From: Halorubrum sp. 2020YC2
Lineage (GTDB): Archaea > Halobacteriota > Halobacteria > Halobacteriales > Haloferacaceae
Length of the DNA: 64,000 nucleotides
Reading direction: 5' to 3'
Assembly (NCBI RefSeq): GCF_018623055.1
Contig: NZ_CP076019.1
Coordinates: 1,054,001-1,118,000 of the forward strand
The notes below the pieces were generated by a model. The model saw only the letters and a list, made by a program, of their open reading frames with translations. It did no database searches and was not told the origin of the DNA. Positions 1-64,000 of the stretch are shown here, one piece after another. The translations under genes were made by a program, and so were the position numbers. Each line of letters begins with the position of its first letter. Within the stretch, counting starts at the first letter, position 1.

Positions 1-654
1 CTCGTGCTCTGTTACCCGAACAACCCCACGGGCGCGACGATGACCGACGAGGAGTTGGCCGAGGTGGCGGCGTTCTGCCGCGACGAGGACCTCCGCGTGG
101 TCGCGGACGAGATATACGCCGCGCTCACCTACGGGACCGATCACGCGTCGATCGCCACGCAGCCGGGCATGCGCGAGCGCACGGTGGTCGTCAACGGTTT
201 CTCGAAGGCGTACGCGATGACCGGCCTGCGGCTGGGGTACGCGCTGGGTCCCGCGGAGGCGGTCGACGCGATGAACCGGATCCACCAGTACACGATGCTG
301 TCGGCGCCGACGACGCCGCAGTACGCCGCCATCGAGGCGCTGGACCGCTGCGACGACGAGGTCGGGGAGATGGTCGAGGAGTACAACCGCCGGCGCCGGC
401 TGATCGTCTCCCGGTTCAACGAGATGGGGCTCGACACGTTCGAGCCGGGCGGCGCGTTCTACGCGTTCCCGGAGTGCGACGGCGACGACGAGGCGTTCGC
501 CGAGGAGCTCCTGGAGGCGCAGGGGGTCGCGGTCGTCCCCGGTTCCGTCTTCGGTGAGGGCGGCGAGGGGCACCTCCGCGTCTCGTACGCCACCTCGATG
601 CGCGAGTTGAAGGAGGCGACCGACAGGATCGCGGCGTTCGTGGAGGGCCGATGA
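1..654 (+). CDS. Pyridoxal-phosphate aminotransferase, class I/II (5' truncated)
   Basis: C-terminal 217 residues of a fold-type I aminotransferase; the gene begins before the window. The first residues carry the YPNNPTG loop, followed by the VVADEIY segment that contacts the PLP ring, and the Schiff-base lysine lies in NGFSKAYAMTG (codon 205-207). The GGAFYAFPE and LRVSYATS segments near the end are typical of the small domain and the substrate-carboxylate arginine. Aspartate/aromatic-type transaminase is the best family guess; the substrate cannot be told from this part. Its TGA (652-654) overlaps an ATG (651) that opens a triplicated stop/start module leading to the next gene, so the two genes are probably co-translated. 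Confidence 0.9.
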   Translation, partial: LVLCYPNNPTGATMTDEELAEVAAFCRDEDLRVVADEIYAALTYGTDHASIATQPGMRERTVVVNGFSKAYAMTGLRLGYALGPAEAVDAMNRIHQYTMLSAPTTPQYAAIEALDRCDDEVGEMVEEYNRRRRLIVSRFNEMGLDTFEPGGAFYAFPECDGDDEAFAEELLEAQGVAVVPGSVFGEGGEGHLRVSYATSMRELKEATDRIAAFVEGR

Positions 655-723
655 CCGAGTTCGCGGGAGGACGATGACCGAGTTCGCGGGAGGACGATGA
701 CCGAGTTCGTCGCGGGCCGATGA
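651..723 (+). repeat. Three tandem 23-bp units, each a stop/start overlap mini-ORF
   Basis: ATG codons recur at exactly 23-bp spacing (651, 674, 697) and the next real gene starts at 720. Units 1 and 2 are identical and contain GGGAGG just before the next ATG, a Shine-Dalgarno-like sequence; unit 3 is diverged. Because 23 is not a multiple of three, each ATG opens an 8-codon ORF (MTEFAGGR twice, then MTEFVAGR) whose TGA overlaps the next ATG as ATGA. The ribosome would therefore meet four consecutive ATGA overlaps between the aminotransferase and the ABM-like gene. Seen directly; a role in translational coupling is inference. Confidence 0.9.
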
Positions 724-1052
724 TCGACAGGATCTGGCACGGCTGGACGACCCCAGAAGACGCTGACGAGTACGAGCGGCTGCTCCGCGAGGAGATCCTC
801 CCGTCGTTCGCGGCGGCGGACAACGACGGCTACCGGGGCGCTCGCGTCCTCCGGCGCGAAGGCGACCCCGAAGTCGACGGCGACGAGGTCGAGTTCGTCA
901 CGGTCCTCCGGTTCGACTCGTTCGAGTCGGTAACGGAGTTCGCGGGCGAGGCGTACCGGGACGCGCACGTTCCGCCCGCGGCCCGCGAGGTGCTCGAACG
1001 ATACGACGACCGCGCGCGCCACTACGAGGTGCGCGAGGAGCGCGAGTACTGA
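720..1052 (+). CDS. ABM-like (dimeric alpha/beta barrel) protein
   Basis: 110 residues. Starts MIDRIWHGWT and ends EREEREY-like acidic/basic helix; the pattern of a short N-terminal strand, a helix with YERLLREEILPSF, a strand VEFVTVLRFDSFESV and a second helix resembles antibiotic-biosynthesis-monooxygenase domains of the dimeric alpha/beta barrel superfamily, usual length about 100. No cofactor motif is expected in this family, and the substrate is unknown. The start at 720 is chosen because it sits in an ATGA overlap ending the 23-bp repeat series. The fold assignment is from overall pattern only; it could be another ferredoxin-like small protein. Confidence 0.7.
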   Translation: MIDRIWHGWTTPEDADEYERLLREEILPSFAAADNDGYRGARVLRREGDPEVDGDEVEFVTVLRFDSFESVTEFAGEAYRDAHVPPAAREVLERYDDRARHYEVREEREY

Positions 1053-1173
1053 GCGGCGCCTTTCTGCGTCCCCGCCGCCGCGACCGCGAACGCGCGAACC
1101 GTAAACGAACAACTCCTCGTAAATTTATCGGCGTTCGCCAACGATTATCACGTTCGATCCGGATCTACCGGCC

Positions 1174-2376
1174 ATGGAGTTCCAGCTAACGGACGAACAG
1201 AAGCAGCTGCGCGAGGAGGTACGGAAGTTCGCGGACGAGGAGATCCGACCGGTCGCCACCGAGTACGACGTCGAGGAGGCGTACCCCCACGAGGTGATGG
1301 ACAAGGCGGCCGACATGGGACTGTTAGCGCCGCACGTCCCGGTCGAGTACGGCGGGATCGGCTACTCCTCGCTGGAGAACGCGATCCTCACCGAGGAGCT
1401 GTTCGCGGCCGACCCGGGGATCGGGCTCTGTATCTCCAGCGCCGGGTTCGGCGCGGAGGCCCTGATGGAGTTCGGCACGGAGGACCAGAAGGAGCGCGTC
1501 CTCCCGGAGGTGACCGCGGGCGACGCGGTGATGGGGTCGGCCATCTCGGAGCCGCAGGCGGGGTCTGACGTGACCTCGGTCGCGACGCGCGCGGAGAAGC
1601 GCGAGGCGCGCAGCGCCTCGGAACGGAGCGGCAGCGCCGCGGAGAAGGACGGCGACGAGTGGGTGATCAACGGCTCGAAGATGTGGATCACGAACGGCAC
1701 CGTCGCGGACTACTTCGTCGTCGTCTGCGAGACGGACCCCGAGATCGACGACCGCTACTCCGGCTACTCGCAGATCCTCGTCGAGGGCGACCGCGACGGC
1801 CTCACCCGCGACAAGATCACCGGGAAGCTCGGGATCCGCGCGAGCGACACCGCGGAGCTGCGCTTCGACGACGTCCGGGTGCCCGAGGAGAACCTCATCG
1901 GGCAGCGCGGGATGGGCTTTCTCCAACTCATGCAGTTCTTCGACGAGACCCGCACCGCGGTCGCCGCGCAGGGCGTCGGCATCGCCCGCGGCGCGGCCGA
2001 GCGCGCCTTGGAGTACGCCGAGGACCGCGAGCAGTTCGACCGCCCGATCAGCGACTTCCAGGCGATCAAACACAAGCTCGCGGAGATGTACACCAACACC
2101 GAGGCGGCCCGGTGGCTCACCTACCGCTCCGCGTGGGCCGTCGACAACGAGGCCGGCGACCTGACCGCGCTCGCGTCGATGGCCAAGGAGTTCGCCTCGC
2201 GGACCGCGGTCGAGGTGGCCGACGAGGCGGTCCAGGTCCACGGCGGCGCCGGCTTCGTCAACGACCACGACGTCGAGCGGCTCTACCGCGACGCGAAGAT
2301 CACCCAGATCTACGAAGGCACCACCGAGATCCAGAAGAACATCGTCGCCCGCGAACTGCTCGACGAGGGGATGTAG
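1174..2376 (+). CDS. Acyl-CoA dehydrogenase
   Basis: 400 residues, standard length for a soluble FAD-dependent acyl-CoA dehydrogenase that oxidises acyl-CoA to enoyl-CoA and passes electrons to ETF. N-terminal helical domain (1-120), middle beta-domain with MGSAISEPQAGSD and WITNG signatures (125-240), C-terminal helical domain ending in IYEGTTEIQKN with the catalytic-base Glu at about 381. Oddity: between RAEK and DGDEW in the beta-domain there is a 16-residue insert (about 1600-1647) made by a double-hairpin DNA element, flanked by a 9-bp direct repeat GCGGAGAAG. AATTTATC at 1122-1129 or GATTATC at about 1143 could be the promoter. Chain-length specificity cannot be read. Confidence 0.95.
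   Translation: MEFQLTDEQKQLREEVRKFADEEIRPVATEYDVEEAYPHEVMDKAADMGLLAPHVPVEYGGIGYSSLENAILTEELFAADPGIGLCISSAGFGAEALMEFGTEDQKERVLPEVTAGDAVMGSAISEPQAGSDVTSVATRAEKREARSASERSGSAAEKDGDEWVINGSKMWITNGTVADYFVVVCETDPEIDDRYSGYSQILVEGDRDGLTRDKITGKLGIRASDTAELRFDDVRVPEENLIGQRGMGFLQLMQFFDETRTAVAAQGVGIARGAAERALEYAEDREQFDRPISDFQAIKHKLAEMYTNTEAARWLTYRSAWAVDNEAGDLTALASMAKEFASRTAVEVADEAVQVHGGAGFVNDHDVERLYRDAKITQIYEGTTEIQKNIVARELLDEGM
1591..1647 (+). repeat. In-frame double-hairpin insertion in the acyl-CoA dehydrogenase gene
   Basis: Hairpin 1 has 8-bp arms CGAGGCGC (1602-1609) and GCGCCTCG (1613-1620) with a 3-nt loop; after a 7-nt spacer hairpin 2 has arms GCGGC (1628-1632) and GCCGC (1636-1640), again with a 3-nt loop. 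The insert is bounded by direct repeats GCGGAGAAG at 1591-1599 and 1639-1647. It encodes EARSASE..SG.AA. A copy with the same 8-3-8/7/5-3-5 geometry and the same reading frame lies in trpA (36892-36930). Confidence 0.85.
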
Positions 2377-2447
2377 GTGGGGCGAGTCGGAGCGCCGGCG
2401 GCCTGCGACCGGTACGTAAAAGCTACGAGGGGGCGTACGTTCTCGCC

Positions 2448-3215
2448 ATGAGCGACCACGCGGACGCCGAGGGGGCGGACGCCGACGCGGTCGACGGCGC
2501 GACCTTCGACGCGGGCGAGGAGCCGGACCCCGAGGAGCGTCTCAAGCGCCAGCGCGACGACCTCCGGCTGCTGAATCAGGTGATGCGCCACGACATCCGC
2601 AACGACCTGCAGCTCGTGAGCGCGTACGCGGAACTCCTCGACGACCACGTCGACGAGGAGGGGAGAGAGTATCTAGAGGTGATAAAGCGGAACACCCAGA
2701 GCGCCGTCTCGCTCACCACGACGGTCCGCGACCTCGCGGAGGTGATGCTCCGGGACGACGCCGAGCCGAGCCGCGTCGCGCTCGACCGAGTCCTCTCACA
2801 GCAGGTCGAGGAGGTCCGCTCCGCCTACTCCGAGGCCGTCTTCACCGTCGAGGGGTCGTTCCCCGAGGCGGCGGTGGTGGGCGACGAGATGCTGAGCTCC
2901 GTGTTCCGGAACGTCCTGCGCAACGCGGTCCAGCACAACGACGAGACACCGCCGAAGGTGACGGTGTCCGCGTCGGTCGAGGCGGTCGACGGCGTCGCCG
3001 AGGTCCGGATCGCTGACAACGGCCCCGGTATACCCGAGGGGCAGCGCGACGAGGTGTTCGGCAAAGGCGAGAAGGGACTCGACAGCCCCGGCGCCGGGAT
3101 CGGACTCTATCTGGTCCGCTCGCTCGTCGAGATATACGGCGGCGACGTGTGGATAGAGGATAACGAGTCGAAGGGCGCGGTGTTCGTCGTCCGGCTGCCG
3201 CTCTGCGAGGAGTGA
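2448..3215 (+). CDS. Sensor histidine kinase (cytoplasmic, no sensor domain)
   Basis: 255 residues. An acidic N-terminus (1-30) leads into a HisKA dimerisation helix with the phospho-acceptor motif RHDIRNDL (His about 47), then a HATPase_c domain with N box (FRNVLRNAVQHN), G1 (ADNGPGIP) and G2 (GAGIGLYLVR). No PAS, GAF or transmembrane segment precedes the kinase core, so the input must come from a partner protein or from another kinase. No response regulator gene is adjacent. RHDIRNDL-type kinases are one of the large haloarchaeal expansions. The start at 2448 gives a protein beginning MSDHADAEG; no alternative upstream ATG fits. Confidence 0.93.
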   Translation: MSDHADAEGADADAVDGATFDAGEEPDPEERLKRQRDDLRLLNQVMRHDIRNDLQLVSAYAELLDDHVDEEGREYLEVIKRNTQSAVSLTTTVRDLAEVMLRDDAEPSRVALDRVLSQQVEEVRSAYSEAVFTVEGSFPEAAVVGDEMLSSVFRNVLRNAVQHNDETPPKVTVSASVEAVDGVAEVRIADNGPGIPEGQRDEVFGKGEKGLDSPGAGIGLYLVRSLVEIYGGDVWIEDNESKGAVFVVRLPLCEE

Positions 3216-3240
3216 TACTCAGCAGCCGCGACGGCGATCA

Positions 3241-3600
3241 CTTATAACGAACAACGCGGTGGCGCGTGCCGACGAGCGCCGCACCGCGGCGCGAGTCGCA
3301 CGCGCGAGGTCGCCGGCGGCGAAGCCGCCGGCTGCCAGAGAATCTTCGATTCTCGCTGGAGTCGGCCGACCGAAGCGGAGGGAGGCCGACGAGGCTGGGG
3401 AGGTGTGAGGTGCGTCGCTGTGCGGGGCGGAGTGGGACTCAAAGGGGCAGCCGCGAGGCGGGCGCAGGCGAAGTAAGGACCACAACGAGGGAGCGAACGA
3501 AGTGAGCGACCGAGTGAGGACCGCAGCGAGCGTGCGCCCGCCTTGCGGCTGGGGCTTTGAAGATGTTTACCACCGATCCACCGGGACCCGTTTATAAACG
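3241..3600 (+). repeat. Structured intergenic repeat, copy A (putative ncRNA)
   Basis: Fills most of the gap between the kinase and msrB. From 5' to 3': TATA-like CTTATAAC (3241-3248); a 23-bp head (3256-3278) identical to copy B; a nested double hairpin (3309-3357) absent from copies B and C; hairpin P1 with arms GTCGGCC/GGCCGAC (3361-3367/3384-3390); conserved core around GGGGAGGTGTGAGGTGCG; then CAAAG-GGG followed by a 19-bp stem P2 (3448-3466 with 3533-3551) and GGG-CTTTG; tail ending at TTTATAAA (3591-3598). Small ORFs on both strands here are not shared in frame by the other copies and are treated as spurious. RNA gene or mobile repeat is undecided. Confidence 0.75.
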
Positions 3601-3740
3601 AGCGACTGGAGCTTTGGAGGAACTCACCGCCGAGTTACTGACAACGATTTATAAGCGAACGGCTGGAGATTCGGAAGTCTTCGTTGCGTCGTCGTTCGCT
3701 TACATATCGCAGATAGCGGTGCCCGAAATCGATTTATAAA
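3552..3740 (+). repeat. Degenerate about 57-bp tandem tail units with TTTATAA boxes
   Basis: The tail of copy A is repeated in diverged form: GGGGCTTTGAAG (about 3551), GGAGCTTTGGAGG (about 3608) and GGAGATTCGGAAG (about 3665) are spaced about 57 bp apart, and each is followed by a TTTATAA box (3591, 3648, 3733). A similar second tail unit follows copy B at about 49428-49463. No coding gene is supported up to msrB. Confidence 0.6.
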
Positions 3741-3771
3741 CGCCTTCTCCCGTCTTGTCCGGCGAACCGAG

Positions 3772-4182
3772 TTATTCGTCGTCGTACTCCATCGCGACCG
3801 AGTTAATACAGAAGCGCTTCCCGGTGGGCTCGGGGCCGTCGTCGAACACGTGGCCCAGATGGGAGTCGCAGTTCGCACACCGGACCTCGGTGCGGCGCAT
3901 CCCGTGGCTGGTGTCCACCGTCGTCGTCACGGACTCCTCCTCGGCGGCGTAGAAGGCGGGCCAGCCGCAGCCGGACTCGTACTTCGTCTCGGCCTCGAAG
4001 AGGACGGTGCCGCAGGCCCGACAGCGGTACTCCCCGTCGTCGGGATGGTGGTCGACGTACTCGCCCGAGAACTTCGCCTCCGTGCCGCTCTCGCGCAGCA
4101 CGCGGTACTCCTCGTCGGAAAGTCGCTCGCGCCACTCCTCGTCGGTCAGCTCGCTCGGATCGCGCTCGTCGGTCTCGCTCAT
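3772..4182 (-). CDS. msrB: Peptide-methionine (R)-S-oxide reductase MsrB
   Basis: 136 residues. Reduces the R epimer of methionine sulfoxide in oxidised proteins. Zinc-site cysteines are in CRAC (Cys54, Cys57) and CANC (Cys102, Cys105); the catalytic Cys is in GKRFCINSVAM (about Cys125), and GCGWPAF supplies the substrate pocket and a possible resolving Cys72. Start chosen at 4182 (MSETDERD), where GGAGGT abuts the ATG; an in-frame ATG at 4269 would add a basic extension unlike the family. Convergent with nothing: the next gene (CDGSH) is divergent, both being iron/redox-related. Confidence 0.95.
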   Translation of the reverse strand: MSETDERDPSELTDEEWRERLSDEEYRVLRESGTEAKFSGEYVDHHPDDGEYRCRACGTVLFEAETKYESGCGWPAFYAAEEESVTTTVDTSHGMRRTEVRCANCDSHLGHVFDDGPEPTGKRFCINSVAMEYDDE

Positions 4183-4290
4183 ACCTCCGATACGCGCCCC
4201 ACGGCCAAGGGGGTTGCGGCGGTCGGGGCGGCCGCGACGGCGCGTCGGTGTCGACCCAACTGATTTCACCCTCGCGGCGGATCAGTACCC

Positions 4291-4527
4291 ATGACACGAG
4301 AAGTCACGCACGAGGAGCGCGGGCCGGCGGTGCTCGACGACGACGACAAGGGCGACGACGGCCTCATCTACGTCTGTCAGTGCGGGCTCTCCGACTCGCA
4401 GCCGCTCTGTGACGGGTCGCACAACGCGACGACGGACGAGGGAGACGAGGTCGTTTATAAATACGCGAACGACGACGCGGACGGGGAGCGCCGCGAGGTC
4501 GACGAGGTCGTCTACGCCGACGAGTAG
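4291..4527 (+). CDS. CDGSH iron-sulfur domain protein
   Basis: 78 residues, a single CDGSH zinc-finger-like domain binding one 2Fe-2S cluster through Cys29, Cys31, Cys40 and His44 in the CQC..S...P.CDGSH signature. Highly acidic ends are usual for halophilic proteins. Members transfer electrons or clusters; the partner is unknown. Divergent from msrB with about 108 bp between starts. No membrane anchor is present, unlike mitochondrial mitoNEET. Confidence 0.92.
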   Translation: MTREVTHEERGPAVLDDDDKGDDGLIYVCQCGLSDSQPLCDGSHNATTDEGDEVVYKYANDDADGERREVDEVVYADE

Positions 4528-4545
4528 CCGCGTTTCGCCCTCCTC

Positions 4546-5631
4546 TCAGATCACGCCCATCTCCCCGAGCCGCTCGGGGAGGTAGGTGTCGGTGACGAAG
4601 TCGAGGCCGCGGCTCGCGAGCGACTGCTGTTCGGACTTCTTCCCGATGTCGAGCTGGAGCTCGATCTGCTCTTCCCAGTAGTCGGTCTGGAAGCGCGGGT
4701 CCTCCAGCTCGGATTCCAGGGCGTTGACGTCCGAGTCGGAGAGCGGGTCCGAAGGCAGGTCGTACTCGACGATGTCCTCCGGCTGGATCCCGATGAACCG
4801 CGCCTCGGGCGTCGCGAGGTACTTCGAGAGGTGCGCGGACTTGATCGAGCCGTACGCCACGGAGCCGTAGATCCGGTAGGACCACGGGTCGCCGTCCGTG
4901 AACACCACCACGGGGAGGTCCAGCTCGTCGCGGAACCGCTTCGTCAGCCGGCGCGTGGCGCGCGCGGGCTGGCCGCCGAGGTGGACGACGAGGGCGTCGT
5001 GTTCCTCGTCGAACCCGTTCTCGACGAGCCGGTCGCGCATCCCGCCGGTCTCGACGCAGAGGACGAACTCGGCGTCGTTATCGAGGAACTCGATCGTGTC
5101 CGGGTTGTTGGGAATCTGGTAGCCCCCCTGCCCCACGTCGAGCTGGCAGTGGATCTCGCGGTCGCCGCGGTTGGTCTGCTCGCGGATCTCCAGGGGCCCC
5201 ATCACCTTCGCGCCCGACTCCTCCGGGCGCATGTGGAAGTCCTCGCGGGTGACGCCCGTGACGATTTCGAGGTCCTCCACGAGGTCGTTCGACTCGTCTT
5301 GGCTCTTGAACTGCGCCTCGTCGTTGTCCCACGACTCCGAGAGGTAGTACAGCTCACGCAGCGTCGACGAGCGGTCGTCGTCGAGCTGGTCCGCGAGGAA
5401 CTCGATCGTGTAGGCGGCCTTCAGCAGCTTGCGCGCGCCCCGCACCGAGTTGGCGCTGCGCGTCGACGTGCGGTCGCCGTAGGTCCAGACGCCGCTCGCC
5501 TCGTCGTACTCGATGTTGCTCTTCGTCCGGGTGGGCAGCGTCATCTCGGGGATCTCCCCGGCCGCGAACTGGTCGTAGAAGTCCGCCGCCAGGTCGATCA
5601 GCTCGTCTCGTGCGTCGCTTTCGGTCGTCAT
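4546..5631 (-). CDS. top6A: DNA topoisomerase VI subunit A
   Basis: 361 residues, the usual length of the Spo11-like subunit that cuts DNA through a 5'-phosphotyrosine. A winged-helix CAP domain carries the catalytic Tyr in LRELYYLS (Tyr95/96), and a Toprim domain has the acidic residues in VLCVETGGM and FTDGDPWS. Its ATG (5629-5631) directly follows the TAA of top6B (5632-5634), so the two subunits form one operon and are made together as the A2B2 enzyme. The 3' end is followed by 18 bases and the convergent CDGSH gene. Confidence 0.97.
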
Positions 5632-8600
5632 TTAATCGTTCACCGTGAGTTTCTCGGTCTCCACGCCGCCGACGCTGACCTCGAACTCGGGGTTGCCGTC
5701 GACCGCGTACGTCAGTTCCCGCTCGTCGCCCGAGGGCACCTCGGGCTTCCATTGCACGAACCACTCGCCGTCCATGTCGACCACCGTCCCGTCGGAGAGG
5801 TCCGTCGGCTCCGTCGAGACGATGTCCGTGATCTCGAGCTGCTCGTTCACGTCCGAGTGGTTCTCCACGACGAGCGTCACCGCCTCGCCGTCCACCTCGC
5901 GCTCGACGCTGACGTTGTTCATGATCCGCGCCAGCGCGCCGTCGATGTCGGGGCGCGACCGGCCCGTCACCTCCGAGACCTTGTCGGCCATCTCGGGGAG
6001 GATGCGGCCGAGCACGTCCTGTTTCTCCCGGCGCTGTTGCATCGAGCGCCGCTTGTTGAGGAACGACTTCAGCTCGCGGGCCGCCTCGCGGACGGCCAGT
6101 TCGATTTCGTCTTCGATCGCCGGGACGTTCGCGAGGGCGTCCTTCGACTCGCTCGTGAACGGGACGTTCGTGGAGGCGACGTGGATGCTAATGACCGCGG
6201 GGCCGTTCGGCATCCCGGAGCCGCCGGGCTGGTCTAACCCGTAGTTGCGCCACCCGATCGACTTGATCACGTCCGTCGTCGCGCAGGCCCCGCGCTGGTA
6301 GACGAGCGGGACGCGGTTCGCGAACCGGAGCAGCTCGACGGACCCCTCCGACGGAATCTCCCCGCCGTAGGCGATGCCGGCCTCGACGATGAACGGGTCG
6401 CCGCCGTGGACGTCGGCGTCGCGGGTCGCGGCCGCGTAGAAGTCGGCGTCGTACTCCTTCCGCAGGCCGGCCTCGACCAGCTCGGCCGTGATCGGCGCGA
6501 GGCAGTCGGTCGGCGGCGCGAGGATGTCCGTCGTCCGCATCGCCTCCAGCAGGTCGGCGGCGGCGTCGCGGCTCCCCGCGATAGAGCTCACCTTCGGCGG
6601 GTCGTCGGGGACCGTCCGCGCCCGGGACCAGAACGCCTCGACGACGTTCTCGCGCGCCGTCTCCCCGAAAGTGGCGTCGCGCTGTTCCGCGACGAACGAC
6701 GCCGCGTCCGCGACGAGCCGTTCGAGGTCGTCGCGGGCGATCCGGAACGCGTCGCCGTCGAGGTTCCCGAACCGGCGCGCGAGCGCCTCGGCCATCGCCT
6801 GGACCGCTTCGTCGTCCTTCCGCGTCGAGGTCGCCTCGTCGACGAGCGCGTAGGCGTCGGGGACGAGCGGCGACTCCTCGGCGTCGTCGGCCTCGTCGGC
6901 GCCCCCGCTCTCGTCGCCACCGTCGGAGTCGGCGGCCTCGCCGCTCTCGCCGCCGAGACCCGTGACCGCCCGCCACGCGGCGTCGACCGCGTTCTCGCGG
7001 ACGGTCCCGCCGAACGTCTTGCCCGTGTCGGCCGCGACCGTCTCCGCGACCTCGTCGACGATTCCGGCGAGTTCGGACCGGGTGAGCCGGTCGTTGTTCG
7101 AAACCGTCTCCGCGACGCCCTCCGCGAAGGCGGTCGTCGCGTCCTTCCCCTTGTTGGCGACCGCCTCCGCGACCGCGCCCGCGACGTCGCGGTCGTCGTG
7201 CGCGCGCGGCGTCGACCACGACAGCTCGCGGCCGTAGTAGACGTCGCGGAAGTTGTCGATCACGCTGTCGGCGGTCTTCTTGCCGACCCGGGTGAACTCC
7301 TCTTGGAGGAACCCGGAGACGGAGTACGACTCGGTCGCCTCCAGCATCTTGATCAGCGACCCGAGCTCGACGCCGTGGGGGTGCGGGCGGATCTCCTCCG
7401 TCTCCGCCGGCAGCTCGTCGGTCGCGCGCTCGAACTTCAGCGGCTCGTCTAACCCCGGCTCGCGGAGTTCGAGCCGCGCGTGGGGATTGACGACCGCGGT
7501 GTGTTTCACGTAGTCGTGGAGCTGCTGGCGGGCGCGCATGTTCGCCTCCATCTCCAGCTCGATCCGGGTGCCGTGGGGGCGGTCCCACGTCGTCTCCTCG
7601 TCGGCCTGGATCTCCGGCTCGTTCGTGTCCGTGTCGATGATCAGCTCGAAGTACTGCGCGCGCGACTGCCCCTTCGGGCGCGAGGTGATCTTCGCGGGCT
7701 GGCCGGAGGTCAGCTGCGAGTACAGCACGGCCGCCGAGATGCCGATTCCCTGTTGGCCGCGACTGTTTTTCACGCTCAGTGCGCCCTCGTTGGAGACGAC
7801 GAAGTTTTCATCAGTCCCGGATTCGCCCGGAACGGAGATGTCGTACACGTGCTCCGGCGGCTCGGTCTCGGTTACGTTCTTCACCGAGAGCAGGCACATG
7901 TCCGTGTCCGTGATTCCGTGTAGGTCGGTGACTGTTTCCCAGAGCGAATCGAGCAAACCTGTCGCGAAGCCGGCGTCGTCGAGGAGCCCGTACTCCTGAA
8001 GGTTGTGTGCGTACCTCGGCTCGTCGATCTGATCCCCGTCCAGAGCGCGTTCGATCAGTGAGGCGTAGGTCTCCGCGTGTTCTCGGTTCGATCCGATTCC
8101 GGCACCCGTCAGCAATCCGGGAATCGTGTCGGGTACCGTTTCAGTGTCGGCGTCGCTGACACGCACGTCGTCGAGTAGCGCGGTCGGGACTCGCTTGTAC
8201 TGCTGTGTCCGCGGGGAATCCGAGCTTTTGAGCGCATCGACGGTATCGATGTCGGACCCGTACACCTTCGTCCGGTACTTCGTGGAGATACCGTCGCCGT
8301 ACCCGTCGCTGTCTTCCGAAACCTCCGTACTCGCGAGGACGCCCTGCATGTTCCAGAGCGTCGAGACCTGACGAGCTAACGTCTCGCTTCGCGTCGTGTG
8401 AGACAGTTCGTTGCTCGGGTGCGAATCGGACCCGTCTCCCTCGTAGAGCGCTCCGATAAACCGGCGCTGGAGGTCCGGATCGAGGTCGAAGACGAAGCCC
8501 GGAACGCGCTTATTATCGGCGGCATCGCCGCAGACGGATTTCAAGAACAGCGCCAGCGGCGAGCCGAACGCCTTCACGCGCGTCGAGTTGCGCTCTCGTT

Positions 8601-9819
8601 CGACTGTCGTCGTCGCTCCACCGATCGTCTGTACCGCCTGTTCCGTCGCTTCGATCAGATCCGATTCGTGGCTTCCGAACGTGAATCCGACTTGTCGCGG
8701 TCCCGCGTGTCCCTCGGACACGTAGTACGCCAGCATCTCGACCAACGACTCGTCGACCGGGAGCGACACCGGAAGCGTCGTCTCGTCGCCGCCGACCCGG
8801 TACGTCTTGAAATCGCAGTCGGCTGCTTTCTCTTCCCAACCGAGTTCCAAGACCGTCTCCGCCGGGAGATACCCTTTCTGGAGGTAGTTCTGGTCGAGGC
8901 TGTCCTTCAGGATCTCGACACCGTCGTATCGGTAATACGTGCGCTTTCGGTCGCTTTCGCCCGTCGGTTTCCGGCGAACCGTCTCTTCGGTCTGGAGCTG
9001 CTTGAGCGTCTCTTGTTCGAAACCGTAGACGTAGACACGCCGATCGGCAAACTCCCCGCGGTCGACGTGCTCGAGGAGATTGATCTCCTCGACGGTCCGA
9101 TCGGTCGACGGTAGCGTGCGGGGCGTGAGGAGCGTGTCTCCGGATTCGAGTTCGCCGGCTTTTACCTCCTGTGTGTCTCCGTTCGAGTCGACGCTGAACA
9201 CGCTGTGGTTCCCGGTGACCTCGACGGTTCTCCCCTTCTGGGTCTCTATCTCGTAGGTACGTTCGTCCGTTTCGTGACGGATCGCGTGAGTGACCGGCTG
9301 CCAGCTCATTTCCTGCGTCTCGCGATTGAAGGATGGAACTTCAATCGCGTCGGGGATCGGAGCAGTCGCGTCACCGTCTCCCGAGAGGTACGCGTCACAG
9401 AGTACCCCGATAGGGATGTACTCCACGTTTCCGTCCCGTCTAATGAGCAGTTGTTGGTCCGAAGTCAGCGATTGCTCACGGGCGTGGAACCGACTCCCGT
9501 ACAGCAGCTTCCCGAACACTTTCGGGAGCTGTTCTTTGGTGATGCCCGGCCCGTTGTCCTCGATGACGAGCCGGTAGTAGTCGCCCACCTCCTCTATCTC
9601 GATGTAGATGTCGGGGAGGTACCCGGCCTCCTCGGTCGCGTCTAAGGCGTTGTCGACCGCCTCCTTGACGGCGGTGACGAGCCCGCGGGCGCCCGAGTCG
9701 AACCCGAGCATGTGTTTGTTCTTCTCGAAGAACTCGGCGATGGAGATCTCGCGCTGGCCCTCGGCCAGCTCCTCCGCGATCCCCTCCTCGTCGCCGATCG
9801 TCGACTGGAAGGACGTCAT
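5632..9819 (-). CDS. top6B: DNA topoisomerase VI subunit B with intein
   Basis: 1395 codons in one frame: N-extein residues 1-116, intein 117-685, C-extein 686-1395, giving an 826-residue mature subunit. The GHKL ATPase fold is seen in EAVDNALDA and EDNGPGI, and in [10 protein letters not shown] right after the intein. ATP binding dimerises the subunit and drives strand passage by Top6A. The C-extein holds a haloarchaeal acidic insert with two similar segments ([14 protein letters not shown] and [14 protein letters not shown]). Start at 9819 (MTSFQSTIG) chosen over an upstream in-frame ATG because TTTTTA lies about 33 bp upstream and the extra residues are basic and unlike the family. Confidence 0.96.
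7765..9471 (-). other. LAGLIDADG intein inside Top6B
   Basis: 569 codons beginning with Ser (SLTSDQQLL) and ending GALSVKN before the +1 Ser of SRGQQGIG. Splicing block B is TGNHSVF; block F is VYDISVPG...ENFVVSNEG. Homing-endonuclease motifs are LAYYVSEGH (about 8700-8750) and ALYEGDGSD (about 8415-8450). The penultimate residue is Lys rather than the usual His. Codon choice is visibly less GC-rich than in the exteins, as expected for a transferred element. Mini versus full-length: full-length, with both DOD blocks retaining acidic residues or Glu substitutes. Junctions are placed by restoring the conserved extein [14 protein letters not shown]. Confidence 0.95.
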
Positions 9820-9846
9820 TCGGTATTCCTCTTTTCCCCCGAGGCA

Positions 9847-9856
9847 CCTAAAAACG
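9847..9856 (-). promoter_or_regulatory. TATA-like box for top6B-top6A
   Basis: On the minus strand CGTTTTTAGG lies about 33 bp upstream of the ATG at 9819, the usual position for an archaeal TATA element with a very short leader. Confidence 0.5.
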
Positions 9857-9988
9857 CACCGGCGGCGGGGTGAAAGTGGATCTCCGCGGCAGACGACCTC
9901 TCGCCGCCCCGTTCGGGAACGTGTCGCACGGGAGACGACGTCCGATCCGGCCGACAGGTTTCTCCCCGTGACGCCCCTTCGTCCGACC

Positions 9989-10957
9989 ATGACAGCGTGG
10001 ACGGCCAGAGAGATGCCGCGGCTGGATGGAAAGACGGTCGTCGTTACCGGCGCGAACAGCGGGCTGGGGTTCGAGGGGACCCGCGCGTTCGCCGCGAGGG
10101 GGGCGACCGTCGTGATGGCGTGCCGGAGCGTCGAGCGCGGCGAGGAGGCGGCCCGCGAGATCCGCGTCGACGCGGGGGGCGAGGCGGACGGCGAACTCGA
10201 CGTCCGCGAGTGCGACCTCGCCTCCCTCGACTCGGTGGCGGCGTTCGTCGAGGGCCTCGGAGACGACTACGACGCGGTCGACGTCCTCTGTAACAACGCG
10301 GGCGTGATGGCAATCCCGCGGAGCGAGACCGAGGACGGGTTCGAGACGCAGTTCGGCGTCAACCACCTCGGGCACTTCGCGCTCACCGGCAGGCTGTTCG
10401 ACCTCCTCGACGCCGCCGACGGCATCGACGGCGACGCGCGCGTCGTCACGCAGTCGTCGGGCGCCCACGAGCAGGGCGAGATGGACTTCTCCGACCTCAA
10501 CTGGGAGGAGTCGTACGGCAAGTGGAAGGCGTACGGGCGCAGCAAGCTCTCGAACCTACTGTTCGCCTACGAGCTACAGCGCCGCCTCGACGCGGCGCGC
10601 GGCGACAGCGACGAGGGTGACGGCCCGGGGATCCGCAGCGTCGCCTGCCACCCCGGCTACACCGACACGAACCTCCAGATGCGCACCGCGGCCGAGAGCG
10701 GGAACCCCCTCATGAAGGTCGGGATGAGGGCCGCGAACGCGGTGCTGGGGCAGGACCCCGAGACGGGCGCCGAGCCGATGCTGTACGCCGCGACGACCGA
10801 CGTCGACGGCGGCGCCTACGTCGAGCCGGGCGGGCTGATGAACATGCGTGGCCACCCGACCGTCGGCCGGTCGAACGACGCCTCCTACGACCGCGAGGAC
10901 GCCCGGCGGCTCTGGGAGTACTCGACGGAGGCGACCGGCGTCGAGTTCCCGCTGTAG
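9989..10957 (+). CDS. Short-chain dehydrogenase/reductase, retinol-dehydrogenase-like
   Basis: 322 residues. Rossmann motif TGANSGLG near residue 20, dinucleotide contacts NNAGVM, catalytic Ser in QSSGAH and YGRSK (Tyr/Lys) near the middle, so an active NAD(P)-dependent oxidoreductase. The length, the [13 protein letters not shown] segment and the HPGYTDTNL loop place it with the WWOX/retinol dehydrogenase/protochlorophyllide reductase-like branch; substrate unknown. Start at the ATG giving [10 protein letters not shown], although the conserved domain only begins at about residue 10. Monocistronic between divergent top6B and the convergent HhH gene. Confidence 0.92.
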
Positions 10958-10980
10958 GCGGTGCTCGGGGCGACCCGCCC

Positions 10981-11541
10981 CTAGTGGAGCGTCCCCTCCC
11001 GCACGTGCGCGTCGTGCGCGAACAGCGCGTATCCCACGTCGACCGCGCGGCGGCCGCTCTCGGCCGCTATCTCGCGGATCGGCCCGATCATCGTCACGTA
11101 GTCGGCGGCGTCGAAGCTCTCTTTCCGGCCGTCGAGGTAGCCAAGTCGCTCTAAGGACGCCCAGACGCGCGTGTCGACGACGGCGTGGCGGTCGCCGTCG
11201 AGCGCGGCCAGCACGCACGACGCGGTCGGCGCCTTGAACCCGGAGAGCCCGGAGAGGAGGTGGATCGACGAGAAGTCGCCGTCGACCGCGCGGGCGTTTC
11301 GGGTCACCTCCCGACACCGGGACTCCGGGTTCTTCTCGACGTGGTAGGCGCTCCGCGTGGAGGACTCGTAGGCGATCTCGTACAGCTGGTCTCGGGTCAG
11401 GTGCCCCTGCGACCGGTACGTCTCCCCGAACCCGTCGAGCCGTTCGGGGAGGACCCCCTGTGTCTCGGCGTAGCGGTCGAGGTTCTCCGCGACGAACGCG
11501 TCGAGGCCGTCCGGGAGCGCGTGCGGGTCGTCGGTCTCCAT
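10981..11541 (-). CDS. Helix-hairpin-helix, DNA-glycosylase-like protein
   Basis: 186 residues, not assignable to a named enzyme. The stretch LSGLSGFKAPTASCVLAAL followed by VVDTRVWASL resembles the HhH-GPD core (GxGxATAS then a conserved Asp before RVW) of DNA glycosylase-like proteins, but the C-terminal iron-sulfur cysteines of EndoIII/MutY are absent. An N-terminal helical region with REVTRNAR and a C-terminal helix with VDVGYALFAHDAH flank it. The start at 11541 (METDDPHAL) is preferred to 11568 because the longer form adds basic residues. If the Asp in VVDTRVW is the catalytic one the protein could act on DNA; this is inference. Confidence 0.65.
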   Translation of the reverse strand: METDDPHALPDGLDAFVAENLDRYAETQGVLPERLDGFGETYRSQGHLTRDQLYEIAYESSTRSAYHVEKNPESRCREVTRNARAVDGDFSSIHLLSGLSGFKAPTASCVLAALDGDRHAVVDTRVWASLERLGYLDGRKESFDAADYVTMIGPIREIAAESGRRAVDVGYALFAHDAHVREGTLH

Positions 11542-11658
11542 GCGGAGCGCTCCTCGCCGGACGACCAAAACGACGGCGGCGCCGCTCGGAGCGTGAATAT
11601 ACGAGGACTCGTTTCGAGAGCTGTCCGAGTTCGCCGGTAGCGGATATCGCCGGGCGAG

Positions 11659-11853
11659 CTACAGCCGAGTGAGGTTCGTCGCGCGCGGACCCTTGTCCGC
11701 CTCCTCGATCTCGAACTCTACCTCCTGTCCCTCCTCGAGGTCCGGGCCGCCGACGTCTTCCATGTGGAAGAACACGTCCTCGTCAGCGTCGTCAGTCTCG
11801 ATGAATCCGTAGCCGCCAGTGTCGTTGAAGAAGTCGACCTTGCCTGTCGCCAT
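11659..11853 (-). CDS. cspA: Cold-shock domain protein (CspA family)
   Basis: 64 residues forming one OB-fold cold-shock domain: [18 protein letters not shown] contains the RNP1-like K.FF...GYGFI motif and [11 protein letters not shown] the RNP2-like motif. Binds single-stranded nucleic acid as an RNA chaperone. An in-frame ATG at 11883 exists, but the TATA-like ACTTATGA at about 11878-11885 lies about 28 bp before the ATG at 11853, which supports the shorter, near-leaderless form. Divergent from copA. Confidence 0.93.
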
Positions 11854-11992
11854 CGCGTCTCGATACTCTCCCGACGTGGTCATAAGTGTTGTGTGCGCCG
11901 CTTCCGACCGACGAGACCGGATCGAATTCGAACTCGCCGGGCGTCAGCTTTCGATTCCAAATTACGGGCCACCTCAGTCTTTGGTTTCGAAT

Positions 11993-12018
11993 GGGAAAAC
12001 GCACTAAGTGTGTATCCC
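11993..12018 (+). promoter_or_regulatory. Imperfect palindrome upstream of copA
   Basis: GGGAAAACGCACT is followed directly by AGTGTGTATCCC, an imperfect inverted repeat of 26 bp ending 15 bp before the copA ATG (12034). Position over the expected transcription start fits a repressor or activator operator; the regulator is not encoded nearby. Confidence 0.4.
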
Positions 12019-12033
12019 GTAGTACCACATAAG

Positions 12034-14709
12034 ATGAGCACCAGAACCACTCGCCTCGACATCACGGGGATGAGCTGCGCCAACTGCTCGGCGGCCGTCG
12101 GCGACGCCGTGGAGTCGCTCGACGGGGTCTCGCGGGCGGACGCGAACTACGCCACCGACGAGGCGAGCGTCGAGTACGACCCGGAAGAAACGTCGCTCGC
12201 GGACATCTACGACGCGATAGAGGATGGAGGCTACGGCGCCGTCTCCGAGACCGCGACCGTCGCGATCACCGACATGTCGTGCGCGAACTGCGCCGACGCC
12301 AACCGCGACGCGCTCGAAGCCGTGCCGGGCGTCGTCGAGGCCGACGTGAACTACGCGACCGACGAGGCGCAGGTGCGGTACAACCCCGCCGACACGTCGC
12401 GGTCGGCGCTGTACGACGCCGTCGAGGACGCGGGCTACTCGCCGGTCCGCGAGGGCGAGGGCGGCGACGGCGAGGGCGCCGACGGGGGGAGCGAAGACTC
12501 CGACGAGAGCGCGCGCGACGCGGCCCGGAACGCCGAGATCCGCAAACAGCTCCGGCTGACGCTGTTCGGCGCCGCGCTGTCGGCGCCCCTACTCTTCTTC
12601 ATCGTCGACAACCTCCTCCTCGGCGGGGCTATCGTGCCCGACGGCGTCTCCGGCCTCGACATCCACTGGGTCGCGTTCGCGCTCGCGACGCCGGTCCAGG
12701 TCGTGCTCGGCCGGCCGTTCTACGTGAACTCCTACAAGGCGCTCGTCACGAACGGCCGCGCCAACATGGACGTGCTGATCGCCCTCGGTTCGACGACGGC
12801 GTACGTCTACTCCGTCGCCGTCCTCCTCGACCTGGTCGCCGGGAGCGTCTACTTCGACACGGCCGCGCTGATCCTCGTCTTCATCACCCTCGGCAACTAC
12901 CTCGAAGCCCGCTCGAAGGGGCAGGCCGGCGACGCGCTCCGGAAGCTGCTGGAGATGGAGGCGGACACCGCCACCCTCGTCGACGGGGACGGGACCGAGC
13001 GCGAGGTCCCGATCGACGAGGTCGCGGTCGGCGACCGGATGAAGGTCCGGCCCGGCGAGCAGGTCCCGACCGACGGCGTCGTCGTCGACGGGCAGTCCGC
13101 GGTCGACGAGTCGATGGTGACCGGCGAGTCCGTCCCAGTCGAGAAGACCGAGGGCGACGAGGTCGTCGGCTCCACCATCAACGAGAACGGCCTGCTCGTC
13201 GTCGAGGCGACGAAGGTCGGCGCCGACACCGCGCTCCAGCAGATCGTTCAGACGGTGAAGGAGGCGCAGTCCCGCCAGCCCGACATCCAGAACCTCGCGG
13301 ACCGCATCTCCGCGTACTTCGTGCCCGCGGTCATCGCGAACGCGCTGTTTTGGGGCGTCGTCTGGTTCGCCTTCCCCGAGGCGCTCGCCGGGTTCGTCGA
13401 CTGGATCCCGCTGTGGGGGCAGGTCGCGGGCGGACCCGCCCCGACCGGCGGCACCGTCTCGACCTTCGAGTTCGCGATCGTCGTCTTCGCCTCGTCGGTC
13501 CTGATCGCGTGCCCCTGCGCGCTCGGGCTGGCGACCCCGGCCGCGACGATGGTCGGGACCACCATCGGGGCGCAAAACGGCGTCCTGTTCAAGGGCGGCG
13601 ACGTGCTCGAACGCGCCAAGGACGTCGACACCGTCGTCTTCGACAAGACGGGGACGCTCACGAAAGGCGAGATGGAGCTCACCGACGTCGCCGCGGTCGG
13701 TGACGAGACGCTCCCCGACGGCGGCGCGCTCGCCGAGGACGCGGCGGGCGGTGACCCGTCGAGGACGGAGGGCGACGCGGCGACTCGTACGGGGAGCGAC
13801 GGGGACGAGGTCCTCCGGCTCGCCGCGAGCGCGGAGCGCGGCAGCGAACACCCGCTCGCCCGCGCGATCGTCGACGGCGCGGAGGCGCGCGGACTCGACC
13901 TCAGCGACCCCGCGGCGTTCGAGAACGTCCCCGGCCACGGGGTGAAAGCGACCGTCGAGGGCGACGAGGTGCTGGTCGGCAACCGGAAGCTGCTTCGCGA
14001 CAACGGGGTCGACCCCTCGCCCGCCGCGGAGACGATGGAGCGCCTCGAACGCGAGGGGAAGACGGCGATGCTCGTCGCCCGGGTCCGCGCCGACGCGGAC
14101 GGCGGCGAACTCCTCGGCGTCGTCGCCGACGCCGACACGGTGAAACCGACCGCTTCGGAGGCGGTGAGCGAACTCCGCGAGCGCGGCGTCGACGTGATGA
14201 TGATCACGGGCGACAACGAGCGGACCGCCCGCGCCGTCGCGGAGCGGGTCGGCATCGACCCCGAGAACGTCCGCGCCGGCGTCCTCCCCGAGGACAAGTC
14301 CGACGCGGTCGAGGAGATACAGGCCGACGGCCGCCGGGCGATGATGGTCGGTGACGGCGTCAACGACGCGCCGGCGCTCGCGGTCGCGTACGTCGGCACC
14401 GCCATCGGCTCCGGGACCGACGTGGCCATCGAGGCCGCGGACGTGACGCTGATGCGCGACGACCCGCTGGACGTGGTGAAGGCGATCCGCGTCTCCGACG
14501 CGACGCTCCAGAAGATCAAACAGAACCTCGTGTGGGCGCTCGGCTACAACACGGCGATGATCCCGCTCGCGTCGCTCGGGCTGCTCCAGCCCGTCCTCGC
14601 GGCCGGGGCGATGGCGGTCTCGTCGGTGTCCGTGCTGACGAACAGCCTCCTCTTCCGCCGGTACGACCCCGACGGCGACTACAGGCTCCTCGGGTTCCTC
14701 CGGCGCTGA
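12034..14709 (+). CDS. copA: Copper-exporting P1B-type ATPase
   Basis: 891 residues. Two N-terminal heavy-metal domains, each with MSCANC (Cys15/Cys18, and a second pair near residue 85), then eight expected membrane helices with the transport motif [12 protein letters not shown], actuator TGES, phosphorylation motif DKTGTLT, the P1B-specific SEHPLA and hinge [10 protein letters not shown]. The CPC motif and paired HMAs indicate Cu(I) export. A low-complexity acidic insert sits after DKTGTLT, between the P-domain and the SEHPLA segment (about residues 565-590). Followed by an oligo-T run. The start MSTRTTRLD follows an imperfect palindrome that may be a metal-responsive operator. Confidence 0.97.
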
Positions 14710-14725
14710 GCGCGGGCCGCCTCCG

Positions 14726-14730
14726 TTTTT
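14726..14730 (+). terminator. Oligo-T terminator after copA
   Basis: TTTTT starting 17 bases after the copA stop codon in otherwise GC-rich DNA, the simple T-run terminator used by archaea. Confidence 0.4.
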
Positions 14731-14768
14731 CCCGAAACCCCAAGACGGCCCGGCACGTACGCCGGCGT

Positions 14769-15425
14769 ATGTCGACCCTCCTCGTCGTCGGCGGTAGCGG
14801 CTTCATCGGGCGCGACGTCTGTCGGTTCGCGGTCCGCGACGGACACGAGGTCCGCAGCGTCTCGCGCGGCGGACGTCCCGACGTCGACGAAGAGTGGGTG
14901 GACGCCGTCTCGTGGACGAGCGCCGACCTCTTCCGCCCGAACGCGTGGCGCGACCGACTCGCCGGCGTCGACGCCGTGGTCCACTCGGTCGGGACGCTCA
15001 CCGAGGCGCCGACGGACGGGGTCACCTTCGAGCGCGTCAACGGCGACGCGGCGATCCTCGCGGCGCTGGAGGCCGAGCGCGCCGGCGTCGACGCGTTCGT
15101 CCTCCTCTCGGCGGCGGCGAAACCGCCGGGCGTCCGGAACGCCTACCTCGACGCCAAGCGGCGCGCCGAGGCCTCCATTGTCGACCTCGACCTCGACGAC
15201 GTCACGCTCCGACCGGGACCGGTGTACGGCGAGGGACAGCCGCACCTCCCCGGCGTTGCCGACCGGGTCCTCCGGTTCGTCGCGAGCGCGCGCCCCCTCG
15301 CGTCGCGGCTGGGCGAGTCGCGACCGCTCTCCGTCGACACCGTCGCGCGCGCGACGTACCGGGCCGCGCTGGACCCGGGCGAGCGGCTGCTCGACGTGTC
15401 TGACATCCGGGACCTCGCCGGGTGA
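14769..15425 (+). CDS. NAD-dependent epimerase/NDUFA9-like protein
   Basis: 218 residues. N-terminal Rossmann motif VVGGSGFIGRDVCR, then VDAVVHSVG and LRPGPVYGEG, the pattern of atypical extended SDRs related to complex I NDUFA9 subunits. The catalytic Tyr-x-x-x-Lys appears as YLDAKRRAE, so activity is possible. It is shorter than usual (about 290-300) because the C-terminal substrate domain is reduced. Could be an assembly factor or sugar/quinone-related reductase; no neighbour supports a pathway. Confidence 0.82.
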   Translation: MSTLLVVGGSGFIGRDVCRFAVRDGHEVRSVSRGGRPDVDEEWVDAVSWTSADLFRPNAWRDRLAGVDAVVHSVGTLTEAPTDGVTFERVNGDAAILAALEAERAGVDAFVLLSAAAKPPGVRNAYLDAKRRAEASIVDLDLDDVTLRPGPVYGEGQPHLPGVADRVLRFVASARPLASRLGESRPLSVDTVARATYRAALDPGERLLDVSDIRDLAG

Positions 15426-15457
15426 CGGAGCGGAGAAAGCGGGACTCGCGGGTCCGA

Positions 15458-15733
15458 TCAGCGCGCGCTGCGCTCTTTGGCCATCTCCAGCGAGATGAAG
15501 AAGCCGAAGTACGCCGGGATCCCCGCGAGCATGAACATGTACAGCACCCACCGCGGGGCCATCGGGAAGGCGAAGTCGTACAGCAGCGACGCCAGCCCCA
15601 CCCACGCGAGCGCGAACAGCAGGTCCTGCAGCATTCCGGTGCCGTTCTCGCTGAGCACGTTCCGGGCGCGGTCGGCCACGCTCGGGCCGGTCCGCTCGTC
15701 GTCTTGGGTCTCCGCGGCGTCCGAGTCGGGCAT
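15458..15733 (-). CDS. Small two-helix membrane protein
   Basis: 91 residues: polar N-terminus, then two hydrophobic stretches (LLFALAWVGLASLLYDFAF and VLYMFMLAGIPAYFGFFI) and a short basic tail. No family recognised. It lies last in the minus-strand acetate island, downstream of the universal stress protein, and may be an accessory to the symporter, but nothing in its sequence proves this. Confidence 0.75.
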   Translation of the reverse strand: MPDSDAAETQDDERTGPSVADRARNVLSENGTGMLQDLLFALAWVGLASLLYDFAFPMAPRWVLYMFMLAGIPAYFGFFISLEMAKERSAR

Positions 15734-15841
15734 GAACTGAGTGTGTGCTGGGGGGTTACGTCGGTGTTGCGGAATCGCGCGGCGTCGACCGCGCGACGGA
15801 ACGGATCGCGTGGCGGAGCGTCCGACCCCGGAGCGACGACC

Positions 15842-16303
15842 TCAGTCCTCGTCGAGGTAGTCGACGACGAGGACGGGGACGTGCGTCGAGCGCAGGGTGC
15901 GCTCCGTGACGCTGCCCAGCAGCGCGCGGCGCACGCCGGCGCGGCCGTGGCTCCCCATAACGATGAGGTCGATGCCGTTGTCCTCGGCGTAGTTGGCGAT
16001 CACCTTGTGCGGCCGACCGCCCGAGACGTGTTCGACAACGTCGACGCCGCGTTCGTCGCCGCGCGCCGCGACCACGCCGGTCGCCTCGTCCGCCTGGTCT
16101 TTCAGCTCTCCCATCTCGTCGAACCGGCCCTGCTTGAGCCGGTCGACCTGTTCGGTTCCGAGGCTGAAGTTCACGGAGTCGATGTCGACCACGTACAGCG
16201 CGTGGACCTCGGCGTCGTACTTCGCGGCGAGGTCGAGCGCGTGGTCGACCGCCGCCTCCGCGACGTCGCTTCCGTCCGTGGGGACGAGGATGCGTTCGTA
16301 CAT
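15842..16303 (-). CDS. Universal stress protein (UspA family)
   Basis: 153 residues, one Usp domain. The ATP-binding pattern G-x2-G-x9-G(S/T) is present in VMGSHGRAGVRRALLGSVTE, and the N-terminal strand ERILVPTDGSDVAE is typical. Its ATG overlaps the TAA of the symporter gene (TAATG), so it is translationally coupled to the transporter, a frequent arrangement for Usp proteins that regulate transporters in archaea. Confidence 0.94.
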   Translation of the reverse strand: MYERILVPTDGSDVAEAAVDHALDLAAKYDAEVHALYVVDIDSVNFSLGTEQVDRLKQGRFDEMGELKDQADEATGVVAARGDERGVDVVEHVSGGRPHKVIANYAEDNGIDLIVMGSHGRAGVRRALLGSVTERTLRSTHVPVLVVDYLDED

Positions 16304-18102
16304 TATCGCTCCTCCGTGGCTTCGTCGCCGTCAACTGCGCGGTCACCCTCGGCGGCCGCGTCGTCAACTGCGCGGTCACCCTCGGCGGCCGCGTCGTCAA
16401 CTGCGCGGCCGCCGTCCGTCGCCACGTCCTCGCCGCCGTCGGCGGCGACGACGTCCTCGGCGGTCTCCTGTTGCCCCATCGGTTCGGGGCTGTGACACTG
16501 CCGGACGATCCGCTTCGTCTCCAGCGACGGCTCGTCGGTCGCCATCGAGACGACGATGGTGACGACGAACACGACCGGGAGCGTGATGAGCGCCGAGCCG
16601 ATGGCGGGCATCCACGTCGCGAGTCCCGCCGACAGCGGCGCCTCGAGGGAGCCGATGTACGTCGGGACAATCTCGTTTATCATCGGGAGCGACCAGAGGG
16701 TGAGTCCGGTCGTCATCCCGGCGAGCGCGCCCTGCCGGTTGGCGTTCTCCCACCACATGCCGAGGAAGAACATCGGGAACAGCACGGAGCCGGCGAGCGA
16801 GAACGCGTAGCCCACGAGCGCGGCGATCGAGGACGCGGGGTTGAGCGCCGCAAGCGTGGTCAGCGCGCCCAGCGCGACGATCGAGAGGCGGCCGACGAGG
16901 ATCTGCTGACGCTGCGTCGCGTCCTCGTTGATGATGTTCGTGTAGATGTCGTGGCTGATGGCCGAGGAGCCGGCGATGAACAGCCCGGCGACCGTCGCGA
17001 TGGCCGCGGCGATACCGCCCGCCGCGACGATGCCGACGAACCAGGACGGGAGCCCCGACAGCTGCGCCGCCAGCACGACGATGACCTCGCTGGCCGCGCT
17101 CGTCATGCCGGGGTCGCCGTACGTCGCGCCGACGTTCTGCGAGTAGAGGTCGGTGCCGAACGCCGCGAACGCCGGAGCGCTCCAGTAGAGGATACAGATG
17201 AAGAACAGCCCCCAGACCGTCGACCAGCGGGCCGTCCGCTCGCTCTCGACCGTGTAGAACCGGACGAGCACGTGCGGGAGCCCGCAGGTGCCGACGATCA
17301 GCGAGAACGTCGTCGCGACCCAGAGGTAGTAGCTCGACGAGGCGAACGGCTCAGAGAACTCGCTGCCGAGCTGGCTGATCAGCGCGCCGTACTCCAGCTG
17401 CGGCAGCACCGTCGAGTAGCCGTTGGTGTAGCCGACGACGAACAGCCCGACGACGAACGCCAAGATCAGGATGACGTACTGGACCGCCTGGTTCTTCGTG
17501 GCGCCCAGCATGCCGGACAGCGTCAGGTAGGCGACGGTGACGACCATCATAGCGACGACCATCACCTGATACCCGTCTAAGCCGGGGACGTACGCCCCGT
17601 AGTTACCGAAGATGTACAGCCCGACGAGCGCCATCCCCTTCGCCTGCCCGATGGCGTAGACGAAGCCGATGAGGAACGTCGTCACCGCCGCGATGGCGCG
17701 CGCGGTGTCGGAGTTGAACCGGTCCCCGACGAAGTCCGGCGCCGTGTACTTCCCGAACCGCCGCAGCTGCGCGGCGAGGAAGATGAGCAGGATGAAGTAG
17801 CCCGTCGTCCAGCCGACGACGTAGACGAGGCCGTAGAACCCCGCGAGCGCGATGGACGCCGCCATCCCGAGGTACGACGCGGCCGACATCCAGTTGGCGC
17901 CGATCGCCATCCCGTTCTCGACGTTCCCGATGGACCGACCGGCGACCCACATGTTCTCGGTGTCGGCCACGCGGAAGACGAACCCGATGGTGAGGAACAG
18001 CCCCAACATCGCGATGACGAGGACCGACGGCCCTAGCTTGAACGAGATGTCGAGGGCCTCCGGGAGCAGGTCGCTCTGCAAGAGCAGCGAAGCGCCCGTC
18101 AT
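16303..18102 (-). CDS. Sodium:solute symporter, acetate/monocarboxylate type
   Basis: 599 residues with about 13 hydrophobic helices. Member of the SSS family, in the subgroup that pairs with DUF4212 small subunits; signature segments are ANWMSAASYLGMAASIALAG near residue 75 and ATVAGLFIAGSSAISHDIY. The neighbouring acetyl-CoA synthetases suggest acetate or another short carboxylate as substrate (inference). The extreme C-terminus carries 11-residue repeats RAVDDAAAEGD encoded by 33-bp units (about 16316-16415). Its ATG overlaps the stop of the DUF4212 gene (ATGA). Confidence 0.93.
   Translation of the reverse strand: MTGASLLLQSDLLPEALDISFKLGPSVLVIAMLGLFLTIGFVFRVADTENMWVAGRSIGNVENGMAIGANWMSAASYLGMAASIALAGFYGLVYVVGWTTGYFILLIFLAAQLRRFGKYTAPDFVGDRFNSDTARAIAAVTTFLIGFVYAIGQAKGMALVGLYIFGNYGAYVPGLDGYQVMVVAMMVVTVAYLTLSGMLGATKNQAVQYVILILAFVVGLFVVGYTNGYSTVLPQLEYGALISQLGSEFSEPFASSSYYLWVATTFSLIVGTCGLPHVLVRFYTVESERTARWSTVWGLFFICILYWSAPAFAAFGTDLYSQNVGATYGDPGMTSAASEVIVVLAAQLSGLPSWFVGIVAAGGIAAAIATVAGLFIAGSSAISHDIYTNIINEDATQRQQILVGRLSIVALGALTTLAALNPASSIAALVGYAFSLAGSVLFPMFFLGMWWENANRQGALAGMTTGLTLWSLPMINEIVPTYIGSLEAPLSAGLATWMPAIGSALITLPVVFVVTIVVSMATDEPSLETKRIVRQCHSPEPMGQQETAEDVVAADGGEDVATDGGRAVDDAAAEGDRAVDDAAAEGDRAVDGDEATEER
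16316..16415 (-). repeat. 33-bp repeats in the symporter C-terminal tail
   Basis: Three near-identical 33-bp units (core GTCAACTGCGCGGTCACC on the plus strand) encode RAVDDAAAEGD repeats in the hydrophilic tail after the last helix. Related 33-bp units occur in the N-terminus of the partner DUF4212 gene at 18456-18593. Confidence 0.85.
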
Positions 18103-18608
18103 TCGTCGACCCCTCCGTCGGTCGCGGCGACGTCAGTGTGCTCGATACCGTACTTCTCGTCGAGCGCGTCCCGCTTCCGCGAGTACCAGAACGCGAGGAG
18201 TAGCGCGCTGGTCGGCGCGCCGAACGCGACGAGGAAGTAGTGAAGCGGGAAGCCCAGTATCGGCATCGTCTGCGTCATCGGTTCGGTCGCGATCCGCGTC
18301 AGGGTGACCGGTCCCCACACCGCGAGCACCCAGATCGCGAACCCCGTCCAGACGATACGGAGGTGGTCGCGCATGTACGGCGTGCTCGGATTCAGGATGT
18401 TCACCTCCGCTCCGAGGTAGTCGGTGTCGTTGTGCGCCTGTGCGGCTCCCGAGGCGACGCCGCCGTCGGTGGCCGCGTCGTCGCGTGCGCGGCCACCATC
18501 GGTCGCCGCGTCGTCGCGTGCGCGGCCACCATCGGTCGCCGCGTCGTTAGGTGCGCGGCCACCATCGGTCGCCGCGTCGTCTCGTTCGCGTGAGGTATTC
18601 TCTGTCAT
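18099..18608 (-). CDS. DUF4212 symporter small subunit
   Basis: 169 residues. The C-terminal 100 residues form two helices (VWTGFAIWVLAVWGPVTL and YFLVAFGAPTSALLLAFWYSR) as in DUF4212 proteins, which partner SSS permeases. The N-terminal 55 residues are a hydrophilic extension of about four 11-residue repeats RARDDAATDGG encoded by 33-bp units, not a normal part of the family. First gene of the transporter operon; it overlaps the symporter start by ATGA. A TATA box CATATAAAC (minus strand) lies 28 bp upstream, so the mRNA is nearly leaderless. Confidence 0.92.
   Translation of the reverse strand: MTENTSRERDDAATDGGRAPNDAATDGGRARDDAATDGGRARDDAATDGGVASGAAQAHNDTDYLGAEVNILNPSTPYMRDHLRIVWTGFAIWVLAVWGPVTLTRIATEPMTQTMPILGFPLHYFLVAFGAPTSALLLAFWYSRKRDALDEKYGIEHTDVAATDGGVDE
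18456..18593 (-). repeat. 33-bp tandem repeats in the DUF4212 N-terminus
   Basis: About four units of 33 bp, core GGCCACCATCGGTCGCCGCG on the plus strand, nearly identical to each other; they encode RARDDAATDGG-type repeats. Copy number is likely variable between strains (inference). Confidence 0.88.
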
Positions 18609-18631
18609 GTTTTGGCGTGTGTTGTGGATTC

Positions 18632-18640
18632 GTTTATATG
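18632..18640 (-). promoter_or_regulatory. TATA box of the symporter operon
   Basis: CATATAAAC on the minus strand, centred 28 bp upstream of the start codon of the DUF4212 gene, in an AT-rich patch (CGAAAAAATCATATAAACG). Confidence 0.7.
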
Positions 18641-18716
18641 ATTTTTTCGTGATGTTTGCCGTCGTCTCGTCCGTCGTGGTCGTCGGTGGAACGGTTGGAA
18701 AACGGTCCGCCGAGCG

Positions 18717-20711
<1,995 letters not shown>

Positions 20712-20738
20712 GGTACGGTCGTATCCAACCGATATCGG

Positions 20739-20747
20739 CATATAAAC
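20739..20747 (-). promoter_or_regulatory. TATA box of acetyl-CoA synthetase 1
   Basis: GTTTATATG on the minus strand, centred about 32 bp upstream of the ATG at 20711. Confidence 0.65.
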
Positions 20748-20807
20748 GCTGGCGCTAAATACGAAAAATCGTGATGGATCGTCGCCGGTCCGGCCGGGGC
20801 GGCGCGC

Positions 20808-22601
20808 TCACCCGTCGGTGCGGACCGCGCGCTCCTCGCCGTCGCGGACCGACCGCTCCGCCGCCTCCTCGAAGACGCCGTCGAGCAGGGCGCGCTGGGC
20901 CTTCCGGAGGTGGTTGTGGAACGTCGGGGACGAGACGCCCATCGCGTCGGCCACCTCCTCGGCCGTGCTCCCGCGCGGCCAGTCGAAGTAGCCGCCGTGG
21001 TACGCCGCCGACAGCGCGGCCCACTGGCGGTCCGTGAACCGGTCGGCCACGCCGTCCCGCAGCGACGACTCCGCCCGCGGCGAGCGCGCGACCGACTCCT
21101 TGCTGGCGAGTCGGACGTCCGCGAACCGGTCGCGGAGGCCGTTCGCGACGGGCCTGACGTTCGTCCCCTCGGGGAAGTCCGCGACGACGCGGACCCGGCC
21201 GTTGGCGGCGGACGCGTCGCGGACCGTCGCGCCGTGGTCGACGAGCGCCCGGACCAGCGACCCGCCCGCGAGGCGGAGCGACGCCGAACAGCCGTCCTCG
21301 CGGGTCTCTATCACCCGGAAGTCGGAGACGCCCGCCGCCGACTCGACCACCGCGGCGAACGCCTGCGGACCGGCCCCGTCGACGGAGAGGTACGCCCGAG
21401 AGACGTCGTCGTCGACGTCGACGGTCGACGCCAGTTCGATCCGGCAGTCCAGTCGCTCGCTCGCGCGGGCGAGGAACGCCCCCTCGTCGGTGGTGCGGAA
21501 TTCGACCTCGGTGACCGCATCGGAGTGGAGCAGCTCCCGCCACCGGTCCGCGGTGACCGCCCGACCGAGGCATCCCCCGAGCGCCGCGAGCGCGCGCCGC
21601 TCGGCCTCGTCGGTCGGGTCGCCGTCGGCCGCGACGACGCAGAGCGCGCCGTGAACGACGCCCTCGTAGGCCGCCGGCACCGCGACCGCCGGTCGTTCCC
21701 CCGTCTCCTGAGCGCCGTCGGTCGCGACCGGCGCGCCGTCGGCTATCGCGTTCGCCCCCGGTCCCTCGGCGGTCGCGCCGCGGTCCGCGAGCGTCTCGCG
21801 GTCGACGCCCGCCGCGGCGGCGACGTCGGCCCGCTCGCTCCCGACCGCCCGGCGGACGACCCAGGCCTCGGCCCAGCGGTCGGCCTCAGTCAGGCCGGCC
21901 GGGACGGCCGCGACGGGGTCCGCCGAACCGGGGTCAGCGAGCGCCTCGAACCCGGGTAAAACGGCCGTTTCGGTCGGCGTCGCGGCCGCCTCGTCGCCGT
22001 CCTCGCCGGCTATCGTGGCCACGAGCGCCTCCCCGTCGAGCGGGTCGAGGTAGGGGTCGAGCGTCCCGAGCGACTCCCACCCGCCCGCGTCCCGGACCGC
22101 CCGAGGGTCGACGTCGCGGTCGACGAGCAGTCGACGGGCGAACGTCTTCCGCAAGAGGTTGGGGGTGACCCGCTCGCCGAGCGCGGCGTCGGTGAGACCG
22201 GCCGCCCGCGCAGCGGTGTCGCTCACGATCATCTGGACGCGACGGGGAGAGACGTCGACGTACGGGTCGCTCTCCCGGAGCCCCTCGCTCGTCGCGTACC
22301 GGTCGAGGTCGGCGGCCAGCGACGGCGGAACGACGGTCTCTCGGTCGATCGGTTCGTCGTCCGGCGGGGCCGACGCCGCCTCTCCGCCCCCGCCGTTCCC
22401 GCCGTCGCCGGTCGCGGGCACCGCGAGGACGCGGGCGCTCGCGACGGACTCCGCCTCGCGGAGGTGTCGGGGAGCGACGCGGGTGATCTCCTCGGTCCTG
22501 AGTCCTGCCTCCCCCGCCAGCCTGACGACGAGCGCCGCGCGATACGTCTCCGCGGCGGTGACGAGCGCGTCGTAGGCGTCCGCGTCGAGATAGTCGACCA
22601 T
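20808..22601 (-). CDS. Bat-like HTH regulator with tyrosine-recombinase-like N-terminus
   Basis: 597 residues. Residues 1-190 look like the catalytic fold of tyrosine recombinases: Arg35 in AGLRTEEI, Arg151 in TPNLLRKTFARRLL and Tyr184 in TLDPYLDP; but His of HxLR is Asn148 and His of LGH is Trp175, so recombination is doubtful. A GAF-like region follows (about 300-355), then the BAT-associated domain (about 365-525) and a C-terminal HTH_10 (WAALSAAYHGGYFDWPR...AEEVADAMGVSSPTFHNHLRKA). Probably a sensor-regulator. It sits between two acetyl-CoA synthetase genes, which suggests control of acetate use (inference). Confidence 0.88.
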   Translation of the reverse strand: MVDYLDADAYDALVTAAETYRAALVVRLAGEAGLRTEEITRVAPRHLREAESVASARVLAVPATGDGGNGGGGEAASAPPDDEPIDRETVVPPSLAADLDRYATSEGLRESDPYVDVSPRRVQMIVSDTAARAAGLTDAALGERVTPNLLRKTFARRLLVDRDVDPRAVRDAGGWESLGTLDPYLDPLDGEALVATIAGEDGDEAAATPTETAVLPGFEALADPGSADPVAAVPAGLTEADRWAEAWVVRRAVGSERADVAAAAGVDRETLADRGATAEGPGANAIADGAPVATDGAQETGERPAVAVPAAYEGVVHGALCVVAADGDPTDEAERRALAALGGCLGRAVTADRWRELLHSDAVTEVEFRTTDEGAFLARASERLDCRIELASTVDVDDDVSRAYLSVDGAGPQAFAAVVESAAGVSDFRVIETREDGCSASLRLAGGSLVRALVDHGATVRDASAANGRVRVVADFPEGTNVRPVANGLRDRFADVRLASKESVARSPRAESSLRDGVADRFTDRQWAALSAAYHGGYFDWPRGSTAEEVADAMGVSSPTFHNHLRKAQRALLDGVFEEAAERSVRDGEERAVRTDG

Positions 22602-22759
22602 TCGTTTCGGAACTCAACGGAGACCCGAAACAAAACTGTACCGGAGGTTCACCTCTCGACCGTCCAGACCGAATAGATCGCTCGGAGCGACACGCCGGAG
22701 CGCTTTACCCGTGTCGTTGGTTTCGGATTTTCAGTCGGTTCCGAAACGAGCGATGGGGG

Positions 22760-22999
22760 TCACTCCGCGGCGCCGACTCCCCATGACACGTGGTCCCATA
22801 GCCGCTCGTAGCCGTAGTAAGTGAGCGTCTTTACGGCGTTGGTTACGAAGCCGATGCTCGCTGCCTGTCCCACGTCTCCGACGACGAGCCACGCGACCAG
22901 AACTGTGATCGTCACCATCAACGCCCGATAGCAGAGGGTCTTGACGACCGCGCGGCGCCGAGCGTGGACCGCGTCGCGCGAGAAGACGTTCGCACCCAT
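22760..22999 (-). CDS. DUF2061 membrane protein
   Basis: 79 residues. The core RRAVVKTLCYRALMVTITVLVAWLVVGD followed by ASIGFVTNAVKTLTYYGYERLW is the DUF2061 pattern, with two membrane helices. Function unknown; such domains also occur fused to adenylylsulfate kinases and transporters. Start at 22999 (MGANVFSRD); an in-frame ATG at 23041 would place the start inside a cluster of ACCGGTA motifs. Lies between the acs2 and regulator genes on the same strand. Confidence 0.85.
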   Translation of the reverse strand: MGANVFSRDAVHARRRAVVKTLCYRALMVTITVLVAWLVVGDVGQAASIGFVTNAVKTLTYYGYERLWDHVSWGVGAAE

Positions 23000-23018
23000 G
23001 CCTTCCACTTCGGCCGCC

Positions 23019-23054
23019 ACCGGTAAGTAACCGGTAGTCATATCTCAACCGGTA
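23019..23054. promoter_or_regulatory. Three ACCGGTA motifs upstream of the DUF2061 gene
   Basis: ACCGGTA occurs at 23019, 23030 and 23048, with spacings of 11 and 18 bp; the core ACCGGT is palindromic. The cluster lies 20-55 bp before the DUF2061 start and just after the acs2 stop (23066), so it could be an operator. Confidence 0.4.
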
Positions 23055-23065
23055 GGAAGTAATTA

Positions 23066-25024
23066 CTATTGGTTTCTCCTTTCGCGAACGGTCGACTCGA
23101 TTTCGCCCACGACCTCCGGGTTGCGGAGCGCGCTCACGTCCCCGAACTCCTCGCCGCGGGCGATGTCCTCCAAGAGCCGCCGCATGATCTTCCCCGAGCG
23201 CGTCTTCGGGAGTTCGGGGGTGAACACGACCCGGTCGGGCCGGGCCACGTCCCCCACCGCGCTCGTCAGCCGGTCCCCGATGGCCCCCCGGAGGGTCTCG
23301 TCGGGCTCGACGCCGCTCTTGGTCGTCACGTACGCGACGATGTTCCCGTCGTCGTCGCCCACGACCGCGGCCTCGGTCACGCCCGCGGCGTCGACGATGG
23401 CCGCCTCCAGTTCGCCCGTGTTGAACCGCTGTGCGCGGACGTTGATCACGTCGTCGACGCGCCCGAGGATCGTGACGTAGCCGTCCTCGTCGACGGCCGC
23501 GCCGTCGCCGGTCCGGTAGCGCCAGCCGTCCTCGCCGTTCAGCCAGTACTCCCGGAGGTAGCGCTCGTCGCCCTCGCGGAGCCCGCGGAGCATCCCGGGC
23601 CACGGGGACGCGAGCGTGAGGTAGCCGGACTCCCCGGGCTCGACCGCCTCGCCGTCCTCGTCGACGACGCGGGCGTCTATCCCCGGGAGCGGCGGACCGA
23701 CTTTCCCGGGCTTCATCGGGGTGACGCCGGGAAGCGTGGCGAGCGCGATGGCGCCGGTCTCGGTCTGCCACCACGTGTCCACGACCGGCGCGTCGCCGCC
23801 GCCGACGTGCTCGCGGTACCAGCGCCACGCCTTCGGCGTGATCGACTCCCCGACGGTCCCCAGGAGTCGGATCGACGAGAGGTCGTGCGACTCGGGGTAC
23901 TCCGCGCCCCACTTCATGAACGACCGGATCGCGGTCGGGGAGGTGTAGAAGACGCTCACGGCGTTGCGCTCGATCAGGTCCCAGACGCGGTCGCGGTCGG
24001 GGTAGTCCGGCGACCCCTCGTACAGCACGGTCGTCGTCCCCGTCGCGAGCGGGCCGTACACGCCGTAGGAGTGCCCGGTGATCCAGCCGATGTCGGCGGC
24101 GCACCAGTAGGTGTCGTCGGGCCGCACGTCGAGCACGTTCCGCGTCGTCCACGCGACGTGCGCGAGGTAGCCGCCCGTCGCGTGCTCGACCCCCTTCGGC
24201 CGCCCGGTCGTCCCCGAGGTGTACATCACGAAGAGGAGGTCGGTCGCGTCGCGCGCGACCGGCTCCACCGTCTCGCCGTCGTGCGCGTCGACCAGCGCGC
24301 CGTACTCGTGTTCGTCGTCCCCGAGCGAGACCGACAGCTCGTCGCCGAGGCGGTCGACGACGACCGCGGCCGAGAGCTCCTGATCGGCCTGAATCCGGGC
24401 GTTGTCCGCCTTCGACTTCTGGTTGAACGCGTCCTCCCGGCGGTAGTAGCCGTCGCAGGTGACGAGGTACTCGGAGTCGGCGGCGTCGATCCGCGTGGCG
24501 AGCGCCTCGGCCGACAGCCCCGCGAACACGACGTTGTGCGGCGCGCCGATGCGCGCGCAGGCCAGCATCGCGATCGGGAGCTCCGGGATCATCGGCAGGT
24601 ACAGCGTCACCACGTCGCCCTCCTCGACGCCGAGGTCGCGGAGCCCCGCGGCGACCGCGTTCACCTCGCGGTGGAGGTCGAAGTAGGTGTACGAGCGGCG
24701 CTCGCCGCGCTTCCCGAACCACCGGATCGCGAGCTGGTTCCGCCGGTCGTCGAGGTGGCGGTCGACGCAGTTCGCCGCGGCGTTGAGCTTCCCGTCCGGG
24801 AACCACTCGTAGAAGGGCGGCTCGGAGTCGTCGAGGACCGTCTCGTACTCGCGGTCCCACGTCAGGAGGTCGGCGGCCGCGCGCCACGCGTCCGGTCCCT
24901 CGCGGTCGAACCGCTCGTACACCGCCGAGTCGCTCGCGGCCGCTCGCCGCCGGAACTCGGCCGGCGGCGGGACGACGTCTTCGCCGCCGTCGACGAACCG
25001 ACCGTCGCTCCCGGGGTCGTCCAT
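23066..25024 (-). CDS. acsA: Acetyl-CoA synthetase 2 (AMP-forming)
   Basis: 652 residues, same architecture as the copy at 18717-20711: YTSGTTGRPKG, WWQTETGA and LPKTRSGKIMRRLLED. The acyl-pocket neighbourhood TETGAIALATLPG differs from TETGGMMVTTLPG of copy 1, so acyl preference may differ (acetate versus propionate is a possibility, not shown). The start MDDPGSDGR at 25024 gives the expected length. Confidence 0.95.
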   Translation of the reverse strand: MDDPGSDGRFVDGGEDVVPPPAEFRRRAAASDSAVYERFDREGPDAWRAAADLLTWDREYETVLDDSEPPFYEWFPDGKLNAAANCVDRHLDDRRNQLAIRWFGKRGERRSYTYFDLHREVNAVAAGLRDLGVEEGDVVTLYLPMIPELPIAMLACARIGAPHNVVFAGLSAEALATRIDAADSEYLVTCDGYYRREDAFNQKSKADNARIQADQELSAAVVVDRLGDELSVSLGDDEHEYGALVDAHDGETVEPVARDATDLLFVMYTSGTTGRPKGVEHATGGYLAHVAWTTRNVLDVRPDDTYWCAADIGWITGHSYGVYGPLATGTTTVLYEGSPDYPDRDRVWDLIERNAVSVFYTSPTAIRSFMKWGAEYPESHDLSSIRLLGTVGESITPKAWRWYREHVGGGDAPVVDTWWQTETGAIALATLPGVTPMKPGKVGPPLPGIDARVVDEDGEAVEPGESGYLTLASPWPGMLRGLREGDERYLREYWLNGEDGWRYRTGDGAAVDEDGYVTILGRVDDVINVRAQRFNTGELEAAIVDAAGVTEAAVVGDDDGNIVAYVTTKSGVEPDETLRGAIGDRLTSAVGDVARPDRVVFTPELPKTRSGKIMRRLLEDIARGEEFGDVSALRNPEVVGEIESTVRERRNQ

Positions 25025-25145
25025 GACGTCCCATGGCCCGCGGAGAAACCTATACTTTGTCCGGCTCCCCGCCGAGCGAGAGCGACCCGATGTCGGGTCG
25101 GCCGCGCCCGGCGACCGCTCGGCGGGAGGGTCGGCCGGCGGACGC

Positions 25146-26498
25146 TCAGACGGACTCCTCGGGCGGCGCCGCCGAGATGTCCGCCGCCTTCGCCCGGGCG
25201 CGGGCGACGATGGAGGGCTTCGCCTCGAAGTCGACCGTCACCTGGTCGCCCGCGTACGTCTCCTCGGCCACGTACCCGTGGTCGTGGACCCACGAGACGA
25301 GGCTCATCGCCTCGTCCGAGACGGGGAGGACGAGCCGCTCGCGCTCCCAGTCGGGGAGTTCGGCCTCAACCCGGTCGCGGAGCTCGGCCACGCCCGCGCC
25401 CGTCTTCGCGGAGACCGCGACCGGGTCGGGCGCCACGCCCGAGAGCGCCGCGCGCTTGTCGGCCAGCTCGCCCGGCTCCAGTCGGTCGACCTTGTTGAAC
25501 ACGGTGACGACGGGCGCCTCGTTGCGCTCGTAGAGGGTGTCGTGGCTCGTGACGAGCTTCTCGCGCATCTCCTCGACGGGCTCGCTGGCGTCGACGACGA
25601 GCAACACGAGGTCGGCGCGGTACACCGAGTCGAGCGTCGACTCGAACGACTCGACGAGCCAGTGGGGGAGGTCCGCGATGAAGCCGACGGTGTCGGTCAA
25701 GAGCACGTCGCGCTTCTCCATCTCCGCCCGGCGGGTGGTGGTGCCGAGGGTCGTGAACAGCATGTCCTGCGACTCGGCGGTGGTGTCGAGGTCGCGGTGG
25801 CGCTCGGCGTTCTCGTCGACCGCCAGTTCGTCCGCGAGCCGGCGCATCAGCGTCGACTTGCCGGCGTTGGTGTAGCCGGCGAGCGCGACCAGATCGAAGC
25901 CGGAGTCGCGGCGCTGCTCGCGGCGCGCCTCCTCCTTCTCGGCTATCGACTCCAGCTCGTCGCGGATCTCCGATATCTGGCGTTTGATGTCGCGCTCGAC
26001 GCTCTCGTCGTACTCGCCCAACCCCATGAACCCGGGCCGCTCGTCGCGCTTCGCGAGGCTCGCCTTCGCCTCCGCGCGCGGCAGCTCGTACCGCAGCTCC
26101 GCGAGCTCGACCTGGAGCTGCGCCTTCCGGGTGTTGGCGCGCTGACCGAATATCTCGAGGATGAGCGTGAACCGGTCGACGACCTCGACGCCCTCGGGGA
26201 GCTTCCCCCCGACGTTGAACGTCTGGTACGGTCCCACGTCGTTGTCGATTATCACCGACCCGGCGCCGGTGCGGCGGACGAGGTCGCGAAGCTCCGCGAC
26301 CTTCCCCTCGCCGAACATGAACGCCGCGTCCTCGGTGCGGGTCTGGGTGAGTTCCCCGGCCACGTCGTAGCCCGCGGCCGCCGCGAGCTGTCTGATCTCG
26401 GAGAGGTCGGCCTCCCCGGAGTCGACGCGCTTGGCGACGACTGCGCGGCGTCTCTCGGCGCCCGACTCGCCGTCCGCCCGCCCGGCGTCCCCGCTCAT
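25146..26498 (-). CDS. hflX: Ribosome-associated GTPase HflX
   Basis: 450 residues. N-terminal HflX domain with VIIDNDVGPYQTFNVG, a coiled-coil linker (EAKASLAKRDERPGFMGLGEYDE...) and a G domain with G1 GYTNAGKSTL, G3 DTVGFI and G4 NKVD. HflX binds the large ribosomal subunit and splits stalled ribosomes in bacteria; archaeal versions are structurally similar. Its ATG overlaps the stop of the DUF2209 gene by ATGA, giving a two-gene unit. Confidence 0.95.
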   Translation of the reverse strand: MSGDAGRADGESGAERRRAVVAKRVDSGEADLSEIRQLAAAAGYDVAGELTQTRTEDAAFMFGEGKVAELRDLVRRTGAGSVIIDNDVGPYQTFNVGGKLPEGVEVVDRFTLILEIFGQRANTRKAQLQVELAELRYELPRAEAKASLAKRDERPGFMGLGEYDESVERDIKRQISEIRDELESIAEKEEARREQRRDSGFDLVALAGYTNAGKSTLMRRLADELAVDENAERHRDLDTTAESQDMLFTTLGTTTRRAEMEKRDVLLTDTVGFIADLPHWLVESFESTLDSVYRADLVLLVVDASEPVEEMREKLVTSHDTLYERNEAPVVTVFNKVDRLEPGELADKRAALSGVAPDPVAVSAKTGAGVAELRDRVEAELPDWERERLVLPVSDEAMSLVSWVHDHGYVAEETYAGDQVTVDFEAKPSIVARARAKAADISAAPPEESV

Positions 26499-26860
26499 CG
26501 GAGGAAGTCCCGGGCGGCGTACGCGGCGTGGTGTGCTGCCTGCACTGTCTCGCGCTCGCCTATGCTCTCGACGTATTTAAACTCGGGCTGGAAGCTGGGC
26601 CCGACCCTGGCCGCCGGCTCCTCGTAGAACTCGCCGCCCTCCGCGACGACCGGTCCGTGGGGCGGGGCCGGGAGGTCCTCGACCGCCTCGGCGGCGAGCG
26701 CGACGGTCGCCTCCAGCGTCGGCCCCTCGCGCGCGGCGGCGAAGCCCATCCCCTCCACCGACCGTATCCGGGCGGAGTCGACCCGCGCGTGGACCGCGGC
26801 CGCGACCATCAGGTACTCGCCGTCCTCCTCGTGGCGGCCGCTGATGTCCACGCCGACCAC
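26495..26860 (-). CDS. DUF2209 family protein
   Basis: 121 residues from a GTG start (VGVDISGRHEEDGEYLMVAAAVHA). Matches the haloarchaeal/methanogen DUF2209 pattern, an RNase H-like strand order with Asp in VDISGRH; function unknown. Coupled to hflX by a 4-base overlap. The 155 bases upstream to the threonine aldolase gene hold no supported gene. Confidence 0.8.
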   Translation of the reverse strand: MVGVDISGRHEEDGEYLMVAAAVHARVDSARIRSVEGMGFAAAREGPTLEATVALAAEAVEDLPAPPHGPVVAEGGEFYEEPAARVGPSFQPEFKYVESIGERETVQAAHHAAYAARDFLR

Positions 26861-27015
26861 CTCAGGGGCGGGCGTCGCTCACCACGGTTCGGCCGGTCCG
26901 CGCGTCCGCGTCGGGCGCCTGTGCGTCCATGCCAGAGCGTTGGTCGCCCGTCGAATTGAACGTTTCCGTGCGGCCCCCGCGTCCCCGCGCGACTGGGTCC
27001 GAAGCACTCGGCCGG

Positions 27016-28062
27016 TCAGTCCCGCAGGCCGTCGACGACGGCCGCGATCCGGTCGACCGCCTCGTCGACGTCCGCCTCGTCGACATCGAGGTGCGTGGTG
27101 AACCGCGTCGCGTAGTCGTCGAACTCGACGCAGCCGACGCCGGCGTCCTTACAGGCCGCGTAGAGCGACTCCGACGGGATGCCGGCGTCCTCGGTGTGCG
27201 CCACGACGATGTTGGTGTCGGGCGCGGGCGCCTCGACGCCGTCGAGGGCGTCGAGTCCGGCCGCGAGCCGCGCCGCGTTGGCGTGGTCCTCCGCGAGGCG
27301 GTCGACGTTCTCCAGCGCGCGGAGGGCCGGCGCCGCGATCATGCCGGCCTGCCGCATCCCGCCGCCGAACAGCTTGCGGACGCGGCGCGCGTCCTCGACG
27401 AACGCCTCGTCGCCGGCGAGGATCGAGCCGACGGGCGCCCCGAGCCCCTTCGAGAGGCAGAAGGTGACGCTGTCGACGGGCGCGACGACCTCGCTCGCGT
27501 CGACTCCGAGCGCGACCGCGGCGTTGAACACGCGGGCGCCGTCGAGGTGGACCGGCACGTCGGCGTCGCGCGCGACCTCGGCCGCGGCCGCGAGCCGGTC
27601 GACGGGGACCGCGACCCCGCCGCGGTAGTTGTGGGTGTTCTCTAAGGAGAGGAGTCCGGTCCCGGGGCGGTGGAGGTCTTCGTCGACGAGGCCCTCGCGG
27701 ACCGCCTCCGGCGTCGGGACGCAGCGCTCGCCCGCGTCGATCGTCCGCGTCTGGACGCCGGAGAGCTTGGCCGCGCCCGCCAGCTCCCAGCGGTAGATGT
27801 GCGACTCGCGCTCTAGGAGAAGCTCCTGGCCCGGTTCGGTGTGGGCGTGGACCGCGATCTGGTTCGCCATCGTCCCCGACGGGACGTACAGGGCGGCCTC
27901 CGTGCCGACGGCCTCCGCCGCCCGGCGCTCCAGTTCGTTGACCGTCGGGTCGTCGCGGTACACGTCGTCGCCCACCTCGGCGGTCGCGGCCGCGTCGCGC
28001 ATCCCCTCGGAGGGCGTCGTGACGGTGTCGGACCGCAGGTCGATGAAGTCGTCGTCGGACAT
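27016..28062 (-). CDS. ltaE: Low-specificity L-threonine aldolase
   Basis: 348 residues, fold-type I PLP enzyme cleaving L-threonine/L-allo-threonine to glycine and acetaldehyde. Motifs: DLRSDTVTTPSEGMR at the N-terminus, HLDGARVFNAAVALG with the PLP-pyridine Asp, and the Schiff-base Lys in FCLSKGLGAPVGS. Start MSDDDFIDLRSD at 28062. Stands alone between DUF2209 and an acyltransferase gene. Confidence 0.95.
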   Translation of the reverse strand: MSDDDFIDLRSDTVTTPSEGMRDAAATAEVGDDVYRDDPTVNELERRAAEAVGTEAALYVPSGTMANQIAVHAHTEPGQELLLERESHIYRWELAGAAKLSGVQTRTIDAGERCVPTPEAVREGLVDEDLHRPGTGLLSLENTHNYRGGVAVPVDRLAAAAEVARDADVPVHLDGARVFNAAVALGVDASEVVAPVDSVTFCLSKGLGAPVGSILAGDEAFVEDARRVRKLFGGGMRQAGMIAAPALRALENVDRLAEDHANAARLAAGLDALDGVEAPAPDTNIVVAHTEDAGIPSESLYAACKDAGVGCVEFDDYATRFTTHLDVDEADVDEAVDRIAAVVDGLRD

Positions 28063-28119
28063 CCGTTACGGGTCGTTCAGGGGCGGCGGGCATATATCCC
28101 GCGCTCGGCCGCGCCGCGC

Positions 28120-29235
28120 TCACCGCGACCGACGCGACGACAGGAGCGGCGCGCCGGGGAAGTGGCTCCCGCCGATCTGGACGATCCGGAGTCGGTCGGC
28201 CAGCAGGTACAGGGCGAGCGCGCCGAGGACCGTCGCCGGCGTCGCGCCGAGGTGCCAGAACGCCGCGGCGACCGACGCCGGTCCGGAGGCCGCGAGCGCC
28301 TCGCGGACGCCGCGGACCGCGGCGAGGACGACCGGATGGACGACGTAGATCCCCACCGCGTACGCGCCCCACGAGGGGAGCGGCGTCCCCGCCCCGAGCG
28401 TCGGCCGCGACAGCAGGAATAGGAATATCGAGAGAGCGAGGAACGCCGTGAATATCCCGTAGCTCGGGGCGAAGACGTACGAGCCGAACGCCTCCCCGCG
28501 GAGCGGGTAGCCGAGCAGCGCGAACTCCGCGAGCTGGAGGACGGCGAAGCAGCCGACCAGCCCCAACAGAATCGGGCTCAGCTCCCGCGACGGCGTCCGG
28601 TCGCTGCGAGCGACCGCGTACCCGAGGCTCACGTAGAAGAAGCCGAAGAAGAGCCCGTCCCGGACCTCGAAGGGCACGTCGACGAACATCGTGTAGCTCG
28701 TCCCGAGGAGGCCGACGGCGTGGAGACACGCCGCGACGGCCACGAGGGCGGCGGTCGTCCGCTCGGTCGTCGCGAAGGCGGCGACGAGCGCGAGCGACAC
28801 CAAAAGCGCCGGGAGGAACCAGAGGATCTCCGAGACCGAGGTGCCGTAGTACAGCAGCTCGACCGGGTCGAGGAACTCGGCCACGCGCGTTCCGACGGCG
28901 GCGAGGAGCGGGCGACCGGCCGCCGTGTCAGACGCCACCCGTCCGCCGAGGAACGCCGGCGCCGCGAGCGCGAGGCCGAACGCGTACAGCGACCCGATCG
29001 AGACGACCCGGCGGGAGAGGTACTCGCGGGGGTCCCGGTCGACCGTCTTGGCCGCGAAGAAGTAGCCGGACGCGAGGAAGAAGAACGGCACGGCGAACCG
29101 CGCGGTCGTCTTGATCCCGAAGTTGACCGCGTTGCCGGCGGCGCCGAGCCCCTGAAACGGGTCCGTGTGGATCAGCACGACGGACACCACCGCCACGAGG
29201 CGCATGGCGTCGAGGCTGTGGACGCGATCGGTCAT
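28120..29235 (-). CDS. Membrane acyltransferase, family 3
   Basis: 371 residues with about ten membrane helices. The first segment RVHSLDAMRLVAVVSVVLIHTDPF carries the conserved R..D..R...V..V...H of acyltransferase-3 (OatA/WecH-like) enzymes. Members O-acylate sugars or lipids at the membrane; the target here is unknown. A haloarchaeal cell has no peptidoglycan, so a glycan or lipid target is likelier (inference). Separate from its neighbours by its own intergenic region. Confidence 0.9.
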   Translation of the reverse strand: MTDRVHSLDAMRLVAVVSVVLIHTDPFQGLGAAGNAVNFGIKTTARFAVPFFFLASGYFFAAKTVDRDPREYLSRRVVSIGSLYAFGLALAAPAFLGGRVASDTAAGRPLLAAVGTRVAEFLDPVELLYYGTSVSEILWFLPALLVSLALVAAFATTERTTAALVAVAACLHAVGLLGTSYTMFVDVPFEVRDGLFFGFFYVSLGYAVARSDRTPSRELSPILLGLVGCFAVLQLAEFALLGYPLRGEAFGSYVFAPSYGIFTAFLALSIFLFLLSRPTLGAGTPLPSWGAYAVGIYVVHPVVLAAVRGVREALAASGPASVAAAFWHLGATPATVLGALALYLLADRLRIVQIGGSHFPGAPLLSSRRSR

Positions 29236-29370
29236 CGCCGTCGCTCAGCGGCGCGCGATATTGACCGTTTCCACTCGCGCGCTGGGGCGGACGCGAACGG
29301 TGGCGACCCGCGCGATCCGAGGGGTTCCGGGTCCGGTCCCTTCTTAACGACCGGGATCGATCCGTAGCGT

Positions 29371-30897
29371 ATGGCTACGGAAGCCGCGCCAGACGACGCA
29401 GCCGACGCACCGGACGCCTACGACGCCCTCCTCGACCGCGTCCAGCGGTGGAACGCGGTCGGCAGCGCCTCGGGGGTCCTCGGCTGGGACCAGCAGGTGA
29501 TGATGCCCGAGGGCGGCACCCCGGCCCGGTCGAAGCAGCTCTCGGCGCTGTCTTCCGTCCACCACGACATGGTCACCGCCGACGAGACGGGCGAGCTGCT
29601 CGACGAGCTCGACGACGCCGACCTCACGGACGAGCAGGCGGCGGTCGTCCGCGAGGTCCGCCGCGAGTACGAGCGCGCCGACGCCGTCCCGGTCGAGCTG
29701 GTCGAGGAGATATCCGAGACCGGCTCCGAGGCGCTTCAGGCGTGGGAGGAGGCGAAGGCCGAGGACGACTTCGACGAGTTCGCTCCCTACCTCGAGAAGC
29801 ACGTCGAGCTGAAACGCGAGTACGCCGAGCACATCGACCCCGACCGCGACCCCTACGAGGTCCTCTTCGAGGAGTTCGAGCCGTGCCTCTCGATGGAGCG
29901 CGCCGAGTCGATCCTCACCGAGCTCCGCGAGGCGCTCGTCCCGATGATCGAGGAGATCCGCGAGTCGGACGTCGAACTCGCCGTCGACACCTTCGAGGGC
30001 ACGTTCCCCGAGGAGGATCAGGAGGCGCTCTCCCGGGAGGCGCTGGAGCTCGTCGGCTACGACTTCGAGCGCGGCCGCCTCGACGTCTCCTCGCACCCGT
30101 TCACCTCCGGGAACCAGTTCGACTGCCGCGTGACGACGCGGTTCGACGAGACGGACCCGCTCGGCGCCGTCGGCTCGACGATCCACGAGTTCGGCCACGC
30201 GCAGTACAACCTCGGGCTGCCGCAGGAGCGGTTCGGCACGCCGCTGGGCGAGTCCCGCGACCTCTCGGTCCACGAGTCGCAGTCGCGCCTCTGGGAGAAC
30301 CACGTCGGGCGCAGCGAGGCGTTCTGGCGGGAGTTCCTCCCCGTCTTCCAAGAGCACTTCCCGCAGACCGAGGAAGCGACGGTTCGGGACGCCTACGAGG
30401 CGTTCAACCAGGTGTACGAGGACAACCTCATCCGCGTCGAGGCCGACGAGCTCACCTACCACCTCCACATCGTCATCCGGTTCGAGATCGAGCGCGACCT
30501 GATCCGCGGCGACCTCGACGTCGAGGACGTGCCCGAGGTGTGGAACGACAAGTACGAGGAGTACCTCGGCATCCGGCCCGACACCGACAGCGAGGGCTGC
30601 CTCCAGGACATCCACTGGAGCCACGGCAACTTCGGCTACTTCCCCACCTACTCGCTCGGCTCCGTGATGGCCGCCCAGCTGTTCGAGGCCGCCGAGGACG
30701 ACATCGACGACCTCGACGGGAAGATCGCCGACGGCGAGTTCGACGACCTCCACGACTGGCTCGGGGAGAACGTCCACCGACACGGCTCGCGCTACGAGAC
30801 GAACGAACTGGTGGTGCGCGCGACCGGCGAGGAGTTCTCGGCGGACGCCTTCCTCGACTACATCGACGAGAAGTACGGCGAGCTGTACGGGATCTGA
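29371..30897 (+). CDS. Carboxypeptidase Taq, M32 family
   Basis: 508 residues, the usual M32 length. Zinc-site HEFGH in STIHEFGHAQYN with the third ligand Glu in VHESQSRLWEN. Removes C-terminal residues from peptides in the cytoplasm. WDQQVMMPEGG near residue 45 and the closing IHWSHGNFGYFPTYSLG are family signatures. Start at the ATG giving MATEAAPDD; the domain begins at about residue 15. Confidence 0.96.
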   Translation: MATEAAPDDAADAPDAYDALLDRVQRWNAVGSASGVLGWDQQVMMPEGGTPARSKQLSALSSVHHDMVTADETGELLDELDDADLTDEQAAVVREVRREYERADAVPVELVEEISETGSEALQAWEEAKAEDDFDEFAPYLEKHVELKREYAEHIDPDRDPYEVLFEEFEPCLSMERAESILTELREALVPMIEEIRESDVELAVDTFEGTFPEEDQEALSREALELVGYDFERGRLDVSSHPFTSGNQFDCRVTTRFDETDPLGAVGSTIHEFGHAQYNLGLPQERFGTPLGESRDLSVHESQSRLWENHVGRSEAFWREFLPVFQEHFPQTEEATVRDAYEAFNQVYEDNLIRVEADELTYHLHIVIRFEIERDLIRGDLDVEDVPEVWNDKYEEYLGIRPDTDSEGCLQDIHWSHGNFGYFPTYSLGSVMAAQLFEAAEDDIDDLDGKIADGEFDDLHDWLGENVHRHGSRYETNELVVRATGEEFSADAFLDYIDEKYGELYGI

Positions 30898-30969
30898 GCC
30901 AGTTCGGACCCGTCGAGGGACTGGCTTCCGACCGTCACACAGGAGCCTTTCGACCGCGGACTCGGCCGA

Positions 30970-31587
30970 CTAGCGGGGCGTCCGAAAGGTCCGGATGGTG
31001 TCCCGCTCGCCGCTGACGACGTCGACCTCGACGAGGCCGAGCGAGGTGAAGACGCGGTTCCAGTCGCGGTAGTAGAGGGGCGTGTCGTCGTCGACGTAGT
31101 TCACCTCCGGGTCGGCCGAGGCGTCGCGGGTCGGTTCCTCTATCTCCGCCGTGACGAGGAGGTCGTCGGTGATCCGGGCTATCTCCTCGAACACCCACTC
31201 GACGTCGGGGTGGAGGTGTTGGAGCGTCTCGACCGAGTACACCGCGTCGAACTGCCCGTCGTCGAACTTCTCGACGAGGTCCTCTATCGGGCCGCGGTGA
31301 AACGTCCCCCCGGCGGCGAGTTCGGGGTAGGCCTCCCGCATCGTGTCGAACGCCCCGGCGTCGATGTCGACGCCCGTGAGGTCCTCGTAGCCGTGGTTCG
31401 CGAGGTGTTCGAGGTGCCGGCCGGAGCCGCACCCGAGTTCGAGGACCGCCGCGTCGCGGCGCAGGTGCTCGTCGAGGGCCTCGCGGATCAGTTCGCTCGT
31501 CTCGTTGGGACCGTAATGCGCGTAGTACGCCGGCGAGTATTCGCCCGTCCGGTTCGTCCACGACTCTCGGACGGTGTGAGGTTCCAC
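30970..31587 (-). CDS. Class I SAM-dependent methyltransferase
   Basis: 205 residues from a GTG at 31587 (VEPHTVRESW); no ATG, GTG or TTG lies in frame just upstream. SAM-binding motif I is VLELGCGSGRHLEHL, motif II acidic residue in TGVDIDAGAF, and motif IV region DAVYSVETLQHLH. The SYVDDDTPLYYRDWNRVF-like C-terminus contains a modified substrate cap. Substrate unknown. Follows the PfkB kinase gene by 88 bp on the same strand. Confidence 0.85.
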   Translation of the reverse strand: MEPHTVRESWTNRTGEYSPAYYAHYGPNETSELIREALDEHLRRDAAVLELGCGSGRHLEHLANHGYEDLTGVDIDAGAFDTMREAYPELAAGGTFHRGPIEDLVEKFDDGQFDAVYSVETLQHLHPDVEWVFEEIARITDDLLVTAEIEEPTRDASADPEVNYVDDDTPLYYRDWNRVFTSLGLVEVDVVSGERDTIRTFRTPR

Positions 31588-31675
31588 GTGTACCGACTCG
31601 TCCAGCGGGGGAAAACGCCGTCGGACGACGTCCGAGGTCGAGCGACCCCGGGTTCGGCCCGGGAGCGGCCCGCGT

Positions 31676-32623
31676 TCAGAGCGGGTCCGTCTCCCGGGCG
31701 CCCGCCTCGAACGCACCGACCGTCTCGACGGCGGCCGCGCCCGCCGCGTTGCCGATCGCCGCCAGTTCGCGGAGGTCCGAGACGCCCTCGCGCCGCGCGG
31801 CGAGGACCGCCCCCGCGAACGCGTCGCCGGCGCCGGCCGCGGTGGCGACCGAGACCGACGGGGGCGCGGCGGTCGCGCGCTCCCGTATCTCCCCGTCGTC
31901 GACCCGTATGGCCCGGGTCGCGTCGCCGCCGTCGGTGAGAAACGCCGTCGCGGAGTGGTCGGACGGGAGCAGTCCGAGCAGTCCGGTCGGGGTCGGCTCG
32001 ACGCCCGCCACGGCAAGGTCGTCCGTGCCGGCGAACAGCAGGTCGCAGTACGGGAGGACGTCGCGCAGCGCGTCCCGGTAGGCGACCGCGGTGTCCCACT
32101 GATTGCGGCGCCCGTTGAGGTCGAACGCGACGCGGGTGCCGCGCTCCCCGGCCGCCCGGGCGAGGCGACGGACCGCCGTCCGGTTGACTTCGGCCGGCAG
32201 CGTCACCCCCTCCAGAAGGATCCAGTCGTACGGGGCCACGAGCGACGCCGGGTCCTCCGGCGGGGTGAACCCGTAACAGCTCCCGGCCACCCACGCGTCC
32301 CACTCCCCGTCGCCCGCCGTTCCGGTGTACAGCGTCAGCGGCGAGGGCGCGTCGGCCCGCGCGACGCGGGACGCGTCGACCGGCCCGCTCGCGAGCCGCC
32401 GGGCCGCCGCCGCTCCCAGGGCGTCGCTCCCGACGTCGGTCACCAGACTGACCGCACAGCCCGCCGCCGCGGCCCACCGCGCGGCGTTCGTCGCCGTGCC
32501 GCCGACGTGCCACTCGAGGCCGCTCCCCGTCGCAACCGAGCCGCCGTCGGCTGGATACAGGTCTATCGTCGCGTCACCGACGACGAGCAGCCCGCGGGGT
32601 CCGTCGTTCGCTGTGTCGCCCAC
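31676..32623 (-). CDS. PfkB-family carbohydrate kinase
   Basis: 315 residues from a GTG at 32623 (GDTANDGPRGLLVVGDATIDLYP). Ribokinase fold with the substrate motif HVGGTATNAARWAA and the catalytic GAGDAF, here preceded by VATAA instead of the usual DTT. Phosphorylates a sugar or related alcohol; the substrate is not readable. No ATG fits because the upstream frame runs into the divergent SDR region. Confidence 0.88.
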   Translation of the reverse strand: MGDTANDGPRGLLVVGDATIDLYPADGGSVATGSGLEWHVGGTATNAARWAAAAGCAVSLVTDVGSDALGAAAARRLASGPVDASRVARADAPSPLTLYTGTAGDGEWDAWVAGSCYGFTPPEDPASLVAPYDWILLEGVTLPAEVNRTAVRRLARAAGERGTRVAFDLNGRRNQWDTAVAYRDALRDVLPYCDLLFAGTDDLAVAGVEPTPTGLLGLLPSDHSATAFLTDGGDATRAIRVDDGEIRERATAAPPSVSVATAAGAGDAFAGAVLAARREGVSDLRELAAIGNAAGAAAVETVGAFEAGARETDPL

Positions 32624-32765
32624 TATCGGGTCGTCCGCGCGTGACGCGGATGAATCTACCCATGACCTCGGCTTCGATCGGTGGCCGCGGACTGCCGGCT
32701 CGTCGGACGGGTCTGGCGCGCGCGGCTGTGGATATTTCTGGCGGGAGACCGTCCCTTCTACCGAC

Positions 32766-33482
32766 ATGACACAGACGCCGCCGGAAGTGGAACTCAAGTC
32801 GGACCTGACCGACGACGTGGCCTTGGTCACGGGAGCGACCCGCGGCATCGGGGCCGAGATAGCCGCGGGGCTCGCGGACCTCAACGCGACCGTGTACGCG
32901 GGGGCGCGAGACCCGGCCGACGTGACCGCGGCGGACCAGCGCGCCGTCGAGTTGGACGTGACCGACGACGGAGAGATCCGAGCGGCGGTCGACCGGATCG
33001 AGCGGGAGCGGGGGTCGCTCGATATCCTGGTGAACAACGCCGGGGTCTTCCCCCGGTCGGGACCGCTCCACGAGATGGACGACGCGGAGTTCGACCGGAC
33101 GATGGCCGTGAACCTCCGCGGTCCGGTCCTGCTGACGAGGGCGGCGTTACCGCTGCTGGTGGACGAACCGGGCGGGCGCGTCGTCTCCATGTCGTCCGGG
33201 CTCGGGCAGTTCACGGAGGGGCAGATGGACGGCGAGTACCCGGCCTACCGGCTGTCGAAGGTGGGTCTCGGGGGGTTGACGGCCTACCTCGACGGCGAGT
33301 ACGGCGAGCGGGGGCTCGTCGCCAACGCCGTCTCCCCCGGGTGGGTTCAGACGGACATGGGCGGGGAGCGCGCGCCGCGCTCGCCGTCGAAGGGGGCCGA
33401 GACTCCGGTGTGGCTCGCCCGGTTCGCGCCGGGGAGTCCGTCGGGCCGCCTCTGGAAGGACCGCGAGCCGATCCCGTGGTGA
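32766..33482 (+). CDS. Short-chain dehydrogenase/reductase
   Basis: 238 residues, classical SDR: TGATRGIG, NNAGVF, catalytic Ser in VVSMSSGLGQF and YRLSK. A typical C-terminus with AVSPGWVQTDMGG closes the pocket. Annotated homologues act on sugars or carbonyl compounds; the real substrate is unknown. Starts 143 bp from the divergent PfkB gene. Confidence 0.92.
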   Translation: MTQTPPEVELKSDLTDDVALVTGATRGIGAEIAAGLADLNATVYAGARDPADVTAADQRAVELDVTDDGEIRAAVDRIERERGSLDILVNNAGVFPRSGPLHEMDDAEFDRTMAVNLRGPVLLTRAALPLLVDEPGGRVVSMSSGLGQFTEGQMDGEYPAYRLSKVGLGGLTAYLDGEYGERGLVANAVSPGWVQTDMGGERAPRSPSKGAETPVWLARFAPGSPSGRLWKDREPIPW

Positions 33483-33489
33483 CCCGGGC

Positions 33490-34104
33490 TCATCCCAGCC
33501 GGAACCCGGTCATCAGGACGATCAGCGCGAGCATCACCGCGCCCTCGAACAGCCCGACGATCAGGTTCTTCTTCTCGATCGATTCGAGCCGCGAGGCGTC
33601 CGGGTCCGGCGACAGCGTCTCGTAGTACGCGCTGAGCTGGAGCCGATGCGGCACCGCCAGCCCGAACGCGAACAGCCCCCAGCCGACTCCGAGCGCGAGC
33701 CCCGACCACGTCCCGCCGAAGCCGTAGCCGAGCCCGAGGTCGGGCGTCAGCAGGACCGTTCCGGACAGCACCGTCGTCAGCGAGAAGCCGACGAGGAAGA
33801 AGACCGCCTTCGGAATCAGCGCCCGGTTCACCGCCGCCGTCGCCTCCTCGTCGAGGCCGCCGAGCGTCGGCCCGATGATCGCGGGGAAGATGAGCGCGAA
33901 GCCGAACCACACCGCGCCGGCGGCGACGTGGGTGTAGAAGAGCAGTTCGGTGCTCGCGAGCGCGACGCTCGCCGCGAGAAACGCCAGCGGCACGAGGAAG
34001 CTCCCGGCCGCGAACGCCGGGTTCGCGGCGTCCGCGAGGTGACGAACCCGTTCGAGGAATCCCGACTCAGCGACGCGACCGCCGTCTTCGGTAGCGACTG
34101 CCAT
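33490..34104 (-). CDS. Polytopic membrane protein, about five helices
   Basis: 204 residues. Hydrophobic stretches at AFAAGSFLVPLAFLAASVAL, HVAAGAVWFGFALIFPAIIG, AVFFLVGFSLTTVLSGTVLL, GLALGVGWGLFAFGLAVPH and FEGAVMLALIVLMTGF. The HVAAG-W-F pattern resembles CopD/DUF2269-type proteins, but conserved heme or metal residues cannot be fixed. Start at 34104 (MAVATEDGG) preferred; 34149 adds 15 polar residues. Convergent with the SDR gene, 7 bp apart. Confidence 0.75.
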   Translation of the reverse strand: MAVATEDGGRVAESGFLERVRHLADAANPAFAAGSFLVPLAFLAASVALASTELLFYTHVAAGAVWFGFALIFPAIIGPTLGGLDEEATAAVNRALIPKAVFFLVGFSLTTVLSGTVLLTPDLGLGYGFGGTWSGLALGVGWGLFAFGLAVPHRLQLSAYYETLSPDPDASRLESIEKKNLIVGLFEGAVMLALIVLMTGFRLG

Positions 34105-34202
34105 GGACGCCGGATCCGGAGAGTCCGTCAAATGCGTTCTGGTCGACACGATCGCGGCCGGTTCCGCGCGGTCGCGACGCGCTCACGGGACCGCGACCGC
34201 GC

Positions 34203-35375
34203 TCACTTCTCGATGATGCTCTCCTCGACGGCTTCGCCGAAGTGGCGCGCGACGTCCTCGTAGTAGACGAGCGCCTCGTCGCCCGGCTCCACGTCGGTGA
34301 CGGCCTTCCGACCCTCGCTCGTGGCGATCTTCACGGTCTCGGCGTTCTGGATGAGCGTCTCGATCCGGTCGGTGCCGTCCTCCGTCTCGACCTCCGCCTG
34401 GATCCGGAACATCGGGCGCTTCTCGATCTTCACCCGGCCTACGACCGCCTCGCGGGTGTAGCCGTCGGTGTCGACGACCTGTACCTCGTCGCCGCTCGAC
34501 AGCTCCGCGAGGTAGTTGGTGCCGCCCTCCGCGTTGCGGACGTACGCGTGGACCGCGCCGGCGTTCACGCGGAACGGGCGCGAGGCGACGTACGGCGACT
34601 CCGCCGTCTCGGCGTGGACGAAGAAGAGGCCGCGCGACATCGAGCCGACTAACATTCCCTCGCTGTCGTCCATCAGCGACCCGGTGTCGATGCAGACGCG
34701 GTCGGCCATCCCGGTCTGTTCGATCTCGGTCACCTCGGCGTGCCGGAGGTCCAGCGTCTCGCGGTCGGCGGCGTCGCGGGCCTCGACCGCGCCGCGGATC
34801 TCGTCGGGCGAGTCGGCGTCGAGGAGGACGCCGTCTGCGCCGATCTCCAGCGTCTCGAAGGCGGTCCGGGCCTCCGCGGCCGTCGTCGCGCCCGCGACGA
34901 GGTGGGTCTCATCGCCCACTCGCGCGATGAGGTTCTCTAAGGGGATGATAGACCAGTCTTCCCCGACGATCACGGTGAAGTCCGCGTCGGCGGCGGCCTC
35001 CTGCGCGAACTCCTCGTACTCGGTGCCGAGGACGCGGACGTACGCGCCCTGCGCGCGGTCGTCGCGCCGGCGGAGCGTGGTCAGGTCGGCCGAGCCGGAG
35101 AGGTCCTCGGGCATCGATATCGTCCCGTCGCCCTCGCCGCCCTTGCCGACGAAGTAGGCGTCGGCCTCGGCGTCGCTCTCGGCGTCGTCGATCACGTCGG
35201 CGTCCGAGCGGAACGCCGCGACGTTCACGTCGCCGAGCTCCCGGACGCGCCCGACGTCCCCCTCGTCGACGAGCAGCCAGTCGGCGCCGGCCTCGATGGC
35301 GGCCGTGACCCGTCGCTTGCGCGCCTCCCAGTCGCCGACCGCGCCGTCGGCTTTGACCCAGACCGTGCGTGTCAT
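34203..35375 (-). CDS. 3-dehydroquinate synthase II
   Basis: 390 residues. Archaeal enzyme that oxidatively deaminates and cyclises 2-amino-3,7-dideoxy-D-threo-hept-6-ulosonate (ADH) to 3-dehydroquinate, replacing bacterial AroB. N-terminal VWVKADGAVGDWEARK and C-terminal GDEALVYYEDVARHFGEAVEE are characteristic. Downstream of the ADH synthase gene (115 bp) in the aromatic cluster, so the two dedicated archaeal shikimate-entry steps are adjacent. Confidence 0.96.
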   Translation of the reverse strand: MTRTVWVKADGAVGDWEARKRRVTAAIEAGADWLLVDEGDVGRVRELGDVNVAAFRSDADVIDDAESDAEADAYFVGKGGEGDGTISMPEDLSGSADLTTLRRRDDRAQGAYVRVLGTEYEEFAQEAAADADFTVIVGEDWSIIPLENLIARVGDETHLVAGATTAAEARTAFETLEIGADGVLLDADSPDEIRGAVEARDAADRETLDLRHAEVTEIEQTGMADRVCIDTGSLMDDSEGMLVGSMSRGLFFVHAETAESPYVASRPFRVNAGAVHAYVRNAEGGTNYLAELSSGDEVQVVDTDGYTREAVVGRVKIEKRPMFRIQAEVETEDGTDRIETLIQNAETVKIATSEGRKAVTDVEPGDEALVYYEDVARHFGEAVEESIIEK

Positions 35376-35490
35376 TGTCGAATCCTCACGGCGCGACGGC
35401 TTGAAAACTGCGAAAGGAACAGCGGGCCGGGCCGCACCGCGGCCCCTTGGTCGGGTGCGGTCCGACCTCAGTCCTCGACGAACCCCCGAT

Positions 35491-36282
35491 TCACGCCTCG
35501 ACGAACCCGCCCGCCCGCAGCGCCTCCTCGACCGAGGCGTCGTCGTGGACGACCGCGGAGACCGCGCGGGCGATCCCCTCCGGGTCGTCGTGCTGGAAGA
35601 TCGACCGCCCCATCGACACGCCGGCCGCGTCGCCGTCCATCGCGCCGCGGACCATCTCCACCGTCTCGCGGTCGGTGCCCTTCGAGCCGCCGGCGATGAC
35701 CACCGGCAGGCGGGTCGACTCCGTGACGCGAGCGAAGGAGTCGCCGTCGCCGGAGTAGCCCGTCTTCACCACGTCGGCGCCGAGCTCCTCCGCGAGCCGG
35801 ACGGCGTGCCCGAGCGACTCGGGGTCCGTGCTGTCGACGCCCGGGCCGCGCGCGTACGCCATCGCGAGGACCGGCAGGCCGAGCCGCTCGGCGTCGGCGG
35901 TCAGCTCCGCCAGCTCTTCGATCTGGTCCGGCTCGTACTCCGAGCCGACGTTGATGTGGAAGGAGACGGCGTCGGCGCCGGCGCGGACCGCGTCCTCCGC
36001 GGTGCCGGTGACGCGCTTGTCGCTCTCGTCGGGACCGATCGTCGTCGAGCCGTTGAGGTGGACGATGTAGCCCGCGCCGTTCTTGTTCCCGTGGACGCGG
36101 GGCGCGATTCCCCGCTGGGTGAGCACCGCGTCCGCGCCGCCGCTGGTGACGCCGTCGATCGTCGACTCGACGTCGACGAGCCCCTCGACGGCGCCCATCG
36201 TGATCCCGTGGTCCATCGGGACGATGAGGTATCGGTCGTTCGTGGAGATGCGGTCGAGTCGTGCCGAGAGTCCTGCTGTCAT
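35491..36282 (-). CDS. 2-amino-3,7-dideoxy-D-threo-hept-6-ulosonate synthase
   Basis: 263 residues, class I aldolase/TIM barrel related to archaeal fructose-bisphosphate aldolase: VPMDHGITMGAVEGL, the Schiff-base Lys in DVVKTGYSGD and the phosphate site VIAGGSKGT. Forms ADH from L-aspartate semialdehyde and a ketose phosphate-derived fragment; it acts with the adjacent DHQ synthase II. Start at 36282 (MTAGLSARLDR) chosen; 36315 adds a His-rich leader. Lies 80 bp after trpA. Confidence 0.94.
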   Translation of the reverse strand: MTAGLSARLDRISTNDRYLIVPMDHGITMGAVEGLVDVESTIDGVTSGGADAVLTQRGIAPRVHGNKNGAGYIVHLNGSTTIGPDESDKRVTGTAEDAVRAGADAVSFHINVGSEYEPDQIEELAELTADAERLGLPVLAMAYARGPGVDSTDPESLGHAVRLAEELGADVVKTGYSGDGDSFARVTESTRLPVVIAGGSKGTDRETVEMVRGAMDGDAAGVSMGRSIFQHDDPEGIARAVSAVVHDDASVEEALRAGGFVEA

Positions 36283-36362
36283 GGTGAGATGGGTCGTTGT
36301 GTGAGCGTGTGGCAATCGGAGGTAAATCGGTTTCGTTCGGGGACGTATTGGTCCGGTTCGGC

Positions 36363-37250
36363 TCAGGCGGACTCGACGGTCTCCGCCCGCGAGCGGTAGC
36401 CGCGCTCGGCGCCCTCCTTCAGCTCGCGGGAGAGCGCTTCGAGGCGGTCGGCGACGTCGGCGGTCGAGCGGTCGTTCTCGACCCCGTCCGCGACGACGTC
36501 GACGAGCGCCGAGCCGACGATGATCCCGTCGGCGCCGCCGGCGACGATCCGCTCGGCGTGCTCGCCGGTCGAGATGCCGAACCCGACCGCCTTCGGCACG
36601 TCGTACTCGCGGAGCCGGTCGAGGCTCTCCGTGGTCTGGTTGGAGACGTCGTCTCGGGCGCCGGTGGTGCCCAGCCGGGCCTGGACGTACACGTACCCCG
36701 ACACGCGCCCCATGAGCTCGTCGAGGCGGTCGCCGCGCGTGGTCGGCGCGACGATGAAGACGAGGTCCAGGCCGAACTCGTCGCAGGCCTCGCGCAGCGG
36801 GTCCGCCTCCTCGCCCGGGAGGTCCGGGACCACCAGTCCCTCGATGCCCGCCGCGGCGGCGCGCTCGACGAAGGGTCGCGGGCCGGTGCTCGCGGCTTCG
36901 CCGCTCGCTTCCGAGGCGCTCCGCGCCTCGCTATCTCCATACTGGTAGATCAGATTGTAGTACGTCATACAGACCAGGGCGGCGTCGACGTCCACCTCCT
37001 CCGCGAACGCGAAGAACCGGTCCGGCGTCATCTCCGCGTCGAGCGAGCGGACGAGCGCCTCCTGTATCGTCGAGCCCTCCGCGATCGGCTCTGAGAACGG
37101 GAGGCCGAGCTCGATCACGTCGGCGCCGCCGCGGTCGAGCGCCTCGACGTACGCCTTCGAGGAGTCGTAGTCGGGGTCCCCGACGACGAGGTACGGGACG
37201 TAGGCGGGCCCCCCGTCGAACGCGGCGGCGATGGCCTCGGAGTTGCCCAT
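36363..37250 (-). CDS. trpA: Tryptophan synthase alpha subunit
   Basis: 295 residues against about 265-275 normally. Cleaves indole-3-glycerol phosphate to indole. Catalytic Glu in [12 protein letters not shown] and Asp in the [11 protein letters not shown] region, phosphate-binding GFGIST and VVGSAL. The extra length is a 17-residue insert [17 protein letters not shown] between LIYQYG and PRPFVERAA, encoded by a double-hairpin DNA element (see 36885-36935). ATG follows the trpB stop directly (TAGATG). Confidence 0.96.
36885..36935 (-). repeat. In-frame double-hairpin insertion in trpA
   Basis: On the plus strand: arms CGAGGCGC (36912-36919) and GCGCCTCG (36923-36930) with a 3-nt loop, a 7-nt spacer, and arms GCGGC (36892-36896) and GCCGC (36900-36904) with a 3-nt loop. 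The 39-nt core has exactly the same dimensions as the element in the acyl-CoA dehydrogenase gene and is read in the same frame and orientation relative to its host. Confidence 0.85.
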
Positions 37251-38555
37251 CTACATCCCCCCCGTGAACATCGACATGTCCGGCGCGTTCGCCACGTCGC
37301 GCTGGTCGGTCTCCTCGATGGCGGCGTCGAGGTCCTTGTCGCCGCGCCCGGAGACGTTCACCACGACGCGCTCGCCGAGCTCCTCGTGGTGCTCTTCGAG
37401 GTAGCCGAACGCGTGGGCCGTCTCCAGGGCGGGGATGATCCCCTCGGTGTTCGAGAGCCGGTGGAACCCCTCCAGCGCGGCGTCGTCGTCGACCGCGACC
37501 GGATCCACGCGGCCCTCGTCGACGAGGTACGCGAGCTCCGGGCCGACGCCGGCGTAGTCGAGTCCGGACGAGATCGAGTGGCTCTCCATGATCTGCCCGT
37601 CGGAGTCCTGAAGGAGCTTCGTCCGCGCGCCGTGGAGGACGCCCTCGTCGCCGGTGTACAGCGACGCGGAGTTCGGGGCGACGCCCGTCTCCTCGTCGAC
37701 TTCGAGCGTCGAGCCGCCGGCCTCGACCGCGTGGAGCGCGACGGACTCGTCGTCGACGAAGTCCGCGAACGTCCCCATCGTGTTCGAGCCGCCGCCCGCG
37801 CAGGCGACCACGTCGGTCGGGAGCCCGCCCGTCCTCTCGATGACCTGCTCGCGGGCCTCCTCTGAGATGATCGCCTGGAAGTCGCGGACCATCACCGGGA
37901 ACGGGTGGGGGCCGACGATCGACCCGATCACGTAGTGGGTGTCCTCGACCGTCTCCGCCCAGTCGCGCATCGTCTCGGAGATGGCCTCCTTGAGCGTGCC
38001 GCGGCCGGTCGTGACCGGCTTCACCTCGGAGCCGTTGAGCTTCATCCGGAACACGTTGGGGCGCTGGCGGTTGATGTCGCGCTCGCCCATGTAGATCGTA
38101 CAGGGCATGTCGAGGTGCGCGGCCGCCATCGCGGTCGCGGTGCCGTGCTGCCCGGCGCCGGTCTCCGCGATGATGCGCTCCTTGCCCATGTACTTCGCGA
38201 GGAGGACCTGCCCGAGCGCGTTGTTCAGCTTGTGCGCGCCGCCGTGGAGGAGGTCCTCGCGTTTGAGGTACACCTCCGTGTCGTAGCGCTCAGAGAGCCG
38301 GTCGGCGCGCTGGAGCGGCGTCGGCCGCCCGCCGAAGTCCGCGATCCGCTCCCGGAACTCGTCCATGAAGCCGTCTTCGTTGTTCAGCACGTAGCGCTCG
38401 TAGGCGTCGGCCAGCTCTTCGATGGCGGGCATCAGCGCCTCCGGGACGTACTGGCCGCCGTAGCGGCCGAACTTCCCGTCGTCGCGCCCGCGCTCGCGGC
38501 CGGGCCGTCGCGAAAGCTCTCCAACTTCGCTCGTCGATGATTCGGTCTCGCTCAT
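37251..38555 (-). CDS. trpB: Tryptophan synthase beta subunit
   Basis: 434 residues. PLP enzyme joining indole and serine. PLP Lys in [14 protein letters not shown], phosphate-binding GGGSN in [13 protein letters not shown], and [18 protein letters not shown] at the start. Standard TrpB1 type that forms a channel complex with TrpA. An N-terminal polar extension [17 protein letters not shown] precedes the family core. ATG at 38555 overlaps the trpC stop as ATGA. Confidence 0.97.
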
Positions 38556-39382
38556 GTGGGTGTCTCCGTGGTGTCGGTCGTGTCGTCGAGTGTCGGGTCC
38601 GCGTCTGCGTCCTCGTCCGCCTCCGCCCGCGTCATCGATCGGGTGTTCGCCTCGACGTCGCCGTCCATGATGGCGCTCCCGACGAGCAGGGCGTCGGCGC
38701 CGGCCGCGCGCATCCGGCGGACGTCCGCGGGCGATCCGATGCCGCTCTCCGCGATCAGGCTCACGTCGTCTGGGACGTGGGGCGCCACGGACTCGAAGGT
38801 TCCGAGGTCGACGACCAGCTCCGCGAGGTCGCGGTTGTTCACGCCGACCGTCGTCGCGCCCGCGTCGAGGGCGCGTTCGAGCTCCTCGCGGTCGTGGACC
38901 TCGACGAGCACCTGAAAGCCGCGGTCGCGGGCGGCCGCGAGCAGGTCCGGGAGGTCCTCGCCCACGAAGCGGGCGATGAGCAGGACGACGTCGCTCTCGA
39001 CGGCGTCCAGCTGCGCCTCGTCGACGACGAAGTCCTTCCGGAGGACCGGTACGTCGACGGCGTCGCGCACGCGTTCGAGGGTGTCGACGCTCCCGCCGAA
39101 GTGCTCCGGCTCGGTGAGCACGCTCAGCGCCGCCGCCCCGCCGGCGACCATCCCCTCCGCGAGCGCGACCGGGTCCTCCTCGTGGGTCCCGTCGGTCGTC
39201 GGACTCGTCGGCTTCACCTCCGCGATCAGCGGGACGCGACCGTCGGCCTCGGCCCGCTCGAACGCGGCGGCGAGGTCGCGGGGCGACGCCGAGACGGTCC
39301 CTCTCGCCCCCTCGTTCGCGCGCTCTCGGGCGGCCGACAGGATCGATCTGACCGCCGGCGCCAGCTCGTCTGGATCGTCCAT
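38552..39382 (-). CDS. trpC: Indole-3-glycerol phosphate synthase
   Basis: 276 residues, TIM barrel: [13 protein letters not shown] with the catalytic Lys, [12 protein letters not shown] with the second catalytic Lys, [17 protein letters not shown] and IAESGIGS for the phosphate. Last-but-two step of tryptophan synthesis. First gene of the trpC-trpB-trpA-ADH synthase-DHQ synthase II unit, with a promoter in the gap to the divergent MGMT-like gene. Confidence 0.96.
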
Positions 39383-39416
39383 TACTATACACTAATGTAC
39401 GTATCTGTTCATAAGG
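39383..39416 (-). promoter_or_regulatory. trpC promoter region with AT-rich imperfect palindrome
   Basis: TATA-like CCTTATGAA (minus strand, 39408-39416) is centred 30 bp before the trpC ATG. Between it and the ATG lies TACACTAATGTACGTA (plus strand, 39388-39403), an imperfect palindrome placed over the expected start of transcription, a possible operator for tryptophan-dependent control. Confidence 0.4.
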
Positions 39417-39450
39417 CTTGCGGGGACCGCGGCGCTCGACCGGGTGTCGT

Positions 39451-39495
39451 TCGACCGCGGGCCGCTCGACCGCGGGCCGCTCGACCGCGGGCCGG
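39451..39495. repeat. Three tandem 15-bp repeats between trpC and the MGMT-like gene
   Basis: TCGACCGCGGGCCGC at 39451-39465 and 39466-39480, then a copy with one change at 39481-39495. It lies in the gap between two divergent promoters; no gene is supported over it. Confidence 0.85.
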
Positions 39496-39540
39496 TCGAC
39501 GAGACGTTCCGGGCGCGAGGCCGGTATCTTGAAATAAATG

Positions 39541-39558
39541 ACCCTTCCAATGAAGGGT
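39541..39558 (+). promoter_or_regulatory. Palindrome at the start of the MGMT-like gene
   Basis: ACCCTT, six bases, AAGGGT, ending directly before the ATG at 39559. TTGAAATAAA (about 39530-39539) just upstream is a plausible TATA element, putting the palindrome over the transcription start. Confidence 0.4.
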
Positions 39559-40023
39559 ATGAGTGTGTCGGGCACGTCCGGCGTCTTCGCTCGGGAGTTC
39601 GACGAGATCGGCCGCACCGTTCAGGTGGGCTTCGCCGGCGGTCGGGTCATCTCGGTGTCGTTCCCGGGGGAGCCGCCGGCGGACGCCGACGGCGACCACG
39701 ACCTGTTGGACCGGATCGGGGCGTACCTCGACGGCGAGCGCGAGGAGTTCCCCGAGGTCGCGCTCGGGCTGACGGTGCCGACCGACCGGCGAGAGGTGTT
39801 GGAGTCGCTCCGGAGCGTGCCGTACGGCGAGGAGGTGTCGGTGAGCCAGCTCGCGCGGCTCGGCGGGTTCGACCCCGACGACGCCGACGACCTGGAGGTC
39901 GTGACGGGCGCGCTCGCGGACAACCCGATCCCCATCCTGCTCCCGGACCACCGGGTCGTCGGCGGACCGCACGCGACGCCGGGCGACGTCCGGAGCGCGC
40001 TCCGGCGCGTCGAAGGAGTATAA
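39559..40023 (+). CDS. MGMT/alkyltransferase-like protein without the active-site cysteine
   Basis: 154 residues from the ATG at 39559 (in-frame ATGs at 39538 and 39550 would add 7 and 3 residues). The C-terminal half matches the O6-alkylguanine-DNA alkyltransferase winged-helix domain: [20 protein letters not shown] (DNA recognition) and [14 protein letters not shown]. The family motif PCHR is PDHR here (Asp130), so the alkyl-acceptor cysteine is missing. Alkyltransferase-like (ATL) proteins with a substituted cysteine bind O6-alkylguanine and recruit excision repair; that is the likeliest role, by inference. The usual glycine-rich C-terminus is also shortened. Confidence 0.82.
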
Positions 40024-40074
40024 TCGGCTCTCCGGTCCCGGACTCGCCGTCTCTCCGATCGCGAACTCGCCCGG

Positions 40075-40689
40075 TCAGATCTCGAAGTCGGGCGTGTCGA
40101 ACGCGCCCTCGTCGGCGTCGACGTCGTAGCTCTCGATCCCGGTGAGCGCTAACTCGAGCGTCGCCTCGGCGTCCCACCGCCCCGTGTTGATGACGAGGTC
40201 GTAGATGGACCGGTCGCTCAGGTCGATCCCGTAGTAGGAGTTGTACCGCTTCTCCTCGATGACCTCGCGGACCTGCATCTCGGAGGTCATCTCCGGGCGC
40301 TCGGCGGTCCGGTCCGCGCGGACCTCGTCGGGCGCGTCGAGCCAGATCCGGATGTCCGCGCGGTTGCCCGCGATCCAGCCCGCGAGCCGCGACTCCAGCA
40401 CGAACGCCTTGTTCGCGGTCCCCCACTTCTCCGCGATCCGGCGGAGCCGCCGGTCGAGCGCGCGGTCGATCTCCTCGGACTCGCCGGTCTCGGCGATGAG
40501 CTGGGAGAGGCTCATGTCGTGCTCGGCCGCGATCTCGCGGAACAGTTCGCCGCCGGAGACGTAGCCGCAGTCGAGCGACTCGGCTATCCCCTCGACGAGC
40601 GTGGTGGCGCCGCAGCCGGGCGGCCCGGAGACGGTGACGAACAGGTTCCGGTCGATCCGTCTGTCGGGCTCCGGCGGCGTTCCGCTCAT
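40075..40689 (-). CDS. Cytidylate-kinase-like protein with altered P-loop
   Basis: 204 residues. The overall plan fits haloarchaeal cytidylate kinases: FVTVSGPPGCGATTL, GGELFREIA, VLESRLAGWIAG, WLDAPDEVRADR, and YYGIDLSDRSIYDLVINT. But the Walker A lysine is replaced by alanine (GPPGCGATT, Ala28), so ATP phosphoryl transfer may be impaired or the substrate may differ. A second, canonical kinase presumably exists elsewhere. Divergent from the helicase gene; start at 40689. Confidence 0.75.
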   Translation of the reverse strand: MSGTPPEPDRRIDRNLFVTVSGPPGCGATTLVEGIAESLDCGYVSGGELFREIAAEHDMSLSQLIAETGESEEIDRALDRRLRRIAEKWGTANKAFVLESRLAGWIAGNRADIRIWLDAPDEVRADRTAERPEMTSEMQVREVIEEKRYNSYYGIDLSDRSIYDLVINTGRWDAEATLELALTGIESYDVDADEGAFDTPDFEI

Positions 40690-40723
40690 GCGTGTGGCGT
40701 CACGGAAGCGCGGCGGATAAACG

Positions 40724-40784
40724 GGTCGGTCGCGCGAAGTTCCGCGGGGCCGACGGACAGCGGTCGGTCGCGCGAAGTTCCGCG
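40724..40784. repeat. 23-bp direct repeat pair in a divergent promoter gap
   Basis: The same 23 bases, core GTCGGTCGCGCGAAGTTCC, occur at 40724-40746 and 40762-40784, 38 bp apart start to start, between the kinase-like gene and the helicase gene. Could be paired regulator sites or a local duplication. Confidence 0.75.
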
Positions 40785-40829
40785 AAAATCGACGCAACCG
40801 ATTTCCCTGCCCGAGCCGTCGTGATCCGC

Positions 40830-43796
40830 GTGAGCGAGTTCACGGACCGCGGCGACGAGGCGGCCGCGCGGGCGCTCCTCCGCGACGCGGTCGAGCGGGG
40901 CGCGGTCGCGGATCCCGACTTCGACCCGGGGTCGGTCCCCATCGACGACGCCGACGTGCTCGCCCGACTCTCGCCGCCGGTCCGTCGCTGGTGGGTCGAG
41001 CGCTTCGGCGCGCACGTCGACGAGAACGGCGGTTTCTTCACGCCGCCGCAGCGGGAGGCGATCCCCCACGTCGACGCCGGCCGGAACTGCCTCGTCGCCG
41101 CCCCGACAGGCAGCGGGAAGACGCTCGCCTCCTTCCTCGCGGTCCTCGACGACCTCTTCGCGCGCGACCGCGCCGGCGACCTGGAGAACTCGGTGTACTG
41201 CCTGTACGTCTCGCCGCTGAAGTCGCTCGCGAACGACATCGAGCGCAACCTCGCGACCCCGCTCGAAGGGATCGGCGAGGCGATCGCCGCGGCGGAAGCC
41301 GACGAGAGCGGCGCGGGAGGCGGCGAGGTCGGCGCGGGAGGCGGCGAGAGCGACGCGGCCGCGACCCCCGAGGCGGTCCCGGACGACGCCTACGAACCCG
41401 GCGTGCGACAGGCGATCCGCCACGGTGACACCTCGAAGGCGGACCGGCAGGCGATGCTCTCGGAGACGCCGCACGTCCTCAACACCACGCCGGAGACGCT
41501 CGCGATCCTGCTCGACTCCCCGAAGTTCAAAGAGAAGCTCCGCACCGTCGAGTACGTGATCGTCGACGAGATCCACTCGCTGGCCGCGAACAAGCGCGGC
41601 ACCCACCTCTCGGTGTCGCTGGAGCGGCTGACCGAGTTGGCACGGAACGGCGACGCGGAGGGGTCGGACGGGATCACCCGAATTGGCTGCTCCGCGACCG
41701 TCGAACCGCTCGACGGGATCGCCTCCTTCCTCGTCGGCCGCGACCGCGTCGCCGGCGAAGTCGGGGACCCCGACGGGTTCGAGACGCGCCCCTGCGAGGT
41801 GGTCGACGCGCGGTTCGCCCGCGAGTTCGACCTCGAACTCCGGACGCCGGCGGCCGACCTGATCCACACGCCGCGGTCGGCGGTGACCGACCGCTTCTAC
41901 GAGTCGCTTCGCGACCTGATCGAGTCCCACGAGAACACGCTCGTGTTCACGAACTCCCGGTCTGGCGCCGAGCGCACTCTCCAGGAGCTCCGGCAGCGGT
42001 TCGACTACGACGAGTCGGACTCGGGCTGTCACCACGGGAGCCTCGGAGAGGCCCAGCGCACGCGGGTCGAGGAGGGGCTGAAGACGGGCGACCTCGACGT
42101 GGTCACCACCTCGACGAGCCTCGAACTCGGTATCGACATGCCCCACCTCGATCTGGTGGTTCAGGTCGGCTCCCCGAAGTCCGTCGCGGCGCTGCTTCAG
42201 CGCGTCGGCCGCGCGGGCCACAGCCCCGGCGAGACGGTCGAGGGGCGGGTGTTCGCCTTGGACCGCGACGAGCTGATCGAGTGCGCCACGCTGCTCGCGC
42301 GCGCCGAGGCGGGGTTCGTCGACCGCGTGTTCCCGCCGGAGGGCGCGTACGACGTGGCCGCCCAGCACGTGTACGGGATGGCGATAAACCGGATCCGACC
42401 CGACCGCGAGATTCGGGAGGTGTTGCGCCGGGCACACCCGTACCGCGACTTCGACGACGGCGACTACGAGCGGCTGTTCCGGTACCTCACGGGCGACTAC
42501 GACGGGCTGGAGTCGAAGAACGTCTACCCGAAGGTGTGGCGCGACGCCAACGACCCGCCGGACGGCGAGCATCACCACCCGGAGTTCCCGGTGGGCGAGA
42601 CGCTCGTCGGGAAGCGCGGCCGGCTCGCGCGGGTCATCTACATGACGAACGTGGGGACGATCCCCGACTCGTTCTCCTGTGACGTGTTCACGCGCGACGA
42701 CGAGTGGGTCGGCACCTTAGACGAGTCGTACCTCGACACGCTGGAGTCGGGCGACGTGTTCGCCTTGGGCGGCGAGCGGTTCGCGTTCCGCTACCGCCGC
42801 GGCTCGAAGGTGTACGTCGACCGCACGAGCGAGCGCCCGACGGTCCCCTCGTGGTTCGCGGAGCGGCTCCCGCTGTCCGCGGACCTCGCCCGCGAGGTGC
42901 TGGCGTTCCAGGCCGAACTGCTCGACCGGCTGGCCGGCGACGATCCGAACGCCGGCCCGGCCGCGGCCCGCGCGTGGCTCCGCGAGTTCCCCCTCGACGG
43001 GGACGCGGTCCGCGCGCTCGCCCGGATGTACGACGAGCAGGTCCGATACGCCGGACCGGAGGCGGTCTCGACCCCCGACCGCCTCGTCGTCGAGGAGGAG
43101 TTAGACCGGAGCGAGTACAAGCGCCGCTTCTACGTCCACTCGATCTACGGCCGCCGGTTCAACGACGGCCTCTCGCGGCTCGTTGCGGCCGAAGTGGCGA
43201 ACCGGACCGACGCCAACGTCGCCGTCGCCGTCGCGGACCGGGGGTTCTCGCTCGCCCTCCCCCTGAACCGCAAGGTCGACGTGACGGGGATCCTCGCTGA
43301 TCTCGACTCGGAGACGGTCCGCGAGGACCTCCGCGAGGCCGTCCGGGGGACCGACCTGCTCCAGCGCTACTTCCGGATCGACGCGGGGCGCTCGCTCATG
43401 ATCCTGAAACGGTACAAGGGGTACGAGAAGTCGGCCGCCGAACAGCAGGTGTCCGCCGAGATGCTGCTGTCGTTCGCGAGCGAGTTAGAGGAGTTCGCCG
43501 TGTTAGAGGAGACGTACCGCGAACTCTTAGAGGACCGGCTCGACGTCGAGGGGATCCGCGAGGTCGTCGGGCGAATCTCGACCGGCGACCTGTCGGTGGA
43601 ACACCGCGTCGTCGACTCGCCCAGCCCGCTCGCGTTCGGGCTGGCGACGCTCGTCGACTCCGACACCGTCATCGCGGACGACGAGTCGGCGGTCCTCCGC
43701 GAGTTCCACGCCCGCGTGATGGAGGAGATAGGCGAGGAGCCGCGGGGCGCTGCCGACCCCAGCCCCGAGCCGACGCCGGACCGCCGACCGGACTGA
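40830..43796 (+). CDS. lhr: Lhr-type DEAD/DEAH helicase
   Basis: 988 residues from GTG 40830 (VSEFTDRGDE); GTG 40821 is an alternative. RecA domain 1: Walker A APTGSGKT (about 91-98), DEIH, CSATV; RecA domain 2: VFTNSRSGAERT, TTSTSLELGIDMP and QRVGRAGHSPG. The long C-terminal part is the winged-helix and Lhr-core domain. 3'-5' SF2 helicase for DNA repair or recombination. A Gly/Glu-rich insert (AGGGEVGAGGGES) interrupts RecA1 at about residue 165. Confidence 0.95.
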   Translation: MSEFTDRGDEAAARALLRDAVERGAVADPDFDPGSVPIDDADVLARLSPPVRRWWVERFGAHVDENGGFFTPPQREAIPHVDAGRNCLVAAPTGSGKTLASFLAVLDDLFARDRAGDLENSVYCLYVSPLKSLANDIERNLATPLEGIGEAIAAAEADESGAGGGEVGAGGGESDAAATPEAVPDDAYEPGVRQAIRHGDTSKADRQAMLSETPHVLNTTPETLAILLDSPKFKEKLRTVEYVIVDEIHSLAANKRGTHLSVSLERLTELARNGDAEGSDGITRIGCSATVEPLDGIASFLVGRDRVAGEVGDPDGFETRPCEVVDARFAREFDLELRTPAADLIHTPRSAVTDRFYESLRDLIESHENTLVFTNSRSGAERTLQELRQRFDYDESDSGCHHGSLGEAQRTRVEEGLKTGDLDVVTTSTSLELGIDMPHLDLVVQVGSPKSVAALLQRVGRAGHSPGETVEGRVFALDRDELIECATLLARAEAGFVDRVFPPEGAYDVAAQHVYGMAINRIRPDREIREVLRRAHPYRDFDDGDYERLFRYLTGDYDGLESKNVYPKVWRDANDPPDGEHHHPEFPVGETLVGKRGRLARVIYMTNVGTIPDSFSCDVFTRDDEWVGTLDESYLDTLESGDVFALGGERFAFRYRRGSKVYVDRTSERPTVPSWFAERLPLSADLAREVLAFQAELLDRLAGDDPNAGPAAARAWLREFPLDGDAVRALARMYDEQVRYAGPEAVSTPDRLVVEEELDRSEYKRRFYVHSIYGRRFNDGLSRLVAAEVANRTDANVAVAVADRGFSLALPLNRKVDVTGILADLDSETVREDLREAVRGTDLLQRYFRIDAGRSLMILKRYKGYEKSAAEQQVSAEMLLSFASELEEFAVLEETYRELLEDRLDVEGIREVVGRISTGDLSVEHRVVDSPSPLAFGLATLVDSDTVIADDESAVLREFHARVMEEIGEEPRGAADPSPEPTPDRRPD

Positions 43797-43805
43797 GCCG
43801 ACGAG

Positions 43806-43994
43806 TTACGGTCGGAGCGGCTCCGTCGGCAGCGGGTCGGGGAGCCCCTCCAGTATCAGCGTCGTGTAGTACAGGAAGACCGCCAGCGCCGCGAGCGACA
43901 GCACCAGCAGGAAAAGCAGGATCAGCCGCTCGTCGCTGCGGACTATCGCGGCGGTGTCCGCGAGGAATCCCGGCCGCGTGCGGCGCTTACCCAT
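43806..43994 (-). CDS. Small single-pass or hairpin membrane protein
   Basis: 62 residues. Basic N-terminus MGKRRTRPGF, then RLILLFLLVLSLAALAVFLYY and a short polar end. Likely a conserved small haloarchaeal membrane protein; function unknown. Convergent with the helicase gene, 9 bp apart. Confidence 0.65.
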   Translation of the reverse strand: MGKRRTRPGFLADTAAIVRSDERLILLFLLVLSLAALAVFLYYTTLILEGLPDPLPTEPLRP

Positions 43995-44120
43995 CGATCG
44001 GTCGTTGCGCGCGCGGCCGTTAAAACCGGGCGAGGAACCGGACCGGTCGGGAGCCGAGCGGGTCGGTGAGAGGGCGGCCCGGTCGGTGAGAAGCGGGGCC
44101 GACGGCTCGCTCCGCCGACC

Positions 44121-45101
44121 TCAGTCGTCGGAGGGCGACGGGCGGGACCGACCGAGCGGCTCGCCGTCGACCGGCTCGTCGGGGTTCGCGTCGACGGCGG
44201 CCTCGCTTAACCCGAACTGCGCGTCGACGTCGGCGTCCTCGCGGACGTGGACGGTCCCGCGGTGGACCGCGATGGCGTCCGCGAGGTGGAGCCGCACCGC
44301 GTCGAGCAACACCTCGGCTTCGAGGGGCTGCCCGCGGCGCTTGATATCCTCGACGGCGGCGCCCGGCGGCACGTCGAAGGCGCGCTGGGCGATGACCGGG
44401 CCTTGGTCGAGGTCGGTCGTGACGTAGTGGGCGGTGACGCCCGCGACCCGGACGCCGGCGTCCTTCGCCTGCCGGTACGCCTCCGCGCCGGGGAACGCCG
44501 GGAGCAGCGAGGGGTGGACGTTGACGATCCGGCCCTCGTACCGGAAGACGACCTCGGGCGAGAGGATGCGCATGTAGCGGGCCAACGCGATCAGGTCCAC
44601 GTCGTACTCGGCCAGCAGGTCGAGGAGGCGGCCCTCGTCGGTGTTGCCGTTCCCGTCGCCCACGTCGTAGAAGGGCTTGTCGTAGCGCTCCGCGAGCGAC
44701 CGGAGGTCGCCGCGGTTGCCGATGACGACCGGGATCTCCGCCTCCGCGCCGTCGTCGGCCAGTTCGCCGTTCGCCTCCGCCTCCAGCAGCGCCTCGGGCG
44801 CGTGCGTCTCCTTGGTGACGAGGAGCGCGACCCGGCGGGCGTCGCGGTCGCTCGGGAACCGCACTTGGATGTCGACGTCCAGCTCGCGGCCGAGTTCGGC
44901 CAGCGCGCGGCGGAGTTCGCCGCGCGAGGTCTCCATCTCCGCGGTGTCGACGCGGGTCGTCATCCGGAAGACGCCCTCGCGGACCGCCTGATCTAAGTCC
45001 TCGATGTTGATTCCGCGCTCGAACAGCAGGGAGGTGACCCGCGCGATGAGTCCGGTCTTGTCTCCTCCGACGACCGTGATTTCGGTCAGTTCGCGGGTCA
45101 T
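44121..45101 (-). CDS. purU: Formyltetrahydrofolate deformylase
   Basis: 326 residues. N-terminal ACT domains (VVGGDKTGLIARVTSLLFERGINIEDLD) followed by a formyltransferase fold with IALARYMRILS, NVHPSLLPAFPG and HYVTTDLDQGP. Hydrolyses 10-formyl-THF to formate and THF; formate can feed formate-dependent purine synthesis, which fits its position divergent from purS-purQ. An acidic C-terminal tail of about 40 residues extends beyond the family core. Start 45101 (MTRELTEITVVGG). Confidence 0.93.
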   Translation of the reverse strand: MTRELTEITVVGGDKTGLIARVTSLLFERGINIEDLDQAVREGVFRMTTRVDTAEMETSRGELRRALAELGRELDVDIQVRFPSDRDARRVALLVTKETHAPEALLEAEANGELADDGAEAEIPVVIGNRGDLRSLAERYDKPFYDVGDGNGNTDEGRLLDLLAEYDVDLIALARYMRILSPEVVFRYEGRIVNVHPSLLPAFPGAEAYRQAKDAGVRVAGVTAHYVTTDLDQGPVIAQRAFDVPPGAAVEDIKRRGQPLEAEVLLDAVRLHLADAIAVHRGTVHVREDADVDAQFGLSEAAVDANPDEPVDGEPLGRSRPSPSDD

Positions 45102-45228
45102 GCGACGATCACCTCCGCGGGTTCGAGCGGCTGCATACACCCTCTCCAACGGGCGGAGGGGTTTGCCCCTTTCGTTCCGTGCGGTCCCTGCCTCCCGCAC
45201 GATCGACCGATACCTATCCACGAACGTG

Positions 45229-45261
45229 CTTATAAACGGCGTTCCAAAACGGTTTTTACAC
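45229..45261 (+). promoter_or_regulatory. purS promoter region
   Basis: CTTATAAAC (45229-45237) and GTTTTTACA (about 45251-45260) are both TATA-like; the second is centred about 26 bp before the purS ATG and would give a leaderless mRNA, the first a leader of about 22 nt. Confidence 0.5.
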
Positions 45262-45281
45262 ACGACTCCGCACCAACGGGT

Positions 45282-45533
45282 ATGACCGCGTACACGGCGA
45301 CGGTGACGGTCCGGCTGAAGCGGGGCGTCCTCGACCCGGAGGCCGAGACGACCCAGCAGGCGCTCGAACGGCTCGGGTTCGAGCTTTCCGACCTCCGGTC
45401 GGCGGACCGCTTCGAGGTCGACCTCGACGCCGCCGACGCCGACGAGGCCGCCGACCGCGCCGACGAGATGGCCGAGCGACTGCTCGCGAACCCGACCATC
45501 CACGACTACGACGTGGCGGTCGCGGAGCGATGA
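45282..45533 (+). CDS. purS: Phosphoribosylformylglycinamidine synthase, PurS subunit
   Basis: 83 residues. Small structural subunit of the PurLQS complex that converts FGAR to FGAM; starts MTAYTATVTVRLKRGVLDPE and has GFELSDLRSADRFEVDL, both family hallmarks. Its TGA (45531-45533) overlaps the ATG (45530) of a 31-codon ORF that leads into purQ. Confidence 0.95.
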   Translation: MTAYTATVTVRLKRGVLDPEAETTQQALERLGFELSDLRSADRFEVDLDAADADEAADRADEMAERLLANPTIHDYDVAVAER

Positions 45534-45625
45534 CGGTCGCCGTCGTCGAGGCGACGCCGGTCGTCACCGACGCGACGGACGCCGACACGGCGGTCGCGGC
45601 CGCCCACGCGAGGTGGGCGGCGTGA
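45530..45625 (+). CDS. 31-residue ORF linking purS to purQ
   Basis: ATG at 45530 overlaps the purS stop (ATGA) and its own TGA (45623-45625) overlaps the GTG start of purQ (GTGA). The encoded peptide begins MTVAVVEATPVV; its first 18 bases repeat the purQ start region (TGACGGTCGCCGTCGTC in both). It may be a coupling peptide, or the remains of a duplicated purQ start. Whether the peptide itself matters is unknown. Confidence 0.55.
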   Translation: MTVAVVEATPVVTDATDADTAVAAAHARWAA

Positions 45626-46299
45626 CGGTCGCCGTCGTCCAGTTCGGCGGCTCGAACTGCGACCGCGACGCCGTCCGCGCGCTGGACCACCTCGGCGTCG
45701 ACGCCGAGCGCGTCTGGCACGAGGACGGCCTGCCCGACGACGCCGAGGGGGTCGTACTCCCCGGCGGCTTCTCCTACGGCGATTACCTCCGCGCCGGCGC
45801 GATGGCGGCCCGCGCGCCGATCATGGCCGAGGTCCGCGAGGCCGCCGCCGACGGGACCCCCGTCATCGGCGTCTGTAACGGCGCACAGATCGGCTCCGAG
45901 TCCGGGCTGACGTCCGGCGCGTTCACCACGAACGCCTCCGCGCGCTTCCAGTGTGAACCCGTCCGCCTACGCGTCGAGCGCGCGGACACGCCCTGGACCG
46001 CCGCCTACGACGAGGGCGACGTGATCGAGGTCCCCATCGCGCACGGCGAGGGGCGCTTCGAGATAGGCGAGGACGCCCACGCCGACCTCGTCGACGACGA
46101 CCGCGTCCTCTTCCGCTACTGCGACGCCGACGGGAACGTCACCGACGCCGCCAACCCGAACGGCTCGACCGACAACGTCGCCGGCGTCCTCGGGGAGCGC
46201 GAGACGGTCGCCGTGCTGATGCCCCACCCCGAGCGCGCCACGCTCCCGGACCTCGGTCGCAGCACCGACGGCGCGGGGATCCTCCGGGCGTTCGCCTGA
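45622..46299 (+). CDS. purQ: Phosphoribosylformylglycinamidine synthase, PurQ glutaminase
   Basis: 225 residues from GTG 45622 (TVAVVQFGGSNCDRD). Class I glutamine amidotransferase: nucleophile Cys85 in VIGVCNGAQIG and His/Glu in LMPHPERAT. Supplies ammonia to PurL. Start chosen because the peptide aligns with the family and sits in a GTGA overlap; a GTG at 45613 would add three residues. purL is not in the window. Confidence 0.95.
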   Translation: MTVAVVQFGGSNCDRDAVRALDHLGVDAERVWHEDGLPDDAEGVVLPGGFSYGDYLRAGAMAARAPIMAEVREAAADGTPVIGVCNGAQIGSESGLTSGAFTTNASARFQCEPVRLRVERADTPWTAAYDEGDVIEVPIAHGEGRFEIGEDAHADLVDDDRVLFRYCDADGNVTDAANPNGSTDNVAGVLGERETVAVLMPHPERATLPDLGRSTDGAGILRAFA

Positions 46300-46311
46300 A
46301 TCGATCTCCGC

Positions 46312-46683
46312 TTACCGCTCTCGTTCCCCTTCTCCGATCGGTTCCGTCTCGGCGGTCGCCCCTGCGTCGAGTCCGTCGACCCCCTCGCGCTCCAGTTCGC
46401 GCTCCAGCGCGCGCTCGAACTCCGCCTCCGAGAGTTCGCCCTCCGCGTACCGACGCTTGAGGCGCTCGACGGGCGTTTCGCCGGGTTCACTCGCCGCCGA
46501 CTCGTCGTCGGTCTCGCTCGCGAGGACTCCGACTCCGACGACGCCCGCGGCGAGCAGCGCCGCGACGGCGAGCAGCGCGACGAGGGGGAAGACGAACGTC
46601 CAGCCTCCCATCCCGCCCGCCATCCCCGAACCGGCCATGCCACCCATCAGCGGCGCGGCGCCGAAGGGTCCGAGAGCAGTCAT
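46312..46683 (-). CDS. SHOCT-domain membrane protein
   Basis: 123 residues. Gly/Met-rich start MTALGPFGAAPLMGGMAG, one strong helix TFVFPLVALLAVAALLAAGVVGVGVL, then a C-terminal SHOCT motif PVERLKRRYAEGELSEAEFERALERELE. SHOCT domains mediate oligomerisation; function unknown. Start at 46683; an upstream in-frame ATG would add a basic segment out of keeping. Confidence 0.85.
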   Translation of the reverse strand: MTALGPFGAAPLMGGMAGSGMAGGMGGWTFVFPLVALLAVAALLAAGVVGVGVLASETDDESAASEPGETPVERLKRRYAEGELSEAEFERALERELEREGVDGLDAGATAETEPIGEGERER

Positions 46684-46817
46684 GTGTGGTAACCACACTT
46701 CTACGGATAAATACTCCGCGACCGTTCGCGGGTCGCGGGACCGCGCCGTCGCCCCGGACGTGTCCGGGGGACCGCTCCGCCGGACGATTTTTGCGCCCGG
46801 CCGCCGAACCGACGCGA

Positions 46818-47210
46818 GTGAACGCACGCCACATCGACCACGTCAACCTCCGTATCCCCGAGGACGGCGCCGCAGACGCCCGCGAGTTCTACGGGGAGAA
46901 GCTCGGGTTCGGGATCGAGGACGCGCTGTACGCGGCCGACGAGAAGCCGTTCTTCGACGTGCGGCTCTCCGCGACCGCGGTGATCCACCTGTGGCCGACC
47001 GACGAGTTCGAGCGGCCGACGGCGACGAACTACGACCACGTCGCGGTCGTCGTCGAGGAGTCGGCCGAGGCCATCGAGTCCGAACTGGAAGCGGCCGGCG
47101 TCGAGGTCGAGAAGACGCTCGACTCGCCGCTCGGCGCGACCGGCGAGGCGGGCGCGGTGTACGTGAGGGACCCGTTCGGCTACCGGGTGGAACTGAAGGC
47201 GCGGGTGTGA
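46818..47210 (+). CDS. VOC-family (glyoxalase-like) protein
   Basis: 130 residues from GTG 46818. Two beta-alpha-beta-beta-beta modules of the vicinal oxygen chelate fold: HIDHVNLRIP...AREFYGEKLGF, then NYDHVAVVVEES and YVRDPFGYRVELK. Metal-ligand positions His (HVNL), His (HVAV) and Glu (VELK) are present, so a metalloenzyme such as a glyoxalase, dioxygenase or fosfomycin-type transferase is possible. Confidence 0.88.
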   Translation: MNARHIDHVNLRIPEDGAADAREFYGEKLGFGIEDALYAADEKPFFDVRLSATAVIHLWPTDEFERPTATNYDHVAVVVEESAEAIESELEAAGVEVEKTLDSPLGATGEAGAVYVRDPFGYRVELKARV

Positions 47211-47329
47211 GGCCGGCGACGTGCCGTCGGTCCCGGCGGCAGGTGGTAATCCCCCCGAACCAGTTCGCCCCGCCGAGCAACCCTCGCGCCGACGCGGTCG
47301 TTTAAGACCCCCGAGCGACAGGGTCGGGT

Positions 47330-49120
47330 ATGAGCGAACAGCAGCCGAGATCCGACGACGACGAACGGCGTCGTCGCCGGGCGGACACGGACCGATTCGC
47401 CGGCGGGAAAGACGAGGAACTGCGGAGCCGCGAGGTGACCGAGGGACCGGACAAGGCGCCGCACCGCGCGATGTTCCGCGCGATGGGGTTCGACGACGAG
47501 GACCTCTCCTCGCCCATCATCGGCGTGCCGAACCCCGCGGCCGACATCACCCCGTGTAACGTCCACCTCGACGACGTGGCGGACGCCGCGCTCGACGGCA
47601 TCGACGCCGCGGGCGGGATGCCCATCGAGTTCGGGACGATCACCATCTCGGACGCCATCTCGATGGGGACCGAGGGGATGAAGGCGAGCCTCATCTCGCG
47701 GGAGGTCATCGCGGACTCCGTCGAACTCGTCTCCTTCGGGGAGCGCATGGACGCCCTCGTGACCGTCGCGGGCTGCGACAAGAACCTCCCCGGGATGATG
47801 ATGGCCGCGATCCGGACGGACCTCCCCAGCGTCTTCCTCTACGGCGGCTCGATAATGCCCGGACAGCACGACGGCCGCGACGTGACGATCGTCCAGGTGT
47901 TCGAGGGCGTCGGCACGTACGCGCAGGGCGACATGGACGCCGACGAACTCGACGATCTGGAGCGGCACGCCTGCCCCGGCGCCGGCTCCTGCGGCGGCAT
48001 GTTCACCGCGAACACGATGGCGTCGCTCTCGGAGGCGCTCGGGCTGGCGCCGCTCGGCTCGGCCTCCCCGCCCGCCGAGGACGAGGAGCGCTACGCGGTC
48101 GCGGAGCGCGCGGGCGAGCTGGCGATGGACTGCATCGAGAACGACCGCCGGCCCTCCGACATCCTCACGCGGGAGTCGTTCGAGAACGCGATCGCGGCCC
48201 AGACCGCGATGGGCGGCTCGACGAACGCGGTGCTCCACCTGCTCGCGCTCGCGGGCGAGGCGGACGTCGACCTCTCGATCGAGGACTTCGACGAGATATC
48301 GCGGCGCACCCCGAAGATCGCGAACCTCCAGCCCGGCGGGAGCCGCGTGATGAACGACCTCCACGAGATCGGCGGCGTGCCGGTCGTGCTTCGGCGCCTG
48401 CTGGAGGCCGACCTGCTCCACGGCGACGCGATGACCGTGACGGGCCGGACGCTCGCGGAGGAGATCGCGGAACTGGAGGAGCGGGGCGACCTGCCGGCCG
48501 ACGACGATATCGAGGCCGACTTCCTCTACACCGTCGACGACCCCAAGGAGGAGGAGGGCGCCATCAAGATCCTCGACGGCAACCTCGCGCCGGACGGCTC
48601 GGTGCTGAAGGTGACCGGCGACGACGAGTTCTACCACGAGGGGCCCGCCCGCGTGTTCGAGAACGAGGAGGACGCGATGGAGTACGTCCAGTCGGGCGAT
48701 ATCGAGTCCGGGGACGTGATCGTCATCCGCAACGAGGGGCCCCGGGGCGGGCCCGGGATGCGCGAGATGCTCGGCGTCACCGCCGCCGTCGTGGGCGCGG
48801 GCCACGAGGACGACGTGGCGCTGCTCACCGATGGTCGCTTCTCGGGCGGTACCCGCGGCCCGATGATCGGGCACGTCGCGCCCGAGGCCGCCGCGGGCGG
48901 CCCGATCGGCCTCCTCGAGGACGGCGACCACGTCACCGTCGACATCCCCGAGCGCGACCTGACGGTCGACCTCTCCGACGAGGAACTCGACCAGCGGCGC
49001 GAGGGATGGGAGGCGCCCGAACCGCCCTACGAGGGCGGCATCCTCGCGAAGTACGGCCGCGACTTCGCCTCCGCCGCTGACGGCGCGGTGACGAACCCGC
49101 GGCTCACGCGCGACTTATAA
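47330..49120 (+). CDS. ilvD: Dihydroxy-acid dehydratase
   Basis: 596 residues. Iron-sulfur enzyme for the penultimate step of valine/isoleucine synthesis. Cluster and active-site cysteines lie in [17 protein letters not shown] and [11 protein letters not shown], and the C-terminal [16 protein letters not shown] is typical. The N-terminus [21 protein letters not shown] is a charged extension before the core. Upstream genes of the branched-chain pathway are not in the window. Confidence 0.97.
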
Positions 49121-49143
49121 ACGAGACCTGCGACTGCTTTTCG

Positions 49144-49437
49144 GATTTATATCTGCGGTGGCGCGTGCCGACGAGCGGCCGCAGGGCGCGAGTCGCACGC
49201 GCGAGGGAGTCGGCCGGCCGGAGCGAAGCGGAGGCCGGCCGACGAGGCTGGGGAGGCGTGAGGTGCGGTTGCGGTGCTGTGCGGGGTGGGACTCAAAGGG
49301 GCAGCCGCGAGGACAGCGCAGACGACGTAAGCACCGCAGCGAGCAGCGCGAGCGAGGAGCGCAACGAGTGTGCGCCGTCCTCGCGGGTGGGGCTTTGGAG
49401 GTGTCTGCTGTCGATCGGCGGCCAGTCAATTATAAAT
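49144..49437 (+). repeat. Structured intergenic repeat, copy B (putative ncRNA)
   Basis: Follows ilvD by 23 bp. TATA-like TTTATATC (49146-49153), the 23-bp head identical to copy A (49155-49177), P1 arms GTCGGCCGGCC/GGCCGGCCGAC (49209-49219/49233-49243), the conserved core, GTGGGACTCAAAGGGG, P2 arms 49302-49320/49371-49389 (two mismatches), GGGGCTTTGGAGGTGT and AATTATAAAT (49428-49437). A degenerate second tail unit follows to about 49463; 49464-49527 shows nothing recognisable. Confidence 0.75.
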
Positions 49438-49527
49438 GGTAGACGGGAGCTTTGAAGATAGTCTCCGCGGCGCAGTCGGTCACGTATCAGAGAGGATATC
49501 GATAAATCCGAAGTTCCACGTCGTGAG

Positions 49528-49791
49528 TCACTTCAGCTTCTTTTCGCTCGTCCCGCCGTCGGTCTGTGCGGTGCGGACCGACTCGGCGCGCCAGACGTTG
49601 CTGCGGCGGCCGGCGCGCGACAGCTCCATTTTCACGACCGAGCCCACCGGCAGGTCCGCGACGCGCTCGCGGGCGTCCTCGTCGGCGTACTCGACGACGT
49701 GGTACGTCTCGTTGCGCGGATGGGCACGTACCGTGGTACATTCGTGATCGTTCTGTGCGGAAATGACGGTGTACGCGTTTGATTGCGACAT
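49528..49791 (-). CDS. Small conserved haloarchaeal protein
   Basis: 87 residues. Beta-rich: MSQSNAYTVISAQ, TTVRAHPRNETYHVVEYADEDARERVADLPVGSVVKMELS and VWRAESV. A family of unknown function; the LPVGS-V.M.L turn and Arg-rich strand suggest a small beta-barrel that may bind nucleic acid (inference). A TATA-like GAATATAC about 45 bp upstream of the ATG is visible on the minus strand. An 114-bp gap to the next gene contains only promoter-like AT-rich sequence. Confidence 0.75.
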   Translation of the reverse strand: MSQSNAYTVISAQNDHECTTVRAHPRNETYHVVEYADEDARERVADLPVGSVVKMELSRAGRRSNVWRAESVRTAQTDGGTSEKKLK

Positions 49792-49905
49792 CTTACCTCG
49801 TTATAGCTGGACATCCTACTTCAAATCTCCGTATATTCACTACGGTCGTCACCGAAGTCGTAATACCAATATAAGGTCTTGAAGTTCCGAACCGATCAGG
49901 CGGAG

Positions 49906-50232
49906 TCAGGGGGCGTTGTTCAGCATGAACAGCAACAGCAGTACCCCGAAGCCGACGGAGACGAGCAGGAGCGCGAGGAACGTCAGCCGTATCGCGAGGA
50001 TGGCGTTCGTCCGCTTCTCGGGGAGGAACTCGGAGACGGCGAGTAGCGCGAGCGTCACGCCGGCGAAGGTCGGGAGCAACCGAAACCCGTCGATCCGCGA
50101 CACCGATTCGATCGTGAACAGGTTCCACCCGGCGATCGCCAAACCGATCGCGAGCAGCGCGGCGCGCTCGATGAGGGCCGTTCGCTGTGCGACGACGGCG
50201 TCTCTGACGCGGCGGAGCCGATCGGAGGGCAT
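49906..50232 (-). CDS. Small three-helix membrane protein
   Basis: 108 residues: a basic start MPSDRLRRVRD, then hydrophobic stretches LLAIGLAIAGWNLFTI, LLPTFAGVTLALLAVSEFL and AIRLTFLALLLVSVGFGVLLLLFML. No family recognised; possibly a general haloarchaeal membrane protein. Divergent from the NYN gene. Confidence 0.72.
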   Translation of the reverse strand: MPSDRLRRVRDAVVAQRTALIERAALLAIGLAIAGWNLFTIESVSRIDGFRLLPTFAGVTLALLAVSEFLPEKRTNAILAIRLTFLALLLVSVGFGVLLLLFMLNNAP

Positions 50233-50332
50233 GCTGTTTCAAGCCTCACACGGCCAATAAAAAACTGCCGTCGGTGTCGACTCCCCGACCGCGGATCAGT
50301 ACGCCTATTCCCGACGGCGGCGAAGACCGGCC

Positions 50333-50887
50333 ATGGACCGAGGCGAGGGGCCAGAGGGCGAGCCGACCGATGACGGCGTGACGGACACGGACGGCGTCAC
50401 GGACGTAGACGCCGGCGGCGTGGCGCTGTTCGTCGACGGCCCGAACGTGTTGCGCGAGGAGTTCGACGTCGACTTAGACGACGTACGCCGGGCGGGCGAG
50501 GCCGAGGGACCGCTCGTGACGACCCGCCTGTACCTCGACGAACACGCGACGCCGGGCCTCATTCAGGCCGCGGAGGCGCGCGGCTTCGAGGTCGTGGTCA
50601 CGAGCGGCGACGTGGACGTGAAGCTCGCGGTTGACGCCGCGCGGTTCGCGGCCGAGGGCCGGATGGACACCCTCGCGATCGCCTCGCGCGACACGGACTT
50701 CAAGCCGGTCGTCGAGACCGCGAACGGCTACGGGATCCGAACGCTCGCCATCGCCCCCGGCGAGTTCGGGCGCTCGGACGCGCTCCGGAACGCCGCCAAC
50801 GGCTCCGTGACGCTCGACGGCGACGAGAGCGAAGCGGCGGAAAGCGATGACGGTGACGCGGAGGCCGAATCGGCCTCGACGCGATAG
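50333..50887 (+). CDS. NYN-domain (PIN-like) protein
   Basis: 184 residues. NYN/LabA-like domain between about 25 and 160: VALFVDGPNVL (first Asp), GDVDVKLAVDAARFA (second acidic cluster), LAIASRDTDFKPVVETA (third Asp). Members are metal-dependent RNases or RNA-processing factors. Acidic low-complexity ends are haloarchaeal additions. No partner gene. Followed by repeat copy C in the opposite orientation. Confidence 0.9.
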   Translation: MDRGEGPEGEPTDDGVTDTDGVTDVDAGGVALFVDGPNVLREEFDVDLDDVRRAGEAEGPLVTTRLYLDEHATPGLIQAAEARGFEVVVTSGDVDVKLAVDAARFAAEGRMDTLAIASRDTDFKPVVETANGYGIRTLAIAPGEFGRSDALRNAANGSVTLDGDESEAAESDDGDAEAESASTR

Positions 50888-50911
50888 GGATCGAGTGACG
50901 TCGGCGGTGGC

Positions 50912-51210
50912 TATTTATAAAAGATCGACAACTCGACGGCGAACACCTCCAAAGCCCCAGTCGCGAGGACGGCGCACGCTTGCTGCGCGCTTCAGTCGCT
51001 CACTTCGTTCGCTCCCTCCAGTGCTTACGTCGCCTGCGCCGTCCTCGCGACTGCCCCTTTGAGTCCCACCCGCACCGCAACCGCGCCTCATACCTCCCCA
51101 ACCTCGTCAGTCGCCTCCGCTTCGCTCCGGCGACTGACTCCCTCGCACGCGCTCCTCGCGGCCTGCCGGCCGCTCGGAGGCGCGCGCCGACCGCATCAGC
51201 CGTTTAAATA
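50912..51210 (-). repeat. Structured intergenic repeat, copy C (putative ncRNA)
   Basis: Same element on the minus strand: TATA-like TATTTAAAC (51210-51202), diverged head GCGGTCGGCGCGCG, P1 arms GTCAGTCGCC/GGCGACTGAC (plus-strand 51106-51115/51129-51138), conserved TTGGGGAGGTATGAGG, GTGGGACTCAAAGGGG, P2 with a perfect 19-bp stem (plus-strand 50958-50976/51035-51053), GGGGCTTTGGAGGTGT and TTTATAAA at 50912-50923. Fills the gap between the NYN gene and the signal peptidase gene. Confidence 0.75.
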
Positions 51211-51230
51211 GTCGCTGCCGACAGTCAGAC

Positions 51231-51893
51231 TCACCGCCCTTTGTCCCGCCGAATCCGTCCCACGAGCAGCGCGCCGACGCCCCCCGCGAGTCCCGCGCTG
51301 CCGACGAGGACGACCCCGGTCGCGACCCCGCCGTACCGCGCGGCGGCCGCGTCGATCCCCACCCGGATCCAACCGAGGTTCGGCACCGCGAACAGCGCCT
51401 TGCCGGCGATCCACTCCTCGGGGACGACCGGCGCGATGCCCGCGCTCTGGTCGTACAGGTCGTTCGCGTCGCCGCGCGTGACGTATCCGTCGTACGGCGC
51501 GGGACACGTCGTTAACTCCGCGCAGTCGCCAGAGAGGAGCGTCGGGTCAGCGCGCTCGGTCCAATCCTCGCCCGCGTCGACGGGGAACGCCAAGCGGTGG
51601 AACACCGGCCGCTCACCGCCGCCCGGCACGGTGTAGACGACCACGTCGCCGGTCTCACCGAGCCGCGTCGGCGCGTCCGGGTCGGCCGCAGTCGAGAGGT
51701 CGCCCCACGGCTCGCGGTCGGTCGCCGTGACGACGACGAGGTCGCCGCGCTCGACGCCGGGCGTCATGCTGCCGCTCTCGACCGCGACGAACGGCGGCCA
51801 CGTCCCGACGAGCGCGCCGAGCAGGACCGCGGCGAGGAGAATCACGATCGCTGGGGCGACCGCGCCGGTGCGATCGGGACGGGGACTGCTCAC
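51231..51893 (-). CDS. Signal peptidase I, S26B (Sec11-like)
   Basis: 220 residues from GTG 51893. N-terminal helix (about 13-31), catalytic Ser42 in VESGSMTPGVERGD, then VFHRL with the His that replaces the bacterial Lys, and VTRGDANDLYDQ with the conserved acidic residue; a second C-terminal helix GVVLVGSAGLAGGVGALLVG. Cleaves signal peptides from secreted proteins. An upstream ATG at 52001 would add about 36 Arg/Pro-rich residues and is less likely. Confidence 0.88.
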   Translation of the reverse strand: MSSPRPDRTGAVAPAIVILLAAVLLGALVGTWPPFVAVESGSMTPGVERGDLVVVTATDREPWGDLSTAADPDAPTRLGETGDVVVYTVPGGGERPVFHRLAFPVDAGEDWTERADPTLLSGDCAELTTCPAPYDGYVTRGDANDLYDQSAGIAPVVPEEWIAGKALFAVPNLGWIRVGIDAAAARYGGVATGVVLVGSAGLAGGVGALLVGRIRRDKGR

Positions 51894-52020
51894 GCCCGGT
51901 AGGGGGAGCGGCGACCGCTTGAGGCTGTCGGCCGGTTCGTTCCACCGCTCGGGGCGGACTCGTCGCGGCCTCGTCGCAGACGCGCGGACCGCCGATGTCA
52001 CACAGACACAAGGAGGAAGA

Positions 52021-52050
52021 CCAGGGCTTCAGCTGTGGGAGGAGTCCGAC
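52021..52050 (+). other. Solo omega-RNA-like hairpin remnant
   Basis: CCAGGGCTTCAGCTGTGGG followed by AGGAGTCCGAC, a degraded version of the right-end hairpin of haloarchaeal IS200/IS605 (IS1341-type) elements, standing 92 bp upstream of the tnpB start. No matching tnpB lies to its left, so it looks like a relic of another element. The rest of the gap 51894-52141 holds only the tnpB promoter. Confidence 0.55.
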
Positions 52051-52108
52051 AATCTATTCTACCACCTACAAACGATAGCCCACCGGCTCCTCAACGTCAG
52101 CCGTACAA

Positions 52109-52117
52109 TTTATAAAC
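52109..52117 (+). promoter_or_regulatory. TATA box of tnpB
   Basis: TTTATAAAC centred about 29 bp before the ATG at 52142. Confidence 0.65.
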
Positions 52118-52141
52118 AACATCTCGTACGTGAACTCATAG

Positions 52142-53769
52142 ATGGAGGTCATACGAACCATTCCGGTCAAACTCTCGGTTCCAGACGATCGTGAGGAAGA
52201 CCTTCATCAGACCATCGAGCAGTTCAACCGCGGCTGTAACTACACCGTCCAGAACGGAAGGAACGACGACGGCTACCTCATCCTCAACAAGTCCACAATA
52301 CACGACAAAGTGTACCACGACTTGCGAGACGAAACAGACCTCCCCGCGAACCTTTGCGTTCGCGCCTACTCCAAAGCCGTCGAAGCGATGAAGTCCACGG
52401 TCGCAGACTGGAAGAAGGGGAACAGCCGGCCACTTCCACGGTTCAACGAGCCGTCAGCCGTCTACGACAAACGGACGCTGACTATCAAGGACAGGTCGGC
52501 CACCCTCTCCACTATCTTTCTTCGAGGAGAGAATCCCGCCGTTCACGGCGGGCGTGAATCCGACATCGCCTCCACAACCTACGTTCAGCAACAATACGGA
52601 TATTTAACTAATAGTGTATCGTAGCATGACGTACACCGAGGCGGTCACACCGCCCACTCAAATGCACAATATCGGGACTCCGAGGCCCAGAACGTTCGAG
52701 ACACACTCTCGAACCGCTGTGGTGTCTCGGTCAAGATAACTCCGAGTCCCCTGCCGGGATAGGAGTAACGGCGGTGTGGCCCCGCCATCGGCCTGTCATG
52801 CCGACAGGCCGTGAACCAGCAAATATCCCAACCCAGCGGTGTAGTGCCGTGGGAAGCCTCGCCGTTTACGGCGAGGAGGAGGTCACCAACGGTCGGGTTG
52901 CCGTGGACTACGTTCTCGGAGACTACCAAAAGTCCTACCTCGATGATGACGACTACGAGAAGCGGATGGGAACGCTCCACTACCGCGAAGACGAGGATGC
53001 GTTTTACCTCCACGTCGTCATCAAAAAAGAGGTCGAAGAACGAGATGGTGACAAGGTTCTGGGCGTGGATTTGAACCTCAAGAACGTCGCTGTGACCAGC
53101 ACAGGGTCGTTCTACGATGGTGGCGAACTACTGTGGGGGCAGAACCACCACTTCCGCGTGCGTCGTAGCCTTCAGCACAAAGGCACTCGCTCCGCCAAGC
53201 AGGTACTCCGGCGACTGTCGGGGCGAGAAAATCGCTTCGTGCTGAATCGCCTGCACACCATTTCTCGACGTATCGTGGAGGAAGCAGACAGTCACGACTG
53301 TTCGTACATCGCCGTCGAACGCTTGACTCACATCCGCGAGCGGATGGACAACCCGAACGACCAAGTGAAGCGCCAGATGCACAACTGGGCGTTCCGCGAA
53401 CTCCAGGAAATGCTTGCGTATAAGGCCAGTGAGTACGGGATTCGCGTTGAGCAGATACCGCCTGCGTTTACGAGTCAAACTTGCTCGAAGTGTGGGCATC
53501 AGTCCAGTACGAACCGCGATAGCAAGACTGGGTGGTTCGAGTGTAACGACTGTGGGTACTCGGTTGACGGCGACTACAACGCCTCAAAAAACATCGGTTT
53601 GAAACTTCTAACTTTACCGGAGGGCAAACGTCCCTCTGGGTTGGGCGACGGTCATCTCGCCCTCAAGTCCGGGATGCTGAACGGGAACGGCAATTACACT
53701 GCCTACGACATTTCGTCGTCAGACCGGGAGTCCACGGACAAACCCACGACTTCAGTCGTGGGTCGATGA
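52142..53769 (+). pseudogene. tnpB: tnpB of an IS200/IS605 (IS1341-type) element, split by a 374-bp insertion
   Basis: Removing 52513-52886 restores one frame of 417 codons, the usual TnpB length. N-terminal part MEVIRTIPVKLSVPDDREEDL to ATLST; C-terminal part NGRVAVDYVLGDYQ onward with RuvC residues in VLGVDLNLKNVAV (Asp), YIAVERL (Glu) and DGDYNASKNIG (Asp), and a zinc finger CSKCG...CNDCG. TnpB is an RNA-guided nuclease; no tnpA is present. The C-terminal half keeps all catalytic residues but lacks the N-terminal RNA-binding part. The hairpin CCCACGACTTCAGTCGTGGG (53743-53762) at the 3' end is the expected omega-RNA end. Confidence 0.9.
52513..52886 (+). mobile_element. 374-bp non-autonomous IS605-like element inside tnpB
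   Basis: Bounded on the left by target CTCTCCAC and ending GGTCAC on the right, without target duplication, as in IS200/IS605 transposition. Contains no sizeable gene. Dense in inverted repeats: CCCGCCGTTCACGGCGGG (52535-52552), GGCGGT-CAC-ACCGCC (about 52640), GGGACTC pairing with GAGTCCC about 70 bp later, TTCGAGA/TCTCGAA, GGCCTGTC-ATGCC-GACAGGCC (about 52790-52811) and CCTCGCCGTTTACGGCGAGG (52857-52876). The last hairpin and end match right ends of haloarchaeal tnpB elements, so this may be an orphan omega-RNA cassette. Confidence 0.75.
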
Positions 53770-53803
53770 CAAAACCTTAGGCTCGTCCCGGAGAGGTGCG
53801 GGT

Positions 53804-54988
<1,185 letters not shown>

Positions 54989-55015
54989 GCCCCTCGCAGC
55001 CCGTTCTCTTGAGGA

Positions 55016-55543
55016 CTACTCCCCGACCGCTTCCTTCCGCTTCTCGACGACCTCGACGTCCGAAACCCGCGTGTCCGGATACCCGCCGTCGGCGTCCTTC
55101 TCGGCCGCCTTCACCATGTCCCAGACGGTGTTGAGTCCGGTCGTGACCCCCTCTAAGGCCTCCATCTCGCAGCCCGTCTTCCCGGTGGTCTCGACCGCGA
55201 CGGTCAGTTCGATCCGGTCGTCGCGGACCGCGAACTCGGTGTCGACGTTCGTGATCGGGATCTGGTGGCACATCGGGATCGTCTCCCAGGTGTGTTTCAC
55301 GGCCTGAACCGCGCCGATACGGGCGGTCGCGAGCACGTCACCCTTCTCGACCGCGTCGGCCTCGACCGCGGCGACCGTCTCCGGGGTCAGCCGGATCTCG
55401 CCGCGGGCGACAGCGCGCCGGCTGCTGTCGGGCTTCGCGCCCACGTCGACCATCTGGACGTCGCCGGCGTCGTCGGTGTGGGTCAGATCGTCCGCGCTCC
55501 CGTCGGTTCCGTCCCCGGACCGGGCCGCTTCCTCCTCACTCAT
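55016..55543 (-). CDS. moaC: Cyclic pyranopterin monophosphate synthase MoaC
   Basis: 175 residues. Second step of molybdopterin synthesis. Core from MVDVGAKPDSSRRAVARGEI; IPMCHQIPI and KTGCEMEALEGVTTG are the substrate/active-site segments, and the Lys/Asp pair in DMVKAAEKDA closes the site. A 30-residue acidic N-terminal extension precedes the core. Its start overlaps the last 8 bases of nnr, so the two are co-transcribed. Confidence 0.95.
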   Translation of the reverse strand: MSEEEAARSGDGTDGSADDLTHTDDAGDVQMVDVGAKPDSSRRAVARGEIRLTPETVAAVEADAVEKGDVLATARIGAVQAVKHTWETIPMCHQIPITNVDTEFAVRDDRIELTVAVETTGKTGCEMEALEGVTTGLNTVWDMVKAAEKDADGGYPDTRVSDVEVVEKRKEAVGE

Positions 55544-57014
55544 CACGCAATGCCTCCGGCAGCCGGTCGGGTAAGTCCGTCGCCACCAGTCCGTTTCCGT
55601 TCGCGTCCGCTGCGGCGTCGCCCGCACGCCCGACGACGTACGCGCCGACCGCGGCCGCGCGGAACGGGTCGGTCACGGCCGCCAGCGCGCCGACCGTCCC
55701 CGCCAGCACGTCGCCCGTCCCGCCGACGGTCATTCCCGGGTTGCCGGTGCGGTTCAGTCGGGCGTCGTCGCCGTCGGATATCGCGTCGACCGCGCCCTTC
55801 ACGAGCAGCGTGTGGCCGAGGTCGGCCGCGAACTCGCGGACGAGTTCGGCTCGCGCGTCGGGGTCGTCGGCCGTCTCGCCGCCCATGTCGACGAGTTCGC
55901 CCTGATGCGGCGTACAGATCAGGTCGGCGTCGGTGTCGACCTCGGGGACGACCCGGAGCGCGTCGGCGTCGACGACCGCGCGCCCCGCGTAACCCGTCAG
56001 GAACTCCCGGACGAACTCGCGGGTCCCGTCGCCGTCTCCGAGTCCGGGACCCAGCACGACGACGTCGCTGCCGGCCGCGAGCGACGCGACGCGCTCGGCG
56101 TGCGACGGACCGACGCGGTCGCCGGGGAGCGCGCGGACGATGAGGTTCGCGGAGAACCCCTGGACCTCGCTCGCGACTGACTCGGGGCAGGCCACGCGCA
56201 CGAGGTCGGCGCCGGCGCGGAGCGCGGCGAGCGCGGACAGCGTCGGCGCCCCCGCGTACGGGCCGCCGCCGACCACCAGCACCTCGCCGTTGTCGCCCTT
56301 ATGAGAGTCCGGGTCGCGGTCGAGTCCGAGGAGGTCGCCGGGACCGGTGAACCGCTCCGCGGCCGCCGGGATCCCGATGTCAGCGACCGTGACCTCGGCG
56401 TCAAGCGCGGCCAGTCCGGGCTTCTCGTCGTGGAACGTCACCACGCGGTCGGCGTCGACGGCGACCGCGTCCTCGCCGGCGGCGACCCCTCCCGAATCGC
56501 CCGTCTGCTCGCCGGTATCGGCGTCGATCCCGGAGGGCACGTCGACCGCGATCACCGTCGCGTCGCTCGCGTTGATCGCCGCGGCCGCGGTCCGCTCCGG
56601 CTCGCGGAGGCCGCCAGAGATACCGGAGCCGAGCATCGCGTCGACGATCACGTCCGGGTCGTCGCCGTCGGGACCGACGAGGTCGACGCCGGCGGAGTCG
56701 GTGACGGTCTCGGCCGGTAGCTCGGCGCGTTCGAGCGCCGCCCAGTTCTCTCGAGCGATGTCGGTCCGGATCGCGTCGGGGCGGCCGAGCAGGTGAACCG
56801 CGGCGTCGTACTCCTTCAGGAACCGCGCCGCGACGAGGGCGTCGCCGCCGTTGTCCCCGCGGCCGCAGACGAGCGAGACGGTCGCGCCCGGCTCCGCCGC
56901 CGCGCGCACCTCGCGGGCGACCGCGTTGCCCGACGACTCCATCAACTGTTTTTTCGGCACGCCGAGCGCGGCCGCGTTGGCGTCGACGGCCGCCATGCGG
57001 TCGGTCGTGATCAT
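55536..57014 (-). CDS. nnr: Bifunctional NAD(P)H-hydrate epimerase/dehydratase
   Basis: 492 residues. N-terminal YjeF_N epimerase (MAAVDANAAALGVPKKQLMESSGNAVA; GRGDNGGDALVAARFL; DAMLGSGISG) and C-terminal ADP-dependent dehydratase of ribokinase-like fold (HKGDNGEVLVVGGGPYAGAP; ICTPHQGEL; GNPGMTVGGTGDVLAG). Repairs damaged hydrated NAD(P)H. The start at 57014 gives MITTDRMAAVDAN. The 328-bp region up to the next gene (57015-57342) shows a duplicated CGGCGCC.GCGCGTCCG motif (57079, 57120) and no gene. Confidence 0.95.
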   Translation of the reverse strand: MITTDRMAAVDANAAALGVPKKQLMESSGNAVAREVRAAAEPGATVSLVCGRGDNGGDALVAARFLKEYDAAVHLLGRPDAIRTDIARENWAALERAELPAETVTDSAGVDLVGPDGDDPDVIVDAMLGSGISGGLREPERTAAAAINASDATVIAVDVPSGIDADTGEQTGDSGGVAAGEDAVAVDADRVVTFHDEKPGLAALDAEVTVADIGIPAAAERFTGPGDLLGLDRDPDSHKGDNGEVLVVGGGPYAGAPTLSALAALRAGADLVRVACPESVASEVQGFSANLIVRALPGDRVGPSHAERVASLAAGSDVVVLGPGLGDGDGTREFVREFLTGYAGRAVVDADALRVVPEVDTDADLICTPHQGELVDMGGETADDPDARAELVREFAADLGHTLLVKGAVDAISDGDDARLNRTGNPGMTVGGTGDVLAGTVGALAAVTDPFRAAAVGAYVVGRAGDAAADANGNGLVATDLPDRLPEALRDE

Positions 57015-57342
57015 GCCCGGCGGTTCGGGCGCACGGGGATTAAGCGGGCGGGGTCCGAGAGCGGCGACGCCGGTCGGTCGGCGCCGGCGCGTCCGTCTCG
57101 GCGCCGATGTCGCCCGCCTCGGCGCCAGCGCGTCCGCCTCCGCGCGGCCGCGCTTCGGGAAATGAAAATGTTGAAGCGGTCAGATAGTGAACTCCGCAGA
57201 TAACCGTGGTATCGGCACTACTCGTCGGCCCGGCCGCCTCGCTGTCGCCCTCGGCGGCCGGTGTTCCCGGCGCGTTCCCTCCACTCCGGGTTCGCCGCGA
57301 GGACCGCGGGCGACCCCGACCGTTCGACCGCCAGACGCCACC

Positions 57343-58407
57343 ATGAACATCGGCTTCTTCACCGACAGCTACTTCCCCGGCATCGACGGCGTCACCTACA
57401 CCATTCAGGCGTGGCGCGACCGGCTCGAAGCCCGGGGCCACGACGTGTACGTCGTCTACCCGGAGAGCAGCCACGAGCCGGACGACCACGAGATACCCGT
57501 CCCGTCGCTGCCGAACCCCTTCTACCGGCAGTACCGCTTCCCGACCTACCGCCGCCTGTCGACGCTGCCCGACCTCGACGTCGTCCACTGTCACGGCCCG
57601 GCGTCGACCGGGCTGATGGGGCTCCGCTACGCGAAGCGCTACGGCGCGCGGTCGGTGTACACCCACCACACGCCCGTCGAGGACTACTTCGTTCAGGGGC
57701 TCAAGTCCGAGCGGCTCGCCGCCCTCGCCGGGCGGGCGTACGTCGCCTACGAGAACCGCTTTTTGAGCGCGTTCGACTGCGTCACCGCCTCGACTTCGCG
57801 GATCCGCCGCGACGTGGAGTCGGTCCGGCTCCCCGTCGGCATCGAGATGGACCGCTTCCGCCCCCGCGAGAACGCCCGCGTCGACGCGCTCGCGACCGAC
57901 GGCGGCCCGACGGCGGCCGACGCGCCCGTGGTCGGCTACAGCGGTCGGATGACCCACAAGAAGAACGTCGACGAGACCCTCCGGCTCGCGGAGCGGCTGC
58001 CCGAGGTGCGGTTCGAACTCGTCGGTGAGGGGCCAGTCCGGGCGGACTTGGAGGCGGACGCGCCCCCGAACGTCCGGTTCCACGACTTCCTGCCGCGGGA
58101 GGACCTCCCCGACTTCTACGGCGCTATCGACGTCTTCGTCACGGCCTCGACCTGCGACACGCTGGGCCTCTCGACGCTGGAGGCGAACGCCTGCGGCACC
58201 CCGGTAGCGGCCGCGGACGTGGCGCCGTTCGACGAGACGATCGGTCCCGAGAACGGCGCGCGGTTCGCGCTGGGCGACCTCGACGACATGGAGCGCGCGG
58301 TCCGCGACTGCCTCGACGGCGACAGAGACACCCGCGCCGCGGTCGAGCGGTTCTCCGTCTCCGAGACGATAGACGAACTCGAGTCCATCTACGGGGTGAC
58401 CGCGTAG
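57343..58407 (+). CDS. Glycosyltransferase, GT4 family
   Basis: 354 residues. GT-B fold with N-terminal MNIGFFTDSYFPGIDGVTYTI, VHCHGPASTGLMG, the nucleotide-sugar site VVGYSGRMTHKKNVDETL and the E-x7-E region STLEANACGTPVAA. Similar to diacylglycerol or phosphatidyl-inositol-type glycosyltransferases; probably makes a glycolipid or surface glycan. Start is the ATG at 57343 where the domain begins. Its stop is directly followed by the DUF2070 ATG (TAGATG). Confidence 0.92.
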   Translation: MNIGFFTDSYFPGIDGVTYTIQAWRDRLEARGHDVYVVYPESSHEPDDHEIPVPSLPNPFYRQYRFPTYRRLSTLPDLDVVHCHGPASTGLMGLRYAKRYGARSVYTHHTPVEDYFVQGLKSERLAALAGRAYVAYENRFLSAFDCVTASTSRIRRDVESVRLPVGIEMDRFRPRENARVDALATDGGPTAADAPVVGYSGRMTHKKNVDETLRLAERLPEVRFELVGEGPVRADLEADAPPNVRFHDFLPREDLPDFYGAIDVFVTASTCDTLGLSTLEANACGTPVAAADVAPFDETIGPENGARFALGDLDDMERAVRDCLDGDRDTRAAVERFSVSETIDELESIYGVTA

Positions 58408-60138
58408 ATGGGCGCGGACAACGTCGACGCCTTCCAGCGCCTCGTCTTCTCCGTGCCGCGGCTCCGCGTTCAGGCGGCCGCGCTCGTCGTCCTCAGCGGG
58501 GTCTACGGCGTCCTGTCGTTCGCCGGGTTCTCCCTCTTCACGCCGTTCTCGCCGGACCCGTCCCGGATCGTTCCCGTGGCGGTCCTCATCTTCCTCGTCC
58601 CGTTCCTCGTCGCCGCCGAACTGTTCCCGCGCGTCCTCGACGGCTACCCCCGGTCGTGGAGCTACTTCCTCGCGCTCACCTCGCAGCTCGTCCTGTTCGT
58701 GTACGCGTTAGTCCTCTCGGGCGCGGACAACGTCGGGAACGCCTGGAGCACCATCTGGCTCAGCTTCATCACGCTGTACCTGGTCAACATCTTAGTGCTC
58801 GTCGTCTCGACGGGCATCGACCGCTCCGACCGGATCCTCCTCGCGTCGCTGACGGAGCCGGGGCTGCTCATCGCGGCCTTCTACGCGCTGGGCGGCAGCG
58901 AGTTCGGCTTCTCGACGTACCGGCACGTGTTCGCGTTCGCGTCGCTGCTCATCGCGGCCGGCTTCCTCGTGTTGATCCTCCTCGTGGTCGACTACCTGAT
59001 CAAGAGCAACACCGACGTCTCGGCGTTCGCGCTCACCTCCGGGCTCCTCCGGAACGACCGCGAGTCGCTCGATCTGGGCGTCGAGGCGCGCCCGTCGGTG
59101 GAGACGTTCGCCGTCGACAACGGGGACCGGCTCACCGTCGCGGCCCCGTGGGTCCACCCCGGTCCCCTCGGCGGGTTCGGGGGCGGCCAGCTGAGCGGGA
59201 ACCTGATCGACGCGCTGAACGGCGGCCGGGGAGACGACGAGGGCGACGGGACGGCGGCCGACGGCGGCGTCGAGGCCGGCGCCGCGGGCGACGCCGGGTT
59301 CTTCTTCCACGTCCCGTGCACGCACAAGGAGGACCTCTCGAACCCGGCCGACGCGGAGCGGATCCTCGGCGCGGTCGCGGAGCCGGAGCGAACAGGGCGC
59401 GCCTCCCGGCTCGTCACGGAATCGTACGGCGAGCGGGAGGGGTACGCGGACGTCCGGTTCCACGGCCGCCGGGTCGGTGACAAGGAGGTGATCGTCCTCC
59501 ACGGTGAGGGTATCGACGACTACGACACCGGCGTGTTCATGCGCGACGTCGACCACGACGAGGTGCTGCTGATAGACCAGCACAGACACGACATCCAGAA
59601 CGGGCCCGACGTGGAGATCCAGTACGGCTCCGCCGAGGCCGACCGCCTGAAGCGCGCGTTCGACGACTTCCGCGAGCGGCTCGCCCGGGCCGAACTGACC
59701 GACGACTACGCCGCCGGGTTCGCGGTGACGCGCACGGGACAGGACGCGCTGGCGATGGTCGAGTCCGTCGACGGACAGGAGGTCCTCTGGGTCGGCGTCG
59801 ACACGAACGGACTCACCCCGGACGTGCGGGCGACCGCCGACGCGTACCACGACGAGTTCGACGCCGTGATCCCCTTCTCGACGGACACCCACGCGTCGAT
59901 CCACGAACTGGCGAACATGCGCGAGTCCGACGTCGGCGCCATCGAGCGCGCGGTCGACCGCGCCGTCGACGACGTCGCGCCCGCGACCGTCGGGCTCGCG
60001 AGCCGTCGGACGGAGCCGGTGAAGCTCCTGAAAAACGACTACAACGGGCTGGTGTTCAGCGTCAACATCCTCATCCGGCTGACGATCATCTCGCTGGTGA
60101 CGCTGTACGCGCTGCTCGTGTTGTGGCTGTTCTTCTGA
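58408..60138 (+). CDS. DUF2070 membrane protein
   Basis: 576 residues. N-terminal six or so helices (to about residue 200), a large soluble domain and one C-terminal helix LTIISLVTLYALLVLWLFF. The soluble part has conserved-looking histidines and acids: APWVHPGPLGGFGGG, VPCTHKEDLSNP, LIDQHRHDIQNGP and FSTDTHASIHE, suggesting a metal site. DUF2070 is widespread in archaea with no known function. Coupled to the glycosyltransferase by adjacent stop and start codons, so a role in lipid or glycan biology is possible. Confidence 0.88.
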   Translation: MGADNVDAFQRLVFSVPRLRVQAAALVVLSGVYGVLSFAGFSLFTPFSPDPSRIVPVAVLIFLVPFLVAAELFPRVLDGYPRSWSYFLALTSQLVLFVYALVLSGADNVGNAWSTIWLSFITLYLVNILVLVVSTGIDRSDRILLASLTEPGLLIAAFYALGGSEFGFSTYRHVFAFASLLIAAGFLVLILLVVDYLIKSNTDVSAFALTSGLLRNDRESLDLGVEARPSVETFAVDNGDRLTVAAPWVHPGPLGGFGGGQLSGNLIDALNGGRGDDEGDGTAADGGVEAGAAGDAGFFFHVPCTHKEDLSNPADAERILGAVAEPERTGRASRLVTESYGEREGYADVRFHGRRVGDKEVIVLHGEGIDDYDTGVFMRDVDHDEVLLIDQHRHDIQNGPDVEIQYGSAEADRLKRAFDDFRERLARAELTDDYAAGFAVTRTGQDALAMVESVDGQEVLWVGVDTNGLTPDVRATADAYHDEFDAVIPFSTDTHASIHELANMRESDVGAIERAVDRAVDDVAPATVGLASRRTEPVKLLKNDYNGLVFSVNILIRLTIISLVTLYALLVLWLFF

Positions 60139-60205
60139 GGGGTCGCCGGCGCCCCGTGCGACCGCGGAGCGGCGGTGGTCGCCCGAACGCTTTTGTCTTC
60201 TCTCC

Positions 60206-60695
60206 GTGAGCGCGAGGCGCGTCCTCGAACGCCCTCCTCCTCGGCACCGGTCGAACCACCGTCCGCGCGCTCGGTGCGGTCGCGGCCGCGTTCGTCGTCG
60301 CCTCACTCCTGATAGCCCTCCCGTGGGAGCCGATTCGGACCGCCGGTCGATACCCGATCTGGGCCGGCCTCGTCGCGGTCGCGCTCGGCGCGGCGGGGTA
60401 CGCCGGCCGACACCGCGGCGGTCTCCTCGCCGGCTGGGGCGCGGTGTTCCTCGCGGGCTGTTGGATCTACGCCGTCCCGCCGCTCGCGGCGCTCGTCCGC
60501 GGCGACGCGGTCGGGGAGGGTGGGTACACGGTCCCGCGGCCGTCGATAGTCGCTCTGGGGCCCCGCGCCGAACTGCTGACCGGACTCCGAATCGGGCCGG
60601 TCGTCGCCCTCGCGCTGGCGCTCACGCTCGGGAGCGCGGCGTTCGCGCTCGGCGCGGCGCTGCGCCGACGCGGTGAGCGCGCGGAGCCCGCGTGA
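60206..60695 (+). pseudogene. Four-helix membrane protein, probable frameshift near its start
   Basis: From about 60230 to 60695 one frame encodes NALLLGTGRTTVRALGAVAA..., helices at FVVASLLIALPW, IWAGLVAVALGAAGYAG, LAGWGAVFLAGCWIYAV and VVALALALTLGSAAFALGAAL. That frame has no ATG, GTG or TTG before its in-frame TGA at 60207-60209, except the internal ATG-less GTG at about 60438. A GTG at 60206 in another frame (SARRVLE) would join it by a 1-base change near 60227. Either a recent frameshift, a sequence error or a rare start; function unknown. Confidence 0.55.
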
Positions 60696-60704
60696 GACGC
60701 CGCG

Positions 60705-61718
60705 TCACTCCAGCACGCGCACGCCCAGCGCGGAGGTCGAGGCGCCGCCGATCACCATCGGGATCCAGTAGACGGCGACGCGGAACACGATGACCGCGGC
60801 GGTGATCGCGGACGCTGCCACGCCGGTCGTGGGCACGAGCAGGCCGACCAAGGCGGCCTCGATGCCGCCGAGGCCGCCGGGGAGCGGCGTCGCGCCCGCG
60901 ACGTACGACAGCGGGACGACGAAGACGGGGATCAGCGGCGAGATGGGGTGGCCGACCGCGGCGAACGCGGCCGTGAGCGCGGCCGCCTGAAAGAGCCAGC
61001 CGACCAAAGAGAGCGCGACGATCCCGAGGAGCCGGCGCCGGTCGGTGCCGACGCGCTCGATGTCCGCGAAGAAGTTCCCCAGCCGGTCCGCGAGTCCGGC
61101 CTCGATCGTGTCGGCGTCGAACCTGTCGAACCGGCCGAGGAACGGGCCGACGGCGCTCGGAACGCGGTCGACGACCGCCACGCGGTAGCGCCAGACGAGC
61201 GCGATCGCCGTGACGATCGCGGCGATCAGCGCGACGGCGCTCGCGACGGCGAACCCGACGCGCTCCCCGACCGCGGTGGTGGCCGCGTACGAGCCCACGC
61301 CGAGGAATACGAGCGAGACCGAGGGGACGACGTTGAGCACGTCGACGCTCGCGATGCCGACGAGCCCGGTCTCGTACCGCGCCTCGCCCACCTTCGAGAT
61401 GAGCGCCGCGGCGACCGGCTCCCCGCCGGCCTGTCCGAACGGGGTGACGTTGTTCGCGAACGCCGCGCCGCTGTAGACTAAGAAGGCGGTCCGGACCGTC
61501 ATCTCGACGTCGAGTGCGCCCAACACGGCGCGCAGCATGAGGCTCCACGCGACGAGCCAGCAGAGGCCGAGGCCGGCGGTCGCGGCGACGAGCGCCGGGT
61601 CCGCGGCGGCGAGCGCGTCGACCACGCGATCGACCCCGACGACGACGAAGAGCAGCGCGAGGAGGGCGACGGCGCCGCCGGCCCCTAAGATCAGCGCGCG
61701 TCGTTGTGGGCCTTCCAT
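60705..61718 (-). CDS. Lysylphosphatidylglycerol-synthase-like/flippase-like membrane protein
   Basis: 337 residues with about eight helices and two conserved motifs of the UPF0104/AglD-like group: FANNVTPFGQAGGEPVAAALI and GATPLPGGLGGIEAALVGLL. Archaeal members include proteins acting late in protein N-glycosylation (AglD, AglR); flippase or lipid-linked-sugar roles are proposed. Start 61718 (MEGPQRRALI). Convergent with the preceding membrane gene and divergent from the sulfatase-fold gene. Confidence 0.88.
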   Translation of the reverse strand: MEGPQRRALILGAGGAVALLALLFVVVGVDRVVDALAAADPALVAATAGLGLCWLVAWSLMLRAVLGALDVEMTVRTAFLVYSGAAFANNVTPFGQAGGEPVAAALISKVGEARYETGLVGIASVDVLNVVPSVSLVFLGVGSYAATTAVGERVGFAVASAVALIAAIVTAIALVWRYRVAVVDRVPSAVGPFLGRFDRFDADTIEAGLADRLGNFFADIERVGTDRRRLLGIVALSLVGWLFQAAALTAAFAAVGHPISPLIPVFVVPLSYVAGATPLPGGLGGIEAALVGLLVPTTGVAASAITAAVIVFRVAVYWIPMVIGGASTSALGVRVLE

Positions 61719-61866
61719 AGACGAGGTGACGCCGTAGCGAACTTGAAACGTCTGCTTCGCGCCCGCCGGTCGGGTCCCGGCGGGACCGGCGGAGCCGGAC
61801 CGGTCTCGGCCTCTCGATGCGACCGAATGGGAATACATACGTACCGCCGGGCCGACGAGCCACCCA

Positions 61867-62736
61867 ATGGAAGATCAGCGGTTCCTCGAGTCGGAGTGGG
61901 ATTACTGTCTGGTGCTCGACGCGTGCCGGTACGACGTGTTCGCGGACGTGTACGACGAGTACCTCGACGGGACGCTCGAGAAGCGGCGCAGCGTCGGCTC
62001 GTCGACGCCGGAGTGGGCCTACCGCACGTTCACCGGCGACCACGACATCGCCTACTTCTCCGGGAACCCGTTCATCAACGACCTCGGGATCCCGCTGAAC
62101 GAGCTGAAGTGGGGCGCCAGCTGTGACTACGAGTGGACGGCCTCCGAGCACATCAGCGACATCCACGACGTCTGGAAGACCGACTGGGACGACGACCTCG
62201 GGACCGTCCCGCCGGAGGGGCTCGCGGACGCGTTCCACCGCAATCGGGACGCCGTCGAGCGCGCCGACCGCACCGTCCTCCACTACATGCAGCCGCACGC
62301 GCCGTACCTCTCGCGCGGGAAGGGCCAGAAGCTCAAACAGATCCAGAAGGGGATCAGAGAGCAGGGAGAGGAGGAAGCGGGCGACGGCGCGAGCGACGAC
62401 GACGGCGGGCTGCTCTCCTCGCTCAGCGACACGGTCCGCCCGAAGATCGAGAGCCGGCTGGACGACAGCGAGTTCGCCCAGAAGGCCGGCCTGTGGCTCG
62501 AACTCGACCCGAAGGACCTCGTGACGGACGGCACCCGGGTCACCGCGCTGTCGATGTACGAGGAGAACCTCCGGATCGCCTTAGAGAGCGTCTCGGAGCT
62601 GGTCGAGGAGCTCGACGGCGACGTGGTCGTCACCGCCGACCACGGCGAGGCGTTCGGGGAGGAGGGCGTCTGGGAACACCACATCGAGACGTACATCCCG
62701 CCGCTGATGGAGGTCCCGTGGCTGGAAGTCGAGTGA
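61867..62736 (+). CDS. Sulfatase/alkaline-phosphatase-superfamily protein
   Basis: 289 residues. DYCLVLDACRYDVF starts the fold; the catalytic nucleophile position is Cys or Thr in the ACRYD region, and VVTADHGEAFGEEG has the metal-binding Asp-His. HYMQPHAPYL contributes a second metal ligand. It is shorter than full sulfatases (about 450) so likely a phosphoglycerol or sulfate transferase-type haloarchaeal subgroup. A polar insert (EQGEEEAGDGASDDDGG) lies at about 170. Lies with glycosyltransferase genes. Confidence 0.85.
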   Translation: MEDQRFLESEWDYCLVLDACRYDVFADVYDEYLDGTLEKRRSVGSSTPEWAYRTFTGDHDIAYFSGNPFINDLGIPLNELKWGASCDYEWTASEHISDIHDVWKTDWDDDLGTVPPEGLADAFHRNRDAVERADRTVLHYMQPHAPYLSRGKGQKLKQIQKGIREQGEEEAGDGASDDDGGLLSSLSDTVRPKIESRLDDSEFAQKAGLWLELDPKDLVTDGTRVTALSMYEENLRIALESVSELVEELDGDVVVTADHGEAFGEEGVWEHHIETYIPPLMEVPWLEVE

Positions 62737-62770
62737 CCGGTCGACTTCGCGGACAGCGCCGGTGGTCCGG

Positions 62771-63802
62771 ATGAAGGTCAGCCACTACTTCGAGTTCGAG
62801 GAGCACGTCACCGGCGGCATCGCCGCCTCCGTCGGCCACCAGCGAAAGATGTTCGACCGGGCCGGGATCGAGTACACGACGGAGCCGACGCTCGACGCCG
62901 ACGTGCTCCATTGTAACCTGATGGGACCGCGCTCGGTCTGGCACGCCCGCCGCGCCCGGAAGGCGGGGGTTCCGGTCGTCGCGCACACCCACGTCACCGC
63001 CGAGGACTTCGGGGACAGCTTCCGGTTCACGAACGCCCTCGCGCGACCGCTCAAGCCGTACCTCCGGCGCGCCTACGGGCTGGCGGACCGACTCATCTGT
63101 CCCTCCGAGTACAACCGCGACCTGATTCGGGGATACGCGGACGTCCCGACGACGGTCGTCTCGAACGGCGTCGACCGCGAGAAGCTGGCCGGGTTCGAGC
63201 CGCTGGAAGACGAGTACCGCGAGCGCTACGACCTCGACCCGCCGACGGTGTTCCTCGTCGGTCACGTGATCAAGCGGAAGGGGTTAGAGACGTTCGTCGA
63301 GACGGCCCACCGCATGCCCGATATCGACTTCGTCTGGTTCGGCCCCATCGACCGGTCGCTGAAGGGCCGCGAGACGACGCGGCTGATCGATGAGGCGCCT
63401 GCGAACTGTACGTTCACCGGGTTCGTCGACGACATCCGCGGCGCGTACGCCGCCGGCGACATATTCTGTTTCCCGACCCACGAGGAGAACGAGGGGATCG
63501 CGCTCTTGGAGGCGATGGCGGCCGGGAAACCGGTGGTGGTCCGCGACATCGAGACGTTCTCGTGGCTGGAGGACGGCGAGGACTGCCTGAAAGTGAGCGA
63601 CGAGCGAGGGTCGGGCGGCTCGGAGAGGGGCGACGACCGCGCCCGCGGCGACAACGTGCCGGAGTTCGTCGAGGCCATCGACGGGCTCCGCGACGCCGAG
63701 CGGCGGGCGGAACTCGGCGCGAACGCCGCCGAACGCAGCGAGGCGTTCTCGCTCGACGCGATCGCCGATCGGTACCGGTCGCTGTACGCGGATCTCGTTT
63801 AG
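62771..63802 (+). CDS. Glycosyltransferase, GT4 family (second)
   Basis: 343 residues. MKVSHYFEFEEHVTGGIAASV, LHCNLMGPRSVWHARRA, the donor-site segment VFLVGHVIKRKGLETFVE and CFPTHEENEGIALLEAMAAGKPVV. Distinct from the copy at 57343, with an extra Asp/Gly/Arg-rich loop (DERGSGGSERGDDRARGD) near residue 285. Start at ATG 62771 chosen; GTG 62762 would add three residues. Follows the sulfatase-fold gene by 34 bp. Confidence 0.92.
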   Translation: MKVSHYFEFEEHVTGGIAASVGHQRKMFDRAGIEYTTEPTLDADVLHCNLMGPRSVWHARRARKAGVPVVAHTHVTAEDFGDSFRFTNALARPLKPYLRRAYGLADRLICPSEYNRDLIRGYADVPTTVVSNGVDREKLAGFEPLEDEYRERYDLDPPTVFLVGHVIKRKGLETFVETAHRMPDIDFVWFGPIDRSLKGRETTRLIDEAPANCTFTGFVDDIRGAYAAGDIFCFPTHEENEGIALLEAMAAGKPVVVRDIETFSWLEDGEDCLKVSDERGSGGSERGDDRARGDNVPEFVEAIDGLRDAERRAELGANAAERSEAFSLDAIADRYRSLYADLV

Positions 63803-63890
63803 GAGCGGCCGAGGTGCCGCCTCTCGGTGTCTCCCGGAAACTTGCGAAAACCGCAGTTGGTATGTCCTCCCGACGACTCCGTAGAGCCAA

Positions 63891-64000
63891 ATGACTCGAG
63901 TGAGCGTTATCGGCTGCGGGAACATGGGGGGCGCCCTGCTCAGGGGGCTCGCCGGCGCGGGGGGGTATCACCTCACGGCGATCGACCTCGACCCCGAGGC
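63891..64000 (+). CDS. proC: Pyrroline-5-carboxylate reductase (3' truncated)
   Basis: First 36 codons: TRVSVIGCGNMGGALLRGL is the Rossmann motif of ProC, which makes proline from pyrroline-5-carboxylate; AIDLDPEA holds the acidic residue after strand 2. The gene runs past the window end. Other NAD(P)-dependent F420-like reductases share the motif, so the name is probable, not certain. Confidence 0.75.
   Translation, partial: MTRVSVIGCGNMGGALLRGLAGAGGYHLTAIDLDPE

Follow-up and report, generated by a model that had tools for sequence, protein, structure and literature searches.

The question raised by this locus is what a repeated, non-coding sequence is doing between the genes of Halorubrum sp. 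2020YC2. A preliminary description of the 64-kb stretch of DNA analysed here (the window) had proposed a family of non-coding RNAs (ncRNAs), each copy preceded by its own promoter, and placed its members at 3241-3600 (+), 49144-49437 (+) and 50912-51210 (-). All three were found at these places and on these strands. The window contains three exact occurrences of the block GTGGGACTCAAAGGGG, a count that none of 100 shuffled sequences reached even with three mismatches permitted, and a covariance model of the core, run on the window, matched the three copies alone at E values up to 1, the copies themselves scoring between 7e-20 and 3e-23. The frames of the three copies were compared and no common reading frame was found, in agreement with the description.

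Three copies are what the window holds, but the family is far larger. In the organism's own genome, a single contig of 3.06 Mb, the core model found 126 copies at E<=1e-5, and the family makes up about 1% of the sequence. At E<=1e-3, 12 Halorubrum genomes gave 135 (own genome), 94, 104, 99, 10, 86, 58, 52, 131, at least 150, at least 150 and 1 copies; in the multi-contig genomes the copies lie, among the matches listed, on the largest contigs. The two low-copy Halorubrum genomes (G020 with 10 copies and G042 with 1) are both 99% complete, and their congeners carry from 50 to at least 150. More widely, the core is present in 86 of 116 genomes of Halobacteria, in 36 of the 46 genera sampled; when 84,980 species were scanned independently with a sequence pattern, the matches listed were exclusively haloarchaeal records. 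The plasmid collection contributed seven matching records, all haloarchaeal. Phage records and IMG/VR viral contigs searched with the family core gave no match, and a virus or phage origin was rejected on this ground. The check proposed in the preliminary description, a covariance-model search of haloarchaeal genomes and Rfam, thus yielded many haloarchaeal copies and no Rfam match at the gathering threshold, which bears out its remark that no named RNA family could be recognised; with E values up to 5 admitted, the best Rfam match was a miRNA family at chance level, and there was otherwise nothing. No tRNA or tmRNA was found in the corresponding search, a literal search of 5.39 million published papers for the core sequence gave no occurrence, and a literature search on comparable repeats turned up analogues alone. 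The element apparently represents a previously undescribed haloarchaeal family of hairpin repeats.

The anatomy of the element was derived from 38 aligned copies and comprises, over some 250-300 bp, a hairpin P1, a hairpin P2, a G-rich linker, a long hairpin P3 and then a 57-bp tail unit. The P1 consensus is GCGCGTG-C-stem-GA..GA-stem-CACGCGC, with inner arms that covary and a bulged C and tandem GA mismatch that persist. The arms of P2 are variable yet complementary (examples are GTCGGCCG.., GTCAGTCG.., CGCGGCG.. and GTCGCTGG..), and P2 is joined to P3 by a linker of the consensus GAGGCTGGGGAGGYGTGAGG..GCGGGGYGGGACT. In the window (49244-49291) and in all copies of the genus this linker carries at least four G-runs on the folding strand, and these might fold as a G-quadruplex given the high K+ inside haloarchaeal cells. 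P3 follows the consensus CAAAG-GGG-CAG..CTG-GGG-CTTTG; its foot pair covaries (CAAAG/CTTTG, CGAAG/CTTCG, GAAAG/CTTTC, GGAAG/CTTCC), and its internal loop GACGYAAGCACC/GGAGCGCAGCGAG is conserved across families. In other haloarchaeal families P3 can occur alone or as inverted pairs. Optional double-hairpin inserts are found at three positions: the P1/P2 hinge, the linker and the inside of P3. A two-hairpin insert at the P1/P2 hinge (..GCCGGC..GCTGCCAGAGAATC..GATTCTCGCTGGA) recurs in several species (window 3310-3359; L062, L071, L078, L385) and is possibly a smaller mobile module. The tail unit begins with GGGGCTTTG, carries TTTATAA and stands in tandem one to five times, its repeats near-identical inside one locus and differing among loci; the longest array noted (L036, 1733-2011) has 4.9 units, and tandem tail units also occur in L008, L022, L023 and L027. 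A CRISPR-like array was considered for the tail and rejected, because the would-be spacers are almost the same inside each locus and show relatedness across loci.

This plan can be followed through all three copies of the window. In the copy at 49144-49437 an AT-rich, TATA-like left flank, GATTTATATC (49144-49153), of a lineage-specific kind with variable spacing, is followed by P1 at 49160-49202 (GCGCGTG-C-CGAC-GA ... GA-GTCG-CACGCGC, with the bulged C and the tandem GA mismatch), by P2 at 49209-49243 (GTCGGCCGGCC-GGA-GC(GAA)GC-GGA-GGCCGGCCGAC) and by the conserved linker GAGGCTGGGGAGGCGTGAGG..GCGGGGTGGGACT (49244-49291). Its P3, delimited by pair counts at 49292-49398, reads CAAAG-GGG-CAG .. 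CTG-GGG-CTTTG around the conserved internal loop GACGTAAGCACC/GGAGCGCAACGAG (core-model match 49286-49399, 112.8 bits), and the tail at 49389-49444 consists of a unit with TTATAAAT and then a degenerate second one. The copy at 3241-3600 has, by sequence, the flank CTTATAAC (3241-3248), P1 (3261-3306, also by pair counts), P2 (3361-3391) and the linker (3392-3431), then P3 (3432-3561, model match of 107.6 bits) and a degenerate tail region with more TTTATAA boxes (3551-3740); it is longer than the other two because of an extra two-hairpin insert at about 3310-3359, like the inserts at that hinge elsewhere. On the minus strand, the third copy runs from the flank TATTTAAAC (51202-51211) through P1 (51147-51189) and P2 (51106-51138), both placed by alignment and pair counts, and the aligned linker (51070-51105) to P3 with its conserved internal loop (50948-51069, 124.5 bits) and a tail with TTTATAAA (50911-50947). 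The preliminary description had taken TTTATAAA for the end of the element, and in this it erred: the motif sits within the 57-bp tail unit.

Two other places in the window may be mentioned here. An open frame of 1452 aa at 5632-9990 (-) resembles DNA topoisomerase VI subunit B with its GHKL ATPase motifs and is apparently interrupted by an intein. About 1 kb from the third copy, two adjoining frames at 52142-53769 (+) resemble a split IS605-type TnpB, with the zinc-ribbon part 3', and possibly represent a disrupted gene.

Which strand folds, and as which molecule, was addressed through the stems and loops. RNAalifold gave 61 pairs, with kept double changes in 32 of them. When isolated stem mismatches alone were counted in 140 copies, G.T outnumbered A.C by 42 to 12 (p=5e-5) and G.G outnumbered C.C by 22 to 2. 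A cruciform or strand-neutral mutation predicts equal mismatch numbers, and the strand of the element as written is therefore the sole folded strand; a cruciform in double-stranded DNA is accordingly disfavoured. A conserved secondary structure on one strand is what is expected of an independent ncRNA gene, and if each copy were transcribed from left to right and acted as a protein-bound RNA, the covariation, the single folding strand with its G.T tolerance and the complex conserved internal loop of P3 would all be accounted for. The likeness to Rfam ncRNA families extends to the conserved core, the covarying stems and the optional helices at fixed hinges. The tolerance of G.T, however, is compatible with RNA and single-stranded DNA alike.

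The apical loops differ from those expected of RNA. In 342 copies, 233 of 370 apical triloops found by a simple script, in which related hairpins are not independent, were GNA with all four bases at N, versus 6 TNC; GNNA tetraloops numbered 40, of which only 3 were GNRA, the published RNA motif used as comparator. Most loops are closed by a C-G pair, so that the prevailing forms are C(GNA)G and, among tetraloops, C(GNNA)G. In DNA, a GNA or GNNA loop (N being any base) on a G-C stem gives a minihairpin of extraordinary stability (PMC4686876); in RNA the corresponding motif is GNRA (PMC5815330). P1, P2 and P3 share their apical loop and closing pair with the d(GCGAAGC)-type minihairpins (PMC4686876), which have been described singly; here they form the tips of larger hairpins across a whole family of genomic repeats. 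The loop types favour, to a moderate degree, single-stranded DNA as the folded molecule, and the acting molecule may be DNA rather than RNA. A purine is scarce at the third position of the GNNA loops, for which DNA stability does not account, and the internal loop of P3 is more elaborate than anything in REP elements and would suit RNA. Of the ncRNA family first proposed, then, the non-coding nature, the conserved structure, the covariation and the single folding strand hold, but the apical loops are of the DNA type. Base pairs that covary strongly in a genomic repeat do not by themselves imply RNA, the loops being DNA-type and an exchange of whole hairpins (see below) being able to generate it. 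Further points against RNA genes are the presence of more than 100 unequal copies, which is unusual for an RNA gene, and the fact that no T-run terminator was seen 3' of P3.

The promoter question bears on the same alternative. Over 111 copies, AT content rises to about 0.75 at -20 to -12 from the GGCGCG of the head, against a background of about 0.35; the AT-rich peak spans -24 to -11, is mostly TTTATAA-like and is accompanied by a weaker peak near -50. The trend towards a TATA-like box ahead of the head was thus correctly noticed, but its presence and spacing are not constant: the position varies within a range of about 13 bp, boxes are missing from a minority of the copies, and none was seen beside the core in the inspected copies from other families. 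Transcription from a TATA box that begins about 18 bp ahead of GGCGCG would moreover start within the 5' arm of P1, and a promoter at the fixed spacing expected of an ncRNA gene was not found. That the element is transcribed from its own promoter, as the preliminary description supposed, is rather doubtful, because the spacing varies, the start would fall inside P1 and the box is absent in some copies and in the inspected copies of other families. The AT-rich box resembles the tail unit and appears as a lineage-specific flank. Boxes do lie upstream of most copies in the genus, and the weaker peak, some 50 bp upstream, would start a full-length transcript; taken with the DNA-type loops and the loose spacing, a multi-copy structured ncRNA is regarded as a somewhat unlikely explanation.

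The genomic location was analysed mainly in 1.2 Mb of the sister genome G037, in which none of 87 copies lies within a predicted gene. Convergent spacers hold 34% of copies versus 7% of the empty spacers of at least 100 bp (p=7e-10), divergent spacers 17% of copies versus 36% of empty spacers (p=7e-4), and the gene context in the own genome is similar. Enrichment between convergent genes, depletion between divergent ones and strong hairpins are what a cis-acting 3' element would display, i.e., a (bidirectional) terminator or a stabiliser of mRNA 3' ends. Yet two thirds of the copies are outside convergent spacers, the left gene points toward the element in 54 of 87 cases and away from it in 33, the pairing constraint acts on one strand alone and no T-run was noticed 3' of the hairpins, so that such a role is very unlikely to explain the family. 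Copies stand in either orientation relative to neighbouring genes, which also speaks against RNA genes. Even spacing along the own chromosome was rejected, the placement fitting a random one, as was a strand bias (61 and 65 copies on the two strands). Nine pairs of copies in the own genome are less than 2 kb apart, including that of the window (49144/51210); eight of the nine have a tail-to-tail arrangement (+ then -) with one to three genes in between, and close pairs in other families are head-to-head.

Comparison with the sister species revealed sites that are fixed and contents that are not. For 31 sites both flanks were locatable in G037, at a flank identity of 78-97%; at every one of these testable sites the sister genome carries an element in the same orientation, as a script showed for 30 and inspection for the 31st. 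The 60 bp to the left of the element are more alike between orthologs than between paralogs (identity 0.72 versus 0.55, p=6e-11); inside the element orthologs have no such advantage, the values being 0.69 versus 0.66 for P1 plus P2 (p=0.1) and 83.4% versus 82.4% for P3. The same P2 hairpin was found in none of 30 ortholog pairs and the same P1 in one of 24, and a P2 hairpin is common to about 2% of all copy pairs irrespective of species. Pairs that share P2 rarely share the other modules: P1 in 1 of 111, the linker in 2 of 168 and P3 in 2 of 187. Between orthologous sites the arms of P3 differ by 83 double changes from one Watson-Crick pair to another, versus one-sided changes to 9 GT and 4 AC, which matches the expectation of whole-hairpin replacement, and the stems are intact at every shared site parsed. 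At one locus, site A, the copies L069 and L070 form a mosaic, nearly alike in P3 and tail and unlike in P1, P2 and linker. In the sister species, too, the 57-bp tail unit is largely specific to its site. At sites A and B a second, more distant Halorubrum clade has no element, so that over longer times sites must arise or disappear. Halobacteria have been characterised as highly recombinogenic (PMC3988388), and the lost orthology together with the unlinked modules suggests ectopic gene conversion as the simplest mechanism of exchange.

A settled non-autonomous transposable element, MITE or PATE-like, whose old insertions make up the present pattern, was weighed against these observations. It would fit the dispersed copies with their seemingly random spacing, the patchy copy number (1 to more than 100), the sites empty in the distant clade and the plasmid-like islands that carry the copies of low-copy genomes. 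In the distant genome G049, moreover, three copies (L393, L402, L410) have the P3 core inside terminal inverted repeats of the type GTGTTCAGATAA; these cores may have been captured by a MITE-like element. Insertion polymorphism of the kind expected of MITEs is nevertheless absent from the 31 sites common to both sister species, the most similar pair in the own genome is only 88% identical, near-identical pairs being absent, and viral copies are lacking and plasmid copies few. The stems intact at all shared sites parsed also stand against it. MITEs resemble the element in being short, non-coding and multi-copy; they spread as whole copies, whereas here modules reassort, and no inverted terminal repeats or clean target duplications were seen by eye in the copies of the genus. 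The palindrome-associated transposable elements, or PATEs, of haloarchaea (PMC3119063, PMC10544981) are likewise non-coding, palindromic and, as the element in the genus, without inverted terminal repeats, and transcription has been reported for one that a Halorubrum virus carries (PMC10544981). PATEs originate from IS605 ends, and their positions vary among strains, whereas the element keeps its sites; it also had no match in the phage records searched. A transposable origin of the present pattern is thus distinctly unlikely.

The closest likeness is to the bacterial REP, BIME and REPIN elements, which also have many extragenic copies, hairpins on one strand, a bias towards gene ends, tandem units that are alike per locus and unlike among loci, and inverted pairs (here in other haloarchaeal families). 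As a high-copy extragenic repeat that forms hairpins, with 126 copies and none of the 87 checked in G037 inside a gene, the element agrees with them. It differs in its length of 250-300 bp (REP, 20-40 bp), its three hairpins and long conserved core, and the feet of its hairpins were found to lack a tag of the GTAG or CGTC type. The Y1 transposase PF01797 (RAYT) gave no match in the copy-rich genomes G002, G004, G005, G016, G019, G027, G053 and G070, which led to the rejection of a RAYT/Y1 partner and speaks against transposition as well; the family is therefore not a RAYT-driven REP system. By the features tested, the element belongs neither to REP nor to MITE, nor to any family in Rfam. In low-copy genomes (1-3 copies), five copies (L389, L391, L398, L401, L407) share one arrangement: in plasmid-like islands of five genera, each core is some 370-560 bp away from the start of the same recurring, uncharacterised OB-fold-like gene and faces away from it. 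A Pfam search with this gene gave no match, and the neighbour search in low-copy genomes found no partner gene common to all genomes.

The reading tentatively preferred, at somewhat less than an even chance, is that of a REP/BIME-like extragenic DNA-hairpin element with stable sites, whose hairpin modules reassort by ectopic conversion. Its G-rich strand would fold into the three hairpins once single-stranded, be it as lagging-strand template, as displaced strand of an R-loop or as a repair intermediate, and would then act, as bacterial REP/BIME do, as a chromosomal DNA-hairpin site at gene ends, mostly between convergent genes. A protein probably recognises P3 and the G-rich linker; a topoisomerase, a structure-specific nuclease or a single-strand binding protein would be a guess. 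The sites would be inherited vertically without moving, whole hairpin modules being swapped in by ectopic gene conversion from other copies, and they presumably benefit the cell. A bolder version, considered unlikely, holds that more than 100 permanent intergenic sites exchange single-stranded DNA hairpin modules, perhaps via a dedicated structure-guided conversion, so that their contents are continuously reshuffled. To our knowledge, no prokaryotic repeat family with permanent sites and reshuffled hairpin contents is known.

The family offers more than 100 natural sites at which ectopic gene conversion, and the structures that DNA adopts when single-stranded, could be followed in polyploid archaea. 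If the element acts as RNA instead, few structured RNA families of archaea would be as abundant.

Follow-up and report, generated by a model that had tools for sequence, protein, structure and literature searches.

A structured intergenic repeat of haloarchaea whose hairpin stems change in sequence while their pairing is kept

We analysed a stretch of 64,000 nucleotides from the genome of Halorubrum sp. 2020YC2 (the window) and observed that it holds three copies of one repeat, the hairpin arms of which change between copies yet stay complementary. Therefore, evolution appears to preserve the folded shape. Selection on the pairing is the likeliest reading of this pattern and not the only one, since gene conversion or palindrome correction can also yield compensatory pairs. 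By analogy, the repeat is best read as a probable haloarchaeal counterpart of the REP/BIME-type structured intergenic repeats of bacteria, and it has likely spread as a non-autonomous element.

Copies in the window and the architecture of the element

The three copies, A, B and C, were located with a class-wide covariance model built from 21 sequences, namely copy C and sequences of other genera, with A and B left out. The model gave eight matches in the window; C, B and A were found at E 2.2e-14 or better and the next match at E 0.3. The score of copy C is partly by construction, because this copy is among the 21 sequences of the model. The features are as follows.

About 50914-51210: copy C, whole element
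50914-50919: copy C, TTTATA box read from the sequence, 36 nt upstream (on the plus strand) of the P2 closing helix
50948-51073, minus strand: copy C, P2 module (99.1 bits, E 2.8e-18 with the class-wide covariance model)
50950-50954, minus strand: copy C, P2 closing helix CAAAG, with its partner CTTTG at 51057-51061
50955-50957 and 51054-51056: copy C, internal loop CCC/CCC (GGG/GGG on the minus strand) between closing helix and stem
50958-50976, minus strand: copy C, P2 arm of 19 bp, with its partner at 51035-51053
51106-51138, minus strand: copy C, P1 hairpin with 10-bp arms GTCAGTCGCC/GGCGACTGAC
51145-51187, minus strand: copy C, P3 hairpin GCACGCGC..GCGCGCGC and an inner stem, the inner pairs of which covary significantly
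51203-51209: copy C, TTTAAAT box outside P3, at the right end
49209-49243, plus strand: copy B, P1 hairpin GTCGGCCGGCC..GGCCGGCCGAC
49282-49399, plus strand: copy B, P2 module (86.9 bits, E 7.1e-16 with the same model)
49302-49320 and 49371-49389, plus strand: copy B, P2 arms, 17 of 19 positions paired
3361-3390, plus strand: copy A, P1 hairpin GTCGGCC..GGCCGAC
3428-3561, plus strand: copy A, P2 module (79.4 bits, E 2.2e-14 with the same model)
3448-3466 and 3533-3551, plus strand: copy A, P2 arms
3602-3636, plus strand: copy A, additional partial tail unit (57-bp type) adjoining P2

The preliminary description of these hairpins had quoted the span 50958-51053, which is correct for P2 of copy C and covers only this part of the longer element. 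It had given copy C a full P2, and we observed Watson-Crick pairs at all 19 positions; the 19 pairs with one wobble ascribed to copy A are 18 Watson-Crick pairs and one G-U on the plus strand (A-C if the other strand folds). The wording that each P2 arm is matched by its own partner arm fits A and C. It is too strong for copy B, because only 17 of its 19 positions pair (the mismatches are G-G and A-C on the plus strand, C-C and G-U on the minus strand). The P1 arms of all three copies were found as quoted, with their own complements, and so were the closing CAAAG/CTTTG of P2 and its internal loop, which is GGG/GGG or, read on the opposite strand, CCC/CCC.

The neighbours of copy C, an NYN-domain gene on one side and a weak match to signal peptidase on the other, have their 3' ends turned towards each other. 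An IS1341-type tnpB is located ∼1 kb away (52142-52624 and 52849-53769 of the window, plus strand). It looks broken, because its sequence is divided between two open frames; the second of them matches Cas12f1-like_TNB and OrfB_IS605.

From alignments of 30 own-genome copies and of 177 copies from own and related genomes, the Halorubrum element is about 270 bp long and has three hairpins. On the C-rich strand, at least one tail unit bearing a TTTATAAA-like box is followed by P2, the conserved linker AGTCCCACCC .. ACCTCACGCCTCCCCAGCCTC, P1, P3 and another box of this kind. The ends of the element are not inverted repeats of each other in the alignment of the 30 own copies. The P2 collar on the G-rich strand is nearly fixed (GGGACTSAAAG, GGG, stem, GGG, CTTTS), and the letters of the stem vary freely among copies and genera with complementarity kept. 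A right TATA-like box is present at most 60 nt away in 115 of 155 copies, compared to 9 of 154 in a control stretch, and mostly stands 6-8 nt outside P3. The left box was found within 60 nt in 118 of 196 copies (72 of the 196 have it exactly 37 nt before CAAAG); 78 have none in those 60 nt.

The number of extra tail units varies from 0 to 5 per copy. Among the 166 units counted, 120 are of 57 bp, 23 of 54 bp and 17 of 51 bp; 57-bp units from one locus agree at 89%, those from different loci at 68%. The three types differ in the middle of the unit and are near-identical within a locus (for example L200, L187 and L259), like recent tandem duplications. As the lengths step by three, coding repeats were considered and rejected: each frame is interrupted by stops in many of the 120 57-bp units, in no frame in fewer than 33.

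Some copies contain nested double palindromes (stem, short spacer such as GGCAGC, stem), either within the copy or in place of P3. These were found in L277 (at site C, the genomic position of copy C), in own copies within L006 and L013, and in the class-wide loci L343 and L358. Their arms vary yet pair well, and they are perhaps a second structured module. A P2 loop subfamily was also seen (L344, L346, L347, L350 and L351), where an inner GGTCGCTCAGCGACATATCC..GGATAGGGGCCGCTGA-like structure replaces the GTAAGCAC loop.

Covariation and the folding strand

Copy C folded with z of -5.4 on the minus strand and -6.1 on the plus strand, and none of 200 shuffles was as stable. The motif collected 228 copies, 100 from the own genome and 128 from related ones, and 196 were used, 32 being without the 5' anchor. 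At the first 11 P2 positions of these 196 copies, 2042 of 2156 cells were Watson-Crick, compared to 1776 +/- 10 (maximum 1809) when the 3' arms were swapped among copies.

We tested covariation against a tree null with a purpose-written script modelled on R-scape rather than with R-scape itself. For the 177 of 228 copies that passed a stricter extraction, a FastTree phylogeny and 20 null alignments were made, in which substitutions were moved between columns on the same branches. Twenty of 34191 column pairs reached E 0.05 or better: the P2 and P3 diagonals account for 11 of them and P1 for one, and the other eight are off the helices, linking columns that differ between structural classes. 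As P1 comprises several classes that cannot be aligned with one another, the tree null gives no clean result for it.

Class-wide, 28 of 30 loci yielded 33 P2 modules. With one module per locus, and 21 distinct 5' arms, the best register gave 9.75 of 10 Watson-Crick pairs, as compared to 6.01 +/- 0.31 when shuffled. The 24 loci with compact loops, minus four near-duplicates, gave 20 sequences, to which copy C was added. In these 21 sequences from many genera, 98.9% of 357 cells are paired and 12 of 17 pairs have changed on both sides; the covariation score is 0.642, against 0.122 +/- 0.022 for shuffled and at most 0.101 for slid arms. The conservation of the collar in these sets is partly by construction, because the search pattern fixed the collar letters; the stem was not selected for. 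The preliminary description had taken varied sequence with kept pairing as the mark of selected structure. This is supported both by the class-wide covariation and by the tree null, in which covariation rises above the phylogenetic background on P2 and P3; selection is the likeliest, though not the sole, reading of it.

Covariation by itself cannot separate RNA from DNA structure, and folding energies do not discriminate the strands, because both are far below shuffles. The G-rich strand was more stable in all 133 full copies, a result that base composition alone may give. Among the non-Watson-Crick pairs, counted in distinct contexts on the C-rich strand, A-C exceeded G-T by 37 to 21 in P2 and by 37 to 16 in P3 (pooled, 74 to 37, p 6e-4), and such A-C mismatches correspond to G-U on the G-rich strand. 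The lean is absent in P1 (9 to 12). These counts suggest that it is the G-rich strand that folds, although the sequences share ancestry and part of the lean may stem from mutation.

Distribution, genomic setting and orthologous sites

An exact 17-base motif of the repeat gave 104 matches in the 3.06-Mb own genome, 55 forward and 49 reverse. The region from about 1.4 to 2.0 Mb is copy-poor (7 of 100 places in 0.6 Mb); elsewhere the density is 4-13 per 0.2 Mb, the short last bin excepted. In a family draw of 148 genomes, this Halorubrum form was present in all 30 genomes of the genus, own included, and in none of the 118 of other genera. The exact motif occurs in at least 120 stretches of named genomes, and the 80 listed are Halorubrum or 'uncultured archaeon A07HR67'. 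BLAST with copy C at 1e-20 gave matches in 23 of 39 genomes, all Halorubrum.

A sister form came to light through matches on plasmids of Halobaculum, Halorussus and archaeon DL31; its outer pair is exchanged, CGAAAG/CTTTCAG standing for CCAAAG/CTTTGAG. Of 194 class-wide genomes, 105 contain its 14-mer CCCCTTTCAGTCCC, and they represent 42 of 65 genera, with up to 67 matches per genome, whereas a reversed control pattern was found in three genomes, with one match each. With strict filters and at most 24 scored candidates per genome, the covariance model at 1e-5 had matches in 17 genomes out of a phylum-wide draw of 148, and these all belong to the same order. By these searches, the repeat family looks haloarchaeal. 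Carriage by viruses was considered and rejected for both forms: phages gave no match, and the single viral contig with the Halorubrum motif looked like coding sequence; for the sister form, 66 viral stretches contained the 14-mer, but the GAAAGCCC half lay at most 230 nt away in none of them.

Genes were called with a purpose-written codon-usage gene finder, checked against the gene layout of the window only. By these calls, all 100 own copies examined (of 104) lie between predicted genes. Convergent genes flank 39 of the 100, compared to 55 of 316 copy-free neighbouring pairs (p 1.7e-5), and divergent genes flank 14, compared to 32 of 67 copy-free gaps of at least 150 bp (p 2.8e-6). Among tandem genes the direction of the element was 29 to 18, which is not significant (p 0.14). 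The 128 copies of related genomes divide into 53 convergent, 38 tandem, 19 divergent and 18 of undetermined setting. In other genera, P2 modules often occur as head-to-head pairs (L343, L358-L360, L364 and L366; G180, G184 and G188). On a Halobaculum plasmid (L334, 2436-2960) two elements stand head to head, with P2-linker-P1-P3 followed by an apparent mirror order.

The element was present in 45 and absent in 8 of 53 orthologous comparisons, a proportion that is biased because the loci of relatives were mostly picked for a nearby copy. One empty site has flanks 93-96% identical. No clear signature of a target-site duplication around the TATA-like boxes was seen in the eight empty sites, which are too diverged to show one, and none of the copies is young enough to reveal it. 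Of the 13 closest loci at site C, counting the own one, 11 contain the element by profile, some of them only in part; L278 retains a readable remnant, whereas no trace could be read in L282. Seven orthologous copies at site C are 0.75-0.95 identical, so that most resemble each other no more than paralogs do, for which 300 random pairs gave a median of 0.85. The P2 and P1 stems at this site differ between orthologs as matched pairs. These observations suggest that copies have undergone gene conversion with one another, that compensatory change is fast, or both.

Readings of the repeat and its relation to known elements

BOX elements of Streptococcus pneumoniae are modular repeats with a tandemly variable module and stable folds; the modular likeness is by description, the variable module here being the 57-, 54- or 51-bp tail unit. 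IS200/IS605 and IS1341 elements have subterminal hairpins that are recognised as single strands, and an omega-RNA. The likeness, again by description, lies in the hairpins and in the tnpB near copy C, but neither tnpA nor tnpB was found as a constant neighbour of the repeat. Integron attC sites have a hypervariable but paired stem between fixed boxes, as here, whereas the present repeat is dispersed singly among unrelated genes and not in cassette arrays. MITEs carry terminal inverted repeats and target-site duplications; in the own-copy alignment the ends of the present repeat are not inverted repeats, and its eight empty sites have diverged too far to reveal a duplication.

The closest likeness is to REP/BIME, which PMC3733652 describes as many intergenic hairpins with fixed letters at the hairpin base, inverted pairs and lineage-specific versions. 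The present repeat likewise is a palindromic hairpin in many intergenic copies with inverted unit pairs, and its head-to-head P2 modules fit BIME-like DNA units better than two divergent RNAs. It differs in being archaeal, in its collar (GGGACTSAAAG/CTTTS), in a much freer stem and, in Halorubrum, in its length and three hairpins. The same paper gives REP hairpins a GTAG or CGTC tetranucleotide at the base. Our alignments contain no such fixed tag, the collar being CTTTGAG/CTTTCAG with CCC loops, and therefore we do not call the repeat a member of REP.

We propose, with about an even chance of being right, that this is a high-copy, non-coding interspersed hairpin repeat of Halobacteria that acts like REP/BIME. 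It would be a small non-autonomous element whose hairpin folds as single-stranded DNA or RNA. A putative protein would recognise the folded hairpin through the collar, so that pairing is selected and the letters of the stem are free; copies would survive where intergenic space downstream of genes (3') tolerates them, and stem variants would be passed on as matched pairs by gene conversion from copy to copy. The observed covariation, copy number, dispersal, taxonomic distribution, intergenic sites, patchiness, head-to-head pairs, strand lean and the differing stems of the orthologs at site C all argue for this proposal. Against it, the one candidate mover examined, the Y1 transposase family, is not supported, no target-site duplication was seen, and P1 has no strand lean; also, head-to-head pairs fit badly with strand-specific selection, because each strand then carries both hairpin senses. 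A more specific version, in which a haloarchaeal enzyme moves the collar-read, free-lettered hairpin as single-stranded DNA and the repeat is an independently arisen archaeal REP/BIME with its own mover, is offered tentatively and is rather doubtful. A genuine REP/BIME with a Y1-family REP-associated tyrosine transposase (RAYT) as its mover is very improbable, even though the fixed-collar hairpin, the head-to-head pairs and the intergenic dispersal fit it and the own genome has Y1 transposases (at one of three, a copy lies about 1.1 kb off). Neither a GTAG nor a CGTC tag was recognised, none of 21 Y1 loci from 12 genomes is flanked by the repeats or has a P2-type motif nearby, and three of these 12 motif-bearing genomes had no Y1 match. 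Neither locus proximity nor co-occurrence thus supports an IS200-type Y1 transposase as the mover.

The strong, RNA-like covariation would also suit a multi-copy structured RNA or an mRNA 3'-end element, in which RNA made from the G-rich or the C-rich strand folds and protects, processes or ends intergenic transcripts. The enrichment between convergent genes with avoidance of divergent regions, the TATA-like boxes that flank the Halorubrum element at preferred distances, and the mismatch lean of P2 and P3 could be explained in the same way. However, the element shows no preferred orientation relative to tandem neighbours, both strands fold about equally far below shuffles, presence at orthologous sites is patchy, and the head-to-head pairs of other genera leave no space for divergent promoters; we regard this explanation as possible but somewhat unlikely. 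DNA processes alone could also keep the arms complementary, by quasipalindrome correction (template switching) and ectopic gene conversion, with no selection on structure. One-sided intermediates are few (2 of 357 cells in the class-wide set), one orthologous site swaps stems as whole pairs, and perfect palindromes are nested within copies, all as expected from such processes. Yet the GGG/GGG loop stays mismatched between two perfect helices where correction should have made it complementary, an argument weakened by a search pattern that partly fixed the collar; conserved collar, linker and loop motifs and the mismatch strand lean also speak against DNA processes alone, which we consider unlikely.

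An Rfam scan of the window gave no match at the gathering score. We found no description of the repeat in the open-licence literature searched, which includes PMC5018182, PMC5217627, PMC13107129, PMC3733652, PMC3404096 and PMC6490895. As far as this literature goes, a repeat that occurs in tens to over a hundred copies per genome, and whose hairpins covary very cleanly, has no name. It lets one test whether Archaea have REP-like replicators of their own and a protein that reads a hairpin by its shape, and the natural variants of its stem are a ready-made compensatory-mutation experiment.
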